Shown one piece after another: positions 1 to 64,000 of a stretch of 64,000 bases of DNA. The translations under genes were made by a program, and so were the position numbers. The DNA is from an uncultured Armatimonadota bacterium. Its GTDB lineage: Bacteria > Armatimonadota > Fimbriimonadia > Fimbriimonadales > Fimbriimonadaceae. The DNA lies in assembly GCA_903927025.1 (NCBI GenBank), contig CAIYLG010000022.1, positions 62,001 through 126,000 on the forward strand. The letters are read 5' to 3'. Numbering within the stretch: position 1 is the first letter of the stretch; every line of letters begins with the position of its first letter. The notes below the pieces were generated by a model. It searched no databases and had not been told where the DNA came from. It saw only the letters and a program-made list of their open reading frames with translations.

Positions 1-690
1 GAGTGCAAGCGTACTCTCGCTGAAGCATCTGAATTTCTCCCCGAAGATCCCATTCTGCGGGAGAGCACGCAACAGCACTTTCTCGTCGCTCTCGACTCTG
101 CAGAGTACATGGCCCGAAAGTCCGATCCAGAGTTGGTTCCCTATATCGAACTCGTCGAAGACCGAGAGCCGTTTGCGCTGGGATTGTGGGCGGCCATTGC
201 TGATGGCAGAATCCGCAATACACTGATTCACGGCGACACGAAGATTGAAAACTTTCTCTTCTGCCCCAATACCGGCAAAGTGAAGGCGCTGGTCGACCTC
301 GATACGATCATGCCGTTTACGTGGCTGGCTGATTACGGCGATCTTCAGCGGTCGATGGTGAATGTCTCGGGTGAAAAGGAACGGGACCTCAGCAAAGTTT
401 TGGTCGATCGCGACGTTTACGAAGCAGTTGCCAAAGGCTTTTTGAGTACGGCAGAGGAAGTCACAGACGCCGAAGTATCCATGATGGTTTCTGCTGTCCA
501 AGCGATCACCTTGGAGCTTGGTCTGCGATTCCTGACCGACTACCTTCGCGGAGACACCTACTTCCGCCTGGGGCCAGAAGATCCGGCCGACCTCAACAGA
601 GTTCGTGCGATGGTTCAGCTGACGCTTTACCGACGACTCGTCGAGTTCGGGCCGGAAGCGGAAGCTCGGTTGAAGACTTTTCGTCGATAA
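1..690 (+). CDS. APH-family small-molecule kinase, 3' part (N-terminus outside window)
   Basis: The reading frame is open from base 1, so the gene begins upstream and about 229 C-terminal residues are visible. The segment IHGDTKIENFLF is the phosphotransferase catalytic loop (H-G-D-x-K-x-x-N). LVDLDTIMP, about 25 residues later, is the metal-binding Asp motif (usually D-F-D or D-L-D), so the kinase core is intact. The HGDTK..N / DLDT-MP pairing is closest to sugar-kinase-like members such as N-acetylhexosamine 1-kinase rather than classic aminoglycoside kinases. That is family knowledge recalled, not a search, so the sugar substrate is an inference. The protein is cytoplasmic, with no membrane segments. 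A GH51 hydrolase follows 136 bases downstream on the same strand, which fits carbohydrate use. A terminator-like hairpin lies between the two genes. Confidence 0.75.
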   Translation, partial: ECKRTLAEASEFLPEDPILRESTQQHFLVALDSAEYMARKSDPELVPYIELVEDREPFALGLWAAIADGRIRNTLIHGDTKIENFLFCPNTGKVKALVDLDTIMPFTWLADYGDLQRSMVNVSGEKERDLSKVLVDRDVYEAVAKGFLSTAEEVTDAEVSMMVSAVQAITLELGLRFLTDYLRGDTYFRLGPEDPADLNRVRAMVQLTLYRRLVEFGPEAEARLKTFRR

Positions 691-727
691 AATTTCCTCT
701 TTAAAACCTGCGGGAACCTACAAGAAC

Positions 728-746
728 GGGGTTGAAACCCCTTTTT
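728..746 (+). terminator. Rho-independent terminator-like hairpin
   Basis: GGGGT-TGAA-ACCCC (5-bp GC stem, 4-base loop) is followed directly by five T. It lies 38 bases after the kinase stop codon. The stem is short but the T run is well placed. Confidence 0.5.
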
Positions 747-750
747 GAAG

Positions 751-767
751 GCGGGCTAAATGCCCGC
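751..767. repeat. Second small palindrome (GCGGGC-TAAAT-GCCCGC)
   Basis: A perfect 6-bp inverted repeat with a 5-base loop sits 4 bases after the T run of the preceding hairpin. The two hairpins together (728-767) look like a compact REP-type intergenic element. I see no second copy in this window, so the repeat status is only a suspicion. Confidence 0.35.
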
Positions 768-826
768 TCCCCCACAGATTCCACGGAACGGCGGCGGCAA
801 GATTGGCAAAGGTGTAATCTTCGCTC

Positions 827-3133
827 ATGATTTTGATTGGCGCTGCCGCCGTTCTCTGCTTTCAAAGCGGTTCCATTCCAAATGGAGACTTTGAGGATGG
901 ACTTGCCCATTGGCCCAAGGCAACTTACGGGGCAGAGCCGCACGCGGAGATCGATCGCTCAAACGGCCACGGTGGGCATCCATCCCTGAAAGTCTCGGCA
1001 ACAGAGGCGACAGATACGGCGTTTGGGCAGGATATACCCGTTCATTCAGGTGCGCTCTATCGATATTCAGCTTGGGTGAAGACCGAAGGGGTGAAGCCCC
1101 TGGGCGCACCTGTCTTTGGCACGATCCAGGCTCAGACGCCCGGCGGAGCATCGGTGATCGCGACGGGGCAGAACCACGGTGGCACTCATGACTGGATCAA
1201 GGAGTCGGTTGTGTTCCAAGCCCCTGCGGATGGTCGAGCTCGCGTTGCGCTGTTTCTTTTTGGGTTCGGCAAAGGCATCGGGACGGCTTGGTTTTCGGAC
1301 TGTCAACTGGAGGAACTCAACGTGGAGAAGGCTTCCCTCAAGGTCACGAAAAAACCTCTCTGTCCGGGTCGCATCAACCCGATGCAGTACGGTCAGTTCA
1401 TTGAGTATTTGTGCGACCTGGTGCCCAGCATGTGGGCAGAAAAGCTTTACGACAACAGCTTCGAAGGGCTCACTCCGTATGTGTTTCGTTTCAATTCATT
1501 GACCGACTTCAAGGAGAAGCCTTGGTATCCGTTTGGGCAGGCCAATCGGGTTCAAGTGGAATCCGACAAGACCACAAGTATCAGTGGCTCCGTGAGCAAA
1601 AGGCTGACTGTTACGGAGGGTGCTCCCGCCACAGCTGGAGTTGCACAAGAAGGCATTGCGCTTCAGGCTGGAAAAGCCTGTCGGTTCTCGCTGTATGCAA
1701 AATCGACGGCCTCGGTAAGTGAAATTCGGGTTCGGCTGTTCCACGGCTCCAAAGAGTTTGCCTCGGCAACTGTTCCAGTGGCGCGAGATTGGAAGAAGTC
1801 GATCGTCTCACTCAACCCAAGCGGGACAACCGACGAGGCGACTCTATCGATAACGTTCCGCGGTCCAGGAACCGTTTGGCTGGACAATGCCTCCCTCATG
1901 CCGGTCGATAACGTTGGAGGCTGGCGTCCAGATGTCGTGAAGGCGTTGACGGAACTGAAGCCGGGAGTCATCCGTGTGGGCGGCAGCGTGCTGGATGACT
2001 CGAACCTGGGGACCTTTGAGTGGACCGATACTGTCGGTGATCCCGACCGACGCAAGCCGTTCCAGGCTTGGGGCGGATTGCAAACCATGGGGGCGGGACT
2101 TGAGGAAGTCGTACAGCTTATTCAGACCGTCCGTGCCGAACCCTTGATCTGCGTCCGCTACGAGAAGAAGAGTCCCAAAGACGCTGCAGATGAAGTCGAG
2201 TACTTCAATGGAGCCATCAGCACTCCGATGGGAGCGCTTCGGGCGAAAAACGGGCACCCAAAGCCTTACGGCATAAAATTTTGGCAAATCGGGAACGAGC
2301 GTTGGGGCGCCGGCTATTGGAAGGCGGTCCCGGAATTCGGCCGTGCCATGATGGCGGTCGACCCAACGATCAAGCTTCTATCCAGCTTCCCCAGCGAGGA
2401 CCTTATCAAAGGGGCAGCATCTGAGCTCACTTACGTTTCGCCGCACCAGTACGACGTCGAGAATCTGACGGGGACAAAGCAGGAACTTGACGATACTCGC
2501 CGCATGATTAGGGAGTTTGGGGGTGGAAAGAACATAAGGGTCGCCGTCACGGAGTGGAACACGACGGCGGGAGACATCGGACTTCCCCGCGCCAAACTCT
2601 GGACGCTGAAGAACGCGCTAGACTGCTCGAGATACCAAAACCTACTTCACCGCCAAGCGGACCTTGTCGAAATTGCCAATCGAAGCAACTTAACCAACAG
2701 CTTTTGCTCAGGCATTATTCAGACCAACCGCGCTGGAATGTTTTTGGCACCCACTTACTACGCGCAGAGGCTTTACGCAACCTTTGCTGGCACGGTGCCC
2801 CTCACAGTTGAGTCCGAGATACCAGCGGATATGTCTCCAGATGTCAGCGCTACCCTCTCCGAAGACGGCCACTGGCTCACTTTGTTTGCGATTAACACTG
2901 GCCCCAAAGCGGTTACACGTAGCCTGGATCTTTCTGACCTTTCATCAGCTGGCTCTGCTGAAGTTTGGACACTTACCGATACAACCGGGGCTGGAGAACC
3001 TGACGCCTTCAACTCGTTCGGTGAACCGAACCGAATTTCACCCATAAAATCCAGGGCGGTCCTTTCTGGCGGCAAGGGCACCTATTCGTTTCCAGCCTAT
3101 TCACTCACGGTAATCCGAATTCGAACTCTGTAG
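827..3133 (+). CDS. Exported GH51 alpha-L-arabinofuranosidase-like glycosidase
   Basis: Predicted hydrolase of arabinose-containing glycans, 768 aa. Residues 1-15 are a short hydrophobic leader, so export is likely. Residues about 17-165 (S-I-P-N-G-D-F-E-D-G start) form a carbohydrate-binding, jelly-roll-like domain, and a second such segment is near 235-360. The catalytic TIM barrel starts near residue 185 (INPMQYGQFIEYL, typical of GH51). The acid/base is in IGNERW (E491) and the nucleophile in VTEWN (E576), the expected GNE and TEWN signatures. The C-terminal 110 residues fit the beta-sandwich that closes GH51 enzymes. It is a monocistronic gene after a terminator-like hairpin. Substrate specificity within GH51 (arabinoxylan, arabinan, or endo-glucanase side activity) cannot be told. 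Confidence 0.85.
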   Translation: MILIGAAAVLCFQSGSIPNGDFEDGLAHWPKATYGAEPHAEIDRSNGHGGHPSLKVSATEATDTAFGQDIPVHSGALYRYSAWVKTEGVKPLGAPVFGTIQAQTPGGASVIATGQNHGGTHDWIKESVVFQAPADGRARVALFLFGFGKGIGTAWFSDCQLEELNVEKASLKVTKKPLCPGRINPMQYGQFIEYLCDLVPSMWAEKLYDNSFEGLTPYVFRFNSLTDFKEKPWYPFGQANRVQVESDKTTSISGSVSKRLTVTEGAPATAGVAQEGIALQAGKACRFSLYAKSTASVSEIRVRLFHGSKEFASATVPVARDWKKSIVSLNPSGTTDEATLSITFRGPGTVWLDNASLMPVDNVGGWRPDVVKALTELKPGVIRVGGSVLDDSNLGTFEWTDTVGDPDRRKPFQAWGGLQTMGAGLEEVVQLIQTVRAEPLICVRYEKKSPKDAADEVEYFNGAISTPMGALRAKNGHPKPYGIKFWQIGNERWGAGYWKAVPEFGRAMMAVDPTIKLLSSFPSEDLIKGAASELTYVSPHQYDVENLTGTKQELDDTRRMIREFGGGKNIRVAVTEWNTTAGDIGLPRAKLWTLKNALDCSRYQNLLHRQADLVEIANRSNLTNSFCSGIIQTNRAGMFLAPTYYAQRLYATFAGTVPLTVESEIPADMSPDVSATLSEDGHWLTLFAINTGPKAVTRSLDLSDLSSAGSAEVWTLTDTTGAGEPDAFNSFGEPNRISPIKSRAVLSGGKGTYSFPAYSLTVIRIRTL

Positions 3134-3206
3134 ACATCAGAGAGTCAGAGCGTGTTTACCAGGCCGGCGGATGCAATTTCCCTTCCCAGAAACTTTCAAA
3201 AAATTC

Positions 3207-3255
3207 TTGTGACTATTTGAGTAGTCATGTGTTATATTGACTACTCGGATAGTCA
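3207..3255 (+). promoter_or_regulatory. Promoter with two BlaI-type operator palindromes
   Basis: Two 18-bp boxes of the form TGACTA-N6-TAGTCA lie at 3210-3227 and 3238-3255, both perfect in their 6-bp arms and 28 bp apart. A candidate -10 (TATATT, 3233-3238) lies between them and a weak -35 (TTGTGA, 3207-3212) overlaps the first box. Bound repressor would block RNA polymerase. The arms resemble the dyads bound by BlaI/MecI repressors, and the next gene encodes such a repressor, so autoregulation is the simple reading. Confidence 0.8.
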
Positions 3256-3265
3256 CGGAGACACA

Positions 3266-3682
3266 ATGCCACTCGAAAACAGTTCGCCGCCTTTAGATCC
3301 TCAGTCGCTGGGTGACCAGCAGCTTGAGGTCCTCCGGTATGTCACGGAGTTCGCACCGATTACGGTCGGTGAAGTTGCCAAGGCCTTTGGGGCTTCTCAT
3401 GGTCTTGCGCGTACCACTATTCTTACGGTGATGGAGAGACTTCGTGACAAGGGTTACCTGGTTCGGCGCAAGGCAGGGGCGATCTATGAATACATGCCTC
3501 GGCTTGAGCAACACGACTTGATGAAGGGACTGGTCAGCGACTTCGTTCAGAGATCGCTGGGTGGCTCACTCACTCCATTCGTGGCTTATCTTGCTGAGAC
3601 TGGAAAGCTCTCAACCCAAGAAATCTCGGAACTGCGAAAGATGGTTGAAAACCTGGAGAGGCAGGAGGAGGCTGGGAAATGA
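3266..3682 (+). CDS. BlaI/MecI-family transcriptional repressor
   Basis: A 138-aa winged-helix repressor of the BlaI/MecI/CopY family. The pattern VGEVAKAFG...ARTTILTVMERLRDKGYLVRR is the DNA-recognition helix and wing of that family, and the C-terminal part is the helical dimerisation region. I take ATG 3266 as the start. It has GGAG six bases upstream, and the in-frame ATG at 3227 lies inside the operators and upstream of the -10 box. Proteolysis by the neighbouring BlaR1-like protease is the usual way to relieve repression. The stop overlaps the next start (ATGA), so the two are translationally coupled. Nothing nearby encodes a beta-lactamase, so the inducing signal need not be an antibiotic. 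Confidence 0.9.
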   Translation: MPLENSSPPLDPQSLGDQQLEVLRYVTEFAPITVGEVAKAFGASHGLARTTILTVMERLRDKGYLVRRKAGAIYEYMPRLEQHDLMKGLVSDFVQRSLGGSLTPFVAYLAETGKLSTQEISELRKMVENLERQEEAGK

Positions 3683-5463
3683 ATGGTGATTTGCTTCTAC
3701 GTCTAAACCAAATGGCAGAGGCTTGGCTGCCGACTCTGTGGAGGGCAACTTGGCAGGGTGGAATTTTCATCGCGCTGGCGTGGATCCTCTGCCAGGTCTT
3801 CAAGAAGATGCCAGCAGCTGCCCGGTCTTGGCTTTGGTGGGTTGCCTCTCTGCAGCTGATGATCCGTCTCGTTTCTGTCGCGTCGCTTCCCCTCCCGGTT
3901 TTACCAGCCACTGACTCTCATGCTGCGGCCGTGTCAGAAATGCAAGTCGCAGAGGAACCAGCGACAGCATGGAAGGCTGCCTCGCCGGTTGTGCCCGCAG
4001 CTGTTTCGGCAAAACCAATTGCGCCTGCTCGAAAAGTGCCCAAAAGCACTTACCCTTCTACAGCGCTCATCCTCGGTTTTGGATGGCTGACTGGTTTCTC
4101 GCTCTGTCTTGCTCTCTCAATGCGACGGCTCTGGCAGACGCGGAAGATGCTTCGCAATGCGAACCCGGTTGGAAATGAAGCGGTGCTAGAAGTTGTCGAG
4201 CTCTTGGCACTTGATTCAAGGACCAAACTGCCGAGGTTGATGGTCTCAGAAGATGCACATTGCCCACTCGTTGCCGGCCTCCTACGCCCCACGATTGTCC
4301 TCCCTGTCGATTTCCTCGAGACGAAGGACCCGACTCAACTTCGAATGGCAATTGCCCATGAGCTTTCCCACGTGCGTCGTCGAGATTTGTGGTTAAGCAT
4401 CGTGCCTGGCCTCGCTCAATCGGCGTTCTTCTTCCATCCGCTAGCCTGGCTTGCCAGCAACGAGTTTTCCGCGTCATGCGAAGCAGCTTGCGACGCTGAC
4501 GCCCTTTCCATAACCGGCGGTTCTGCCGCCGCCTATGCTCGCCTTTTGCTTGACACTGCCCAAAACCGCTCCTCGATGGCGGTCTTAGGGACCGCTATCG
4601 GCTTTCGATCCATCCAAAGGAGAATCTCCATGCTCACCCCACTTAAAGCCTCGAACACCCGAGCCATTCGCATGGCAACAACCTTCGTCACTGCCGCGGC
4701 GATTGTCTTGGCACTGCCTTGGACAGTCACCGCTCAAAACTCAACCACAGTCGTGAAGAAGAAGGTTGTGAAATCCAAGGCTCACAAGGCAGTCGCGAGG
4801 AAAACCACAGGAAAGGTTAGAGCCTACGCAATGACCCGTCCAGCCAAAGCTCCAGTTCCAACAATCCCTGCTGGAGTCTCCATTGCAATGCCTGCTCGCG
4901 CAGTCAATACGGGAATTGCTCCTCCAGCTGCGGTGGCAGGATTTTGGGTTTCGTCCCTACCTAAGGGGGTCAATCGGCCACTTCCTGTAAAAGGTGCTGC
5001 CTCAGCACCAGTAGGGTTTGGATTTTCCCGGGACATGCCCGCGGCAGCAGCCGCTGTACCGCCAATTCGTCAGATTGATGCCGGCGTTGGGACGGCTACG
5101 GCAGCGGCTCCAGCCAGCAACAGCGTCCCGGTTGCTGGCGGATTTGGCGGCGGTGGTGGATTTGGTGGTGGAGGTGGCGTGGCAGCCGACGCAGCACCAG
5201 CTTCAACCTCTTCGGTTAAGTTGGAAAACGGACTCGTATCGGTCGACTTTGATCACGTCCCCCTACACCGCGCAATCAGAGAACTTGCGAAGGGCGCTCA
5301 CATCAACTATGTTCTGAATTCACAGGTCATGTCGGACACGGTCACCATGACACTGGAGCATGTTGAGATCACGGACGCTCTTACAAAGATCTTCGCGGCG
5401 ATAAAGCAACCGCTTAATTTCAAGGTCGAGGGCGGAGTCTTTGTGATCTCTCCACGCGACTGA
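3679..5463 (+). CDS. BlaR1-like membrane metalloprotease (M56) with C-terminal STN-like domain
   Basis: 594 aa. Hydrophobic segments lie near residues 20-40, 50-75 and 130-150, then a cytoplasmic zinc-protease domain with HELSH (H227, E228, H231), followed by a further membrane segment near 332-352. This order matches M56/BlaR1 sensors that cleave BlaI repressors. The exterior part differs from BlaR1: instead of a penicillin-binding domain there is an Ala/Pro/Lys-rich linker, a Gly-rich stretch (about 488-505), and a final 75-residue domain (VSVDFDHVPLHRAIRELAKG ... FKVEGGVFVISP). That last domain resembles the short N-terminal secretin/TonB (STN) fold. What it senses is unknown. The gene is co-transcribed with the repressor (4-base overlap) and ends at a strong terminator. 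The protease assignment is firm; the STN assignment is by eye. Confidence 0.85.
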   Translation: MNGDLLLRLNQMAEAWLPTLWRATWQGGIFIALAWILCQVFKKMPAAARSWLWWVASLQLMIRLVSVASLPLPVLPATDSHAAAVSEMQVAEEPATAWKAASPVVPAAVSAKPIAPARKVPKSTYPSTALILGFGWLTGFSLCLALSMRRLWQTRKMLRNANPVGNEAVLEVVELLALDSRTKLPRLMVSEDAHCPLVAGLLRPTIVLPVDFLETKDPTQLRMAIAHELSHVRRRDLWLSIVPGLAQSAFFFHPLAWLASNEFSASCEAACDADALSITGGSAAAYARLLLDTAQNRSSMAVLGTAIGFRSIQRRISMLTPLKASNTRAIRMATTFVTAAAIVLALPWTVTAQNSTTVVKKKVVKSKAHKAVARKTTGKVRAYAMTRPAKAPVPTIPAGVSIAMPARAVNTGIAPPAAVAGFWVSSLPKGVNRPLPVKGAASAPVGFGFSRDMPAAAAAVPPIRQIDAGVGTATAAAPASNSVPVAGGFGGGGGFGGGGGVAADAAPASTSSVKLENGLVSVDFDHVPLHRAIRELAKGAHINYVLNSQVMSDTVTMTLEHVEITDALTKIFAAIKQPLNFKVEGGVFVISPRD

Positions 5464-5489
5464 TCCCAGCGGGTGGCCTCAATCAGCAA

Positions 5490-5525
5490 GTCCGCAAGCC
5501 TTTATGGCTTGCGGACTATTTTTAT
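5490..5525 (+). terminator. Strong terminator of the BlaI/BlaR1-like operon
   Basis: GTCCGCAAGCC (5490-5500), loop TTTAT, GGCTTGCGGAC (5506-5516): an 11-bp perfect stem followed by TATTTTTAT. The stop codon and last codons of the convergent minus-strand gene lie inside the hairpin. Confidence 0.9.
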
Positions 5526-8093
5526 ATGAATTGCACCTTCGGATGCATCCCGCAGCTCGATATCGAACTCCGCCGCATCCTTAGGTCCCTCAACCGTTGC
5601 ATTGAGTCCGCCTAGCGCTGAATCCAAAAACACAGGGGCCACCACTCCAGCCTGCCCAGGGAATCGAATACCCAACACCTGGTCGCAACCGCTCATCGTG
5701 ATCTTGGTTCCAGTGGCAGTGGGCTCCACATTGATGATGGTCGGAACTTTGACTGCACGGAGAGGAGCCGATCCCGACTCTGTCTGAACGTTGATCAGGG
5801 TCCAAGGGCTTGCGAGATCCGACCTTGAAAGCCTGAGCCAAATAAGTCCGGTGTTGCGTCGAGCGTCTCGGGCAAGTTCCGAATCCAGATCAACCGTGAG
5901 GTAGGCGTTGGCTGAAGACTCATCCATGGCAAACATGGAGCCTTCTGGAATATCAACCACCTTCTGGACGTCTCCAGAAGAGCCAAAGCCTAGACCTAGC
6001 GACACATCGTGGGTCCATGAGAACGGAGTCGACGCGGCAAGTTGAACGCGAACGGGCTGCTTGCTCTTGAACCAGCCTGGGGGCAACGTCGCCATTGCCC
6101 AAGATCCGTCTGTGCCAGCGCCAACGGGGATTGTTGAAGGGATTGACCCAACGACAGTTGCCGCCGCTCGTGGTCTCGGCAGCCCGACCGAAACGGGTTC
6201 AGACACGGTCCACTCCAACCCTCTCGCGGGGTCCCGATAGGTGACGGCAAGAGACTTTGTGGTTGCAGGCAACGCACCGGAAAGGGTTAGTCGCCGACTT
6301 CCCGCCTCAGAGTCATCGGTGCCTTCCACTGCAAGAGGAGCTGCCTGCACGGACTTCACCCAGGACGCTTCCGGCCCGCTAATCTTCAGGACGCGATCTC
6401 CCTTTCCGCATGAAATCGAAATGCTCGGGTGCTTCGGCGCGATGAACAGCTTGACGGGAGGGTCTTGCCCAACCTGTCCCTCCTGCTGAACTCTGATTTC
6501 GGCCGTACCGGGTGCGGCACCGTTGAGGTTGAACACAGCCTCCATCGAGCCGGCGTACTTCACCTCAGAAGCTGGGAAAAGCCTTCCCGCCGAGTCACGG
6601 AGAGTGACCCCAGAGAATTGATAGAACGGCTGATCCGATCCGTTGCGATTTAGGCGGATGGCGACGGACGGATCTCCTGAGGCGATGTCGAGCGCGCCTC
6701 CGTTAGGTAGCGTCCACATTTGTGGACGAATCTTGGCGATTTGCACTGCGACCGTTTGCGCAGGCTGAAAGCCGACGCGTGCCTGAACGTACAGTTTTCG
6801 ATCTGTATCCGCGCCCCACCATTCGGATGAGATTGGGAACACAAGACCACGCCCTGGGACAAGGTGTGCCCCGACCAGGGGATTAAACTGCTTGCCATCA
6901 TCGCTCACCTGCCAGCTCCAGGACCACGGATGCAGGAAGAGTTCCCTGCTCTCAGCTCCCATCGGAATGCTGACTTCGCGATTTTCGGCTAGGACCTGGG
7001 TGCGTGCAAATCCTACTGGAAGGGGTCTGGAGACAGCCTTGCGGTCAAACTCTGGTCGGTAGACAATGCTGGGAAGAGAGTCATCCTTGGTCTCCATCAC
7101 TCTTTGCGTGATGAGGGCCATGGACTGCTCCTCCATCGAAACTCCAGGCTCACCTTCCATCGCAGAGGCGGGGATGAATGTCAGCTTGATGTCCTTCGGC
7201 GGTCGGATGAACACTTTCATCAAGTCTCCGACCAGTCCAACCCAGTCCGACACAACCGCAGGAAGCTGGGACTGCGTGACGGCTGCGGCGGGCACAGGAT
7301 TATCGGGAGACTCACGGTAGGCGCCGAGTAGACCGACCGTGGCATCTAGACTGTGCTGAAGCTGGCCAGGGGAGGTCGTTTGCGCATTGGGGTCGTATGT
7401 GGCGCCAAGATCGAGGTTGATCTGATCGGCGCGATCCTTGAGGCTAACCGGGTCCGGCGCCACCTTGGGTCCAAGACTGGCGTAGGCGGTCATGAAATTC
7501 AGCAGGCGATTTTGCTGACGATAGATCGTCTCAAATGTTGCAGTTTGAGAGAGGATGAGCTGACTGGACGTTTCCAGAGCATGCCTCACAGCATCGTACA
7601 CGTGACGTTCCTGGTGCCGGTTGAGGGTTAGGAAGAACAGAGGCACTGCGTCCGCGTCAGGAAGGGTCCCGATTTCAATCGGCTTTTCACGCCAGCGCTT
7701 GTCCCACAGATTCCAGCTTTTAACTTGGACTCGCTCCCCCGCTTGAACAATCGCTTCGGTGAGTGTCCAGTTACCTTGGAGTCGATCATCGACCACTGCG
7801 CGAACGTCATCCTTGGGTCGCAGAGAAGGCACCCGCAAGATGCTGATCCACTCAGCGCCAAATTCGGGTCGCCTAACCAAAAACGTTATCGGAAACTTCC
7901 GAAGCGGTTCGGTTGGGTCGGTCGGCAACCCGGTTTGTTGCGCCTGAACAGTCGCGCAACAGGAGAACGCGACGAAACATACGAGGGCTGAACTTCCATG
8001 TGGCGCGGATCCCCTGAGCGCCGGCTTCCTTAGTGTCTTCACAATCACCTGTAAGTACGCACAGCCCACCCTGGACGCAACCAGTATTTGCAT
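5502..8093 (-). CDS. Large exported protein of unknown function
   Basis: 863 aa if it starts at ATG 8093. A GTG at 8045 (residue 17) is an alternative, because the region just upstream of 8093 is a terminator-like hairpin that includes the ATG. A hydrophobic stretch (SSALVCFVAFSCCATV, ending in VQA) near residues 34-50 looks like a signal peptide core. The mature part is soluble and beta-rich with many short strands and Pro/Gly turns in the C-terminal two thirds (Ig-like or similar sandwiches, by impression). A helical stretch lies around 160-215. I recognise no catalytic motif or named family. The gene follows the propeller/Ig-repeat gene with 30 bases between them and may be co-expressed by read-through. 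The 3' end overlaps the terminator of the convergent operon. Confidence 0.75.
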   Translation of the reverse strand: MQILVASRVGCAYLQVIVKTLRKPALRGSAPHGSSALVCFVAFSCCATVQAQQTGLPTDPTEPLRKFPITFLVRRPEFGAEWISILRVPSLRPKDDVRAVVDDRLQGNWTLTEAIVQAGERVQVKSWNLWDKRWREKPIEIGTLPDADAVPLFFLTLNRHQERHVYDAVRHALETSSQLILSQTATFETIYRQQNRLLNFMTAYASLGPKVAPDPVSLKDRADQINLDLGATYDPNAQTTSPGQLQHSLDATVGLLGAYRESPDNPVPAAAVTQSQLPAVVSDWVGLVGDLMKVFIRPPKDIKLTFIPASAMEGEPGVSMEEQSMALITQRVMETKDDSLPSIVYRPEFDRKAVSRPLPVGFARTQVLAENREVSIPMGAESRELFLHPWSWSWQVSDDGKQFNPLVGAHLVPGRGLVFPISSEWWGADTDRKLYVQARVGFQPAQTVAVQIAKIRPQMWTLPNGGALDIASGDPSVAIRLNRNGSDQPFYQFSGVTLRDSAGRLFPASEVKYAGSMEAVFNLNGAAPGTAEIRVQQEGQVGQDPPVKLFIAPKHPSISISCGKGDRVLKISGPEASWVKSVQAAPLAVEGTDDSEAGSRRLTLSGALPATTKSLAVTYRDPARGLEWTVSEPVSVGLPRPRAAATVVGSIPSTIPVGAGTDGSWAMATLPPGWFKSKQPVRVQLAASTPFSWTHDVSLGLGFGSSGDVQKVVDIPEGSMFAMDESSANAYLTVDLDSELARDARRNTGLIWLRLSRSDLASPWTLINVQTESGSAPLRAVKVPTIINVEPTATGTKITMSGCDQVLGIRFPGQAGVVAPVFLDSALGGLNATVEGPKDAAEFDIELRDASEGAIHIKIVRKP

Positions 8094-8126
8094 GAACTTA
8101 GGAATCCTTGGGGACTCCTAAGTTCA
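8093..8126 (-). terminator. Hairpin at the end of the propeller/Ig-repeat gene
   Basis: TGAACTTAGGA (8093-8103) and TCCTAAGTTCA (8116-8126) form a perfect 11-bp stem with a 12-base loop. On the minus strand it covers the stop codon of the upstream gene and reaches the ATG of the next. No T run follows, so it may be an attenuator, mRNA end-protector or weak terminator. Confidence 0.45.
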
Positions 8127-11100
8127 GTTGATGGTGAGTGTCGCCTGAGCGCTGGTCGACTCAAAGCCTGCGGTCAGCAATGCGGTCGTGCTCTGAGTCA
8201 CTTTCACAGTTTTCACGGTGAAGGTCGCCGAGGTCTTACCGACCGGAATGACCACCTTCGCAGGAACACTGGCGTTGCCAGAACTGCAGCTTAGCTGGAT
8301 TGTAAAGCCGCCTGCCGGCGCAGGGCCACTCACTGTCACGGTAGCAGTGGAAGTCTTCCCTCCAGAGACGCTTGTTGGTTTGAGCACCAGTGAAACCAAG
8401 ACCGTTGGTTTGATGTCGAGACTCGTCTTTACAGAGTTCCCGTTGAAGGTTCCGGTGAGTGTGGCTTTTGCTTCCGATCCAATGCTTGATGTTTTAACGG
8501 CGAATGTCGCCGTCATCTTGCCCGAAGGAACCACGACAGATGCGGGCACAACTGCGTTGATTAGACTGCTTGCCAGGAGCACCTTGATGCCGGATGCAGG
8601 GGCGGCGCCAGAAAGCACCACTGTGCCAGTCGCGACGAACCCTCCGGTTATGGGGCTTGGGGCAACGCTGATCGCTTCCAATGTGGGAGGATCGACGGTA
8701 AGGCTTGCCTTCGAACTAACTCCTCCAAAGGTTGCGGTGAGAAGACCGGTTGTCTTCGCAGAGACCCCGTGGGTTTTGATAACAAAGGAGGTGCTTGTAC
8801 TTCCAGATGGAACAGCGACAGAAGCAGGAACGGTAATTGCCGCAGTACTGCTGCTTAAATGAACCGAGGCACCTGCCTTGGGAGCCGTGCCATTTAAGGT
8901 CAATGTGCCGGTCGCGTTCGCACCCCCGCTGACCTCGCTCGGGCTCACGCTAAGCGATGCCAGGGCGAGCGGAACCATGTGAAGAATTGCGGTCTGAGTG
9001 ACTCCCCCAGAACTCGCTGAAATGTCCGCCGTGGCAGCCTTAGTGACCTGCTTCACCGCGATGAGGAAGGAGCCTGATCCGTTTCCTGAGAAGATCTTGA
9101 TCGAAGCCGGCACAACCGCATTCTTGCTGTCGCTTGCCAACGTAACTGTGATTCCAGAAGGTCCGGCAAGTCCGTTCAACTGTGCCACACCTGTCGGCTG
9201 AGTCAGACCCGCGACGGTTGAAGGGTTCAGGACAAGCGAGGAAAGTGAAGCGCCGGTGATGAACAGCTTTCCAGTCACCTGGCCATTAAATGTTGCGACC
9301 ACGTTCACGGAAGTTGCCGAGTCGACACCGGCGGTTTGAGCAGGGAACGAGCCAGTTCGCTGCCCCGGTGCAACAGTGACCGTCGTTGGCACTTGAACTA
9401 GTCCGCTTGCGGGAGCCAGATTGACTACAGTTCCCGCTGGGCTCGCGGGGCCAGTAAGAGTCACCGTTCCCGTGGCTGTGTTTCCACCTACGATCGAGGA
9501 AGGGGTGAATGATACAAGCGATACGGAAGTTGCGTTGACGGTGAGGACCGCGCTCGCCGTTATTCCACTCGCGGTTGCAGAGATTGTCGACTGAGTCGTG
9601 GTGTTGACACCAGTAGTATTGATCGTGAAGTTACCAGTGCTCGCACCTGCCGGAATCGTCAAGCTGGGAGGCACCGAAGCAGATGGATCGCTCGAGGCTA
9701 GAGTTACGACTTCACCACCGGGATTCGCCGGGCCATCTAGCGTCACTAGCCCAGTGAGTGAAGTACCTCCCAGAACGGTGCTCGGACTAAGTGAAACAGA
9801 AGCGGGCGAGGGAGGATCTACCGTCAAGGTTGCTTGAGCAGTGTTTGAACCCTGTGTCCCCGTGATTACCGCGGTCTGGACGACGCTGGTGGTGTTGGTT
9901 GGGATGTTGAAGATGGCTGTGCTCTGACCATTTGGCACGGTCACTGAATTAGGCACAGTCGCAATCGAATTGCTTGATTTGAGGAAGACTTGAAGGCCAC
10001 CGGCACCGGCGGGCCCGCTCAGAGTCACCGTGCCAGAGCTATTCTTGCCACCCAGAATCTTCGGTGGGTTGAGCGTGATTGAAGACAGCTGAATCGGCAG
10101 AATCGTCAGCGTTGCCGAGCGTGGCACTCCCAAAAGGGTGGCCACGATATTGGCATCTGTTTTCGTAGCGACGGGCGAGGTGCTGATGTTGAATGTGGCC
10201 GAAGTCGCATCCTTTGGAATCGTTACCGTGCTGGGCGCAGTAGCGCTAGCAGTACTGCTCGAAATCGACACAACAGCCCCAGAGGGGCCAGCGAGGTTAT
10301 CAAGGGTCAGCGTCGCTACAGAAGGAAGTCCTCCGGGAACCGTGGTTGGATTTAGAGTAATCGACGTAAGGTTCGCGGGCAGGATTGTCAGCGGTGCCGA
10401 CCCCGAACCGCCACCGAAGGACGATGAGATTGTCGCAATCACCAGCTTATCCACAGTCAGGGTTTGTATCGGAAAAGTGGCCATGCTCGAATGCTTTCCG
10501 AGGATGGGAGGCTTGTTTGAGTATTTGTTGGGCGGCAACACGGCGGCGGCATTGTTGCTGGAAATGGACAGCGACACGTCAGATGGACCGATAGGGCCAT
10601 TGAGCACGACGGTTACGGCACTTGGAGAGAGTTCAGGTACCGAAGAAGGGTCGACCGAGACAGAGATCACTTGCGGTGCGGTCACCGTAACGTTTGCCGT
10701 TTGAGAGATGCCTGGGTTCACGCTCAAGGTAAACGTGCTCGTGGTGGTGACTCCGATCGACTGGATGACAAATGACGCCGTCTTTTGGCCCTGAGGCACA
10801 ATGACGTAACTGGGGGCACTGAAGTAGTTCGGGTCAAAATTTAGACCGACATAGGCTCCGCCTGCTGGGGCCTGCTGATTAAGGTCGATCGTTCCGATCG
10901 CAGTTTTGCCAGCAAGGATGCTTGTTGGCGAGATACCAAACTGATCGACATACACGCTTTGAAGTGCGAGCAAGCTGGAAGCGGTTCCAACAAACAGGGC
11001 TCCATTTGCACTTACCGCTGGGGATGAGCTGGCACCAGATACACCGTAAGCAAATATCTGAGCCCCATTGGTGCCGTTAATTGCATATACGTTCCCATCA

Positions 11101-12173
11101 TCTGGTCCCACATACACTGTTCCATCGATGCCGACAACGACGGATGACTCGATAGGCGCACCTGTTGTAAAGAACCAATTCAGAGAGCCCGAGGTGGGAG
11201 AAAAGGAATAGACGTGGTGATCTTCATTTCCCACCACAATGGAGAGGTCCGGAGAGATCGCAGGGGAGGAAGTGACAGGATTGCCCATCAGCGCCGTCCA
11301 CTCCAGCGAACCGTCTGATCGGATTGCGTAGAGGCTGTTATCGTCGCTCCCTATATAGAGCGTTCCCGTGATCCCGTTGAACGCATCGAATCCATACGTG
11401 CTGAATGCAGGCGAAGAAACAATGTGTCCGTTGGTGGGGTAGGTCCATCCGACACTGCCATCCCCTGGATGCAGAGCGTAGAAGTTGCCATTGAACGAGC
11501 CGATGTAGAGGATTCCATCCGGCCCGATTGCAATTGAGGATTTGAAAGCATCCGTACCGTTGTTGGCTGGACTCACGCTCCACTTTTTTGAGCCAGTGTT
11601 GCCATCCAGTGCGGTGACGTATCCATCCCAACTGGCAACGTAAACCGTTCCATCTGACCCGATTGCCGGTGAGGCGTAGAGAGGGCCGGAAGCGGCATAG
11701 GACCAGAGGAGAGCGCCGGTGAGTCCATTGAGCGCATAAACGTTATTGCCACTGGAGGACCCCGTGTTGACCGAACCCACGTACACCACGTTATTCGAGC
11801 TAACCGCCGGAGTCGCCAGTACAGATCCCGTCGTGTTATAAGTCCAGCCAGGCAGACCTGATACACCGTTGAAAGCTCTTACCGCCGTTCCGACACCAAT
11901 GAAGATCGTTCCGTCTGGACCAATCGCCGGAGACGCTGGCAGGTTCACCCCTCCGAGCGCCGTCGTCCATTGAGGGACAGGTAGGGCATTCGCTCCTAAG
12001 GACTGACCCGAACTCTGAGCGTTTCCATGGAACCTGGACCACCCATATGGATTCGACTGCTGGCCGTAAGAGAGGACAAAGACAGTCGAAAGCCACAGAG
12101 CCGCGATAGCTCGAGGTACCCATGTGGAGGTGCGAAACACCGTTTTTGTAAGCGACATTGGTTTCCGGAACAT
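8124..12173 (-). CDS. Exported PQQ-type beta-propeller protein with ten Ig-like repeats
   Basis: 1349 aa. A Sec signal is near the N-terminus (hydrophobic IAALWLSTVFVLSYG; MSLTKTV, at 12158, is an alternative start). Residues about 45-405 contain some eight repeats of the type SPAIGSDGTVYVGS..YALNG.TG...W, the PQQ/BamB-like propeller blade. From about residue 408 to the end there are ten tandem repeats of roughly 92 residues. Each has the pattern SLxPSxVxGGxxxTGTVTLxGPAxxxG, then VPxSVxVPxGxxxxxFxI, then a final TATLTVxP. These look like bacterial Ig/Calx-beta-like sandwiches used as stalks or adhesins. No cell-wall anchor or membrane segment is seen at the C-terminus. The same repeat recurs in the protein at 45939-47570. 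A surface or secreted adhesion/scaffold role is inference. Confidence 0.85.
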   Translation of the reverse strand: MFRKPMSLTKTVFRTSTWVPRAIAALWLSTVFVLSYGQQSNPYGWSRFHGNAQSSGQSLGANALPVPQWTTALGGVNLPASPAIGPDGTIFIGVGTAVRAFNGVSGLPGWTYNTTGSVLATPAVSSNNVVYVGSVNTGSSSGNNVYALNGLTGALLWSYAASGPLYASPAIGSDGTVYVASWDGYVTALDGNTGSKKWSVSPANNGTDAFKSSIAIGPDGILYIGSFNGNFYALHPGDGSVGWTYPTNGHIVSSPAFSTYGFDAFNGITGTLYIGSDDNSLYAIRSDGSLEWTALMGNPVTSSPAISPDLSIVVGNEDHHVYSFSPTSGSLNWFFTTGAPIESSVVVGIDGTVYVGPDDGNVYAINGTNGAQIFAYGVSGASSSPAVSANGALFVGTASSLLALQSVYVDQFGISPTSILAGKTAIGTIDLNQQAPAGGAYVGLNFDPNYFSAPSYVIVPQGQKTASFVIQSIGVTTTSTFTLSVNPGISQTANVTVTAPQVISVSVDPSSVPELSPSAVTVVLNGPIGPSDVSLSISSNNAAAVLPPNKYSNKPPILGKHSSMATFPIQTLTVDKLVIATISSSFGGGSGSAPLTILPANLTSITLNPTTVPGGLPSVATLTLDNLAGPSGAVVSISSSTASATAPSTVTIPKDATSATFNISTSPVATKTDANIVATLLGVPRSATLTILPIQLSSITLNPPKILGGKNSSGTVTLSGPAGAGGLQVFLKSSNSIATVPNSVTVPNGQSTAIFNIPTNTTSVVQTAVITGTQGSNTAQATLTVDPPSPASVSLSPSTVLGGTSLTGLVTLDGPANPGGEVVTLASSDPSASVPPSLTIPAGASTGNFTINTTGVNTTTQSTISATASGITASAVLTVNATSVSLVSFTPSSIVGGNTATGTVTLTGPASPAGTVVNLAPASGLVQVPTTVTVAPGQRTGSFPAQTAGVDSATSVNVVATFNGQVTGKLFITGASLSSLVLNPSTVAGLTQPTGVAQLNGLAGPSGITVTLASDSKNAVVPASIKIFSGNGSGSFLIAVKQVTKAATADISASSGGVTQTAILHMVPLALASLSVSPSEVSGGANATGTLTLNGTAPKAGASVHLSSSTAAITVPASVAVPSGSTSTSFVIKTHGVSAKTTGLLTATFGGVSSKASLTVDPPTLEAISVAPSPITGGFVATGTVVLSGAAPASGIKVLLASSLINAVVPASVVVPSGKMTATFAVKTSSIGSEAKATLTGTFNGNSVKTSLDIKPTVLVSLVLKPTSVSGGKTSTATVTVSGPAPAGGFTIQLSCSSGNASVPAKVVIPVGKTSATFTVKTVKVTQSTTALLTAGFESTSAQATLTIN
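8127..10956 (-). repeat. Ten tandem Ig-like coding repeats (about 92 aa each)
   Basis: The repeat unit is diverged between copies (no long identical DNA blocks seen), so the array is old rather than a recent expansion. Each unit opens with a GG-x-x-x-T-G-T-V-T-L type strand and closes with A-T-L-T-V-x-P. Confidence 0.8.
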
Positions 12174-12260
12174 ACCTTCCCTACCCTACGCTTACAAAAA
12201 ATCAAGCCTACCCGGCGGTTCCAAATCGAATGGGGCTTTTGACATGGTTGGACCTAGATA

Positions 12261-13364
12261 TCAACTGGCTTGACCCCGCGGATTGTCGAGATAGAAGTAG
12301 GCAACCGCGCTCCATTGGTCCTGACGCCAAAAATTGCACCAGCCATCAGGAAGATCGGCCGAAGTCAAATCCGCGGGAGTTTCAAGGGTCATCAGATGGG
12401 TAAAGCCACCGGGGATGCCAGGATCGATCGTCACCGGCGTGAGGGGAACACCCTTTTCAAGAAGGGTAATCACCTTCTCTTTGGACGTGCCCCCAATCGT
12501 CTGAATGGCGACCCGGCAACTTCCCCGGAAGTACACAGGATCGTCCATGTGCAGGCGATAGAACAGGTATTGCCCAGCCTCGGAGTCCGCAACATGGCAT
12601 CCCTGGGTTCGGTTGGAGTAGCACCCTTGTCCCCAGCCGGTACCGATATAGTCTTCCGTTCCGGTGCCGCAAAGCGTCGGCCATTGGTCGCCTTGGAACC
12701 AAATCTTGACTTCCCCCTCACCCCACCAGGCGCCATCGTAACTCGGGTCGGCGATCACACCAGCACAGCATCCCAGGAATCGCCCGGATCCGTGGACCTC
12801 AGGCAAAATAACAAAGTGCTCGCCGAGGACGTTTGGTTTTTCCTCACGCCAGGTCGAGTGAAAGTAGAGCATGTCGGCAGGATGCTCATCACCGACGGTG
12901 AGGTCGATATCGTAAAACAGCAGATTCAACGGAAGTTGCGATTCATTTGTGAGAGTCACCAAGGCGTGTTCGCGAAAAGGCATTGGCACGCAGCAGTTGA
13001 AGCTGCGGCCTTCAGGATTCGAAAACAGGGCATTCTCAAAAACTGCCGTTCGCCCCATCGCCGCCCCAAAGAAGTCGCCGAGCGGGACATCCACGGCGGG
13101 AAGCTCCGCATTATCCCAATACATTCTCAGCCGCAGCTTTTGAAGCATTTCTGGGCTTCGGTCATTGACGGTCATCCAGATCCGGCGCACACAGCCGCTG
13201 CCGTCCATGTCAAGAAGAGTCTTTACCTCGCTAGGCAAAATGCTGTCGAACGGATGGCCCTTTGATCCGTCGTTCTCAGTTCCTCCAGATCCCTGGGCTC
13301 CGGTCGGATTTTCAAAGCTGACCCAGCGGGTTTCAATTAATTTGGGCAATCTGAACAGTTCCAT
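12261..13364 (-). CDS. GH172 (DUF2961) glycoside hydrolase
   Basis: 367 aa, a full-length single DUF2961 domain with no signal peptide, so probably cytoplasmic. GH172 enzymes act on alpha-D-fructofuranosides and alpha-D-arabinofuranosides, and the family is known to form trimer-based assemblies. The sequence keeps WGEGE (E216) and GTGTEDY (E237). These two Glu are 21 residues apart, the same spacing I recall for the catalytic pair E270/E291 of the founding bifidobacterial enzyme. N-terminal FENPTGAQGSGG and the RIWMTV strand are also typical. It is divergent from the GH116 gene (61 bases between starts), so the two are likely expressed together. The substrate here is not determined. Confidence 0.88.
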   Translation of the reverse strand: MELFRLPKLIETRWVSFENPTGAQGSGGTENDGSKGHPFDSILPSEVKTLLDMDGSGCVRRIWMTVNDRSPEMLQKLRLRMYWDNAELPAVDVPLGDFFGAAMGRTAVFENALFSNPEGRSFNCCVPMPFREHALVTLTNESQLPLNLLFYDIDLTVGDEHPADMLYFHSTWREEKPNVLGEHFVILPEVHGSGRFLGCCAGVIADPSYDGAWWGEGEVKIWFQGDQWPTLCGTGTEDYIGTGWGQGCYSNRTQGCHVADSEAGQYLFYRLHMDDPVYFRGSCRVAIQTIGGTSKEKVITLLEKGVPLTPVTIDPGIPGGFTHLMTLETPADLTSADLPDGWCNFWRQDQWSAVAYFYLDNPRGQAS

Positions 13365-13425
13365 TTTGGTTTGCAGGCGAGAGTATCACAGGTAAGGTCA
13401 CACCGTACAGGAATCAACTTCCGCC
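13365..13425. promoter_or_regulatory. Divergent promoter region between GH172 and GH116 genes
   Basis: Only 61 bases separate the two start codons, so both promoters and any shared operator must lie here or inside the coding ends. No clear -35/-10 pair or palindrome stands out by eye. Confidence 0.4.
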
Positions 13426-15939
13426 ATGAATCAGCCACCAATCTCGACATCGTCGTCGACCCGATTTAAAACGTATCAGGGTCCAAATCTGCTCCAAATT
13501 TCCATGCCGATGGGTGGGATTGGGGCTGGCAGCATCTGCCTCAACGGGATTGGAGGGCTCCAGGACTTTTCCATTCGAAATGCCCCTTCGATCTCCGCTC
13601 TGCCCGATGACTGGAACTACACAGATGCCGCATTCGGCGTGATGCGAGACTGCAGAACCGGAACCACCAAGCTTTTGGAGGGTCCCATGCCGGTCGAGCG
13701 AATTTACGATCAGGGTGTGCAGTCCCAAGGGTTCCGTCGCGGCGGGCACGAAGGGCTTCCTCGGTTTTCAGAGGCGACTTTTGAAAGTGCCTATCCATTT
13801 GGCACCGTGCGACTGAGAGATCCAGAATTCCCGGTTGAGGTCAGCGTTGAGGGTTGGAGTCCGTTCGTGCCTCTGGACGATGTTGCCTCCGGGATACCGT
13901 GCTGCATTCTCAACTACCAGTTCTCCAATCCAAGCCCAGACGCCGTTTCAATTGAATTCTCGTTCCATTTGGCTCATCCAGCCCAAGGTGTGTCTGGCGA
14001 ATCTGGCACCCGCAACAGCGTAATTCCAGGCGGTGGCGTAAAGTTCAGCAACGTCGACGACCCAACCGCCACCACCTTTGGAACAGCGGCGCTGATTCTT
14101 AAACACCGGGACACCAGCGTCAAAGCCACGTGGTTCCGTGGAGGATGGTTTGACGGAATCTCGGCACTTTGGACAGAGTTGTCCGAGGGAACGTTTACAG
14201 AAAATGATGGATCGGCGAGCGAAAAAGGAGTCGCAGGGCGCAATGGCGGCTCTGTGATGGTGAAAATTGACCTCTCCCCTGGGGAAAGCACCACCGTTCC
14301 GGTGATCCTGGCCTGGCATTTCCCCAACGCAGAGGGCGTACCAAGTCCGACTCCTTGGCATCCGTTCTACACGACCCAGTGGGCAGACGCGGAGGAGGTG
14401 GCACGATACTCCCTCTGTCACCTGGAACAGTTGGAACTGAGGACGAGGGCTTTTCGTGATGCCTTATTTGGCACGACGATTCCCAATACTGCCATTGACG
14501 CCGTGGCCTCCAATCTCGCGATCTTGAAGTCGCCGACTGTTCTCCGGCAGTCTTCAGGGAATTTGTGGTGCTGGGAAGGGTGCTTCCCAACACGTGGGTC
14601 TTGTCATGGGTCCTGCACCCATGTTTGGAATTACGCACAGGCGATTCCGCACTTGTATCCGGCGCTGGAGCGCACGTTGCGCGAGCAAGAACTGCTCCGA
14701 TCTATGTCTGAGGACGGCCACGTAAATTTCCGGTCGTCGCTGCCAGATGGACCGACCACCCACGACTTCCACGCCGCCGCCGATGGGCAGCTTGGCGGCA
14801 TCATGAAAGTGTATCGAGAGTGGCAAATCTGCGGCGATTTGGATTGGCTTCGCAAGATGTACCCAGCCGCCCAACGAAGCCTAGAATATTGCATCCGCAC
14901 TTGGGACCCCAATGAGCTTGGTGCCCTCTTTGAACCACACCACAACACTTACGACATCGAATTCTGGGGACCGGATGGGATGTGCACCACCATCTACTTA
15001 GGTGCCCTGAGCGCACTTGCAGAGATGGCGGCAGCCTTGGAACACAGTTCTGATGCGGATCGATACACACAACTATCCGACCGTTCCGCAAGCTATCTGG
15101 ACGAAACACTGTTTGACGGCGACTACTACATCCATCGAGTGCAGTGGGACGGCTTAGCAGACTCTAGCTTTCGAGACCTCCTCACCAAATCCGCTCCCTC
15201 AGAAGACGATGAACTCACATCGTTGCTTAGAGCCGAGGGGCCCAAGTATCAGTACGGAACGGGATGTCTTTCTGATGGCGTGATTGGAGCTTGGATGTCT
15301 GATCTTTACGGGATCAAAACCACTTTAAAGGCGACAAATGTTCGTGCTCACCTCCTTGCAATTTATCAGAACAACTTTAAAGCGAGCCTGGCCAATCACG
15401 CGTGCCTTCAGAGGCCCGGATACGCGATAGGTCACGAGCCTGGCCTGTTGCTATGCACTTGGCCCAAGGGTGGGAAGCCGACCCTCCCGTTCGTCTATTC
15501 GGACGAGGTCTGGACGGGGATTGAGTACCAGGTGGCCTCTCATCTAATATCGCACGGCTTTGTTGAAGAAGGAATGACGATCGTGGATGCAGTTCGCAGC
15601 CGCTACGACGGCCGAATCAGGAATCCATTTTGCGAAGTTGAGTGTGGAAACTATTACGCTCGGGCGCTGTCCAGCTTCGCCCTCCTTTCCTCTCTCAGCG
15701 GCTTTCGATATTCTGCGGCGGAGAAATCGCTTTGGCTGGATCCCAAAGTTGTATCCAGCGAATTCAAGACATTTTTCTGCACTGCCACGGGTTGGGGATC
15801 GCTAACCTTGGCGAGCAGCTTTCAAATCAATCTCGCTGAGGGTTACGTTGAACTTGAGAAGGTAGTCATCAATGGCCACGAAATCCCCATCCAAGCGCGG
15901 GCCGTTGCGGGTGAGGTGCTGACAATCCCCCTGTGTTAG
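13426..15939 (+). CDS. GH116 glucosylceramidase-like (GBA2/DUF608) glycosidase
   Basis: 837 aa with the two-domain layout of GH116: an N-terminal beta-sandwich opening with MPMGGIGAGSICLNGIGG (family signature) and a C-terminal (alpha/alpha)6 barrel from about residue 360. The probable nucleophile is E503 in LFEPHHNTYDIEFWG, and the probable acid/base is D617 in CLSDGVIGAWM. Both are placed by resemblance to the characterised bacterial GH116, whose pair is E441/D593. There is no signal peptide. GH116 members cleave beta-glucosides, beta-xylosides or N-acetylglucosaminides, so the exact sugar is open. It is paired head-to-head with GH172, suggesting joint breakdown of one glycan. A small PEGA-like gene follows. 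Confidence 0.88.
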   Translation: MNQPPISTSSSTRFKTYQGPNLLQISMPMGGIGAGSICLNGIGGLQDFSIRNAPSISALPDDWNYTDAAFGVMRDCRTGTTKLLEGPMPVERIYDQGVQSQGFRRGGHEGLPRFSEATFESAYPFGTVRLRDPEFPVEVSVEGWSPFVPLDDVASGIPCCILNYQFSNPSPDAVSIEFSFHLAHPAQGVSGESGTRNSVIPGGGVKFSNVDDPTATTFGTAALILKHRDTSVKATWFRGGWFDGISALWTELSEGTFTENDGSASEKGVAGRNGGSVMVKIDLSPGESTTVPVILAWHFPNAEGVPSPTPWHPFYTTQWADAEEVARYSLCHLEQLELRTRAFRDALFGTTIPNTAIDAVASNLAILKSPTVLRQSSGNLWCWEGCFPTRGSCHGSCTHVWNYAQAIPHLYPALERTLREQELLRSMSEDGHVNFRSSLPDGPTTHDFHAAADGQLGGIMKVYREWQICGDLDWLRKMYPAAQRSLEYCIRTWDPNELGALFEPHHNTYDIEFWGPDGMCTTIYLGALSALAEMAAALEHSSDADRYTQLSDRSASYLDETLFDGDYYIHRVQWDGLADSSFRDLLTKSAPSEDDELTSLLRAEGPKYQYGTGCLSDGVIGAWMSDLYGIKTTLKATNVRAHLLAIYQNNFKASLANHACLQRPGYAIGHEPGLLLCTWPKGGKPTLPFVYSDEVWTGIEYQVASHLISHGFVEEGMTIVDAVRSRYDGRIRNPFCEVECGNYYARALSSFALLSSLSGFRYSAAEKSLWLDPKVVSSEFKTFFCTATGWGSLTLASSFQINLAEGYVELEKVVINGHEIPIQARAVAGEVLTIPLC

Positions 15940-15981
15940 TGAGCAGATACATCTTAGCGCGATAGAAGGTACAACCGTAGA

Positions 15982-16329
15982 GTGGAAGCAGAAACTCAAG
16001 CCGACCAGACTGCCGAGTTAACCGTAGCCAGGAATGCTGACTTCGACATTAAGATGCGAGGGCTGGAGGTCTATGTAGACGGTGAATTTGCCCACGACCT
16101 TGCCTATCCGAAAACGTGGGTGACGAAAATCAAGCCTGGGAAGCACACGGTCAAGGTGAGCAATCACCTCTACAAGGAAAGCATCGAAATCGACGCGGTG
16201 GCGGGTCAGCGTGTGGAACTCCTTGCCGGAAACAGATTCACGGTTGCGGGTGGAATCATGGTTGCGGTGCTCGGGATGGGGCCATACCGAGTGTTTCTAT
16301 CCCAGGTTCCAGCGAACACACGTTCTTAG
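15982..16329 (+). CDS. Small PEGA-like protein
   Basis: 115 aa from a GTG start (the first ATG in frame is 23 codons later, at MRGLEVYV, and is an alternative). The core GLEVYVDGEFAHDL...IKPGKHTVKVSN resembles the PEGA beta-sandwich, a small surface-protein domain. A hydrophobic stretch (VAGGIMVAVLGMG) lies near the end and might be a membrane tail. It has no signal peptide at its front. It lies between GH116 and the DUF1549/DUF1553 gene with short gaps. Function unknown. Confidence 0.6.
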   Translation: MEAETQADQTAELTVARNADFDIKMRGLEVYVDGEFAHDLAYPKTWVTKIKPGKHTVKVSNHLYKESIEIDAVAGQRVELLAGNRFTVAGGIMVAVLGMGPYRVFLSQVPANTRS

Positions 16330-16368
16330 CCTTCAACAAGGGTGGCGGATCGGCGTAAACTAGTCCCA

Positions 16369-18723
16369 ATGCGATGTGGCAAGACGCTGGCCGGGGTGTT
16401 TGCGGTCATTCCATTTGGCCTTCTCGTTGCGCAGCCCCAACATCCTGCAACCGTCGACTTTGATAACGACATTCGACCGATCTTTGTCGCCCATTGCGCA
16501 AAGTGCCACATGGGTGACCAGAAGCAGGGCGGCCTTTCTCTAGAAACTGGTGCGGCAGTCCTAAAAGGTGGCGAAAGTGGCCCCGCGGCGATTCCAGGCA
16601 ACGCGGATAAGAGTGTTCTGTTGCGTCGCATCCTCGGACTGGACGCCCAGCCTCGGATGCCGATGGGATTTGGCCCCCTTTCTGAGCACGACACAAGCCA
16701 GATTCGTGAATGGATTGCTCAGGGAGCAAAGGCGAAATCTGCCGGCAAGCGCATCCACTGGGCATACGTTCCGCCGGTACGCCCCAAGTTGCCAAAGGTA
16801 TCTCAACCGGCTTGGGTTCACAACTCGATCGACGCGTTTGTGCTGAGCCGCCTAGACAGGGAGCATCTCCATCCATCCCCTCCTGCAGATCGAACAACGC
16901 TGATTCGCAGGGTTACGCTGGACCTTACCGGCCTTCCCCCGAGCACGAGCGAGGTCAGGGCCTTCCTTGCCGACAATTCTTCAAACGCGTACGACAAGGT
17001 TGTCGATCGACTGCTGGCGAGCCCCCATTTTGGTGAAAAGATGGCCCTCCCTTGGCTAGATGCCGCCCGGTATGCCGACAGCAACGGGTTCCAGCAGGAT
17101 GGGGACACGTTCCAATATGTGTGGCGAGACTGGGTTGTCCGTGCCTTCAACGCCAACATGCCGTTCGACCAATTCACCATTCAGCAACTTGCCGGAGATC
17201 TCTTACCGACCCAAGGATTGAGCCGCTCCGAAATCCAAGATAGGCAAATTGCAACGGCTTTCAATCGAAACCACATGCTGAACGGCGAGGGTGGAGCGAT
17301 TCCCGAAGAGCAGCGCAACGTTGGGCTGTTTGACCGCGTCGACACCACGTCCACAACCTGGTTGGGCCTGACGATGACTTGCGCCCGGTGCCATGACCAC
17401 AAATACGACCCTTTAACTCAGAAGGACTATTACAGCCTCCTCGCCTTCTTCAACAACGTTCCTGAGACCGGAGCACCGACGGACACTTTTGGCTCTTACT
17501 ACCTTGCAAAGCCGTGGGTGATGGTTGGCACCGACGCCCAAATGGACGAGCTTCAAAAGTTTGAAGCCAGTGTTGCCGCGGCTAAGTCGAAGGATGAGAA
17601 AGCGGCTGCCGAGAAGAAATTGAACGACGCAAAAGCACTCCTCCCAAAGGTGATGGTGATGTCTGATGCTCAGCCACGATCGGCACACATCTACTCGCGA
17701 GGAAATTACGAGGCACCGCTCTCTCCCGTATCGCCTTCTACCCCGGACTCACTTCCAAAAATGAAGCCAGAATGGCCCAAGAATCGGCTGGGACTGGCTA
17801 AGTGGATTATGAGTCCAGAAAACCCGCTAACTGCCCGTGTTCAGGTCAATCGGTTCTGGCAAGCGCTCTTTGGCCACGGATTGGTCAAATCACCCGAGAA
17901 CTTTGGAGTGCAGTGCGAGACGCCGGTCTATCCAGACCTGCTGGACTGGCTGGCAGTCGAGTTCAGGGACAGCGGGTGGAACGTCAAACACCTCCTCAAG
18001 CTGATTGTGACGAGTTCGGTGTACAGGCAGTCTTCGGTTCTCGATCGCAAGATGGCCGTGATCGACCCATCGAACCGGTTTCTGTCCCGGGAGGGCAGGT
18101 TCAGGATGCCCTCGCCTATTCTTCGAGATGTTGCCCTCACGACCAGTGGGCTCATTGACTTGAAGATGGGAGGCAAGCCCGTTTACCCGTATCAGCCAAA
18201 AGCGATTTGGGATGGACTCAACATAACTGACGAGCGGGATTTCTCATATCCTCAGTCCAGCGGAAGCGATTTGTACCGAAGGAGCCTCTATACGTTTTGG
18301 AGACGCACGGTCGGTCCAGGGGATATGTTCGACGCTTCTTCCCGGCAGGTCTGCACCGTGCGAATGCCCCAAACCTCAACTCCGCTCCATGCACTTACGA
18401 TGTTGAATGACGTAGTTTGGGTTGAAGCAGGCAGAGGACTCGCCCAACGCGTGATGAAAGCTTCGGCTTCTTCTTCTCAGCGGTTGAAATCTGCGTTTGA
18501 GCTGGTGTGCGCGCGCACCCCGAACTCCCAAGAGCTGAAGGTTCTGGAGCGGATGCTGAGTCGATCCCTATCGTCGTTCCGTGCTGATCCATCGGCTGCA
18601 ACGGCCTACCTGCGGCAGGGAGAGCTTCATCAGGATCCCAAGTTAAACGGAGTCGAACTAGCGGCGTACGGGACGGTTTGCCAGGCAATTTACAATCTCG
18701 ACGAGGCAATGACGCACGAATAG
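16369..18723 (+). CDS. DUF1549/DUF1553 exported cytochrome-like protein (Planctomycete cytochrome C type)
   Basis: 784 aa from ATG 16369. This start gives a clean signal peptide (MRCGKTLAGVFAVIPFGLLVA), whereas the GTG at 16342 would add nine charged residues in front of it. A single haem-binding motif CAKCH (C43, C46, H47) sits in a Planctomycete cytochrome C domain, followed by DUF1549 (about 130-340, with LDLTGLPPS and PWLDAARYADSNG) and DUF1553 (about 450-730, with NPLTARVQVNRFWQALFG). A second motif CARCHDHKYDP could bind another haem or metal. Such proteins are always found beside DUF1501 proteins. The pair's enzymatic role is not established; redox-linked chemistry outside the membrane is an inference. 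The next gene begins two bases after the stop. Confidence 0.88.
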   Translation: MRCGKTLAGVFAVIPFGLLVAQPQHPATVDFDNDIRPIFVAHCAKCHMGDQKQGGLSLETGAAVLKGGESGPAAIPGNADKSVLLRRILGLDAQPRMPMGFGPLSEHDTSQIREWIAQGAKAKSAGKRIHWAYVPPVRPKLPKVSQPAWVHNSIDAFVLSRLDREHLHPSPPADRTTLIRRVTLDLTGLPPSTSEVRAFLADNSSNAYDKVVDRLLASPHFGEKMALPWLDAARYADSNGFQQDGDTFQYVWRDWVVRAFNANMPFDQFTIQQLAGDLLPTQGLSRSEIQDRQIATAFNRNHMLNGEGGAIPEEQRNVGLFDRVDTTSTTWLGLTMTCARCHDHKYDPLTQKDYYSLLAFFNNVPETGAPTDTFGSYYLAKPWVMVGTDAQMDELQKFEASVAAAKSKDEKAAAEKKLNDAKALLPKVMVMSDAQPRSAHIYSRGNYEAPLSPVSPSTPDSLPKMKPEWPKNRLGLAKWIMSPENPLTARVQVNRFWQALFGHGLVKSPENFGVQCETPVYPDLLDWLAVEFRDSGWNVKHLLKLIVTSSVYRQSSVLDRKMAVIDPSNRFLSREGRFRMPSPILRDVALTTSGLIDLKMGGKPVYPYQPKAIWDGLNITDERDFSYPQSSGSDLYRRSLYTFWRRTVGPGDMFDASSRQVCTVRMPQTSTPLHALTMLNDVVWVEAGRGLAQRVMKASASSSQRLKSAFELVCARTPNSQELKVLERMLSRSLSSFRADPSAATAYLRQGELHQDPKLNGVELAAYGTVCQAIYNLDEAMTHE

Positions 18724-18725
18724 CC

Positions 18726-20204
18726 ATGAACCCTTTTTTCGAACGAGATATTCGCTTAACTCGCCGCCAGTTCTTTGGGAAGGCAGCTTCCGGCGTAGGG
18801 ATGCTGGCTCTCGGCAGTCTTCTTTCTCAAGAGGGATTTGCGGCAGACCTTCAGCATCTGGGGCAAAAGGGTGCCCATGGCCTGCCAGGACTTCCCCACT
18901 TCCCACCGAAGGCAAAGCGGGTGGTCGTCCTGTGGCAAGGTGGCGCACCTTCTCAGGTCGATCTGTTTGACCACAAGCCAGGGTTAACTGCTCACCGCTT
19001 GGAAGAGTTGCCTGCCTCACTTCGTGCGGGGACGCGGCTGTCCACGATGACCTCTTCTCAGGGCAAGTATCCAATTCTGCCCGCGATTAAGCCGTTTAAG
19101 CAGTACGGAAAATCTGGGATGTGGATGTCCGAAATGTTGCCGCATATCGGTGGCATTGCCGACGATATCTGCCTTGTGCGGTCGATGAATACGGACGCTG
19201 TCAACCACGCGCCTGGAGTCACGTTCTTCCTAACCGGCAGCCAGATTCCGGGGCGCCCAAGTATGGGGGCTTGGGCAGCGTACGGTCTCGGGAGCATGAC
19301 AGACGAACTGCCCGCCTTTGTGGTGATGACTTCTGCGGACGAAAAGAAGACTTGCGGACAGCTGTTCTTTGACTATTACTGGGGGAGTGGATTCATCCCG
19401 TCCATGTATCAAGGAGTGCAGTTCCGCAGCGAAGGTGATCCCGTCCTGTATCTCACCAATCCACCGGGAATGTCGTCGGATCTCAGGCGCGGGGTGCTTA
19501 AGGATATTGAGGAACTGGATCAGCAGAGATTCGCTCAATATGGCGACCCCGAGATCGAGACTCGAATCTCCCAGTATGAGCTTGCCTTTAAGATGCAGAC
19601 GAGTGTGCCTGAACTCACCGACATCTCGAAGGAGCCGGAAAGCGTGCTCTCAATGTATGGCCCCGATGTTAAAAAGAAGGGGACGTACGCGCACAACTGC
19701 CTTCTCGCCAGGAGGCTGCTAGAGCGGGGGGTTCGGTTTGTCCAGCTGATGCACAGCGGATGGGACCAACATGGAAATCTGGACACACAGCTTGCCCTGC
19801 AGTGTCGAGATACCGATCAACCCTCAGCCGCGCTAGTTCAGGACCTAAAGCAGAGAGGACTACTTGACGACACGGTGGTGCTATGGTGCGGCGAATTCGG
19901 ACGGACGGTATTTGCCCAAGGTGATGTGAGTAAGCCGAATGCCCATGGGCGAGACCATTTCGGAGCGTGCTACAGCCTCTGGGTCGCGGGCGGCGGATTC
20001 AAGCCAGGAACGGTCCATGGCGAAACGGACGACTTCTCCTACAAGATCGTGAAGGACCCCGTAGGCGTTCACGATATGCAGGCGACGATCTTGCGACAGC
20101 TAGGAATTGACCACGAGCGTCTGACTTACCGATATCAGGGACGAGATTTCCGGCTGACGGACGTGTCTGGGCAGGTGGTCAAGGGGATCGTTTCGGACTT
20201 TTGA
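18726..20204 (+). CDS. DUF1501 Tat-exported protein (sulfatase-fold)
   Basis: 492 aa from ATG 18726, two bases after the previous stop. A start 16 codons earlier is open but spoils the leader. The N-terminus LTRRQFFGKAASGVGMLAL is a twin-arginine signal, which points to a folded, probably metal-bearing protein exported by Tat. The body is DUF1501, a relative of alkaline phosphatase/sulfatase folds (LWQGGAPSQVDLFDHKP near the start, GWDQHGN and CGEFGRT further on, GRDHFG and YRYQGRDFRLTDV at the end). It is the partner of the upstream DUF1549/DUF1553 protein, and the operon ends at a strong hairpin. Substrate unknown. A paralogous cassette lies at 48307-53015 on the other strand. Confidence 0.88.
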   Translation: MNPFFERDIRLTRRQFFGKAASGVGMLALGSLLSQEGFAADLQHLGQKGAHGLPGLPHFPPKAKRVVVLWQGGAPSQVDLFDHKPGLTAHRLEELPASLRAGTRLSTMTSSQGKYPILPAIKPFKQYGKSGMWMSEMLPHIGGIADDICLVRSMNTDAVNHAPGVTFFLTGSQIPGRPSMGAWAAYGLGSMTDELPAFVVMTSADEKKTCGQLFFDYYWGSGFIPSMYQGVQFRSEGDPVLYLTNPPGMSSDLRRGVLKDIEELDQQRFAQYGDPEIETRISQYELAFKMQTSVPELTDISKEPESVLSMYGPDVKKKGTYAHNCLLARRLLERGVRFVQLMHSGWDQHGNLDTQLALQCRDTDQPSAALVQDLKQRGLLDDTVVLWCGEFGRTVFAQGDVSKPNAHGRDHFGACYSLWVAGGGFKPGTVHGETDDFSYKIVKDPVGVHDMQATILRQLGIDHERLTYRYQGRDFRLTDVSGQVVKGIVSDF

Positions 20205-20218
20205 TTTCGCTTCTCTAT

Positions 20219-20262
20219 AGCCACGGGTTAGCCGCTCGAGCGGCTGACCCGTGGCTTGTTTA
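20219..20262 (+). terminator. Long hairpin terminator after the DUF1501 gene
   Basis: AGCCACGGGT (from 20219) pairs with ACCCGTGGCT (to 20256), and the inner GCCGCTCGAGCGGC is itself a palindrome. TGTTTAT follows. The stem is almost 19 bp with one inner mismatch. Confidence 0.8.
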
Positions 20263-20295
20263 TGGAACCCGGCTGGGGTTCGAAATGCCTAACCT

Positions 20296-20523
20296 TCACC
20301 GGTGCAGATGACGGCTGAAGACTCCTGCCAAGTCGAGAATGTGGTAGCCAAGCAGCGCGATCATTAGGATCAGATATCCTCGGAGAACCAGAAGAAGAGT
20401 CCTGACCCCTCGCGTCATCTCCATTTCTCCTAAGTGTTCTCCCGTTCGCTTCACTTCTGGCGCGTCATCCAGCGGATGGATGACGATGAAGGTATCGGAG
20501 GATGGATTTTTCTGAGCGATCAT
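20296..20523 (-). CDS. Small single-pass membrane protein
   Basis: 75 aa. AAGGAG lies 8 bases before the ATG, which supports a real gene. The N-terminal half is polar and the C-terminal half has a hydrophobic segment (LLLVLRGYLILMIALLGYHIL). It starts 32 bases after the NRAMP-type gene on the same strand, so it is probably co-transcribed and may be an accessory subunit of that transporter. I do not recognise the family. Confidence 0.65.
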   Translation of the reverse strand: MIAQKNPSSDTFIVIHPLDDAPEVKRTGEHLGEMEMTRGVRTLLLVLRGYLILMIALLGYHILDLAGVFSRHLHR

Positions 20524-20555
20524 GGTGAGTTCTCCTTAAATTTGGTCACAAGCGG

Positions 20556-21857
20556 CTACGAAGCCGGGAATAGATTGGGCAAGGCGACTTGAGCGCCTAG
20601 CAAGAGGGACAGCAGGAAGAGGACGGTGATGATGATCCAATTCACCCAGTTGTTCCAGGGACGGTTGACATACTCATCGCCCAGAAGTTGCCTGTCATTG
20701 AGCATGAGTTGAAGGAAGATAATTGCGGACGGAAGCATCAGGCCTGCCAGCACCTGAACGCTGACAATCACCAGTTGAAGTGGCACCTTGGGAATGAGCA
20801 CCACCGCCGCTGCTCCGAAGACGCAAGCGCCGTAAACGATGTAGAAACCTGGCGCCTCTTTGAATTTTCGGTGAAGACTGTGGGGCCAACCTTTCACCTC
20901 GCCGTATGCCCAAGCGCTTGAGAGTGAAATTGCCGTCGTTCCCAGCACAGCGGCGTTTACCATCATCAGAAGCAGCGCATTCTTCACGAATGGCCCGACG
21001 CTCGGAGCGAGATCAGCCGCCATCTGTGCCGGGTCAGAGAACGGGATTTGGTGTCGGTAGGCGGCATCACCAACCAGGATCATTGCGCCACCTACTAGGA
21101 TCGTAAAGATCGCTCCTAGCATCGTGTCCCAGCGCGCGAACTTGAGATCAGACATTCTCAATCTCTTGTCTGCCACACAACTCTGCTGAAAGAAGAGTTG
21201 CCAGGGAGCTATGGTAGTCCCCACGATTGCGATGATCATGAAAACCAGGCTTGAACTGATCGGACCCTTCGGCAGATTGGGGACCACAGTGTGAATCGCC
21301 GCATCTTTCCAGTGGGGAGCGCAGATTCCAGCCATCACAAACCAGGCGACGTCGAGAAGACAGAGTCCTATGACGATTCGCTCCCAGCGCAGATAGCTGC
21401 CGGTGAACACAAGTCCGATCAGCGCCACCGCCGACAAAGGCACAGCAATGAGAGGCGAGACCCCCAACTTCGACATTGCCAATGAGATGGCAGCGAACTC
21501 CGTGACGAGGGTGAGGAAGTTGGCGACCTGCAAGTCGATGAGAGAGAACGTCCCCCACCAGCTACCAAACCGTCGATAGATCATTGCGGCGTGACCTTCA
21601 CCGGTAACGATTCCGAGCCTAGCCACCATCTCCTGAACGAAGTAGCAGATAGGGAGGAGAAGAAGAAGGACCCAAAGCAGATGGGTGCCGTACTGGGCAC
21701 CTGCCTGCGTATAGGTGGACACTGCCCCTGCGTCGTTGTCAGCCTCCATCACGATGAGACCGGGCCCAACAACCATCAGGAACGTAAGGATCCTCTGCTT
21801 GCGCGCAGAATTGACCACTCGACCGGGCACGGCCGACTGGAGATTGTTTCCAATCAT
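20556..21857 (-). CDS. NRAMP-family metal transporter with atypical binding residues
   Basis: 433 aa, about 11 membrane segments, starting with the family's GPGLIV in the first helix. AGGAGG lies 8 bases before the ATG. Classic NRAMP/MntH proteins have DPGN in helix 1 and a Met-Pro-His in helix 6. Aligned by eye, this protein has DAGA (EADNDAGAV) and IAPWQ instead: the Asp is kept, but the Asn and the sulphur-bearing Met are replaced by Ala. Loss of the Met is the change reported for the Mg2+-transporting NRAMP-related branch, so Mg2+ or another hard cation is possible. The usual call would be Mn2+/Fe2+ symport. The 5' leader holds a large hairpin (21911-21947). Confidence 0.82.
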   Translation of the reverse strand: MIGNNLQSAVPGRVVNSARKQRILTFLMVVGPGLIVMEADNDAGAVSTYTQAGAQYGTHLLWVLLLLLPICYFVQEMVARLGIVTGEGHAAMIYRRFGSWWGTFSLIDLQVANFLTLVTEFAAISLAMSKLGVSPLIAVPLSAVALIGLVFTGSYLRWERIVIGLCLLDVAWFVMAGICAPHWKDAAIHTVVPNLPKGPISSSLVFMIIAIVGTTIAPWQLFFQQSCVADKRLRMSDLKFARWDTMLGAIFTILVGGAMILVGDAAYRHQIPFSDPAQMAADLAPSVGPFVKNALLLMMVNAAVLGTTAISLSSAWAYGEVKGWPHSLHRKFKEAPGFYIVYGACVFGAAAVVLIPKVPLQLVIVSVQVLAGLMLPSAIIFLQLMLNDRQLLGDEYVNRPWNNWVNWIIITVLFLLSLLLGAQVALPNLFPAS

Positions 21858-22332
21858 TGAGACGCCTCCTAGATGTCTAATCAGGCGAACGACGATGTCC
21901 GCAACATGACGAAGGGCGCTCAGAGCGGATTGCTCTGAGCGCCCTTCAAAGAGGCTTTCTGACCTTTAGATCAGGCTCAGACGCAACATGCTCCGACCAC
22001 CATTCCCAACATGCATAACTTGCACGAGGGAGGTTCTGGGTTTTCGGTTGAACTGCTACTGTCGTAACTCATAAACTTGGCTGTGTCCGCTGTCGGTCAC
22101 TTTGCACAGAGGTGGCGACAATCGCCACGTCTCGCTACCGAACGACAATGTACCGTCCAAAACGGCATTATCTCAACGCTTCTCTCATTGCTACGCCCAC
22201 AACAGTCAAATATCATTGGAAATCTAAGGTTTTTGTGCAGACCTGTGGCGTTTGCCGGGACCATGTCACGTAAAAGCGTTACGGTCTATGCGTGACACCC
22301 TAAACGGTGGAGGTGTCAGCTAAAATTAATCC
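21858..22332. other. 475-base intergenic region with divergent control sequences
   Basis: It separates the minus-strand NRAMP gene from the plus-strand zinc-ribbon gene, so it must hold both promoters. Two structures stand out: the hairpin at 21911-21947, in the leader of the NRAMP gene, and a 7-bp inverted repeat TGACACC (22293-22299) / GGTGTCA (22312-22318) just before the plus-strand gene. An open frame of 72 codons at 22077-22295 shows no coding character and is not called. I see no known riboswitch. Confidence 0.5.
21911..21947 (-). promoter_or_regulatory. Hairpin in the 5' leader of the NRAMP-type gene
   Basis: GAAGGGCGCTCAGAGC (21911-21926) pairs perfectly with GCTCTGAGCGCCCTTC (21932-21947) around a 5-base loop. 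It lies 54 bases before the start codon on the minus strand. No T run follows on that strand, so a plain terminator is unlikely. It could be an attenuator, an mRNA-stability element or a metal-responsive leader. Confidence 0.5.
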
Positions 22333-23187
22333 GTGGCCCACGTATTTCAGATGATGACGGGTGCGACGAAGAACAGCCCGATTACCTTCCGAGGGCTGCA
22401 ATCGGCGCGAACGTCGGAGTCCCCGCTCGAATTGCAGGATGGCGGCAGTGCGTTTGAGGGCCTCAAGGACTTTTCGTCCCGCGAGAGTCTCAGCATATTC
22501 GAGAGCGACGACATCTCGGGGATGTTTGACTCAGCCGACGCGGCTGGGCGAATGTGCACATGCCCTGTTTGCCGAAGCGAACAGCTTATTACTCTCTCCG
22601 AGCTCGGCAGCACGCCATCTTCCGAAGATGAAGATGGGTACGTAGTTCCCGACGTAAAAGTTGGAGCCACAGGAATTGTGATCCCAGGAAGAGCGCAGCT
22701 TGTTCGCTGGTTCAAGGTCCCCGTCGTCCCCAAGATGTCGAGATCAAAGCTCCACGAAAAGGCCAAAACTGAAGGTAAGCACCATGGCATCTTCACGTTC
22801 CTGTCCGCCTTCTCATTTCAAACAGTTTTCTTCACCCCGTGCCCTTCGACTCTCCTTGCTTCCGTATTGGCGGCAGGCGGAGCCGGATATCGAACGTATA
22901 AGTCTCTCAAGAAAGCAGCGCTGACGGAAGACCAAGCGATCGGGCTCGAACTCACCGTTCGGGTACATGCATACAAGGCAAGGAACACGGCTTGGGATCG
23001 GTTGTTCTATTGCGCTGGTTGCGGAATGGTTCACGATCGTGAAGGAAAGAAGTCGCTGCCCTGGTATTCCATGCTCCAGTTGGTTCACTACCCTGAGCAG
23101 GAATTTGAAGTCATCGCAGCTCCAACCGCTGACAAGCAGCTGGAGATTCATTCAGGAATGGTAGCCCCTGCATTTAGGGTCGCCTGA
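22333..23187 (+). CDS. Membrane-associated protein with split zinc ribbon, unknown family
   Basis: 284 aa from a GTG start (22333); ATG at 22351 is an alternative, and the only GGAGG (22309-22313) is rather far from both. Two cysteine pairs, CPVC near residue 78 and CAGC near residue 233, together could make a split zinc ribbon. Between them is an acidic stretch, then a hydrophobic region (about 155-185: FTFLSAFSFQTVFF...LLASVLAAGGAGY) that may be one or two membrane passes. No catalytic motif is recognised. The gene stands alone before the BcsB/NfrB-like pair, and a link to that pair is not supported by anything but position. Confidence 0.7.
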   Translation: MAHVFQMMTGATKNSPITFRGLQSARTSESPLELQDGGSAFEGLKDFSSRESLSIFESDDISGMFDSADAAGRMCTCPVCRSEQLITLSELGSTPSSEDEDGYVVPDVKVGATGIVIPGRAQLVRWFKVPVVPKMSRSKLHEKAKTEGKHHGIFTFLSAFSFQTVFFTPCPSTLLASVLAAGGAGYRTYKSLKKAALTEDQAIGLELTVRVHAYKARNTAWDRLFYCAGCGMVHDREGKKSLPWYSMLQLVHYPEQEFEVIAAPTADKQLEIHSGMVAPAFRVA

Positions 23188-23312
23188 CGGGAATGGGTTA
23201 GGGTGATGTACCGGGAATCTGGGACAACGATCGAGTTCACCGCTCGTTCAAACTAATGTCAGTGTGCCGAAAGAAGGGCCGGCGCTGAGAGCTTTGTCGT
23301 GCATCAATGACG

Positions 23313-23343
23313 TTGCGGACAAATCATGTTGCGCTTGTATAGT
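23313..23343 (+). promoter_or_regulatory. Candidate promoter of the BcsB/NfrB-like operon
   Basis: TTGCGG (23313-23318) and TATAGT (23338-23343; spacer 19, or 17 if TGTATA is used) lie about 50 bases before the ATG of the BcsB-like gene. The spacing is at the long limit, so this is a guess. Confidence 0.35.
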
Positions 23344-23391
23344 GCCACGCAAAGCCCTCAACAACAAATTTCGGAAAGCTAGAGTTATACG

Positions 23392-25626
23392 ATGTCCAAT
23401 TGCCTTAAACGAATCAACCGGCTCAGAAGTCTCACTAATCCTGAGAAGATCAGCCCAATCAGCACCAAAATGGCCCAGAGGGGCGTTGCGCTGATTCTAG
23501 CCGGCGTCTTGGCGACGTGCGCGTTCGCATCAAGCGACATCGTGCAGAAGGGCGCACCTAAAGGGGCACCCAAAACGACGATCCCCAAGGGACCGGTCGG
23601 AATGCACGCCTACAATCTTCATCCTCTCTCTGAGGACAAGGTTTTCACGAACCCTGCGAACCAGTGGTACTACTACTTCGAAGTTCGATCTGGACTGGAC
23701 CTCTATCCAAAGCAGTCCTACTTCCTGCTCGATTACTCCACGTCGCAGACCCTTCTTGCCGGCCAGGGCAGCATCACCGTTTTTCTGAACGGGTATCCGA
23801 TCTCGAGCCGCCAGCTCCCCGCGACTTCAAGTGACTCAATGCCGTGGAAGGTCGACCTTCCGGACAAGTATTTCAAGTTTGGGTTCAATGAGATTCGCGT
23901 TTCTAACCGACAGAAGTCGAGTGATTTGCCTTGCCGAGACGTTGATAATCCCTCTAACTGGATCAAGCTTGGCAAGAACACCGTCCTTCACCTGGTTCGC
24001 CAGGACCTCACCACGTTCCCACTGATGTCCTATCCGTTTCCTTATTTGGATCCGCTTGAGGACAACGTCGTGCGATGCGCATGGATGGTCCCGCAGTCTC
24101 CCTCAACGGGAACGATCTCGAATCTGCTGAACCTCGCCAGCGACTGGGGCCGACGCCTCCCAGACCGCGGGATCAAGATTCAGGTTGCCTCTCGAGCAGA
24201 GGGCAATCCTAAGAGCCAAGACCTGTTGGTGACGGACGATCCTAAGTGGGCCAAGGTTGCTCCGAGCGGCATTGCCCCCGGAACGGGTGTCCTGATGAAC
24301 TTCTCTTCAACAGGAAAGCCGGGAGCATCCAGCCTGTTGGTTGCAGGCGCCGATGCGAAGGGACTCCACTCAGCGGTAGGTGCTACGACTCAGCAGGAAA
24401 TGGTTTCGCAGATGAGCGGTACCACTTCCATGATTGAGCTTCCGCCGGTGTCAGTCGACCTCCCGCCAACGACGAGACTCGGCTCCTTCACTTTCACCGA
24501 CTTGGGCTTGCCCGCGATTCACCTCGCAGGCGCATTCCACCAGAAGACGAGCCTCACCATTCGACGTCCTCTCCGGTGCGACTTGGGACGTGAGTCTTAT
24601 ATCAAGCTTAAATTCCGGCACTCTGCTTCGATGAACCCGCTTCGATCGCTCATTTCGATCTATCTAAACGGGATTCCCATCGGCAGCGCCAAGCTGGAGC
24701 CGGAGAATGCAAACGACGGAGTGATCCGAGCACGCATTCCAGCTGAAGAGCTTGCGAAGAATTTCTGGATTATTGACATCACCTGCTTCCACGATCTCGG
24801 TGCCGTCGACTGTTCGAAGTCGTATGACGACGTAGCGTGGACGGTTATCGAGGGTGAATCCACATTCGATCTCGTCACCGGTGACCTGATTGGTCGCCCG
24901 TACCTCGAGAGCTTCCCTTATCTGATCCCAAGCGACGGACGAGTACCTAAGAGCACGGACATCGCCCTTTCAAAGGATCCGTCCGATGAAGAACTCTCGC
25001 TGTCCGCTGTTGTCGCTGCCAGAGCTGCCCAAACAAACCGAATTCCGCTTACCTGGACCTCAAGAAAGGGACAGGTTGCTCAGGAGTCACAGAGCGGCGT
25101 GGTGATCGGCTACTACGACGAAGTGAGCCGGTATGAGAAGATCAAGAGCGACCTGCTCGTCTATCCAGTCGGTCCAGGCAAGTTCTCGATCTCAAAGAAG
25201 CTCCAGCTAATTCCTGACACGCTGGTCGGCGGCGCCATCATCCAGGCCGTGGCCGCACCAGGCACCAACAGTGGAGTTATCTACGTGGTGATGGCGCAGG
25301 ACAATGACGCTATGAACCTTGTTGGCAGGATTCTGGGAGACCCCGTCAAGGCGGACCAGATCGGCGGCCAAGCCTGTGTGGTTACCAAAGAGGGCCGAAT
25401 CATTCCGCTCAAGCTCCAGGGCAACGAGCAGAAGAAGGAAATGCAGAAGGCCGTGCAATCCTACACCCCTCAGATGCGGATCATCATGATCGTGATTGTC
25501 ATCGCTCTGATCCTCCTGGTTGTATGGGTTGGCAAGCAATTCGTGAAGAAGAAGGCTCCGATTCCTTCCGCCTTCAACGAATCGGATCAGGCTCACTCAG
25601 CCGATGGCGAGCAGAAACCGCACTAG
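23392..25626 (+). CDS. BcsB-like periplasmic polysaccharide-synthase subunit
   Basis: 744 aa. A signal segment (VALILAGVLATCAFA) lies near residues 32-46, a large exported domain follows, and a single C-terminal membrane helix (MRIIMIVIVIALILLVVWVG) ends in a lysine-rich tail. This is the layout of BcsB, the cellulose-synthase partner that guides the growing chain. The pattern SITVFLNGYPISSRQLP...FKFGFNEIRV and the later repeat SLISIYLNGIPIGSAKL are the two jelly-roll/flavodoxin-like halves of the BcsB family. The sequence is diverged and no BcsA is present. Instead, a NfrB-type synthase follows after 42 bases. Together they likely form an inner-membrane exopolysaccharide synthase/export unit. 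The polymer is unknown. Confidence 0.8.
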   Translation: MSNCLKRINRLRSLTNPEKISPISTKMAQRGVALILAGVLATCAFASSDIVQKGAPKGAPKTTIPKGPVGMHAYNLHPLSEDKVFTNPANQWYYYFEVRSGLDLYPKQSYFLLDYSTSQTLLAGQGSITVFLNGYPISSRQLPATSSDSMPWKVDLPDKYFKFGFNEIRVSNRQKSSDLPCRDVDNPSNWIKLGKNTVLHLVRQDLTTFPLMSYPFPYLDPLEDNVVRCAWMVPQSPSTGTISNLLNLASDWGRRLPDRGIKIQVASRAEGNPKSQDLLVTDDPKWAKVAPSGIAPGTGVLMNFSSTGKPGASSLLVAGADAKGLHSAVGATTQQEMVSQMSGTTSMIELPPVSVDLPPTTRLGSFTFTDLGLPAIHLAGAFHQKTSLTIRRPLRCDLGRESYIKLKFRHSASMNPLRSLISIYLNGIPIGSAKLEPENANDGVIRARIPAEELAKNFWIIDITCFHDLGAVDCSKSYDDVAWTVIEGESTFDLVTGDLIGRPYLESFPYLIPSDGRVPKSTDIALSKDPSDEELSLSAVVAARAAQTNRIPLTWTSRKGQVAQESQSGVVIGYYDEVSRYEKIKSDLLVYPVGPGKFSISKKLQLIPDTLVGGAIIQAVAAPGTNSGVIYVVMAQDNDAMNLVGRILGDPVKADQIGGQACVVTKEGRIIPLKLQGNEQKKEMQKAVQSYTPQMRIIMIVIVIALILLVVWVGKQFVKKKAPIPSAFNESDQAHSADGEQKPH

Positions 25627-25668
25627 TCCCTGAACTGACCTGACGCCTCGAAGATTGGAATACAAGCA

Positions 25669-27660
25669 TTGTTTACGTTTACCGATGGACTCGTCATTCT
25701 GCGAGATGCGATGTACGCACTCACATGGTTCGTCGCGCTTGTATTCCTTCTGAGCGGCTGTCAGGACTTGATCTACGATATAGGTGCGTACTCGCTGCGC
25801 ATCTATCGTCGAGTCGCCTTTCGAAATCGGGAGCGACTGACGCTTCAGAAGCTCCGCGTTCGAGATCAGCAGCGCATAGCGGTAATGGTTCCTGCGTGGA
25901 ACGAAGGCGAAGTTGTTGCCGCGATGGTCAACAACATCATCCAGCGCGTTGAGTACAAGAACTACTTAGTCTTCGTTGGGACATACCCTAACGACCCCGC
26001 CACCCAGAACGCTGTCGATCGACTCGCCAAAGAGTATCCGCAGATCATCAAAGTTGTTACTCCAAAGCCTGGCCCAACGACCAAGGCTGACTGCTTGAAC
26101 AACGTCTACAAGATGATCAAGCTCTATGAAGAGCGGCACGACATCAACTTCGACATCATCATCATGCATGACGCCGAAGACGTGGTTCACCCCCACTCCT
26201 TCCTGCTTTTCAACTATCTGATCCCTCGCGTTGACGTAATTCAGCTGCCCATCCTTCCCCTTCCAACTGACTGGAAGAAGGTAGTGCATTGGTCGTACGC
26301 AGACGAGTTTTCAGAAACTCATATGAAGGACGTCCCCGTCCGCGAGAAAATATCCGGCTTCGTCCCCTACGCGGGAACCGGCACAGGTTTCTCGCGACGC
26401 GTCTTCCGAACCCTTGAGCAGATTGGCGGCTACAAAATTTTCAACGAAGACACGATGACCGAGGACTACTCGATGTCCAAGCGAATTCGTGAGACTGGCT
26501 TTACGTCAATCTTCGTAAACCTGGTTCTTGCCGGTGGCGATGAGAAATGGTACACGCCTCTGAGCAAGCGACCCACTTTCATTGCCAACTGGGCTTACTT
26601 CCCGATGGACTTCACCCGCGCCGTCCGACAAAAGACGCGATGGATCATTGGAATATCGCTTCAAGAATGGGAATTGGGCGGTTGGTCGGGCAGTCTCCGC
26701 GTTAAGGAGAACCTGCTAAAGGACCGTAAGGTTTTTGTCGCGGCGGGAACTTCCCTGCTTGGCTACGTCCTGCTTCTGTACTTCATCGTGTTCGCCCTTG
26801 GCGACAACCACATCATCCCGTTCAAGCTGCTGCCGATCATCGAACCGGGCCAGAAATTGCAGCGCCTTGTTCTGGTTGACACGTTCTTCATGTTCTTCCG
26901 AATGTTCCAGCGAGTGGTGTTCGTGGGAATGGTTTACGGTTTGACAGAGGGCCTACTCTCTGTTCCTCGACTTGTGGTTGGAAACGTGATCAACGGCTTA
27001 GCCGCCTTCCGTGCCCTACAAGCGTTTGCCCGTGCCCGTCAAGGCAAGGCAGCGGTGAAGTGGGACAATACCCAGCACGTTGAGGGCGTTGGTGAACTGC
27101 CCAGCGACGACGATGATCTGGACAAGCCACAGGAACGGCGAGAGAACCTTGATGTCGATAGCCTCATCGCCTCATTCGGCAGCCGAGACGTGTGGGAAGT
27201 GATTCACGCCATGGAGGCGTTGCCTAAGCAGGTCACGAACAAACAGCGCACCGAGATTGTTAGGGCGTTCTACGAATTCGTAGAGAGTCGAGAAGGCAAG
27301 GTTCGGTCCATGGTTGCCAGAGTTTCTGGATTCCTCGGCTGGGAAGAACTGAGCCCACCACTCCTTACTCTGCTCCACGACAAGGACTGGGCCGTCCGAG
27401 CCAATGCCGCAAAGGCGCTCCTCAAACAGCCGCACTTTGATCGGCTAGTTGAGACGGCGTTCGTCGATGCTGACATCTATGTTCGTGATCTGCTGGTCAA
27501 GGTCATCGAGCAGGACTCAATGAAGCAGGACATCCTCATCCGGGAACTGGATCATGACTACATGATCACGACCCGAACGGTTCTGTTGCGAGAGTCCCTC
27601 ATTATTCGAACTCGCTACGAGAAGTTCAAGCAGCAACAGCAGCAGCAGAATCTCGGCTGA
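25669..27660 (+). CDS. NfrB-like processive glycosyltransferase with C-terminal HEAT-like domain
   Basis: 663 aa from a TTG start (GGAA 8 bases upstream; ATG 25711 is the alternative). The first membrane helix is at 15-35. A GT-A domain follows, carrying HDAED (metal-binding acidic motif, 167-171), TED (264-266, catalytic base) and QKTRW (321-325). That set is the D, D-x-D, E/TED, Q-x-x-R-W signature of processive GT2 enzymes, and overall the domain resembles NfrB, the synthase of the phage N4 receptor glycan. Membrane helices lie at 357-378, 402-430 and near 435-450. E. coli NfrB ends in a c-di-GMP-binding MshEN domain. Here the tail (about 500-650) is a set of helical HEAT-like repeats (DWAVRANAAKALLKQP and similar), ending in a glutamine run. 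It pairs with the BcsB-like gene upstream. Confidence 0.85.
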   Translation: MFTFTDGLVILRDAMYALTWFVALVFLLSGCQDLIYDIGAYSLRIYRRVAFRNRERLTLQKLRVRDQQRIAVMVPAWNEGEVVAAMVNNIIQRVEYKNYLVFVGTYPNDPATQNAVDRLAKEYPQIIKVVTPKPGPTTKADCLNNVYKMIKLYEERHDINFDIIIMHDAEDVVHPHSFLLFNYLIPRVDVIQLPILPLPTDWKKVVHWSYADEFSETHMKDVPVREKISGFVPYAGTGTGFSRRVFRTLEQIGGYKIFNEDTMTEDYSMSKRIRETGFTSIFVNLVLAGGDEKWYTPLSKRPTFIANWAYFPMDFTRAVRQKTRWIIGISLQEWELGGWSGSLRVKENLLKDRKVFVAAGTSLLGYVLLLYFIVFALGDNHIIPFKLLPIIEPGQKLQRLVLVDTFFMFFRMFQRVVFVGMVYGLTEGLLSVPRLVVGNVINGLAAFRALQAFARARQGKAAVKWDNTQHVEGVGELPSDDDDLDKPQERRENLDVDSLIASFGSRDVWEVIHAMEALPKQVTNKQRTEIVRAFYEFVESREGKVRSMVARVSGFLGWEELSPPLLTLLHDKDWAVRANAAKALLKQPHFDRLVETAFVDADIYVRDLLVKVIEQDSMKQDILIRELDHDYMITTRTVLLRESLIIRTRYEKFKQQQQQQNLG

Positions 27661-27665
27661 TCCGC

Positions 27666-28223
27666 TCAGGATTCATATTTGGGAAGACGCTCAACCGGAT
27701 ATTGAGCGAGCGTCAGCCCCGCTTGGTCCTTTGCCGACAGTACGGGCGACTGCACTGGCCACTCAATTCCAATCTCTGGGTCATTCCACAGGATAGTCGA
27801 GTCTCCTGCCGCTTCATAAAGCACGGAGCACTTGTACGCCACGGTGGCGTGATCGCCCAGCACCGCGAAGCCGTGAGCGAACCCAGCAGGAATGAACAAT
27901 TGGGCATGGTTCTGGTCGCTGAGAATTCTGCCTACCCATTTGCCAAAGTATGGTGAGCCAAAGCGGATGTCGACGGCAACGTCCAGGATCTCACCGGACA
28001 GCACCTGGATCAGCTTAGCCTGGCCATTGGGAACCTGAAAATGAAGCCCCCGTAGAACGCCTGGCCCAGAGTGAGACACGTTGTCCTGGACAAATCCACA
28101 TTCGATCCCTGCCTCTCGATATCGTGCCTCATGGTAGGACTCAAGGAAGTAGCCGCGCGAATCTCCAAATGACTTGGGAGTGATCAACAGCACGCCAGGA
28201 AGTTCGGTCTCCTCAACTGTCAT
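27666..28223 (-). CDS. rfbC: dTDP-4-dehydrorhamnose 3,5-epimerase
   Basis: 185 aa, the normal length of RmlC/RfbC. It converts dTDP-4-keto-6-deoxyglucose to the L-rhamnose configuration. The catalytic His is H61 in LRGLHFQ, and the family strands [12 protein letters not shown] and [13 protein letters not shown] are intact. It overlaps the upstream rfbA by 4 bases, so it is the last gene of the sugar-nucleotide operon. It is convergent with the glycosyltransferase gene, with only 5 bases between stops and no terminator seen. Confidence 0.95.
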
Positions 28224-29104
28224 GGCTGCACACCGTATTTGGCGAGAGCCTCGAGATACTCGCCGTACTGATTCTTCTTCAGCGGTTCTGCTAAAGCAAG
28301 GAGTTGCTCTGCATCAATCCATCCGTTACGGAATGAGATTTCTTCAGGACAACATATCATCAGTCCCTGTCTCTGCTCGATGGTTTCCACGAAGTTCGTG
28401 GCTTGAATGAGTGCTTCATGCGTACCGGTATCCAACCAGGCCGCTCCACGTCCGAGCCTTTCCACTCTAAGTGTTCCCTTCTGAAGGTACGCATCGTTGA
28501 CGGCGGTAATTTCCAACTCGCCCCTCGGTGACGGCCTTACAGCCTTAGCCACTTCAACCACGTCACTGTCATAGAAATACAATCCAGTAACGGCGAGATT
28601 CGATTTAGGCACGAGAGGCTTCTCCTCGATCGAGAGGGCTTCTCCGGTTTGGCTGCACTCAACGACACCGTATCGCTCAGGGTCCTTAACCCAGTACGCA
28701 AAAACAGTGGCCCCATCCTCATGAGTGGCCGCGGATCTCAGCTGAGACTGCAGGCTCTGGCCATAAAAGATATTGTCACCCAGTACCAATGCGCACGGGT
28801 CGCCGGCGATAAAATCTTCGGCGAGCAGGAATGCTTGGGCAAGACCATCGGGGCTCGGTTGGGCCACGTACGTTATTGAGATCCCCCAATCTGAACCATC
28901 ACCCAGTAGTCGCTTGAATGCATCCTGCTCGTGGGGAGTGTTGATCACCACAATCTCACGGATCCCTGACATCATCAGGACCCCGAGCGGATAGTAGATC
29001 ATCGGCTTGTTGTAAATCGGCAAGAGCTGCTTACTGACGGCCCTGGTTACGGGCCAGAGTCTGCTGCCGGTGCCTCCCGCGAGGACGATTCCCTTCTTTG
29101 TCAT
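28220..29104 (-). CDS. rfbA: Glucose-1-phosphate thymidylyltransferase
   Basis: 294 aa, full length. It makes dTDP-glucose from dTTP and glucose-1-phosphate, the first step to dTDP-rhamnose. The nucleotide-binding [11 protein letters not shown] loop is at the N-terminus; the metal-binding Asp is in LGDNIFYG, and the KPMIYYPL strand is present. It shares an ATGA overlap with rfbC. The rfbB gene lies 33 bases upstream in the same direction. Confidence 0.95.
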
Positions 29105-29137
29105 TCGATCTTCCTTGGTCTGATTTTCGGTATGTCG

Positions 29138-30196
29138 CTATCGCTGGGCGTAGTTTTGGTCGATCCACTGACGGTACTCGCCAGACCGGACACTGTCGAC
29201 CCATTTTGGATTTTCCAGATACCACTTTACAGTTTTTGCCAAGCCCGACTCAAAGCTTTCAGTGGGCTCCCAACCAAGTTCAGCGCGAACCTTGGATGCA
29301 TCAATGGCGTACCGAAAGTCGTGCCCTGGCCGGTCCTTCACGTAAGTAATTTGGCCCTCGATCTTGCTGTTATCCATTCCTGTCGCCTCGGCTACGGCGC
29401 CAATGATCGCGTGCACGATATCGATGTTCTTCCTCTCGGCGTTGCCGCCAATGTTGTATGTTTCACCGGAAGCGCCCTTTTCAAAAACGAGCCAAATTGC
29501 TTCGCAGTGGTCTTCGACATAGAGCCAGTCTCTAATATTTTCGCCTTTGCCGTAGATGGGCAAGGGCTTCCCTTCCAAAGCGTTGAGGATCATGAGCGGC
29601 ATCAACTTCTCTGGGAACTGCCTTGGCCCATAGTTATTGGAGCAGTTCGTGATGGTTACGGGCAAGCCATAGGTTCTCGAATACGCCCGCACCAGGTGAT
29701 CACTTGCCGCCTTGGACGCAGAATAGGCGCTGCTGGGATCGTACCGAGTCTCTTCCGTAAACATTCCGGTTTCCCCAAGCGATCCGTAGACCTCGTCCGT
29801 GCTGATGTGGTGAAAACGATATCGGTTGGATTCTGCGGTTTCGGTTCGAAACAGTTCAAGCAGGTTGAGGGTCCCCATCACGTTTGTTTCCACGAACTCG
29901 GTGGGCCCGGAGATGGATCGGTCAACGTGGCTCTCTGCAGCAAAGTGGACAACGGAATCGGGTTGATACTGCTTCCAAACTTTGGTCAGCGCCACGCGGT
30001 CGCGAATGTCCGCCCGCTCAAAGTGATAGTTCGGTAGTCCGGAAATGGCTTCTAGGCTCTCCAGGTTTCCCGCGTAGGTGAGGCAGTCAACATTGATGAA
30101 CTCGCACTCAGGGTGCCGGGGAACCATGAGATTGAGCCAGTTGCTTCCAATGAAACCGGCGCCCCCGGTCGCCACAATTGTTTGCGGTTTAACCAT
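29138..30196 (-). CDS. rfbB: dTDP-glucose 4,6-dehydratase
   Basis: 352 aa, full-length extended short-chain dehydrogenase. TGGAGFIG near residue 12 binds NAD, and the catalytic Y-x-x-x-K is in AYSASKAASDH. It converts dTDP-glucose to dTDP-4-keto-6-deoxyglucose, the branch point for several deoxysugars. Neighbouring rfbA and rfbC complete the early steps, but no RfbD reductase is encoded in the window. Confidence 0.95.
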   Translation of the reverse strand: MVKPQTIVATGGAGFIGSNWLNLMVPRHPECEFINVDCLTYAGNLESLEAISGLPNYHFERADIRDRVALTKVWKQYQPDSVVHFAAESHVDRSISGPTEFVETNVMGTLNLLELFRTETAESNRYRFHHISTDEVYGSLGETGMFTEETRYDPSSAYSASKAASDHLVRAYSRTYGLPVTITNCSNNYGPRQFPEKLMPLMILNALEGKPLPIYGKGENIRDWLYVEDHCEAIWLVFEKGASGETYNIGGNAERKNIDIVHAIIGAVAEATGMDNSKIEGQITYVKDRPGHDFRYAIDASKVRAELGWEPTESFESGLAKTVKWYLENPKWVDSVRSGEYRQWIDQNYAQR

Positions 30197-30240
30197 TCTT
30201 GCTAACCAACAAACGTGGAGTGCTGTTGGTGCCCTCGTCT

Positions 30241-31530
30241 TTAGCTGCCAACTGCGAAATATTCAAACCCGGCCGCCTCTGCGGCTGCCTTGCCGTAAAT
30301 TCTTCGACCATCAAACAGGATTCCCTGATTCATCAGGGCTCTCACTGCCGCGAGGTCCAGTTGCTTGAACTCGTTCCATTCCGTTACCAACACCAGGATG
30401 TCGGCTCCTGTCGCCAGAGCCTCAACGTCTGCGACATACTCTATCTGAGGATAAATGCGGCGCACATGCTCAGTCGCCATAGGGTCGTATGCGACCACAG
30501 TGGCTCCCTTCAAAAGCAGCTGCTGGATGATAACGAGGGATTTCGCGTCCCGAATGTCATCCGTATCTGGCTTGAAAGCGAGACCCATGAGTGCGATCCT
30601 CTTGCCAGACAGGGTTCCAAGTCGGGTCTCCATGCGATCGATAAAGTGGAGAGTCTGGTCTTCGTTAACCTTGATGACCTCTTGCAGGAGTTCAAAGTCG
30701 TATCCCAACCGTTCGGCGGTCTTGACCAAACCGACGACATCCTTCGGGAAACAGCTGCCACCCCATCCGAGGCCAGCGTTAAGGAACTGTCGCCCGATAC
30801 GCTGATCAAGTCCCATGCCCTTCGCTACGTCATCGATATTCGCTGAGCACATCTCGCAAATACGGCTGAGGCCGTTGATAAACGAAATCTTCATGGCGAG
30901 GAAGGAGTTCGAACCGTACTTGATCAGTTCGGCAGAGTTGAGGTCCGTGATGATGACTGGGGCTTCGAGAGTCGAATACAGTTCAACCAGCTTTTCTGCA
31001 GCCTCATGCCGCTTGGCTCCGATGACAATTCGATCCGGATGCAGCGTATCACGAATGGCGGAGCCCTCGCGGAGGAATTCTGGGTTGCTGACGATGTCGA
31101 ACAAATCAGGTGAAGCGCCTTGGCTGATGAGGATCTCTTCCACTAAGTCGCCTGAGCCGACTGGAACCGTCGATTTGTTCACCACCACCACGTGGTGCTG
31201 AATGGACTTCCCAATTCCAGCGGCTACAGCCTTTACGGCAGATACATCTGGAGTTCCATCTGGCCCAGGAGGGGTTCCTACGGCGATAAAGATAACTTCG
31301 CTGTTCTGGGTCGCATAGGCGATGGAGTCAGAAATCTCCAGATGGCGACTCTTCAGCACCCGCCGCAACATCTCTTCGATGCCGGGCTCGTAGATAGGGG
31401 ACTGGCCACTCTGAAGAAGCTTAACCTTCTCCGGATTATTGTCAACGCAAATGACGTGGTTTCCTAGTTCAGCAAGAACCACGCCCGTAACTAAGCCGAC
31501 GTACCCCGTACCAACAACTGCAACCTTCAT
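30241..31530 (-). CDS. ugd: UDP-glucose 6-dehydrogenase
   Basis: 429 aa, full length. It oxidises UDP-glucose to UDP-glucuronate for acidic polysaccharides. The N-terminal Rossmann motif is VVGTGYVGLVTG, the catalytic cysteine is C260 in GWGGSCFPKD, and the FLAMKISF helix is typical. It is the first sugar-nucleotide gene of the minus-strand group and suggests that the glycan made nearby contains uronic acid as well as a 6-deoxysugar. Confidence 0.95.
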   Translation of the reverse strand: MKVAVVGTGYVGLVTGVVLAELGNHVICVDNNPEKVKLLQSGQSPIYEPGIEEMLRRVLKSRHLEISDSIAYATQNSEVIFIAVGTPPGPDGTPDVSAVKAVAAGIGKSIQHHVVVVNKSTVPVGSGDLVEEILISQGASPDLFDIVSNPEFLREGSAIRDTLHPDRIVIGAKRHEAAEKLVELYSTLEAPVIITDLNSAELIKYGSNSFLAMKISFINGLSRICEMCSANIDDVAKGMGLDQRIGRQFLNAGLGWGGSCFPKDVVGLVKTAERLGYDFELLQEVIKVNEDQTLHFIDRMETRLGTLSGKRIALMGLAFKPDTDDIRDAKSLVIIQQLLLKGATVVAYDPMATEHVRRIYPQIEYVADVEALATGADILVLVTEWNEFKQLDLAAVRALMNQGILFDGRRIYGKAAAEAAGFEYFAVGS

Positions 31531-31562
31531 CCGAGGCCGTAGGATACCAGCATGCCCCTGAC

Positions 31563-31979
31563 TTATCCCTGTTTCGCGGCTGGATCAGGCACCCTCAACA
31601 GGTCTAAAACCTGGATATGGGTTCGACTGACTGCATAGCGGTAGGGTGAATAACCCACATTATCCTCGGTCATTAAATCTGCACCTGCATCTACCAAGAG
31701 TTGAACAGCCTGATCCGAGCGAGAGTAAATCGCATGAAAAATTGGAGACCGTCCCTCGAGGTCTCGCGAATTGATATTTGCTCCAAAGTCTAGGAAGAGC
31801 CGAATCATTTCGAGGCGGGCGTACTTGCATGCTAGGCAGAGGGGAGTTCGCCCAGAAGAGTCTGTTGAGTCGACCTTGATACCGGAAGCGATCGTTTTGC
31901 GCGCCCGCCTGCAGTCGCCGCTTCGAGCGCTATTGAACAAATCGATGCTGGAGCCAATTGACCGAAACAGTTTAAACAT
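31563..31979 (-). CDS. Small ankyrin-repeat protein
   Basis: 138 aa with about three ankyrin repeats (SSGRTPLCLACKYARLEMIRL, LEGRSPIFHAIYSRSDQAVQ, VGYSPYRYAVSRTHIQVLDL). It has no signal peptide, so it probably works in the cytoplasm by protein binding. Partners are unknown. It is upstream of ugd on the same strand (32 bases), so it might be the promoter-proximal gene of the sugar operon, or simply a passenger. Confidence 0.75.
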   Translation of the reverse strand: MFKLFRSIGSSIDLFNSARSGDCRRARKTIASGIKVDSTDSSGRTPLCLACKYARLEMIRLFLDFGANINSRDLEGRSPIFHAIYSRSDQAVQLLVDAGADLMTEDNVGYSPYRYAVSRTHIQVLDLLRVPDPAAKQG

Positions 31980-32785
31980 GAGAGAGCGTTAGAAGCGGAG
32001 ATGAGGCTCCTTCGCCTAATCAATACCATCCACTTCATAGTACATACTCGGACGATTGATCGAGGATCAACCTAGTTAAAATGCGGAATATTGCCACAAT
32101 TGGGTGCGAATATTGGAAGAGAATATGCATACACCTTGCGTGGACGATTGAGCCAATCTCGGCACCTTTGGGGTTAAGAGTCTAAAGAGATACACACACC
32201 GCTATCTAAATTGAGACCGTCGACGCGATACCCAAAGTTTGAATACAAAAGACATCACTTCTGCAATAATACGCACTACAGGAAAGCCGAGAATGGATTC
32301 GAGTTTGCACTCGATTTGTTTATAAGTGGACTTCAATTGTGATTTAGATGCCGATACACTATGATTAAGAACAACCTCAAACCAAAAACGAATGTCGTCA
32401 TGTGCATATCACGGATCTTCGAGATGTCATTGAAAAGAGCTATCGAAATGATCAAATAGGTGCACAAGCATTTCCTTAGGGTGAGGATGGACGAGTATAT
32501 TGCTGTCCGCTGAACAACTATCCAGATAATTCGTGCATCAGCCGTCCGTTGCATGAAGCGCGAGTCCCCGCCCAGTAATCCTTTTAAGGTAGTGAATGTA
32601 TCGTAGACAGTGAGACGTCACACGATCAGAGTTTCTGGAATATTTGAGCTAATTTGCCCGACGCAGGGATCTCCAAGGTGCCCAGCCGCATGGGAAGGAT
32701 TCGATCTACCGGTGGGTCTTTGAGACCTTACAGCCCACGTTCGATGCTGTACTCTCCCCTACGCGGGTCATAATGAATCTTAGAT
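31980..32785. other. 806-base gap, AT-rich, without a convincing gene
   Basis: Base composition is visibly richer in A and T than the flanking genes, most clearly at 32040-32560. A 73-codon minus-strand frame (32333-32554) has no credible ribosome site or family resemblance and I do not call it. The last 130 bases (from about 32655) turn GC-richer and form possible hairpins (separate entry). The region may be decayed sequence or a remnant of transfer. Confidence 0.5.
32655..32767 (+). ncRNA. Possible structured RNA or leader upstream of the CpsB-like gene
   Basis: Several complementary arms occur here: CCCA/TGGG (32681-32694), GTGGG/CCCAC around GGTCT-TTG-AGACC (32711-32739), and a weak closing match between GCCCG (32657-32661) and CGGGT (32764-32768). 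The 3' arm (GACCTTACAGCC) vaguely recalls the 3' arm of 6S RNA, but the 5' arm does not match what I remember. A possible -10 (TAATTT, 32650-32655) precedes it. No known riboswitch consensus was found. Confidence 0.2.
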
Positions 32786-33574
32786 ATGATAGACATCCAT
32801 TCCCATATACTTCCCGCCATTGACGATGGCTCCAGAAGTGTTGAGGAATCGATTGAGATGGGACGACAGGAGGTCGAGGGTGGCACGACGACGATCTTCG
32901 CCACACCCCATGTCTATACAAATGCTGACTTTGCCAAGTCCGACAGCTTCGTCGAGCGGGTATGCGAGCTTCAAGAAGCTTTTGATGCAGAGGAAGTTGG
33001 GCTCAAAATCGCCCAAGGTGCCGAGGTCTTTCCCATGATGGAAATCATCGATGCCCTTGATGCTGGCCACCCGATCAGCTTGGGTGGGAAGAAGAAGCAC
33101 ATTCTTCTCGACCTACCTCTTGGCCAGTCTCCAATGATCCTCGACAAGCTCACCTTTGAGCTTCTTGCCGCAGGAGTCACTCCAATTCTTGCTCATCCAG
33201 AGCGGACAGCTCCCGTCCAGGAATCTCTTGAGGTGCTCATCCCATTCCTTGAGCGCGGGGTGCTGTGCCAGGTGAATGCCGGAAGTCTTTTCGGAAAGTA
33301 CGGGCCACAGGCACAGAAGCGCGGACACGAGATCCTAAGCATGCAATGGGCGGCTTTCCTCGCCTCGGATAAGCACAGGCCGAGCAGCAAGGGTCCGATG
33401 TTGCGATATGGAAAATCCCAACTGGTAGGTCTCCCTGGCGAATATCTCGAAGAGATCACGGTAAGGAACCCAGGCCTCGTTCTGGCAGGTAAAAGCGTTC
33501 CGCAGATTGACTACGACATCCTTAAAGTGCCGAAGGAAAAGAAGTTCCTGGGCATTTTCAAGAGACGATCGTGA
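32786..33574 (+). CDS. CpsB/CapC-like PHP-family tyrosine phosphatase
   Basis: 262 aa. The PHP metal-binding motifs are all present: MIDIHSHILPAIDDG at the N-terminus, FATPHVY, QGAEVFP, LAHPER and SDKHR. This order fits the manganese-dependent tyrosine phosphatases (CpsB, YwqE) that control exopolysaccharide assembly, and its place next to sugar-nucleotide genes agrees. No matching BY-kinase (Wzc/CpsD) is in the window. It overlaps hemW by four bases (GTGA). A histidinol-phosphatase role is less likely because of the SDKHR ending and length. Confidence 0.88.
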   Translation: MIDIHSHILPAIDDGSRSVEESIEMGRQEVEGGTTTIFATPHVYTNADFAKSDSFVERVCELQEAFDAEEVGLKIAQGAEVFPMMEIIDALDAGHPISLGGKKKHILLDLPLGQSPMILDKLTFELLAAGVTPILAHPERTAPVQESLEVLIPFLERGVLCQVNAGSLFGKYGPQAQKRGHEILSMQWAAFLASDKHRPSSKGPMLRYGKSQLVGLPGEYLEEITVRNPGLVLAGKSVPQIDYDILKVPKEKKFLGIFKRRS

Positions 33575-34710
33575 TCCCCAGCATCGAAATTCTTGCGACC
33601 ACAGGCGTTGCGGTCTACGTCCACGTGCCTTTTTGCCCTACAAAGTGCGGCTACTGCGACTTCAATTCTTATGCGATGAACGGCGAGATCGTGGATCGCA
33701 CGGTTCAGGCCATGGTGAGAGAGATTCGATCCTCCCCACTAACGGGCGTCCCCGCCAAGACCATATTCTTTGGTGGCGGAACTCCGACGTTCTTGGCTGA
33801 AGAGCAGCTTCTGTCCGTTTTTCAGGCTGTCCTTGATGTTCACCCACCTTTACCCGGGGCAGAAATCACAAGCGAGGCGAACCCAGGCACGGTTGACATG
33901 CCCAAGTTTAAGTCGATGCGCGGAGCCGGGTTCAATCGAATCAGTCTAGGCGCTCAGAGCTTCCTCGACAGCGATCTTCTTCGGTTAGGTCGCATCCACA
34001 AATCAGGGGAAATCGAAAGAGCCGTCGGTGCGGCCAGAGAAGCAGGATTTGATAACCTCAATCTGGACCTGATGTTTGGGCTCCCAAACCAAAGCACACA
34101 CGCTTGGAAGGAAAATCTAACCCGTGCTCTCGCCTTGAAGCCAGAGCACTTGAGTCTGTATTGCCTAACCATCGAACAGAACACGGCGTTTTACAAAGAG
34201 CATCTGCGGGGTCAGCTCGTCTTGCCAGACGACGAGGTGCAGGTTGAGATGTACGACGAGTGTATTTCTCGAACTTTAGAGCAAGGATTTGAGCAGTACG
34301 AGATCTCCAATTTCTCAAAGCCCGGCCTTGCCTGTCAACACAACATTTGCTATTGGCGGGGAGAGGCTTATGCGGGCTACGGCCCCGGGGCGGTTGGGGC
34401 TGTGCCAGTCGGAGAGGAGTTCGTTCGATACACCAACCTAAAGCACCCGGATGGATACTGCGAGGCAGTTCAGAAGGGTGCCAACCTTAGGTTCGAATCG
34501 GAGAGCCTTTCTCCAGAAACTCTCCGGGTGGAGCGGATCATGCTCGGTCTGAGAATGAACAACGGGATCAATCTGAAGGATCTTCAGATTCCAGATTTTG
34601 CCGTCGCAAAACTTGAAACACGCGGTTGGATTGAGCGAAATGATCAACATATGTCCCTTTCTGCTCAGGGCCGTCACTTTTGCTCTGAAGTAGCCCTCGA
34701 GTTGATCTAG
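33571..34710 (+). CDS. hemW: HemW-like radical SAM protein
   Basis: 379 aa from GTG 33571, overlapping the preceding stop. The CPTKCGYCDFNSY cluster (CxxxCxxC) binds the radical-SAM iron-sulphur centre, with an extra cysteine two residues further as aspartate. GGGTPTFL follows for SAM binding. HemW is a haem chaperone; older annotations call it oxygen-independent coproporphyrinogen oxidase. The CxxxCxxCxF motif and the C-terminal HemN domain (RVERIMLGLRMNNGINL) suit HemW. It is coupled to the phosphatase gene by overlap, but a functional link is not evident. Confidence 0.9.
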   Translation: MIPSIEILATTGVAVYVHVPFCPTKCGYCDFNSYAMNGEIVDRTVQAMVREIRSSPLTGVPAKTIFFGGGTPTFLAEEQLLSVFQAVLDVHPPLPGAEITSEANPGTVDMPKFKSMRGAGFNRISLGAQSFLDSDLLRLGRIHKSGEIERAVGAAREAGFDNLNLDLMFGLPNQSTHAWKENLTRALALKPEHLSLYCLTIEQNTAFYKEHLRGQLVLPDDEVQVEMYDECISRTLEQGFEQYEISNFSKPGLACQHNICYWRGEAYAGYGPGAVGAVPVGEEFVRYTNLKHPDGYCEAVQKGANLRFESESLSPETLRVERIMLGLRMNNGINLKDLQIPDFAVAKLETRGWIERNDQHMSLSAQGRHFCSEVALELI

Positions 34711-34745
34711 AGCCGCAATCGTCGAAGCATGGGTACCCTTCCAAC

Positions 34746-36719
34746 ATGCCCCTTCGAATGTGGACGTACGATCTCGCCCGGGAACAGGCACCCACTCTAG
34801 ATCACCTGCGTCGGCTTTGCGATGTCACCCTTGAATCGGGTTACAACGCCTTGGGCCTCTATTTGGAACACAGATTCGCCTATCCGTCAACACCTTGGAG
34901 TCATGGCACAGGCAGTCTCACTCCGGAAATGGTGAGCCAACTTCAAACTGAATACCGAACGCTTGAGATCATCCCCTTCATCAATCTGTTGGGACACGTT
35001 GAGGGCTTTCTCTATACAGAAGAAGGCCGAAAATTTGCAGAGACAAAGTTCGTAGGAATGCAGGCGTGCCCAAGCGACGCTGGCTTTAAAGAGTTAGCGG
35101 CTGGACTGCTTAGCGATTCGCTTGAAGCCTTTACCTCCTCAATCATTCACATCGGAGGTGACGAAACCCAACATCTCGGAGCATGCCCCATTTGTCGAAG
35201 GCGAGTAGCCGAATTCGAATCAAAGATTGGCACAGACGGCAAGGCGAGACTCTTTGGCGAGCACTTTGCCCCGATGCTTCAGCAGGTAACAGATGCAGGA
35301 CGTCGCCCCGCAATTTGGGGAGACATGCTTGCAGAGCACCAGCAGGCAACGGGCTTTATTCCAAAGACAACGCTAATATTTGATTGGCAATACTTTCAGT
35401 CAGCTAGCCGCACGGCATCGCCGTTCCGAACCTCTGGCTTCGACGTGGTCTACTGTCCTACGCTTCATGTTTACAACGCTACTTGGCTCCACCTGCCACA
35501 GAGCGAGAAGAACGTTGTCGAAAATGCCATTAGCTCAGCGCTGGACAAAGCCTACGGCCTTTGTCTCACGACTTGGGAGTGCGATCTCTTTGGGTCGTAT
35601 GAAACGTTATTGCCGGCAATCAAGGCAACCGGCGAAATCTTCTCGAATGCAGAATCCCTTGCTCGTGAAGAAGAAGGGGCAATTCTCGCAGGGCGTCCCA
35701 GCGATCTAATCCTGGATTCAGACAGCCCATCAGAGTCTATTCCCACCGGCATTGCAGATGGCATTCTGAGCGGACTGATGGACAACCTGGCATCTGGAGC
35801 GACGATCCTAATCGGTGCCAAACACATCACGGTTCAGTACGATTCCATGACGCCCCACGTAGACCCTGCTCGTATTCCGGCCGACCCAGGGGCTGAGGCG
35901 ATACAGCGCATCTGCCGGTTGGCATCTCTTGAGGACAGTCGATCGACCGAAAGGAGAACTGGCCAAATCACCGGCGAGTACAAATCAGTGCCGTTCCAGA
36001 TTGAAGTGACTTCGGAACCCGTCGCTACAGGAATGAAACTTCGCCTGGAGATGGAACCGTGGCTTAATTCCACCGCATATTCGCTTGAGCGCAAAGCGGA
36101 CCGATTTCTCAAAGCGTATCTGCGAGAAGGCGAAAACTACGAAGAGTGGGCGCGCCTAATGGGTGTCGACCTCCTGAATGCAGGCGGAAGCTTCCAATTC
36201 ACTGGAATTCGATCTGGTCTCAAATGTCGACTCCTGCTGTACGGCAACCCGTTTCTTGCGTGGCTCCACCATAGCGACGAGTTGTGCGGCCCGACTGGTG
36301 ACGCCGCCTTGAGCATCTTTGAGCGAGGAATTGTCTTCGCTCCCGACGCTTCATCTCGGGGAGCTTCTGACTTTGGAAAAGCGGCTGTCCTGTTTGTTCG
36401 ATTCGCGGAAGAAGCTCACCGGGCCTACGCTCAGCGGCAACCGGGTGCGGCGGCAACGGCGCTGATGCCGTGCCGGCAGATCTTTGAAAACCTGCTTAAA
36501 ATTGCTCGCTCCAATCACCTGAGAATCGGCGGCTCACTCGCAGATATCGAACGATGCCTTATTGCTCGAGAGCATGTCGAACGGGTGATGCGCCGAATAA
36601 AAACCTACGGTGACGGCTCGCTCGGATATTTGCCTTCCTTTGAGATGATTACTCATCCAAATTTCGTGCCGCACGACCAGGGCGCATGGTGGAAGATCAA
36701 CTCTTGGGCAAGAGATTAG
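34746..36719 (+). CDS. GH20-like beta-N-acetylhexosaminidase, cytoplasmic
   Basis: 657 aa, no signal peptide. Residues about 1-330 form a TIM barrel with HIGGDET (D139-E140), the catalytic Asp-Glu pair of GH20 enzymes that use substrate-assisted catalysis. The front of the barrel (YNALGLYLEHRFAYP, IIPFINLLGHVEGFL) matches GH20 as well. The C-terminal 320 residues are all-alpha/beta without a domain I can name. The substrate is probably a beta-linked GlcNAc or GalNAc glycan fragment. Its end overlaps the convergent ruvC gene by 23 bases. Confidence 0.8.
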   Translation: MPLRMWTYDLAREQAPTLDHLRRLCDVTLESGYNALGLYLEHRFAYPSTPWSHGTGSLTPEMVSQLQTEYRTLEIIPFINLLGHVEGFLYTEEGRKFAETKFVGMQACPSDAGFKELAAGLLSDSLEAFTSSIIHIGGDETQHLGACPICRRRVAEFESKIGTDGKARLFGEHFAPMLQQVTDAGRRPAIWGDMLAEHQQATGFIPKTTLIFDWQYFQSASRTASPFRTSGFDVVYCPTLHVYNATWLHLPQSEKNVVENAISSALDKAYGLCLTTWECDLFGSYETLLPAIKATGEIFSNAESLAREEEGAILAGRPSDLILDSDSPSESIPTGIADGILSGLMDNLASGATILIGAKHITVQYDSMTPHVDPARIPADPGAEAIQRICRLASLEDSRSTERRTGQITGEYKSVPFQIEVTSEPVATGMKLRLEMEPWLNSTAYSLERKADRFLKAYLREGENYEEWARLMGVDLLNAGGSFQFTGIRSGLKCRLLLYGNPFLAWLHHSDELCGPTGDAALSIFERGIVFAPDASSRGASDFGKAAVLFVRFAEEAHRAYAQRQPGAAATALMPCRQIFENLLKIARSNHLRIGGSLADIERCLIAREHVERVMRRIKTYGDGSLGYLPSFEMITHPNFVPHDQGAWWKINSWARD

Positions 36720-37197
36720 CCGGGATAGCGGCGCGGCTCCGAAATGCGTGTGTGATCGCAATCGCCAAAGCGTCGGCAACGTCATCTGGCTTTGGCGCTG
36801 TCTGTAGAGACAGAAGTTTTGCAACCATGAACTGAACCTGCTTCTTCTCTGCATTGCCGTTCCCAACGACGCTCTGTTTGATTTCTGGCGGTGAGTATTC
36901 GGTCCAGGGCACCCCTCGGAAGCTGGATGCAAGTAGGATTGAGCCTAGAACCTTGGCCACATCCATTGCGGTTGTTTTGTTCACGGTGAACAGGAGCCGT
37001 TCCGTCACCACTGCGTCTGGCTGATGCTTATCGAAGATGGTTAGAACCTCTTCATGGACGAGGCGAATTCGGTCTGGCAACAGAATCCGGGGGGTTGTGA
37101 TCAGTCCGTACTCGATCGCCTCCAGCCTCGAGCCCTGCCTGCGGACGACACCGTATCCGATCCTTTCTAGGCCTGGGTCGATGCCGAGGATGATCAT
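36697..37197 (-). CDS. ruvC: Holliday junction resolvase RuvC
   Basis: 166 aa, full length. It cuts four-way DNA junctions. All four acidic catalytic residues are seen: D7 in GIDPGL, E66 in VTERLLF, D139 and D142 in DDVADALA. The conserved GNGNAEKKQV region is present. It lies 5' of the CCA-adding enzyme gene's end, on the same strand. No ruvA or ruvB is in the window. Confidence 0.95.
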   Translation of the reverse strand: MIILGIDPGLERIGYGVVRRQGSRLEAIEYGLITTPRILLPDRIRLVHEEVLTIFDKHQPDAVVTERLLFTVNKTTAMDVAKVLGSILLASSFRGVPWTEYSPPEIKQSVVGNGNAEKKQVQFMVAKLLSLQTAPKPDDVADALAIAITHAFRSRAAIPANLLPKS

Positions 37198-37216
37198 GAG
37201 CTTAACTTACCGCCAA

Positions 37217-38614
37217 TCACGCTGGCAATTCTGAGATGACAAGCTCGAGATACTCTTTTGCCTTCTCCCGGTCATCAGGCTGAAGGTCGCCGTCTAAAAC
37301 CTTTTCAAGCAGGTATGCCTTGAGTTTCCCGACCTCTGGTCCCGCGCAGATCCCGGCAATCTGCATGATTTCTTGACCAGAGAGTGGGCTTCTGAGCGAA
37401 GTCACCGGCGTGGCTTCAGATACCGCCTTGAGTTGGTCCCGAATCGGGTCCAAATTGAGTGCCTTCACCCCTGGGCGAAGAGATCGCGAGTCCGCATCCA
37501 CCAAATTGATCAACCGGTCTGAGTCCTCTTCCATGTCACGGAGAAGTCGTCTTCCGGCGGCGGCGGAAAAGACCGGTGAGCTTCCCAAACGCATATGATT
37601 TTTCACCAGGCGAGCAACTTGGAACACCAGTTTCTCTGGAAATTTCAGTCTGCGCAGAATGTCGACTGCCATGCCGCGTCCAACTTCTTCGTGGGTGAAG
37701 AACCTGGTGTTTCCGTCTGCATCAACAAACCGCGTTGGAGGCTTGCCAACATCATGAAGGAGAGCAGCAAACGAGAGGATCAGGTCGTCTGGTCCTACCT
37801 TCTCCAAGACGAGAAGAGTGTGGTCCCAGACATCGAGATGATGGTAGCTTCCCTGCTCGCAGCCCACCATGGGAATCAGCTCCGGCGCAAATTGGCCCAT
37901 TAATCCAAGCCGCATCAAGTCCGACATCGCGGAGGGTGCGGAGGCATCGCAGAGCATTTTAACCAGCTCATCTCGAATTCTCTCGCTGCTGATAATGCTC
38001 AACCGCTCCGCAGTGGCAGCAACCGCCTCATAGAGCCCAGGAACAGGCGTCAGCCCAAATCGCCATCGAAACCGAACGGCGCGGAGCATACGCAGGGGAT
38101 CATCCCGAAATGTGGCGGATGGCTCCAACGGAGTCCGCAAAAGCCCAGAGTGCAAATCGCCGAGTCCCGTACCCAGAATGTCACTCAACTCGCCAGTGTG
38201 CAGATTTTGCCTGAGGGTGTTGAGTGTGAAATCTCGGCGCTCGGCGTCCTCTAGGTAGGAAGCCGCTTGCACCTCTGGCTTACGCGAGTCTTCCGAGTAA
38301 CTCTCTCTGCGAGCGGTGACGATTTCAATATCGCAGCCGCGCACACGGGCGAGGGCTGTGCCAAACCTCTCATAGACCACCGGCTCAATATCCGAGATGC
38401 CACGCTCTCGCAGCAATTGGGCGAGTTCTGAGGACGAACCTCGGGTAACCAAGTCGAAGTCGTCTTTCTGCGGTCTACCTAGGAGCGTGTCCCGAACGGC
38501 ACCTCCAACCAGCCAGAGGTCCCCCTCGAAAGGGCTCCCCGCAGTAACTTGGCGTATGGATTCGAGCGCTGGATGCATGGCGAATGGGGCTGACCTAAAG
38601 CGACGAAGCGCCAT
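37217..38614 (-). CDS. cca: CCA-adding tRNA nucleotidyltransferase with HD domain
   Basis: 465 aa; a start at 38578 (MHPALESIRQ) is an alternative, 12 codons later. The N-terminal class II nucleotidyltransferase head has WLVGGAVRD, the metal pair in DDFDL, ERRDFTLNT and RDDPLRMLRAVRF. An HD hydrolase domain follows, with HHLDVWDHT and LLHDVGKP. Class II enzymes add CCA to the 3' end of tRNA; the HD part gives phosphatase or phosphodiesterase activity in some members. A poly(A) polymerase role cannot be fully excluded. It is followed by ruvC on the same strand and preceded closely by pepC. Confidence 0.9.
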   Translation of the reverse strand: MALRRFRSAPFAMHPALESIRQVTAGSPFEGDLWLVGGAVRDTLLGRPQKDDFDLVTRGSSSELAQLLRERGISDIEPVVYERFGTALARVRGCDIEIVTARRESYSEDSRKPEVQAASYLEDAERRDFTLNTLRQNLHTGELSDILGTGLGDLHSGLLRTPLEPSATFRDDPLRMLRAVRFRWRFGLTPVPGLYEAVAATAERLSIISSERIRDELVKMLCDASAPSAMSDLMRLGLMGQFAPELIPMVGCEQGSYHHLDVWDHTLLVLEKVGPDDLILSFAALLHDVGKPPTRFVDADGNTRFFTHEEVGRGMAVDILRRLKFPEKLVFQVARLVKNHMRLGSSPVFSAAAGRRLLRDMEEDSDRLINLVDADSRSLRPGVKALNLDPIRDQLKAVSEATPVTSLRSPLSGQEIMQIAGICAGPEVGKLKAYLLEKVLDGDLQPDDREKAKEYLELVISELPA

Positions 38615-38629
38615 TACAGTCAGCCCATT

Positions 38630-39994
38630 CTACATCGCCAAACTTCCCATCGGATCCCAAGGTTCTAGCTCGACCGGGGCATCGGAAAGAGCCTTCAAGA
38701 TCTCGGCAGGCACATGACTCTTGTGCACAACGACTTCATAATTGAATTCATCGAACCAGGCATCGCTCATCTGGAAGAAGCCCTTGTCTCCCACTTTTTC
38801 GCTCCAAGAGTTCTCTACTCGCCACTTGATCGATTGGCCGTCCTCACCGATATCCACGCCCGTAAACACCATTGCATGGGTCATTAGAGAATCGCCATAG
38901 TCGAGTCTCTCCGACTTGGACATCCCTTTATCGCTTCCATAGACCAAGCTAAAGTCGAACATCTCCATGTCCATCGTGCCGAGATCCTTCTCAAGGAACT
39001 TGCCAACATCACAGCCGAACCACACAGAGTCCCCAGCCTTGATCTGCTTGATGGCCGCCTCTTTGATAATGGGCAGTTCAACGTTGAGATACTCGACGGC
39101 CTTTCCGCCAGAGACATTTCCCAAGAATTGAACCGTGTAGGTTGTATTGAAAGGATGGGCGGGCCGGGGATCATGGATCAGGCAAACCATGTCTCTGAGG
39201 TCATATCCCACATATTTGGAATAGAACTCCTTTGGCGTCATCGTGCCGGCGCGGTGGAAACCCTTCTCACGATCCCTCCACTGCCAATCAAACTGCGTTG
39301 GAGGTTCGCCAAGGTGGATACACAGCATTCGATAGACCTCAGCCATCTGCCGATGCTTCATCTCTTTTAGGTCCTCTATGGAGGTCCCGCCTGCGGCAGA
39401 TTTACGAAGCAGGCACGCGAACTCTCTGAGTTTGCCGGTGATGTGCTCGTTCATCTGACCGGTGCTGGAGCTCGATTCTGTCTCCGGCATAATTGCCTTC
39501 GGCACGATTCCGTACTTTTCAATAAGGTTGACGAACATATCCCATTGCCCGCCATCTTGAATCGGGTTTGCCAAAAGATGATTGAGAAGTCGGCTGCCGA
39601 CCTTTTCATCCAATGTCACGAGAATGCTTTCAAGGAAGTAGTTGGCCTTTTCAAGCTTGTCCCAAAACATCGTGTAGTTCTGGGATAGTTCGAAGCCCTC
39701 CGACAAGTTCATCGCCTGCTGGGCTTTCGACCGGAAGGTGTTGAGCGCGGCAAACATCCAGCACCTGCCGCTTCCCTTCTGTGAGGTTGCCGGATTTTCA
39801 GCCAGGTGATGACTGAATGAGTTGTCAACCAGGGCAGAGCGTCTTCGGTTGGTCGCGATTTTGTTGACGGGTGTCGTGCAAACCGCATTCATCGCTTGAC
39901 GATTGCTGGGAGAAGAATCGAAAGCAATTTGATAGCTTGCGAGGTCAGAGGCGGTGATTTCACCGGTGTCCGGTCGGACAGAGGTTGCGGCCAT
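38630..39994 (-). CDS. pepC: Aminopeptidase C / bleomycin hydrolase (C1B)
   Basis: 454 aa, the usual length. A cysteine peptidase of the papain-like C1B family that forms a hexameric barrel and removes N-terminal amino acids in the cytoplasm. The catalytic C78 is in GSGRCWMFA, the His is in LMTHAMVFTGV, and the Asn is in WRVENSWSE. No signal peptide. It lies 15 bases upstream of the CCA-adding gene on the same strand. Confidence 0.93.
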   Translation of the reverse strand: MAATSVRPDTGEITASDLASYQIAFDSSPSNRQAMNAVCTTPVNKIATNRRRSALVDNSFSHHLAENPATSQKGSGRCWMFAALNTFRSKAQQAMNLSEGFELSQNYTMFWDKLEKANYFLESILVTLDEKVGSRLLNHLLANPIQDGGQWDMFVNLIEKYGIVPKAIMPETESSSSTGQMNEHITGKLREFACLLRKSAAGGTSIEDLKEMKHRQMAEVYRMLCIHLGEPPTQFDWQWRDREKGFHRAGTMTPKEFYSKYVGYDLRDMVCLIHDPRPAHPFNTTYTVQFLGNVSGGKAVEYLNVELPIIKEAAIKQIKAGDSVWFGCDVGKFLEKDLGTMDMEMFDFSLVYGSDKGMSKSERLDYGDSLMTHAMVFTGVDIGEDGQSIKWRVENSWSEKVGDKGFFQMSDAWFDEFNYEVVVHKSHVPAEILKALSDAPVELEPWDPMGSLAM

Positions 39995-40345
39995 GGCTAA
40001 TCATATACACTTCAAGGCTCATTGTTTACTCTTTGCAACACGACTCCCAAAATTTAGTGATGAATATGGTCCAAACGGTCCAACCGCAACGATTCAACGC
40101 CCCACGGGTGAACACGAGGGATTCCGCAATGGTCCCAATCTGTGTCGATGGTCGGCACCCTGAACCAGTCTTTCGACCCAACAGCGAGTTGAGGCAAGAA
40201 TGCTGTGATATACCTCCATCGGCTGGCATGGTTTCGATAAACTGCGTGAAGGTCTCGGCGCAGAGAAGCAAATGCCTGCCTACGAAAAGGCGGATTTTTA
40301 GCAATGCTGACAATGGATCGAATAGGCAACCCAAAGGACTCAAAG
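39995..40345. other. About 350-base divergent intergenic region
   Basis: It sits between pepC (minus) and the HD-GYP gene (plus) and must contain both promoters. Open frames here lack coding character and are not called. I see no clear inverted repeat or known RNA. Confidence 0.45.
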
Positions 40346-41380
40346 ATGCGGACCTCTAATAGTTGGGAATTCCCCAATGCAAAGATACTGGTCATTGACG
40401 ACACCGAGCAAAACTTAAACCTTGCTCGCCAAGTCCTGAACATGGCCGGCTATACAGATGTGCGCATTCTGCAAGATCCGCGACTTGCCGTCGATGCAAT
40501 CACGATCAACGGTCCAGACTTAGTACTGCTCGACCTCCACATGCCCTACATGGATGGGTATGAAGTGATGGAGAAGGTCCAGAAGCGAATGGCGCCGGAC
40601 TCGTTCCTCCCCATTCTCGTCTGCTCATCAGACACATCGGCTGAAGCCAGAGAAAGAGCACTGAAGCTGGGCGCAAATGATTTTATCGTGAAGCCATACG
40701 ATAAGACGGAGATGCTCCTGCGCGTCCGCAACTTCATTCGGATGCGATACATGCATCTCGCGATTCACGACGAAAATGTGGCTCTGGAGGCGCGCGTTCG
40801 TCGCCGCACCCAGGAACTCATGCAGGCCCGTGCAGAGGCACTGGACTGCCTTGCCAGAGCTCTTGAGTACCGCGACGACTCCACCGGCGGTCACACGCGG
40901 CGCGTAGGAGAAATGAGCGCCCAAATCGCCCGGGCGATGCATCTGGACGAGTACGACATCGATGTGATTCGAATTGCGGCCCCCCTCCACGATCTTGGAA
41001 AGATTGGCATTCCTGATGAACTGCTTCTCAAGAAAGAGCAGTACACGCCTGAAGACAGGCAGATCATGCAGAAGCACACGATCCTTGGAGAGACGATCAT
41101 TGGAGACTGCACTTCTCCAGTTCTCAAGGAAGTTAAAGAGATTGCACTTCACCACCACGAGAAGTGGGATGGCACCGGATATCCGCATGGCTTGAAAGGT
41201 GAGGAAATCCCAATCGCATGCCGGATCGTGGCACTGGCCGACATATACGACGCATTGACCCACACACGACCCTATAAGTCAGCGTGGACCAAGGAAGACG
41301 CAATCAAGGAGATCAGGCACCTTCGCGGCACTCACTTTGACCCCGAGGTTGTGGACGCCTTCTTGCGAATCTACGGCTAG
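40346..41380 (+). CDS. Response regulator with HD-GYP phosphodiesterase domain
   Basis: 344 aa from ATG 40346 (AAAGGA 9 bases upstream); ATG 40304 would add 14 residues. The receiver domain spans residues 12-135 (IDDTEQN pair, phospho-acceptor D63 in LLDLHMP, invariant K in VKPYDK). The HD-GYP domain follows (HTRRVG, HDLGKIG, then HHHEKWDGTGYP), with all metal and GYP residues intact, so it should hydrolyse cyclic di-GMP. No sensor kinase is adjacent. The neighbouring exopolysaccharide genes would be a natural target of c-di-GMP changes, but that is inference. Confidence 0.92.
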   Translation: MRTSNSWEFPNAKILVIDDTEQNLNLARQVLNMAGYTDVRILQDPRLAVDAITINGPDLVLLDLHMPYMDGYEVMEKVQKRMAPDSFLPILVCSSDTSAEARERALKLGANDFIVKPYDKTEMLLRVRNFIRMRYMHLAIHDENVALEARVRRRTQELMQARAEALDCLARALEYRDDSTGGHTRRVGEMSAQIARAMHLDEYDIDVIRIAAPLHDLGKIGIPDELLLKKEQYTPEDRQIMQKHTILGETIIGDCTSPVLKEVKEIALHHHEKWDGTGYPHGLKGEEIPIACRIVALADIYDALTHTRPYKSAWTKEDAIKEIRHLRGTHFDPEVVDAFLRIYG

Positions 41381-41485
41381 TAGTTCAACCGGGCGGTCGC
41401 AAGACCTGAGACCTGAACCGAAGTCAGAAGCGTGCACGTCCCTACCGGTATTGGCTTGCATGAGTGAGCCTAGGAGGTTCTAGAA

Positions 41486-41827
41486 TTGGATAAAAATGCC
41501 TTATCATCACTTGGGCTACTGATGCCCATGGCATTGGCCTTCTACGTGCTGGGGGCCATTCCCCTGTTCACCATGGCCAAGAAGATCGGCTCGCCGAACG
41601 CATGGTTTGCGTTCGTCCCGATCCTCAATATGGTGCTGATGCTGGAGATCGCTGGAAAGGAACTCTGGTGGATCCTGCTGATGTTTGTGCCATGCGTCAA
41701 CGTGGTTGTGATCGCAATCGTCTGGATGGGGATTGCCGAGGCTATGGACAAGCCGAGCTGGCTCGGACTGTTGATGTTTGTCCCCGGCCTCAACTTTCTG
41801 CTCCCGTTCTATCTAGCCTTTGGCTAA
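41486..41827 (+). CDS. Small DUF5684-type membrane protein
   Basis: 113 aa from a TTG start, supported by AGGAGG ending 7 bases upstream. Four hydrophobic segments: MPMALAFYVLGAIPLFTMA, NAWFAFVPILNMVLMLEIA, LWWILLMFVPCVNVVVIAIV and WLGLLMFVPGLNFLLPFYLA. The repeated W-F/L-x-x-x-P-x-x-N pattern is typical of DUF5684-like proteins. Function unknown. Confidence 0.8.
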   Translation: MDKNALSSLGLLMPMALAFYVLGAIPLFTMAKKIGSPNAWFAFVPILNMVLMLEIAGKELWWILLMFVPCVNVVVIAIVWMGIAEAMDKPSWLGLLMFVPGLNFLLPFYLAFG

Positions 41828-41874
41828 AACAGCCTTTGTCAGATAAAAACTAAAAACCAGGGCAAAAGAAATTC

Positions 41875-41910
41875 GTTCTCTCAGCCGACAAATCTATCGA
41901 CTGAGAGAAC
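41875..41910 (+). promoter_or_regulatory. Hairpin covering the ribosome-binding region of the next small gene
   Basis: GTTCTCTCAG (41875-41884) pairs perfectly with CTGAGAGAAC (41901-41910) around a 16-base loop. The GAGAG in the 3' arm is the best ribosome-binding candidate for the ATG at 41916. A folded leader would hide it. It may also end the preceding transcript, but there is no T run. Confidence 0.45.
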
Positions 41911-41915
41911 AGAAC

Positions 41916-42134
41916 ATGACGATTCGACTCACACAATCGACCGGATACATGCGACCCGTGGAAGATATGCTTCCCGACGAGACTTTGCCAAGAGTAGGGG
42001 ATATCATTCCGCTGAACGTTCCCCCGTTCGTTGGCCATTTTAGAGTTGACGAAATCGAGCCGCCGATGACTGGAGACAATCCCCATCGATCGATTCCACT
42101 GATTTACGTTCACAACATGTACCGCGAGTACTGA
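41916..42134 (+). CDS. Small hypothetical protein
   Basis: 72 aa from ATG 41916, polar with Pro-rich segments (LPRVGDIIPLNVPPFVGHFRV) and an aromatic tail. No known domain and no membrane segment. Its coding character looks plausible, and the ribosome site is within a hairpin. The call is moderate because nothing but frame and composition supports it. Confidence 0.5.
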   Translation: MTIRLTQSTGYMRPVEDMLPDETLPRVGDIIPLNVPPFVGHFRVDEIEPPMTGDNPHRSIPLIYVHNMYREY

Positions 42135-42238
42135 AGCACCGGCCTTGCCTTCAGACTGCAAATGTGTGCCCAGCCGGCAGAGAATATGTCGGTAAAGCTC
42201 ATACTCGAGCTATGTGCGGCTAATATTCCATTAGGAGC

Positions 42239-44626
42239 ATGCCTGCTAAAGCTCGTCCCATACGTTCTCTTGCGGTACTCAGCGGTTCGCTGATTGTCAT
42301 GGCCTGTATCGCGATCGTACCAAGCACCTCGCAACAGTCCAAACCAAAGCCAAAACCGCCTGGTCAAATTGAATTTGAATCCCGTTGCGCTCCTTGCCAC
42401 GGCATAAACGGTCAGGGAGGCAAAGCTGATCCCGATTCTTTAGCGGGCACTCTGAGCGAAAAGGAACTCGCGGCCTTCATCAGCAGATCCATGCCACCTG
42501 GCTCTAAGAAGTGTCCCGCGCCGATTGCCGCTAAGATATCGAGCTATATCCACGACGCGTTCTATTCTCCTGCAGCACGCAAAAAGCTAGTGGATAGGTT
42601 GGGGTCCAAGCCTCAGCCCCCACAGCCTGCCGCACTTACTCGCTTAACGGTCCGTCAGTTTAAGAACGCACTGTCTGACCTCATTTCTGGTTTCCATAGT
42701 GCCATTCCGAACTCCGCAGATCACGGTCTAACGGGTGACTATTACAAGGGGCGCTCTCGAGACCAGGCCAGCCGTCTGATTCATCGCATTGACCCCGAAG
42801 TGCGCTTCGAATTTGGCACCGAGGCACCCGCAAAGACTGGCTTTGACGCCAACAATTTCTCTATCTCCTGGCAGGGGAGTGTTCTCGCACCCGATACTGG
42901 CGAGTACGAGTTCAGCATTCATAGCAAATTCTCATGCCAGTTGTGGATCAACGAGGGCAGGTATCCGGTGGTGGATGGAGAGGTGCGGTCAGCCGGCGAT
43001 CCTGACCCTAAAGGGAGTATCACTCTTCTCGGCGGGCGCGCCTACACCATTCGGATGGTTTTCACGAAGGCGACTCAAGGAGTGGCCGATGTGGATAAAA
43101 AGAATCCAAAGCCGATCACCCCATCCTATGTTTCCCTCCAGTGGCAACGGCCCCTCCATGCCACCGAAGCCATACCAACTCAGTTCCTATTCCCCGACAC
43201 CAGCCCCAAGATCTATATCGATGGCACCAAGTTTCCGCCGGATGATCGAAGCATGGGGTTTGAACGAGGCACTTCGGTTTCGCGCGAATGGGATGATGCG
43301 ACAACGGCAGCGGCTCTAGAAGCTGGACGATATGTCTCCAAGAATATTCCTGAGCTCACAGGAATTCAGGACGGGGACAAGGATCGCGTTGATCGGCTGA
43401 AGACGTACTGCAGAGGACTGCTGGAACGAGCCTTTCGGCGGCCTCTCACTAACGAAGTCGAGCAGATCTATATCAACAAACAGTTTTCCGCAGCGCCCAC
43501 TCCTGAGGCGGCTGTCCAACGAGTGTTGGTCCTTGCCCTCAAGTCTCCAAGATTTCTCTATCGTGAGATCGGAGGGAGTCAGATCGACTCGTACCGAGTA
43601 GCCAGTGACCTCTCCTTTGGGCTATGGGATTCACTGCCAGACCCAGAGTTGAGAAGAGTCGCCGCTTCCGGGGAGCTGATGAATCGCGATCAGATCAAAC
43701 GACAGGCGGAGCGAATGGTCTCTGACAATCGCTCTTGGAACAAAGTCCGGCAATTTCTGCTCCAGTGGCTCAAAGTGGATGAAGTCCCTGACTTGATTAA
43801 GGACAAGAAACACTATCCATTCTTCAATGAATCGTTCGCCTCTGACTTGCGAACCTCACTTGAGCTGTATCTCCAGAGTGAGGCATGGGATGGAGCTTCC
43901 GATTTTCGCAAGCTGATGGCGGATGATGTGGAATTCCTCAACGGAAGGCTGTCTCAAGTCTACGGCGGCGGACTTCCCGCTGAATCGGGATTCAAGGCAG
44001 TCTCACCCGATGCGGATCATCGAGCCGGAGTCCTGACTCAGCCTTATCTGCTTTCTAGGTTCGCCTATTACGACGGAAGTTCACCTATTCACCGAGGAGT
44101 GCTGGTGATGCGTAACATGCTGGGAAGGATTCTCAACCCTCCGCCAGCCGCGTTTGCACCGCTAGCGGCAAGTGCCCACCCTAATCTGACGACGCGCCAA
44201 CGTGTCGCCCTTCAAACCAAGCCAGAGTTCTGCAACCAGTGCCATGGCAAGATCAATCCTCTCGGCTTTGTATTCGAGCGATTTGATGCTGCCGGCAGGG
44301 TCCGGAGAGACGATAACGGCCACCCTGTCGACGAGACTGGGTTTTACAAGAGCAAGGACGGCAAAGTCGAAACGTTTGCCAATGCCAGGGCGATGGCGAC
44401 TTACATCGCAACAAGCGAAGACTCACAGACTGCATTTGTGGAGAAGCTATTCCTCAACGTTGCAAAACGGCCAGCTTCAGCTTTTGGATCAAAAAAACTA
44501 TGGGACCTGAAACAGTCTTTTGCAGAAAACCAATATAGTATTCGTAGTCTAGTCACCGCGATGGCGTGTGTTGCGGCGATGCCTCCCGATAGTGTTCCCC
44601 CCACATCACGGTTGAATCACCCATGA
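42239..44626 (+). CDS. DUF1592/DUF1588/DUF1585-type exported cytochrome with inserted PA14-like domain
   Basis: 795 aa. The N-terminus has a signal segment ([17 protein letters not shown]), then a haem motif CAPCHG in a cytochrome-c domain. Residues about 165-310 resemble a PA14 sandwich ([19 protein letters not shown]), a carbohydrate-binding type. The later part has DUF1592 ([34 protein letters not shown]), DUF1588 ([15 protein letters not shown]) and DUF1585, with a second [13 protein letters not shown]. Family members are widespread in Planctomycetes and always neighbour DUF1552 proteins, as here. An extracytoplasmic redox or glycan-linked role is inferred. The next gene overlaps by four bases. 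Confidence 0.85.
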
Positions 44627-45942
44627 GATACAGCAAGACCCGACGTGAATTCCTGAAGGATGTGGGCCTATGCGCTTCCGTCCTACCTTTCTTAGGCAAT
44701 CTCTCGAGTTTGGAGATTCCAGGAAGAGCGGCTCGGAAACAACGCCTTGTTATCCTGTTCAGCCCAGATGGCGTGGTCCCATCCACGTTTTGGCCAGATG
44801 CCATCGGCTCGGAATTTGAGCTCAAAGAGAGTCTCAAACCCCTTCAGCCCTTCAAAGACAAGACCCTGATTCTCAAAGGAGTCTCGGATCGAGTGCGCGG
44901 AGATGGGGATAATCACATGCGCGGGATTGGGTGCCTCCTTACTGGAATTGAGCTGTACCCTGGCAACGTTCAAGGGGGCGGGGATACACCTGCTGGCTGG
45001 TCGAGCGGTCTTTCGATTGACCAGGAAATAAAGAATTACCTACAGAAGAACGTCGCGACCCACACCCGTTTTGGCTCACTTGAGTTCGGTGTCATGGTTC
45101 CGGACCACGCAGACACTTGGACTCGAATGTGTTACGGTGGGGCAAACAAGCCAATCACCCCTATTGATGACCCGTATCAGATGTTCAGCAAGCTATATGG
45201 GCAGGCAAAGGATCAAGAAATGCTTCGCAGCGTTTTAGATGATTTGCGCGAGGACTTGGCGAAAGTTCGCTCTCAGGTCAGTGCGAGCGACCGCAAGTTG
45301 CTGGATGAGCACACGTCCCTCGTCAGGGAAATGGAGCTGGATATTCGCTCGGCAAGAACGACGGACGTCGGGCACGCCGTTCCCGTCGTGGAACCAGGCG
45401 TGAGACGTGAAAACGACAACATCCCGAAAATAAGCAAGTTACAAATTGAGCTCCTCGTCAGTAGCTTTCTCGGTGATGCGGCGCGAGTGGCGACATTTCA
45501 GTTCACGAACTCGGTCGGCGATGCCCGGATGACTTGGCTCGACATCCACGAGGGCCAGCATGCGCTCTCTCACGAGCCAGACAGCAACAAATCGGCTCAG
45601 GAGAAGCTCACCCGCATTAACCATTGGTACTGCGAGCAGGTGGCCTACCTCGCTAAGAGGCTTGCTGAGACGCCGGAGCCCGACGGCAACGGCAACCTAC
45701 TCGACAACACCTTAATTGTTTGGACCAATGAGCTTGGCCAGGGCAACACCCACACGCTTGAGGACATTCCCTTCGTGTTGGTGGGCAACGGACTAGGATT
45801 CAAGATGGGGCGATCGCTTGACTTCAAGCATCTGCCGCACAACCGTCTTCTCATCTCTCTGGCCCACGGATTTGGCCACCGAATCGAAAAGTTTGGCAAC
45901 CCCGAATACTGCGCAGGGGCGGCCTTGCCCAACCTTACATGA
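44623..45942 (+). CDS. DUF1552 Tat-exported protein
   Basis: 439 aa. [15 protein letters not shown] is a twin-arginine signal. The body starts [18 protein letters not shown] and contains the family patterns [22 protein letters not shown] and [13 protein letters not shown]1552 proteins belong with the DUF1592-type cytochromes, as in the preceding gene. Its last base group overlaps the start of the Ig-repeat gene (ATGA), so all three are one translation-coupled operon. Catalytic role not known. Confidence 0.88.
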
Positions 45943-47570
45943 TCCTGTCGCGTACCCACCCTTCCGCTCTTCGCCCCTTGATTCGAACGGTGATCCTGGT
46001 TGGCGCCTGGGCGCTCCTTCTGGTGAGCTCTGAGGCCGCAGTTGCGAGCGTTAGCTTCATGCCAGACACCGTGGTCGGAGGTGCAACCGCCACTGGCACG
46101 GTCACCTTGGATGCACCAGCAGGTGCGAGTGGCGCTACGATCGCTTTGGCGAGCAACATTCCGGCCATGAAGGTGCCCGCAACAATCGCCGTCCCCCCTG
46201 GGCAGACAAGCGCCACCTTTGTTGCCGCAACTGCTCCGGTGGCGGACCAAACTGCGGCGATCGTCACTGCATCGCTAGATGGTTCATCTAAAACTGGAGC
46301 GCTCACGCTAATGCCGGTGAGTCTCACCTCTTTAGCCGTGAACAGCCCGTCGGTACTTCAGGGCACAGTTGCGGAAGTCACCATCACCTTAAATGGTCCA
46401 GCCCCGAAGGAAGGGACGGTCGTGACATTGATGTCCACGGCCAAGGAAGCTCCAGTTCCGGCCAGTGTTAAAATCCCGCCGGGACAGCTAAGTGCGATTA
46501 TCAAGATAGCCACAAAGGCTGTAGACAACCCGGTCACGTCCACCATCACCGCCTCTTTGGGCTTTATTGATTCCACTGCAACACTCACCATCAATCCCAT
46601 TGGGCCAGCAACGGTAACGCTGAATCCTCCAAGCATCAACGGTAAGGGCACTTCCGTGGGTACGGTGACGCTCTATGGTCCAGCGGCGGCACCGATGGTC
46701 ATCCAACTCGGTGGAAGTTCTCGAACCGCGAGTTTTCCGAGCAGCGTGAAGATCGAAGCAGGCCAGTCTTCCGCCACCTTTCCGATCGTATCCGTCCCAG
46801 TTACAGTCACTCAGCCGATCACGGTGTCCGCTAAATATGGCTCGGTGTTCAGGACCACGATGCTGAATGTTTTGGCACCTGCTGTCGCCAGCACTGTCTT
46901 TAACCCGCCTGCGATCATCGGCGGGGGCACCTCAGAAGCTACGGTGACGCTTAGCTTCGGGGCACCGCCAAGCGGGACGAAGGTTGAGATTTCGTGCGAC
47001 ATGCCCACGGCCAAGTTTCCAGACGTGCTGTTCATTCCTGCCGGCAAGACAACGGGAACCTTCAAAGTAATCACAGAACCTATCCCAGCGGCCAAACCCG
47101 CAAATGTAAAGACGATTATCAACGGTGCCGGGCCAACAACTCCGCTGACGGTTCAGCCTCCGGTTCTGAAGTCATTTGTGCTGGGACCTCCACCTGCCAA
47201 GCCGAAGCCCGAAAAGGCCCCGACCCAACCGGCGGGCACGCCTCCCGGCACGGTGCCACCGCCGCCCGCCGCTCCACCAGCAGGAACTCAACCTGCCGCA
47301 ACGGTGCCCCCAGTGACTCCAACGATCATTGGCACCAATTCGATAGAAGGAACGATCTCCTTCGGAACCGCCTCCCCAGTCGATGGCATTGATGTTGTGC
47401 TGACTTCGAGCGATAAGTGCGCCATCATTCCTCCCCGAGCCACGATTGCAGGGGGCCGGACATCCGTCACGATCAAAGTGCGCACCACCAAGGTCAAAGC
47501 AGAAACTCCGGTGACTCTAACGGCAACGTGGAACGGAGTCTCTGTGACGGCGACGCTTAAGGTGAAATAG
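45939..47570 (+). CDS. Exported Ig-like repeat protein
   Basis: 543 aa. A hydrophobic leader ([21 protein letters not shown]) suggests export. Five repeats of about 90 residues follow, with the same form as in the giant protein at 8124-12173 ([20 protein letters not shown]...[16 protein letters not shown]). A proline/alanine-rich stretch (about 417-460) splits off the last repeat. No catalytic motif or membrane anchor. It is the third gene of the DUF1592/DUF1552 operon with overlapping starts, so it likely scaffolds or anchors those proteins outside the cell. The final 14 bases overlap the convergent gene. Confidence 0.82.
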
Positions 47571-48264
47571 TCGGCAGGACATCGTCACCCGGCTTTGGAA
47601 ATAGGTCGATGAGGTCTTGGCTCACTCCAGTCAGCCTAGCCTGAGTGGTGTCTGCGTAAGACAGTGGCGTTCGGCCATGAATGTCCTTTGCCAGTGGATT
47701 GGCGCCTCGTAGGATCAGGAGCTTTGCCAGTTCGGTTCGGTCGACCGAATTCAACCGACTTGTCATCACGACATGGAACAGGGGAGTCTGTCCGCGACGG
47801 TCCTTTGTGTTCACATTTGCTCCCCAGCTGATCAGGAGCTTCGCGTTGTCAAATCGACCGTTTCTCACAGCTTGAGCGAGGGCAGTTTCACCATCTGCAT
47901 CCTTCCCTTCCAGCAAGGCCCCTCCCTTTAAGATGAGCTCCATCGATTTCGCAGCTCCACTCACCGCCGCTACTCCGAGCGGAAGGTAGCCCTGTGCGCC
48001 AGCCTTCTTGGGAGCCGCCCCCTGCTTAAGAAGCTCGGCGACGATTTCTGGAGCATTTGTAGAGACTTCAAGCGGAGAAAAGCCGAACTGGGGATCTCGA
48101 CGCGGAGAATTTACGTCGGCGCCCTCAGATATCGCTGCCTTTACACCGGCAAGGTTCTTTGCCTCGCACGCATCGTAGAGGCGTTGGGTTGCAGTCGCCT
48201 GATCGGGCCGGCAGCCACACAGGGCAACGCCCCCTGCCAAGACCAACCAAGTGTGCCATCGCAT
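47557..48264 (-). CDS. Ankyrin-repeat lipoprotein
   Basis: 235 aa from ATG 48264, which gives the lipoprotein leader MRWHTWLVLAGGVALCGC with a lipobox (L-C-G-C) and an acylation cysteine. A longer frame to 48306 would put 14 residues before it. About five ankyrin repeats follow (DADGETALAQAVRNGRFDNAK, RRGQTPLFHVVMTS, IHGRTPLSYADTT and others). It is probably a membrane-anchored protein-binding module outside the cytoplasm. It follows the DUF1501 gene on the same strand with 42 bases between them. Confidence 0.75.
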   Translation of the reverse strand: MRWHTWLVLAGGVALCGCRPDQATATQRLYDACEAKNLAGVKAAISEGADVNSPRRDPQFGFSPLEVSTNAPEIVAELLKQGAAPKKAGAQGYLPLGVAAVSGAAKSMELILKGGALLEGKDADGETALAQAVRNGRFDNAKLLISWGANVNTKDRRGQTPLFHVVMTSRLNSVDRTELAKLLILRGANPLAKDIHGRTPLSYADTTQARLTGVSQDLIDLFPKPGDDVLPTISP

Positions 48265-48306
48265 CCCAGCGTAATGTACGGATGAGGAGGCTACATTGAC
48301 GCTCAA

Positions 48307-49803
48307 TCAGGCCATCAGCTTCTGAACCACGTTGCCGTAGACGTCAGTGAGCCTGAAATCTCGGCCCTGATACGCGAAAGTCAGCTGCTTGTGGTCGATG
48401 CCTAAAAGCCAGAGAAGGGTCGCCTGGAGGTCGTGGACGTGGACAGCCCCTTCCATAGGGTGCCCTTTGGAAGGATTCAGCGGGTGACCATCAGCATCTG
48501 CGATGTTGTAGCCGTAGTCATCAGTTCTGCCGTATGTTGTCCCCGCATTGACTCCACCACCTGCCATAAAGACCGTGAAGCACCGTGGATGATGGTCTCT
48601 GCCAAATGAGTTCGGCTCAAGCGAACCCTGCGAGTAGCTGGTCCTGCCAAATTCTCCACCCCAAACAACGAGCGTATCTTCTAGCATTCCAAGTCGCTTG
48701 AGGTCCTTGATCAGAGCGGCGGCAGGCTGATCTGTTTTGCGGGCTTGCGACTCAATTCCTGACTTTAGCCCGCCGTGATGGTCCCAGCCCTGATGGTAGA
48801 GCTGGATGAATCTCACACCTTTCTGAGCCAATCGGCGCGCGAGAAGACAGTTGGCAGCGAAGGTTCCTGGCTGTTTGGACTCGGGTCCATACAGCTCAAA
48901 CACTTCAGTCGGCTCCTTACTTAGATCTGTGACGTCTGGGATGCTTGTCTGCATCCGAAATGCCATCTCGTACTGTGCGATTCGGCTTTCAATCTCTGGA
49001 TCCAGCTCTTTCTCAAATTCATGCTTGTTGAGCGCGCTCAATCGATCCAGCATCGCACGTCTTCCGGAACCACAGACTCCGTCCGGATTGCTCAGATACA
49101 GTACGGGATCTCCACCCGAGCGGAACCTGACACCCTGATATCTGGAATCCAAAAATCCGCTTCCCCACAGGCGCGCATAAAGCGGCTGGTCGCCTTGACC
49201 GGCACTGGCAAGCACTACAAAGGCTGGCAAGTCCTCATTCATGGAACCCAGACCGTACGATAGCCATGAGCCGAATGAAGGTCTCCCTGCCAGTTCGCTG
49301 CCGGTCTGAAAAAAGGTTATAGCGGGATCGTGGTTAATCGCCTCGGTGTACATCGACTTCACAAAGCAGAGGTCATCCGCCACTTCGCTGAGGTGAGTGA
49401 GGGGCTCACTGAACCAAGCGCCGCTGTTTCCATGCTGCGCGAACTTGAACGGAGTGCCTGCTAAGGGGATCACCCCCTGGTTTGCACTCATCGCGGTGAG
49501 TCGCTGACCGTGTCGGACCTCAGGCGGCAACGGCTGGCCGTGCAGCTTATTCAGCATCGGCTTGTAGTCAAACAGGTCTTGCTGGGCAGGCCCGCCTGCC
49601 TGGAACAGGTAGATAATGCGCTTTGCCTTCGGCTTATGGTGGTACTTGGGCGCGGCACCTTTCTGAGCACCTGACAAATCCAACACGCCAGGCAACAGGG
49701 AGGCAAGGGCGAGGGAGCCAAAGCCTTGCGACGCTTTGCCAAAGAACTCCCGACGGGTGAGTCCAAGAAGCTGTCCAAGCGGGTGTTCGGGGTCGTGAAG
49801 CAT
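48307..49803 (-). CDS. DUF1501 Tat-exported protein (second copy)
   Basis: 498 aa from ATG 49803. GGAGGAG lies 9 bases upstream, which decides for this ATG over the in-frame TTG at 49821. LTRREFFGKASQGFG is the twin-arginine signal. The DUF1501 body has LFQAGGPAQQDLFDYKP, GWDHHGG, GGEFGRT, GRDHHP and YQGRDFRLTDVYG. It resembles the protein at 18726-20204. Its partner, a DUF1549/DUF1553 protein, ends six bases upstream of this start (at 49809). Function unknown. Confidence 0.88.
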   Translation of the reverse strand: MLHDPEHPLGQLLGLTRREFFGKASQGFGSLALASLLPGVLDLSGAQKGAAPKYHHKPKAKRIIYLFQAGGPAQQDLFDYKPMLNKLHGQPLPPEVRHGQRLTAMSANQGVIPLAGTPFKFAQHGNSGAWFSEPLTHLSEVADDLCFVKSMYTEAINHDPAITFFQTGSELAGRPSFGSWLSYGLGSMNEDLPAFVVLASAGQGDQPLYARLWGSGFLDSRYQGVRFRSGGDPVLYLSNPDGVCGSGRRAMLDRLSALNKHEFEKELDPEIESRIAQYEMAFRMQTSIPDVTDLSKEPTEVFELYGPESKQPGTFAANCLLARRLAQKGVRFIQLYHQGWDHHGGLKSGIESQARKTDQPAAALIKDLKRLGMLEDTLVVWGGEFGRTSYSQGSLEPNSFGRDHHPRCFTVFMAGGGVNAGTTYGRTDDYGYNIADADGHPLNPSKGHPMEGAVHVHDLQATLLWLLGIDHKQLTFAYQGRDFRLTDVYGNVVQKLMA

Positions 49804-49808
49804 TTTAA

Positions 49809-52800
49809 CTATCTCCTCCAAACAACGGCGTCAGAGTTCATGATTGTCTGCACCATCACGGTCATAGCGGCAAGTTCTGCCGGGGGAATTGACGCATCGA
49901 CTTTTGAGTCTCCCTGACGGATCAGCTTCGCGGCAGACTTGGGATCTGCCTCAAAGCTCTTGAGCTGATCGCTGTAGAGGTCCGTCAGGATGCCCACCTC
50001 CTTCGGATCTGGCGGCCGACTTGCTAAGAGCTCAAATGCCTTGCCGATTCGACCCGACAAGGTCCTTTCTTTACTTGCCACACGCTGAGCAAGCATCCTC
50101 GAAGCTTCAACAAACTGAACGTCGTTGAGAAGAACCAGCGCTTGAAGCGGAGTGTTCGTGGTCGGCCTGCGTACTGAGCACGCCTCTCGGGAGGTGGCAT
50201 CAAAGAGCAGGATGCTGGGCACAGGTGTCGTGCGCTTCCACGTGGAATAGATGCTTCTCCTGTAGAGTCCCGCGCCCTTGCTCTGCACAAATCCAGGAGT
50301 CATCGTGTTATTTTCTGTCCAAATGCCTGCTGGCTGATACGGATTCACCGGCGGTCCACCCACCTGATCGACGAGAAGGCCGGCGGATTGAAGCACCGTA
50401 TCCCGAAGCATTTCCGCCGAAAGGCGGAAGCTGGGTCCTCGAGCAAGGAGGCGATTTTGAGGATCTTTGCGCTGAAGATCGCGCGATTGTCGGGAGTCCT
50501 GTTCATAGGTAGCGGAGAGAACAATCCGCTTGACCAGCCGCTTGACATTCCATCCAGAATTCACAAAATCCAGCGCAAGATAGTCGAGAAGCTCAGGATT
50601 TGAGGGACGTGCACCCTGAACTCCAAAATTCTCGCTGGTCTCCACGAGGCCGACTCCGAACATCATTTGCCAGATGCGATTCACCGCCACCCGGGCAGTC
50701 AGCGGATTATCTCTCCTGACTGTCCACTGAGCAAGGGCGAGTCGATTATTCGCGCGTCCGCGAGGACCATCATCAAACAGCGGGGGTAGATTCTTCGGCG
50801 CATCTCGGTGAACGAGCGTTTTGGCGTTCCGAGGGGCATCGTATTGTCCTCGCGCAAGGATGTAGCTCGGAACCGGCTTTGAAGTGTCCTCCATCACTGA
50901 GATTTCCAGGATTTTGTCTTCGTAGTTCGCTAGGTCTTTTTGGCAAGCAAGAACCTTCCCCCTCGCCGTCTGTACTTCCTTATCCAGAGCCGACGCAAAA
51001 TACGCCTGAAGCTGCCCCATGTGATGGGATGGATCAGTTAGTGCGACTGATAGAGCAGAGCCATCGAATAACTGGGCAGCCTCAAGCGGGCTGATGGCGC
51101 GATCAAAGTAGGCAACGTCCGCTAGCTTCCCTCCCTTGAATCCAAGGTCGCGGAAGCGTTGGCCAAAACACCAGTCTCCGCCGCTTGGCCCAAGGTCGCC
51201 GTATGCGTTGATCGGCTTCCACAGTCGGTTGTTCTCCACTTCAAGTGGAACCTGCTGACCATTCAAACTGAGCCCCATTCCAGATGCGTCGCCTGACCCA
51301 TCCCAAGACCAAACAACGTGGGTCCACCTATTGGGCGGCACGGAAGCTTGGGTACGTACGGTGATGCTATTCCCTGGGGCACTTCGCATGACGCGGGCAA
51401 TAAGGTGCCCATGGTCAAGTGACAAGTCGAAGCCACAAAAACCGACGTCGGTTCCTCCGGTTCGGTGGAGGAGAATAACGGGAGTTTTGGCAGATTGGGG
51501 ATCTTGTATCCAGAACGACCATGTGAATGGCTCCCACCTTTCTTTTGCAGCTAGACCCTTAACAACAACACCGTTCTCTCCATCCAACACAACGGCATGA
51601 ACGTTGGTTCTGCCAAGTGTTGTCTCGGCGAGCGCGAGATCGCCAATTTTCACTGCGAACGGTTTGCCTCCAACGAGGTTTGTGTACTTACCATCGGCGA
51701 ATCGATCAAAGGAGAATCTTGCCTCAAGATTTGGAAGTTCTGGAACGGCTGGGGAGCCTTTGAGCCACCCCTCAAATCGGTCTTTAGAACTCGCGACTAC
51801 TTGCGCAAGTTCCTTTTTAGATGCCTCACTTGCTCGAGTTAGCCGCTGGAGTTCACGCTCTTCCTGCGGTGTTGGCAAGAGCAGCGATGGCGGAGGAACG
51901 ATCTCCGAACTCAGCAGAAGGCCAAATTCATTGATCGAATTGAAGTACCCAAACAGCTGATAGTAGTCGCGCTGGTAGATGGGATCAAATTTGTGGTCGT
52001 GGCATCGCGCGCATCCCAGCGTAAGCCCCAGCATTGCGGTGCCATAGGTGGCCACTCGATCCGCAGCATATTCGGTTTTGAACTCAAGCGGGATGGAACC
52101 TCCCTCATTGGATTGGCGATGGAGCCGGTTGAATGCCGTCGCAAGTTTCTGCTCGCGGGTGGCGTTCGGGAGAAGGTCCCCGGCCAATTGATAAGTCAGG
52201 AACTTGTCGTAGGGCAAATTCTTGTTGAAGGCTCCTATTACCCAGTCTCGGTACGGCCAGTTGGAGGCGAGAAGGTCAGATTGATACCCATAGCTGTCCG
52301 AATAACGGGCAGCGTCTAGCCAATCCACCGCCATTCTCTCGCCGAAATGAGGGTTGTTTAGAAGTCTGCTGACGACTTTATCGTACGCGGTCGATGTGCG
52401 ATCGTCGACAAAATCGCGGATCTCATTGGGTGTGGGAGGCAGTCCGGTCACATCGTAGGAAACTCTTCGCAACCATCGAAGGCGCGAGGAGGGCCGACTA
52501 GGACTCAGATGGGCTTGCTGAAGCCTGGCAAGGACAAAACGATCGATATCTCCATTGGGCCACTTGCTGCCAACGGCAGGCACAGCTACCGACTTCGGAA
52601 GTGGTTCGAATGACCACAATTTGCCGTATTTGGCCCCCTCGGTGATCCACTGCCGAACTGCTGCAATTTCCGCCTTGCTGAGTGTCTTTCCGCTATCCGG
52701 AGGCGGCATAAGACCGCTGGATATCCGCTTGAAGACCATGCTGTGCTCCGGATGTCCAGGGACAATGGCAAACCTGCCACTTCGATCGGCAAAAGCACCG

Positions 52801-53015
52801 TCTGAGGTATCCAGCCGCAGATCAGCCATCCTGCTGCCTGAGTCCGGCCCATGGCACTTGAAGCACTTATCGGAGAGGATCGGGAGGATATCCCGCGAGT
52901 ACGTGACCAGGGGCCTTGCAGGCGTCTTTTGACCAGGTGCAAAGCCAGCCGCACTCACTCCGAGGCAACCGACGGCAATGCAGATTGAATTCCAAACTCG
53001 ACAACCCTGCCTCAT
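49809..53015 (-). CDS. DUF1549/DUF1553 exported cytochrome-like protein with inserted LamG-like domain
   Basis: 1068 aa, larger than the paralogue at 16369-18723. A signal segment (SICIAVGCLGVSAAGFA) and a Planctomycete-cytochrome haem motif (CFKCHGPD) are at the front, then DUF1549 (YDVTGLPPTP, DWLDAARYSDSYG) and the CARCHDHKFDP motif. The extra part at about 425-650 is a concanavalin/LamG-like sandwich (ARFSFDRF, HVVWSWDGSGDASGMGLSLNG, ADVAYFDRAISPLEAAQLF), probably for glycan binding. DUF1553 is at 740-1050 (NPLTARVAVNRIWQMMFG). It forms an operon with the downstream DUF1501 gene. Confidence 0.88.
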   Translation of the reverse strand: MRQGCRVWNSICIAVGCLGVSAAGFAPGQKTPARPLVTYSRDILPILSDKCFKCHGPDSGSRMADLRLDTSDGAFADRSGRFAIVPGHPEHSMVFKRISSGLMPPPDSGKTLSKAEIAAVRQWITEGAKYGKLWSFEPLPKSVAVPAVGSKWPNGDIDRFVLARLQQAHLSPSRPSSRLRWLRRVSYDVTGLPPTPNEIRDFVDDRTSTAYDKVVSRLLNNPHFGERMAVDWLDAARYSDSYGYQSDLLASNWPYRDWVIGAFNKNLPYDKFLTYQLAGDLLPNATREQKLATAFNRLHRQSNEGGSIPLEFKTEYAADRVATYGTAMLGLTLGCARCHDHKFDPIYQRDYYQLFGYFNSINEFGLLLSSEIVPPPSLLLPTPQEERELQRLTRASEASKKELAQVVASSKDRFEGWLKGSPAVPELPNLEARFSFDRFADGKYTNLVGGKPFAVKIGDLALAETTLGRTNVHAVVLDGENGVVVKGLAAKERWEPFTWSFWIQDPQSAKTPVILLHRTGGTDVGFCGFDLSLDHGHLIARVMRSAPGNSITVRTQASVPPNRWTHVVWSWDGSGDASGMGLSLNGQQVPLEVENNRLWKPINAYGDLGPSGGDWCFGQRFRDLGFKGGKLADVAYFDRAISPLEAAQLFDGSALSVALTDPSHHMGQLQAYFASALDKEVQTARGKVLACQKDLANYEDKILEISVMEDTSKPVPSYILARGQYDAPRNAKTLVHRDAPKNLPPLFDDGPRGRANNRLALAQWTVRRDNPLTARVAVNRIWQMMFGVGLVETSENFGVQGARPSNPELLDYLALDFVNSGWNVKRLVKRIVLSATYEQDSRQSRDLQRKDPQNRLLARGPSFRLSAEMLRDTVLQSAGLLVDQVGGPPVNPYQPAGIWTENNTMTPGFVQSKGAGLYRRSIYSTWKRTTPVPSILLFDATSREACSVRRPTTNTPLQALVLLNDVQFVEASRMLAQRVASKERTLSGRIGKAFELLASRPPDPKEVGILTDLYSDQLKSFEADPKSAAKLIRQGDSKVDASIPPAELAAMTVMVQTIMNSDAVVWRR

Positions 53016-53040
53016 AGGCGTACTTTACCGAAGTGGCTGG

Positions 53041-53682
53041 TCAACCTATCACAAATTCGTGATCGCCGTCCACAACAATCGCTTCGCCGTCACGAAGGGC
53101 CATGAACAGGATGTGATGACCGATGAGATATTGCACACTTTCTTCAACTGCGGCAGACTCAGGATGATCCGATCGATAGTGGGGAGCCACCGCATATGGA
53201 AGAATTCCAAGCCCATCCCAGATGATTTCGGGATCGTAGCCGTGAGGGACGGCGTGGGGATCATCGACGTTTTCAAATCCCCGCATCGACGTGACAAGCA
53301 TGTCGATGCCAGCGCTGTATCCAGCGTAAACGATGGCGTCTCGATGAAGCAGGTCGTGAAAGATCTCATCAGCACCGCTTTGCCGAAATGCACGACGAAG
53401 CACGAAGCAGTTTCCCCCGCGCACCCAGACTAGATCGAAGGATTCCAGACGGCGTCGAAGGGTTTCCTCCTTGCCAAAGTAGTCTCTCAAATCTATTTCT
53501 TCAGGATCTAACCCAAGCCCCGTCAGAAGCTCAAATTCCATCAAGTACGAAGCGGCCCTCTTCTCGGGGGACGATAGATCGCCCGCGTTCATGATGATTG
53601 CGGCCCGCTTCTTGCCATCGAGCAAGTTGACCATCACATCTGGCCGATTCCCGAGGCGAAACGAGGATAGATAGAGCCTCAC
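53041..53682 (-). CDS. Peptidase E-like (S51) peptidase
   Basis: 213 aa. Serine peptidase of family S51, related to alpha-aspartyl dipeptidase and cyanophycinase. The nucleophile Ser is in VYAGYSAGID (the G-Y-S-A-G-type elbow), with the preceding VWVRGGNCFVLR region also typical. Cytoplasmic; cuts Asp-X dipeptides in known members. It overlaps the upstream dus gene by four bases, which implies one transcript. Confidence 0.85.
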   Translation of the reverse strand: MRLYLSSFRLGNRPDVMVNLLDGKKRAAIIMNAGDLSSPEKRAASYLMEFELLTGLGLDPEEIDLRDYFGKEETLRRRLESFDLVWVRGGNCFVLRRAFRQSGADEIFHDLLHRDAIVYAGYSAGIDMLVTSMRGFENVDDPHAVPHGYDPEIIWDGLGILPYAVAPHYRSDHPESAAVEESVQYLIGHHILFMALRDGEAIVVDGDHEFVIG

Positions 53683-54668
53683 GCGAGCTTCACCAGAAGC
53701 GCCTCTTCAAGGGCAGCAAAAAAGTCAGGAGTGGTGCGCGTCCCTTTGATGGCATCGAAATGGCTGAAACATCCATGGTTCCTGGCCAGTTTCAGCCACT
53801 GCTTGAACCGCATCACGAGATATTCAGGGTGGGAATTTGCAGTTTCCTCGGTATGCAGCTGCAGGGACCGCAGGATTCTCAGCCAATCTAAATCGCTCCA
53901 GTCACTTTGGGCAGGGCCGGGAAGGATCCCCAACTCAATGGCTATTTGAGTTGGCAACAATGGATTTGCCAGCACACCGCGCCCAATCATATAGTGCAAG
54001 CATCCAGTTTCGGAGCGACACCTCTGGAAGTCGGCCAGAGTCCATATATCCCCGTTTGCAATTACTGGAACAGACACCTGCTCTCGAATTTCGCCAATCC
54101 TAGGCCAATAAACGGGCGGCAGGTATCCCTGCACTCGCGTTCGAGCATGAATCGTGATCCAGGATGCACCGCCATTAACCGCGGCCGATGCGTTTTCAAA
54201 GATTGCGTCGATGGAGTCCCAACCTAATCGGAGCTTTGCGCTCACAGGTATCTCGGAAGGAACCGAACTTCTTACCGCTGCCACAATCTCTAGAATTCGA
54301 GATGGGTACCGGAGGAGTGATGCTCCACCGTCATGCCGGTTCACGGTTTTAGCTGGACAGCCGAAATTGATGTCGATAGCCGCCGCCCCAGCATCAACCG
54401 CCGACCGGGCAGACTCAGCCATCAATCCGGGGTCACCCCCTAGAATCTGAACTTGGACTGGAAGGTCAGTCGAGGTTCTCCCTCCTCGACCGAGTTCGGG
54501 GACATCGCGCAGAAAAATTCGGGGAGGGATCGGTTCCGAGCTGACTCGAAGGAACTCGGACACTGCGTACGTGAATGCACCGGACATCCCTTGGAGAGCT
54601 CGCATGGGAGCATCTGTGATCCCCTCCATTGGAGCCAATACGAGTGCTGGACGGTTCGGAGTGAGCAT
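53679..54668 (-). CDS. dus: tRNA-dihydrouridine synthase
   Basis: 329 aa from ATG 54668, which sits one base after the stop of the preceding gene (TAA-G-ATG); an upstream in-frame start at 54746 is inside that gene. It makes dihydrouridine in tRNA with FMN. The N-terminus LAPMEGITDAPMRA is the family signature. The INFGCPAKTVNRHDGGASLL segment holds the catalytic cysteine, followed by ITIHART. Which tRNA positions are modified cannot be told. Confidence 0.9.
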   Translation of the reverse strand: MLTPNRPALVLAPMEGITDAPMRALQGMSGAFTYAVSEFLRVSSEPIPPRIFLRDVPELGRGGRTSTDLPVQVQILGGDPGLMAESARSAVDAGAAAIDINFGCPAKTVNRHDGGASLLRYPSRILEIVAAVRSSVPSEIPVSAKLRLGWDSIDAIFENASAAVNGGASWITIHARTRVQGYLPPVYWPRIGEIREQVSVPVIANGDIWTLADFQRCRSETGCLHYMIGRGVLANPLLPTQIAIELGILPGPAQSDWSDLDWLRILRSLQLHTEETANSHPEYLVMRFKQWLKLARNHGCFSHFDAIKGTRTTPDFFAALEEALLVKLA

Positions 54669-54669
54669 C

Positions 54670-55083
54670 TTATCGATATCGAAGAATCGGAGAGATGTCG
54701 GGCTCTCCGGGATCGAGCTGCAGCAGAACAGCTTCCACCGTTTCACTGATTACTGCGCCGAAGATGCCGGGCCACATTTCTAGATCTGTCCTTATTTTGT
54801 CGCCACTTTTGCTGAAGCTGATTCCATAGAGATCTTCAAAGCCCAGCGGAAAGTCGAACAGTTCGATACCTGTCCATTCAAAGCGAATCCTGGCAGACAG
54901 CAGTTCACGATCATCCTCTTCCGCCATATCTGAGTAATCCACCGTCAGTTCGATGCGATCGGACGCCCGAAAAATCTCCACTGACACGATTACAGAATCA
55001 TGCAGCGTGGGATAGTAGCCAAAAAGCTGACGGAGAAGTCCTCCGTCTGTTGTTTCTGCCCAAACCGCCTCTTCATCGCTCAT
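54670..55083 (-). CDS. Imm50-like small protein
   Basis: 137 aa, acidic, no membrane segment. The segment YYPTLHDSVIVSVEI resembles the strand-and-LHD motif of Imm50-type immunity proteins. No toxin gene is seen beside it, so an immunity role is not supported here. It is the first gene of the minus-strand operon with dus and the peptidase, and its start is 40 bases from the other end of the plus-strand gene. Confidence 0.6.
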   Translation of the reverse strand: MSDEEAVWAETTDGGLLRQLFGYYPTLHDSVIVSVEIFRASDRIELTVDYSDMAEEDDRELLSARIRFEWTGIELFDFPLGFEDLYGISFSKSGDKIRTDLEMWPGIFGAVISETVEAVLLQLDPGEPDISPILRYR

Positions 55084-55219
55084 TCGTTGCTGTCATCTTG
55101 ACCGGAATTACCGGTTTGCAGGCATGAAGTGCAAAATCACCCCACAGAACATGCCCAAATTGGTCATTTCTGCATTTTTATTACAGCACCTTCATTTTGT
55201 GATTCGTCAAAATCGGTTT

Positions 55220-57025
55220 ATGCGACGGACGGACGTCGGAGATCCCGACTACTTCCACAAGGTTGTGGACTGCCAGTGGGCTTGCCCCGCTCATACTAAC
55301 GTTCCGGAATATATCCGGCTGATAGCTCAAGGGAGATTTGACGATGCCTACATCGTCAATCGAAACTCCAATGTATTCCCCGGGATACTTGGAAGGACCT
55401 GTGACCGACCTTGTGAACCCGCTTGCAGGCGAACTCGCGTAGACGGGAAAGCAGTTGCGATATGCCGCCTGAAGCGCGTCGCTGCGGATCACAAATCCGA
55501 CATCAGCGACCGTATTCCCAAAGCGCCGCAACAGAAAAACGGCAAGAAGATCGCGCTGATCGGAGCTGGACCGGCTTCACTTACCGTTGCGAATGACCTC
55601 ATGCCGCTTGGCTATGACGTTACGCTGTTCGAAAAGGGCCCTCAGCCTGGCGGATTGATGCGAATCAACATCCCCGCGTTCCGGTTGCCCGAGGAAGTTC
55701 TAGACGAGGAGATCGGCTACATCCTTGATATGGGCGTTGATGCGAGGTTCAACACTCCCGTTGAAAGCCTTAAGGAGGTTCTTGACTCCAAAGAGTACGA
55801 CGCTGTGTTTGTGGGTACTGGCGCACCCAAGGGCAAAGAGCTGATTCTGCCGGGTCGCTACGACACCGATCAGATTTTCATTGGAATCGAGTGGCTTGAG
55901 TCGATCCATTTTGGTCACATCAATTCGATTGGAAAGCGAGTCCTCATCATCGGAGTCGGAAACACAGCCATGGACTGTTGCCGATCCTCTAAGCGCCTTG
56001 GTGCCGAAGATGTCAAAGTGGTTGCCCGCAAGACGCGGAAATATTTCAAGGCTTCACCTTGGGAACTTGAAGACGCAGAAGAAGAGCAGGTCGAAATCCT
56101 TGAAAACCTCTCACCCGTTCGATTTGTCCTTGAGGATGGAAAGCTAGTTGGGCTCGAGTTTGACAAGTTCACTTCTGAAGAGATCAATGGGAAGCTGGTT
56201 CAGGAACCAGCGGGCCGAGTGACTCTGGATTGCGATTCCGTGATCCTCGCGATTGGACAGGAGAATTCGTTCCCGTTCATTGAGCGAGAAATTGGACTTG
56301 AATTTGACAAATGGGACATGCCAGTGGTGGACAAGACCACCTTCATGTCCACGCGTGAGGGCGTCTTCTTTGGAGGCGACTCTGCTTTTGGTCCCGCCAA
56401 CATCATCTGGGCGGTCGAGCAAGGTCATCAGGCTGCGATCTCGATTCACCAGTACTGCCAAGGTGTTCCGATTGATCAGCGCCCGCCAAAAGGCATGACC
56501 CTTGCAAACACCAAGATGGGTCTGCACGAGTGGGCGTACAGCAACGATTACGATCCGTCCAAGCGTCAGAAGATGATCCATATCGATCTTCCGACCCGCT
56601 TCTCAAACATGACGGTTGAAGTCGAAAAAGGATTTACAGACGAGCAGACGCGTGCAGAAGTGCAGCGGTGCCTAAACTGCGATATCCAAACAGCCTTCAC
56701 AGACTCGGCCTGCATTGAGTGCGACGCCTGCATTGACATCTGTCCCGTTGACTGTTTGACGATGACTCCCAACGCAGAGGAGCCTGAACTCCGCCAGCAC
56801 TTGAAGGCGCCAGCCGAACAGCTAGATCAGGCACTGTTCGTTTCAGGCCCCCTCAAGCAGACGGGCCGCGTGATGGTAAAGGATGAGAATATCTGCCTTC
56901 ACTGCGGACTGTGCGCTGAAAGATGTCCCACGTTTGCATGGGACATGAAGAGATTTGTCCTCCACCTCCCTCACGCCGGAGCTCCGGCTCCTGTGGGAAC
57001 TGTCCGGGAGGCTTTGGGCGCATAA
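55220..57025 (+). CDS. FAD/iron-sulfur NAD(P)-linked oxidoreductase subunit of a 2-oxoacid oxidoreductase
   Basis: 601 aa from ATG 55220. The frame opens at 55124, but residues before MRRTDVGDPDYFHK are atypical. Order: N-terminal iron-sulphur helical domain (CQWACPAHTNV, GRTCDRPCEPACRRT), like the small subunit of glutamate synthase; FAD domain with LIGAGPASLTVA; NAD(P) domain with IIGVGNTAMDC; then a C-terminal two-cluster ferredoxin (CIECDACIDICPVDC and CLHCGLCAERCP). KorA and KorB follow (42 bases, then overlap), so it probably passes electrons between NAD(P)H and ferredoxin for the 2-oxoacid oxidoreductase. Confidence 0.85.
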   Translation: MRRTDVGDPDYFHKVVDCQWACPAHTNVPEYIRLIAQGRFDDAYIVNRNSNVFPGILGRTCDRPCEPACRRTRVDGKAVAICRLKRVAADHKSDISDRIPKAPQQKNGKKIALIGAGPASLTVANDLMPLGYDVTLFEKGPQPGGLMRINIPAFRLPEEVLDEEIGYILDMGVDARFNTPVESLKEVLDSKEYDAVFVGTGAPKGKELILPGRYDTDQIFIGIEWLESIHFGHINSIGKRVLIIGVGNTAMDCCRSSKRLGAEDVKVVARKTRKYFKASPWELEDAEEEQVEILENLSPVRFVLEDGKLVGLEFDKFTSEEINGKLVQEPAGRVTLDCDSVILAIGQENSFPFIEREIGLEFDKWDMPVVDKTTFMSTREGVFFGGDSAFGPANIIWAVEQGHQAAISIHQYCQGVPIDQRPPKGMTLANTKMGLHEWAYSNDYDPSKRQKMIHIDLPTRFSNMTVEVEKGFTDEQTRAEVQRCLNCDIQTAFTDSACIECDACIDICPVDCLTMTPNAEEPELRQHLKAPAEQLDQALFVSGPLKQTGRVMVKDENICLHCGLCAERCPTFAWDMKRFVLHLPHAGAPAPVGTVREALGA

Positions 57026-57066
57026 ATGGCCCCATACGTTGCCTTTCCATTCGAGATGACACACCC

Positions 57067-58866
57067 ATGAGCAATCGCGTCAACGACTTCGCCTTTAAGA
57101 TCGCTACTGCAAACGGCACCGGCTCGGCAAGCGCCAACGGCCTGATCATGCAGACGATTTTCCGGATGGGAATTCCGGTGACGGGCAAAAACCTCTTCCC
57201 TTCCAATATCCAAGGGCTTCCAACTTGGTACGAGATCCGCGTCAGCAAAGACGGATACACGGCGAGAACTCCCGTGTTCGACTTGGTTTTGGCGCTGAAT
57301 GCCGCCACGTACGCCAAAGACGTTGCCGAAGTTCGATCGGGCGGATGGCTGGTCTATGACTCGACTTGGCCACTTGATCCAAAGCTCATTCGAGATGACG
57401 TGACCTATGTTGGAGTTCCGCTGGCTCAAATGTGCGGCGAATCGTTCAAAGGGGTGCGCGAGCGGATTCTGATGAAGAACATTGCCTATGCGGGTGCCCT
57501 TGCCGCACTCATCGGCATGGACCCTGAAATCATCCGTGGTCTAACGCTTGAGAAGTACTCCAAGAAGCCAGCTCTGGTTGACAGCAACCAAAAAGCTGTT
57601 GCGCTGGGCTACGACTACATCAAGGCAAACTTCGATTGTCCGCTTCCCATCCGCCTGGAACCGATGGATGAAACAAAGGACAGCATCCTGATCGACGGCA
57701 ACACCGCCGCCGCTCTGGGCTGCGTCTACGCTGGAGCAACAGTGGGAGCTTGGTATCCCATCACCCCTTCAACCTCGATGATGGAGGGCTTCAAAGGCTT
57801 CTGCACGCGCTACCGTCGAGATCCCGAAACTAAGAAGAATCGATACGCCATCATCCAGGCGGAAGACGAACTCTCGGCGATTGGAATGGTCATTGGCGCC
57901 TCATGGGCGGGAGCCCGTGCCTTCACCCCGACTTCTGGGCCAGGCATTTCGCTGATGAATGAGTTTATCGGCCTGGCCTATTACGCGGAGGTTCCGGCAG
58001 TTGTCTTTGATGTTCAGCGGACTGGCCCCTCAACCGGAATGCCAACGCGGACCCAACAGGGCGACATCATGCTTTGTGCGTACGCCTCTCACGGTGACAC
58101 CAAGCACATTTGCATCTACCCTTGTGACCCACGCGAAGCATTTGAATTTGCAGTGGCTGCATTTGACCTCGCAGAGCGATATCAGACTCCAGTGTTTGTT
58201 CTCACCGATCTTGACATCGGAATGAACGACTGGATGATTCCCAAACTCACCTGGAACGATGCCTACCGCCCCGATCGAGGCAAGGTGCTTTCGGCCGAGG
58301 AGTTGGAAGCCGCCAAAAGCTTCTATCGATATCTAGACGTGGATGGGGATGGTATTCCGCAACGGTCGCTACCAGGCGTTCACCCGAAGGGTGCATTCTT
58401 CACCCGTGGCTCGGGACACAACAAACTTGGCGGCTACACCGAAGATGGTGACGAGTATCAAGAGGTGCTCGATCGAATTGCTCGCAAGGTCGATGGTGCC
58501 AAGGATGCCGTTCCTGCCCCGATCATCAAGCGTACAGCCGGCGCCAAGGTGGGCATCGTTACCGTCGGAGGATGTCACGCGGCCTGCGCTGAGGCGGTTG
58601 ATACGCTGATTGCAGAAGGCACGCCGGTTGACTACATGCGAGTGCGAGGCTTCCCGTTCAATGACGAGGTGGTTGAATTCCTCAATTCTCATGAGACCAA
58701 CTTCATCGTCGAGCAGAACCGTGACGGACAGCTGAGAAGCTTGTTGACTCTAGAAACCAACGTACCCAAGAGCAAACTGGAATCAGTTCGCTACTATTCG
58801 GGATTCCCAATGAGCGCGCACCATGTGCTTTCGGGCGTCTCCTCCAAGATGGCGGTGAACGCATGA
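57067..58866 (+). CDS. korA: 2-oxoacid:ferredoxin oxidoreductase, fused gamma-alpha subunit
   Basis: 599 aa from ATG 57067 (a longer frame from 56923 would overlap the previous gene by about 100 bases). The N-terminal ~190 residues are the gamma domain (MGIPVTGKNLFPSNIQGL), and the alpha domain follows with GAWYPITPSTSMMEG, IQAEDELSAIGMVIGA and TSGPGISLMNEFIGLA. The final part holds the transketolase-C-like domain. It carries no ferredoxin clusters of its own. It catalyses CoA-dependent decarboxylation of 2-oxoacids together with the beta subunit; 2-oxoglutarate is the usual substrate of this fused type, but pyruvate cannot be excluded. Confidence 0.9.
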   Translation: MSNRVNDFAFKIATANGTGSASANGLIMQTIFRMGIPVTGKNLFPSNIQGLPTWYEIRVSKDGYTARTPVFDLVLALNAATYAKDVAEVRSGGWLVYDSTWPLDPKLIRDDVTYVGVPLAQMCGESFKGVRERILMKNIAYAGALAALIGMDPEIIRGLTLEKYSKKPALVDSNQKAVALGYDYIKANFDCPLPIRLEPMDETKDSILIDGNTAAALGCVYAGATVGAWYPITPSTSMMEGFKGFCTRYRRDPETKKNRYAIIQAEDELSAIGMVIGASWAGARAFTPTSGPGISLMNEFIGLAYYAEVPAVVFDVQRTGPSTGMPTRTQQGDIMLCAYASHGDTKHICIYPCDPREAFEFAVAAFDLAERYQTPVFVLTDLDIGMNDWMIPKLTWNDAYRPDRGKVLSAEELEAAKSFYRYLDVDGDGIPQRSLPGVHPKGAFFTRGSGHNKLGGYTEDGDEYQEVLDRIARKVDGAKDAVPAPIIKRTAGAKVGIVTVGGCHAACAEAVDTLIAEGTPVDYMRVRGFPFNDEVVEFLNSHETNFIVEQNRDGQLRSLLTLETNVPKSKLESVRYYSGFPMSAHHVLSGVSSKMAVNA

Positions 58867-59918
58867 GCTATATCGCAAAACCTAAGGTTCATCATCCGGC
58901 ACTAAAGCCGAACGCAATTGGGTTGACTCGTCGAGATTACGAGGGTGCCATCACGACGCTCTGTGCTGGTTGCGGCCATGACTCCATCACTGCCGCGATT
59001 ATCCAAGCGTTTTGGGAATTGGACATCGAGCCCTACAAAGTAGCAAAGCTATCCGGAATCGGATGTTCCTCCAAAACTCCTGCGTACTTCCTTCGCGAAG
59101 CACATGGATTCAACAGCGTCCATGGTCGAATGCCGTCAATCTCCACTGGGGCTGGCGCGGCAAACGGCGATCTCATCATGATCGGCGTCTCGGGAGATGG
59201 CGACTCGCTCTCAATCGGTCTTGGTCAGCTCAGCCACGCCATACGACGTAATGTGAACCTGCTATATGTTCTAGAGAACAACGGCGTTTATGGACTTACC
59301 AAAGGCCAATTCTCTGCTTCTGCTGATCCTGGTTCAACAAGCAAGAAGGGCGAGACGAATACCATGGCGGCCATCGACAGCGTTCTGCTGGCGCTAACGC
59401 TCGGTGCCACCTTTGTTGCCAGAAGCTTCTCTGGAGATAAGGAACAGCTAGTGCCCATTCTCAAAGCAGGCTTGAAGCACAGCGGCTTTGCCTTCATCGA
59501 CGTGATTTCACCTTGCGTGACCTTCAATGACCATGAGGGATCCACCAAGGCGTACGCCTATACACGGGAGCATCAGATCCCTATCGTCCAGGCAGACTAC
59601 GTCCCGCACCGCGATGAAATTACAACAGCGTACGATCCTGGAGCGGTTCAGACGGTAACTCTCCATGACGGCAGCAGCGTTAATCTAAGAAAGATCGCCG
59701 AGGATTACGATCCCACTGATCGAGATCGAGCCTACTCCTTCATTCGCGATCATCAGGCTCGTGGCGAAGTATGCACAGGCCTTCTGTACATCGACCCAAC
59801 TTCGTCCGACATGATGGAACAAAATGACGTCGTTCCGGCGCCATTGTACAACCTTCCCTATGAGAACTTATGCCCAGGCAGCACCGAATTGGAAAAGCTC
59901 CAGGCCCGGTACCGCTAG
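58863..59918 (+). CDS. korB: 2-oxoacid:ferredoxin oxidoreductase beta subunit
   Basis: 351 aa, overlapping korA by four bases. It binds thiamine diphosphate: CAGCGHDSITAAI and GIGCSSKTPAYF at the front, then GDGDSLSIGLGQLSHAIRRN (GDGD...N metal site) and LENNGVYGLTKGQFSAS. Four conserved cysteines for a 4Fe-4S cluster are expected (seen at GCGH, GCSS and later CVTF). It is the last gene of the operon and is followed by a hairpin terminator. Confidence 0.93.
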   Translation: MSYIAKPKVHHPALKPNAIGLTRRDYEGAITTLCAGCGHDSITAAIIQAFWELDIEPYKVAKLSGIGCSSKTPAYFLREAHGFNSVHGRMPSISTGAGAANGDLIMIGVSGDGDSLSIGLGQLSHAIRRNVNLLYVLENNGVYGLTKGQFSASADPGSTSKKGETNTMAAIDSVLLALTLGATFVARSFSGDKEQLVPILKAGLKHSGFAFIDVISPCVTFNDHEGSTKAYAYTREHQIPIVQADYVPHRDEITTAYDPGAVQTVTLHDGSSVNLRKIAEDYDPTDRDRAYSFIRDHQARGEVCTGLLYIDPTSSDMMEQNDVVPAPLYNLPYENLCPGSTELEKLQARYR

Positions 59919-59936
59919 CCTCCAACCTCAGAATCG

Positions 59937-59968
59937 GAAAGCGGCAACCCTAGTTTGTTGCCGTTTTC
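59937..59968 (+). terminator. Terminator of the kor operon
   Basis: GAAAGCGGCAAC pairs with GTTGCCGTTTTC (one G-T pair) around an 8-base loop; the second arm carries a TTTTC tail. It lies 19 bases after the korB stop. Confidence 0.65.
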
Positions 59969-60026
59969 GGTTGCCTGAGAAAACGCCCAGTCTAGGAAGT
60001 GAGTCGATGCAGGTATCTTTGACCTC

Positions 60027-60557
60027 GTGACGGTCATTCTTTTCATCGCCGCCAGTCTTGACGGTTATATAGCCGGACCCGACGACGACCTATCCTGGCT
60101 GTTCACTGACGCAGACTACGGATTCTCTCGCTTCTTTGGAGGAGTCGATACCTTAATCATGGGTCGAGGCACCTATGAAGTCATTCGGACTTTTGGCGAA
60201 TGGCCGTATCCTGGCAAGCGCACCATTGTTGTCAGCCGAAGCAGTGAGCTCAAGATTGAAACCCCTGAGACGGAACTGTATTCAGGTGACCTTCCGGAAC
60301 TCATTGAAAAGCTGTCTGCCGACGATTGCAAGCGCGTTTGGCTCGTGGGCGGAGGGGAACTGATTCGGTCCTTCCTGGAGCAGGGACTTCTGGATGAGAT
60401 TTCAGTTTCCATGCACCCAATCCTGCTGGGCAAGGGAGTTCCACTGTTCCCCGGCGGTTTCCGCCGAACCCTCTTGTTGCTCAAGGACACCACCGTTTTT
60501 GATGGCGGCTTAGTTCAACTGAACTATCACGTCATGCCGGACGACGAAGAGTTCTGA
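60027..60557 (+). CDS. RibD/dihydrofolate reductase-like reductase
   Basis: 176 aa from a GTG start. The N-terminal FIAASLDGYIAGPDDDLSWL and MGRGTYEV are signatures of the RibD C-terminal/DHFR-like domain (YwjB/YyaP type). NADPH-binding loops (VWLVGGGELIRSFLEQGLLDEI) are present. No deaminase domain, so not a full RibD. Stand-alone enzymes of this group have no agreed substrate. A bidirectional terminator follows. Confidence 0.88.
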   Translation: MTVILFIAASLDGYIAGPDDDLSWLFTDADYGFSRFFGGVDTLIMGRGTYEVIRTFGEWPYPGKRTIVVSRSSELKIETPETELYSGDLPELIEKLSADDCKRVWLVGGGELIRSFLEQGLLDEISVSMHPILLGKGVPLFPGGFRRTLLLLKDTTVFDGGLVQLNYHVMPDDEEF

Positions 60558-60576
60558 ACTCTCTCCAAGAAGAAGC

Positions 60577-60614
60577 AAAATCGGGCACTGGAGATCACTC
60601 CAGTGCCCGATTTT
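60577..60614. terminator. Bidirectional terminator
   Basis: AAAATCGGGCACTGGAG (60577-60593) and CTCCAGTGCCCGATTTT (60598-60614): a perfect 17-bp stem with a four-base loop, an A run on one side and a T run on the other. It stands between convergent genes. Confidence 0.9.
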
Positions 60615-60630
60615 CATCAATGTGGCTAAT

Positions 60631-61779
60631 TTAGCCGCGACGCCTGCCGCCACCACTTGTGTGAGTGGAGGTTCGGCTCCCTCCAAAGGAACTGGAGTGG
60701 CCGCCAAAGCTAGAGTGGGTCGACCCTCCGAAGTTGGAGTGTCCACCCCCATGAGTGCTTGAGCCGAAGCTCGAATGCGACCCGCCAGACGAGCGAGTTC
60801 CACCGAACGAAGAGTGCGATGACGAACTAGCGCCAAAACTCGAGCGCGTGGATCCCGAGTACTTCGAGCCACTGGAGGATGGTCGGGTTCCGGACCCGAA
60901 GCTTGAGTGCGACGAGCCCGAATATCGGGAGCCACCAAGCGTGGAGTGCGAACTGTTGGTTCGTGTTCCAAAGCTTGAGTGCGTCGTGGACGTGCGCGTA
61001 TAGCGAGAAGTCGTGTTTACATGACCGTTGCTGTATCGCGATGCTCCGAATGAGTGACCCGAGTTGTATCGGCTACCGCCATAACCACCGGAGTGACCGA
61101 TCACATGTCCGACCGTTGTATGCACCGCATATCCGCCATGAACACCGCGATAAATCGGCAGCCTTCCCCATGCTCCATGGTGACCATAAAATCCGTAGAA
61201 CACCGGACCGCCGCCCAAGTAAACGTGAGTGTGCCAGCCAAGGTAGAGGTTGAAGAAGATTCCAGGCGTGTAGACAACTCCGTAAGTCCACCCATAAGGC
61301 CTATCGACTACGACATAGCCTGGCCACGGGGCGTAAACCACGAAGTTGTCGAATACCTCCACCGAGCTGTGATAGTGAAAGTTGATTCCAACAACCTGAT
61401 AAGGGCCATCACCCTCAATTCGCAGCTGTGGATGCCGGTCACGCTCGTAGTCAGCGTTTTCGAACAGTCCGCTTAGCTTTCGATCTCGCTCTGCGGCAAG
61501 GTCGCTGAGCGCGCTATTGAACTGCGGACCCTCTACATTGGGGTCTGCTCCGCCGGCAATTGCTTTGTTATAAGTGTCCTGGTCGGCCGCAACCTGATCT
61601 GCGTAATCCTCTTCGATCGCACGCCTCTCATCCATGTGGGCGTACTGATAGGTTCCGATTCGGTAGATGTGCCGAGTGCCTACCAAAAAGTAGACTCTCT
61701 CCGCACTGGCCATTGCTGGCGCCGCCAAAAAGAGGGCGGCGGCTGAAGCCACGATGCTGATCTTGGTGAAAATATTCAT
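60631..61779 (-). CDS. Exported His/Ser/Gly-rich protein, paralogue of the anti-sigma sensor domain
   Basis: 382 aa. A clean Sec signal (MNIFTKISIVASAAALFLAA, cleavage after ASA). Residues about 28-200 match the outer part of the upstream anti-sigma protein: IYRIG...DERRAIEEDYADQV, LSDLAAERDRKLSGLFENAD, FVVYAPWPGYVVVDRPYGWTYG, GGGPVFYGFYGHHG. The last 180 residues are low-complexity with many S-R-Y-S and H-S-S-F-G units, histidine- and glycine-rich, and end GGGRRRG. This suggests a secreted or wall-associated protein with a flexible, perhaps metal-binding tail. Family not recognised. AAGGGA lies 10 bases before the ATG. It follows the sigma/anti-sigma pair and is the best candidate for their target. 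Confidence 0.75.
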   Translation of the reverse strand: MNIFTKISIVASAAALFLAAPAMASAERVYFLVGTRHIYRIGTYQYAHMDERRAIEEDYADQVAADQDTYNKAIAGGADPNVEGPQFNSALSDLAAERDRKLSGLFENADYERDRHPQLRIEGDGPYQVVGINFHYHSSVEVFDNFVVYAPWPGYVVVDRPYGWTYGVVYTPGIFFNLYLGWHTHVYLGGGPVFYGFYGHHGAWGRLPIYRGVHGGYAVHTTVGHVIGHSGGYGGSRYNSGHSFGASRYSNGHVNTTSRYTRTSTTHSSFGTRTNSSHSTLGGSRYSGSSHSSFGSGTRPSSSGSKYSGSTRSSFGASSSSHSSFGGTRSSGGSHSSFGSSTHGGGHSNFGGSTHSSFGGHSSSFGGSRTSTHTSGGGRRRG

Positions 61780-61879
61780 CCTAATGTGTTCCCTTGTGGG
61801 TCTACCTTGAAATGACCCGTTCCCTGCACTGGCTGTTGCACCTCAGAATAAATTGTGGCGCAACAGAATGCAGCCAAAT

Positions 61880-63319
61880 TCAGTGACCGGAGGACCCACG
61901 CAAATATTTGGATCGAGGCGCCTCATAGGAACCGATTCGATCTTGACTGGGTGGGTAATGAGAGCCTTCGAGCGTATGGCTGTATCGCGACGGCTGGCTC
62001 GGATTTGAGGCGTTGGGCCGGGTGCTTCCTTCAAGACTCCGGCTGTAGCGCGATCCCCCAAACACGGAGGTAACCGTGGTCTTGGGTTCTTGAGTCTTAT
62101 GCGAGATTATTGAAATCGACTTTGAAGAGGAAAGCGTTCGTGCGTACCGAGATGCCGTTTCAGCTCGCGACCGAGACCGTCTCAGCGTGTGGATTCGGTA
62201 GTTCCCGTTGCCATTGCGTCGAATTTCATCGGCGACGATCGGTCCGTTTCGCCCTTCGAGTCCATAGAATACGGGTTGACCGGATTGGGAGTGCACTTCG
62301 CGCCAGGATTGATATTCCTGCTGAAATTCGTCGGGGCCATAGTGGCGTCCGTACGTCCATCCATACGGCGATTCCTGAGGCTCGTAGCCTGGCCACGGCT
62401 CAACGACAACGAAGTCCTCTTCGGGGTCGGGGACTCCATCTGCACGAGAGCTGAACTGGACCACCGGGCACGGCCCGCAAGTCTCGACCTTGAGTTCGGG
62501 GTGCTTTTCCCTAAGGTCGTCTGCGATCGGATAGAGTTCCGCAAGACGGCGCTCACGTTCAGCTGATAGGTCCTCAAGGTCATGTTTAAGCTGCTTCTCT
62601 GACGGGTAATGCCCCGAACCAGACTTCAGAGTGTGGCTGTACTTATCTCTCTTCTCCGCCACAGCATCAGCGTAGGATTGCTCGATCTGCTTTCTCTGGT
62701 CTTGATGGGCATCTTTCTCGTCCACTTTGTACACGTGAGATGCGCCCAAAATCAGACAGAGCTTCATCGCTCGAACTCCACTGTCTGCGCTTCCACCGGC
62801 ATCATTTGAAGCCACAAGCTCGGTGTCTTTGTGTTGTTCTCGAGGAGACAAAACAGAATGCGAGATCGAGTTAGGCGCACTGCGTCGGGTTTCCTCTGCC
62901 GGAGCCCTGTGTTCCGTGCCTACAGAAGCTACGAAATTGTCCGATCTGCTCCTAACGGTCGTCGGCGTACCTACAGCAGTTCGAATCGATGAACTTCTGT
63001 AGGCCCCGTATCCAGCTAAAAGGATCAGTCCAAACAAAGCCGATCCTGCTGCCAGCCTAAACCTTGGCTGGTGCACGCCCCACTTGGAACGCTCCCTCTC
63101 TGCGCGTCTTGAGGCTCGCAATTCAAGGATCGCGGCTCTGCAGGCTCGACAGTGCCCCAAGTGCAGAAGAACCTCGTCGCGTTCTCGCTTTGAAGCCGTG
63201 CCATCGACAAAATGATCTAAAGCAGACGGGGGAAGGCATCCATCACCCGAAGCGTGCCTTAACTCCTTTCCCCACTCCCGTTCGTGAGAAGTGGTCTCCA
63301 ATGGCTTGTGGTCCTTCAA
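61880..63319 (-). CDS. Anti-sigma factor with zinc finger, membrane helix and a large sensor domain
   Basis: 479 aa. Residues 35-68 form the zinc-finger anti-sigma domain (H53, C57, C60 in LLHLGHCRACRAA), and 87-107 a membrane helix (LAAGSALFGLILLAGYGAY). Residues about 180-360 outside match the secreted protein at 60631-61779 in the same order (DQRKQIEQSYADAV; LEDLSAERERRLAELYPIAD; PWPGYEPQESPYGWTYG; GQPVFYGLEGRNGP), and the C-terminal tail also has SRYS repeats. The start overlaps the sigma gene end by four bases (ATGA), so they are translated together. A sensor in the envelope that frees the sigma factor is the natural reading; the signal is unknown. Confidence 0.85.
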   Translation of the reverse strand: MKDHKPLETTSHEREWGKELRHASGDGCLPPSALDHFVDGTASKRERDEVLLHLGHCRACRAAILELRASRRAERERSKWGVHQPRFRLAAGSALFGLILLAGYGAYRSSSIRTAVGTPTTVRSRSDNFVASVGTEHRAPAEETRRSAPNSISHSVLSPREQHKDTELVASNDAGGSADSGVRAMKLCLILGASHVYKVDEKDAHQDQRKQIEQSYADAVAEKRDKYSHTLKSGSGHYPSEKQLKHDLEDLSAERERRLAELYPIADDLREKHPELKVETCGPCPVVQFSSRADGVPDPEEDFVVVEPWPGYEPQESPYGWTYGRHYGPDEFQQEYQSWREVHSQSGQPVFYGLEGRNGPIVADEIRRNGNGNYRIHTLRRSRSRAETASRYARTLSSSKSISIISHKTQEPKTTVTSVFGGSRYSRSLEGSTRPNASNPSQPSRYSHTLEGSHYPPSQDRIGSYEAPRSKYLRGSSGH

Positions 63320-64000
63320 TGCCTCACCTCAAGGAACAGCCAAGCCATGCAGCCCAGGTACGGGGCGAGTTTGAGCATGGCGCGCCGGAGGATTGGAGCC
63401 GCACCTTCTCGCTTCTGGATCGCGGACGTCTCTTCGGTGGTCAGACGGATTCCGCTCGCCTCCATCCGCTGTATCGCCTCGTCGACTCCTTCCGGGCCGC
63501 CAAGGTATTCAGGAGCAGCCACCAAAAGATGGGCCAAAAGCTTCTCTCGGCCGCGGAGAAAATGGCTTCTAACCGTCGCGGGCTTCAACCCAAGCAGGTC
63601 TGCAGCCTCGTCCAGGGAGTTGCCCTGATAAACGAGTTCAACCACCGCGCATTCTGTTGGGTTACAAGCCTGCCTCATGAGATCCAAGAGCCCGCGCACC
63701 TCTTCACGGAGGTGCACCTGATGGTAAGGTCCCGGATCGCAGTCCTGATGTTGCACGCAGAACGATTCACACCAGCTTTCCAGCGAAATACTTCGGGATT
63801 CTTTCTTAAGATCGCGTTCGTAGTAGTTCCGAACCGCGTTAGCTGCGATCGCGATGGCAAAGGCCTCCGGGGGACACTCGCCACGAAAGGATTCGAAAGA
63901 GCGAGCCAATGCAGCCAACACTCTGGATACAACCTCGTCACGATGATCTCGATTACGAATCCTTTTGGAGATATACCTTTCTAGGGTCGGCAATACCGAT
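63316..64000 (-). CDS. ECF-type RNA polymerase sigma factor (N-terminus outside window)
   Basis: The frame is open to base 64000, so the first residues are missing; a TTG at 63993 is the only possible start inside the window and is unlikely to be real. Region 2 (DEVVSRVLAALARSFESF and AFAIAIAANAVRNYYERD) and region 4 (LVYQGNSLDEAADLLGLKPA then TVRSHFLRGREKLLAHL) are clear. After region 4 there is a tail of some 60 residues ending in a hydrophobic segment (LAPYLGCMAWLFL), unusual for an ECF sigma. It is coupled by a four-base overlap to the anti-sigma gene. Confidence 0.85.
   Translation of the reverse strand, partial: SVLPTLERYISKRIRNRDHRDEVVSRVLAALARSFESFRGECPPEAFAIAIAANAVRNYYERDLKKESRSISLESWCESFCVQHQDCDPGPYHQVHLREEVRGLLDLMRQACNPTECAVVELVYQGNSLDEAADLLGLKPATVRSHFLRGREKLLAHLLVAAPEYLGGPEGVDEAIQRMEASGIRLTTEETSAIQKREGAAPILRRAMLKLAPYLGCMAWLFLEVRH

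Follow-up and report, generated by a model that had tools for sequence, protein, structure and literature searches.

The window, a 64,000-nucleotide stretch of a genome assigned to Fimbriimonas (Armatimonadota) by its named relatives, ends with a three-gene locus that probably (a probability of about 0.6) encodes a surface-sensing sigma/anti-sigma switch whose main output is a set of secreted homologues of its own sensor; sensor and products would share a target, and the product would damp the response. The parts of this switch, an ECF sigma factor and a ZAS anti-sigma factor, are ordinary, in contrast to its new sensor domain, and it is wired as a variation on the known SigI/RsgI principle. 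All evidence consists of sequences and predicted structures, and the genomes compared are mostly metagenome assemblies.

An open reading frame check places all three genes on the minus strand, at the positions given by the first-pass annotation, in the 5′ to 3′ order ECF sigma factor, anti-sigma factor and exported protein. The sigma factor gene occupies positions 63316–64000 (minus strand) and runs beyond the window end to about 64101 (full frame L003 7317–8102), coding for up to 261 aa. The product is an ECF sigma factor, with sigma70 regions 2 and 4 and an ECF-type profile (TIGR02937, 51.6 bits against a cut-off of 42.9, E = 8e-14; Sigma70_r2, PF04542, and r4_2, PF08281, above cut-off). The stop codon of this gene is overlapped by the TTG start codon of the anti-sigma factor gene (61880–63319, minus strand), which encodes a membrane protein of 479 aa. 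The cytoplasmic part of this protein contains the zinc-binding zf-HC2 motif of ZAS proteins (residues 35–61; 63137–63217, minus strand; PF13490, 24 bits, cut-off 22.2), and the protein is assigned as a ZAS anti-sigma factor on this motif and on the predicted fold of its N-terminal part. The motif is followed by a single hydrophobic, presumed membrane-spanning segment at about residues 87–106 (63002–63061, minus strand; hydrophobicity maximum at residues 89–105) and by an outer domain at about residues 184–370 (62210–62770, minus strand; profile match E = 3.1e-69), which is homologous to the secreted protein. The predicted fold of the N-terminal part resembles RslA in the complex with its sigma factor (3hug; Foldseek probability 0.94, E = 1.2, 37 residues at 1.0 Å). 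The gene overlap and the predicted 3hug-like fold suggest that the anti-sigma factor binds and inhibits the adjacent sigma factor.

The third gene (60631–61779, minus strand) encodes a paralogue of 382 aa comprising a signal peptide, the shared domain and a Ser/Gly-rich tail with a basic end, as delineated by the reading frame, BLASTP and tail composition; the plain signal peptide read at the N-terminus indicates probable export. The shared domain has about 190 residues and spans residues 26–215 of this protein (61135–61704, minus strand; profile match E = 2.7e-80). The anti-sigma factor and the secreted protein can be aligned by BLASTP over 286 residues with 33% identity (149 bits, E = 4e-45). 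Four motifs had been noticed in the same order in both proteins; all four lie inside this alignment and are, therefore, parts of one continuous homologous domain. The AlphaFold2 model of the secreted domain, built with 18 family members as input, is confident (mean pLDDT 84.8, pTM 0.81). The outer part of the anti-sigma factor, in its own weaker model, has its elements in the matching order, with a pair of strands followed by two long helices, a short helix, a second pair of strands and one more helix. The residues that are invariant across the domain family persist in the anti-sigma copies.

The tails of the two proteins are similar in composition. The softest part of the earlier description was that both end in SRYS-type repeats: this holds for the secreted protein, where the number of RY[S/G/T] repeats was matched in 0 of 2000 shuffled tails, and is marginal for the window anti-sigma factor, the tail of which has a weak excess (73 of 2000 shuffles); the anti-sigma factor of the sister genome gives 1 of 2000. 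Judged by its sequence, the anti-sigma factor appears to carry the whole mature secreted product outside the membrane, that is, the folded domain together with the low-complexity tail.

The shared domain constitutes a new, lineage-specific family without a name, according to comparisons with Pfam, NCBIfam, and PDB sequences and structures. The 18 domain members have no consistent Pfam match above the curated cut-off, and the domain is unmatched in an NCBIfam search with the window proteins, which agrees with the first reading that no named family covers it. Matches to DUF4136 (one member, 6e-4) and Cor1 (four members, weak) are inconsistent across the family and were rejected as its identity. 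The sole match in a PDB sequence search, the FliJ coiled coil (E = 0.38), was disregarded. Structure comparison of the domain with the PDB yielded no convincing match, with a best Foldseek E value of 0.67 and a best Z score of 4.6. The helical hairpins of ZraP (3lay; Z = 4.0, RMSD 3.1 over 65 residues) and CnrX (4wwf; Z = 3.7, RMSD 3.6 over 72 residues) are within the range for unrelated helices; CnrX is also part of a sigma/anti-sigma system.

A second Fimbriimonas genome, the sister genome G004, keeps the locus at the same site, between the same RibD/DHFR-like and 2-oxoacid oxidoreductase genes, with the sigma factor and anti-sigma factor genes followed by five tandem secreted copies. The G004 sigma factor is 58–60% identical to that of the window, and the G004 anti-sigma factor, of 638 aa, has the same outer domain. 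The proposal that a sensor is encoded alongside free, secreted versions of its own outer domain is thus borne out in both genomes. No close sigma factor is present in the other genomes of the genus (next best E = 3.6e-9), and a two-sequence profile found no orthologous sigma factor in genomes G012, G019 and G007. The C-terminus of each of the two sigma factors is extended, and the extension closes with a conserved hydrophobic AMLKLAPYLG... sequence (63316–63390 in the window; L023 4640–4710); this is unusual for a sigma factor, and the extension may serve for contact with the membrane or with the anti-sigma factor.

A profile search found 18 copies of the domain in four of the 20 Fimbriimonas genomes; it is absent from the rest of the class (113 genomes searched) and of the phylum (291 searched, 287 besides the four). 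A scan of 84,980 species genomes with one peptide pattern, which distant members may escape, returned contigs of only three of the same four genomes, and a scan of viral contigs found no relatives of the domain. The domain is confined to part of one genus and is not widespread without the sigma factor; a wide spread of that kind would have spoken against the first-pass annotation. The expectation that most copies would belong to ECF-linked pairs failed: eight of the 18 copies in the profile search are at the sigma locus, in two of the four genomes, and the other ten are elsewhere. One copy, that of G019, is close to the end of its contig. In the phylogeny, neither anti-sigma domain falls within the ten secreted subfamily-A copies; both are placed outside them (fork support of 81/88), on long branches. 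The simplest reading of the sequences is one fusion before the two genomes diverged, in a region of the tree that is weakly settled.

Judging by the predicted promoters upstream, the sigma factor appears to act directly on the secreted genes, as the feedback loop suggested earlier would have it. A bipartite ECF-like pattern, GCAACA-N14/15-[AG][GT]GTC, precedes the secreted gene of the window, all five array copies of G004 and two copies of the window genome that are unlinked to the sigma locus; the motif was derived by inspecting these same upstream regions, and the sites were taken from a genome pattern search. The predicted promoter of the window gene, GCAACA-N15-GGGTC, is located at 61814–61839 (minus strand), 33 nt from the start codon, and its matrix score of 17.4 was reached in 0 of 300 shuffles; the scoring matrix for the window-genome sites was built solely from the five G004 array copies. 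All five of the latter have TGCAACA, a spacer and G[GT]GTC, 35–38 nt from the start codon; GCAACA and G[GT]GTC are separated by 14 or 15 bases, and the spacers are unrelated. The two unlinked copies of the window genome, on contigs C26 and C60, have weaker sites (5 and 4 of 300 shuffles as high, respectively) at a similar distance. Altogether, promoter-like sites precede eight of the ten subfamily-A secreted genes, at a similar distance and with unrelated spacers. The AAC core of the motif is consistent with the AAC triad reported for ECF −35 elements (PMC6056542).

The pattern has 27 sites in the window genome and 34 in G004 (20 and 21, respectively, for a reversed control). With 27 sites on both strands of 5.25 Mb, the chance that any one upstream region of 200 nt has a correctly oriented match is about 1 in 2000, and because of this the matches before all three subfamily-A secreted genes of the window genome appear far beyond chance; this should be read with care, the pattern having been widened for C60, and the narrower G[GT]GTC form derived from G004 matches two of the three. 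The predicted regulon would consist almost entirely of secreted paralogues of the outer half of the anti-sigma factor and would form a closed loop, since the remaining genomic sites, among those fetched, lie nearly all within long open frames on either strand. A matrix scan for autoregulation found no site of the same promoter type upstream of the sigma operon. Most of the copies linked to BlaR1 genes are without a promoter site; before the C2a copy, there is a weak match, differently spaced from the gene. An unlinked secreted copy in G012 is preceded by a near match, GCAACA-N15-GCGTC (L027, C19, upstream of 7616); G012 has no orthologous sigma factor, so a different one may recognize sites of this kind in that genome.

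The closest known parallel is found in Clostridium thermocellum: its RsgI6 bears a GH10 module, and the GH10 xylanases xyn10Z and xyn10Y are under the control of sigma-I6 (PMC4711584). As in this SigI/RsgI control of the cellulosome, the outer module of the window anti-sigma factor belongs to the same family as the secreted targets of the sigma factor (PMC4711584; the promoters are predicted here). The homology and the predicted promoters point to a similar, RsgI-like mode of working, with an outer module common to the sensor and the secreted targets. However, SigI/RsgI systems employ a SigI-type sigma factor and outer modules of known carbohydrate-binding or hydrolase families, whereas the window encodes an ECF sigma factor and a ZAS anti-sigma factor, which bears a new domain and the whole mature product, tail included. 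The anti-sigma factor is not of the RsgI type: zf-HC2 is its sole Pfam match and its partner matches the ECF model. In the SigV/RsiV system of Bacillus subtilis, too, an ECF sigma factor is paired with an anti-sigma factor in the membrane, and the outer domains of the latter, DUF4163 and DUF3298, occur also in proteins unlinked to sigma factors (PMC5014341). In contrast to the window system, RsiV binds lysozyme, and PMC5014341 does not describe a main regulon of neighbouring secreted paralogues; the Pfam search reported no sequence match between the shared domain and DUF3298. The predicted model of the zinc-binding, presumably sigma-binding cytoplasmic part resembles ZAS anti-sigma factors of the RslA type (Mycobacterium tuberculosis), from which the window protein differs in its outer domain, a separate and new family. 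Literature searches worded for a sensor that has a soluble, secreted paralogue returned no such case.

In the proposed mechanism, the zinc-binding cytoplasmic part of the anti-sigma factor would hold the ECF sigma factor, and a full copy of the secreted protein, domain and tail, would be displayed outside the membrane. A signal at the outer part would release the sigma factor, which would then transcribe the secreted paralogues, including the unlinked ones, from GCAACA-N14/15-[AG][GT]GTC promoters. The sensor would report on the same target that the products act on, and accumulating product would occupy this target and damp the response. A common target is proposed because one domain is common to sensor and products, as with RsgI in clostridia; this parallel favours a shared ligand, with the product damping the signal by competition. 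The domain homology, the conservation of the locus in two genomes and the promoter pattern are seen in the sequences; sigma binding by the anti-sigma factor, export, promoter use by the window sigma factor, the signal and the direction of the feedback are the steps that we infer.

The homology of sensor and product (E = 4e-45), the preservation of the locus in a second genome with five secreted copies, the restriction of the sigma factor to two genomes of the genus, the promoter-like sites with their AAC core and the RsgI precedent were counted for this switch. Counted against it were the ten of 18 copies found elsewhere than at the sigma locus, including five beside BlaI/BlaR1, the derivation of the motif from the very regions in which it is counted, the near-match promoter in G012, which lacks an orthologous sigma factor, and the sigma operon, which lacks such a promoter. 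The G012 and G019 copies, which exist without a window-type sigma factor, one of them with the near-match promoter, would also fit an accidental capture, in which a neighbouring secreted domain was fused to the anti-sigma factor as a passive extension and the secreted genes are read by another sigma factor. Such an origin seems quite unlikely, given that the fusion has been retained together with the sigma factor gene at the same site in two diverged genomes and that the family-wide conserved residues persist in the anti-sigma copies.

The persistence of these invariant residues also speaks for homotypic sensing, in which the anti-sigma factor, through its outer domain and its tail, would co-assemble with the secreted paralogues, and the switch would gauge the amount or assembly of its own product with no separate ligand. 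This more unusual reading is kept in play by the retention of the low-complexity tail besides the folded domain on the anti-sigma factor, and low-complexity Ser/Gly/Arg/Tyr tails seem suited to assembly. It is tentative, however, as the anti-sigma domain of the window is the most diverged copy (branch length of 1.68 against a median of 0.35). Rather doubtful is its fuller form, with the anti-sigma factor as a membrane-tethered copy of the product and the regulon as a surface structure that measures itself and is composed of a single lineage-specific family, the fold of which would be new.

The sigma/anti-sigma switch with a shared target, as the preferred reading, offers a compact and testable case of signalling made from the very family that it controls, with a predicted promoter and a small, nearly closed regulon. 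Natural variants are available, with one or five products and with copies that have no switch. If the sensing is homotypic, the system would show cleanly, in a bacterium, how a product can measure itself on the surface of the cell. The analysis also defines a new domain family in Armatimonadota, a poorly studied phylum.

Five of the copies unlinked to the sigma locus, in three genomes, are located between a DnaJ-domain gene and a pair of genes for a BlaI repressor and a BlaR1 peptidase; together with the C119 copy of G004, they form a distinct subfamily with support of 100/100. The BlaI/BlaR1-M56-adjacent sites of these three genomes hold one or two domain genes each, whereas the DnaJ, BlaI and BlaR1 genes of G019 are neighbours with no domain gene in between; the loci of this comparison are L030 3051–8383, L025 3570–9330, L028 3265–7361 and L160 2460–6277. 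The shared domain was sought in the adjoining BlaR1 proteins and gave no match; these proteins have peptidase M56 and M48 matches only. An orthologous BlaR1 was found only in the same four genomes as the domain family. This co-occurrence was set aside as probably due to shared ancestry, because the BlaI/BlaR1 pair of G019 stands beside DnaJ without a domain gene.

At the C-terminus of all 16 secreted copies, a small cluster of basic residues precedes a closing G, N or H (RRRG, KKKKG, KKKGN and so on; 60631–60660 in the window). This cluster is absent from both anti-sigma copies, and the tails preceding it differ among the secreted copies; it could be an export or anchoring signal. Two single copies have divergent tails behind the conserved domain (L023 9082–10233 and L030 5506–6840), with GGPGGVIRPG units in one and REQERQ in the other.
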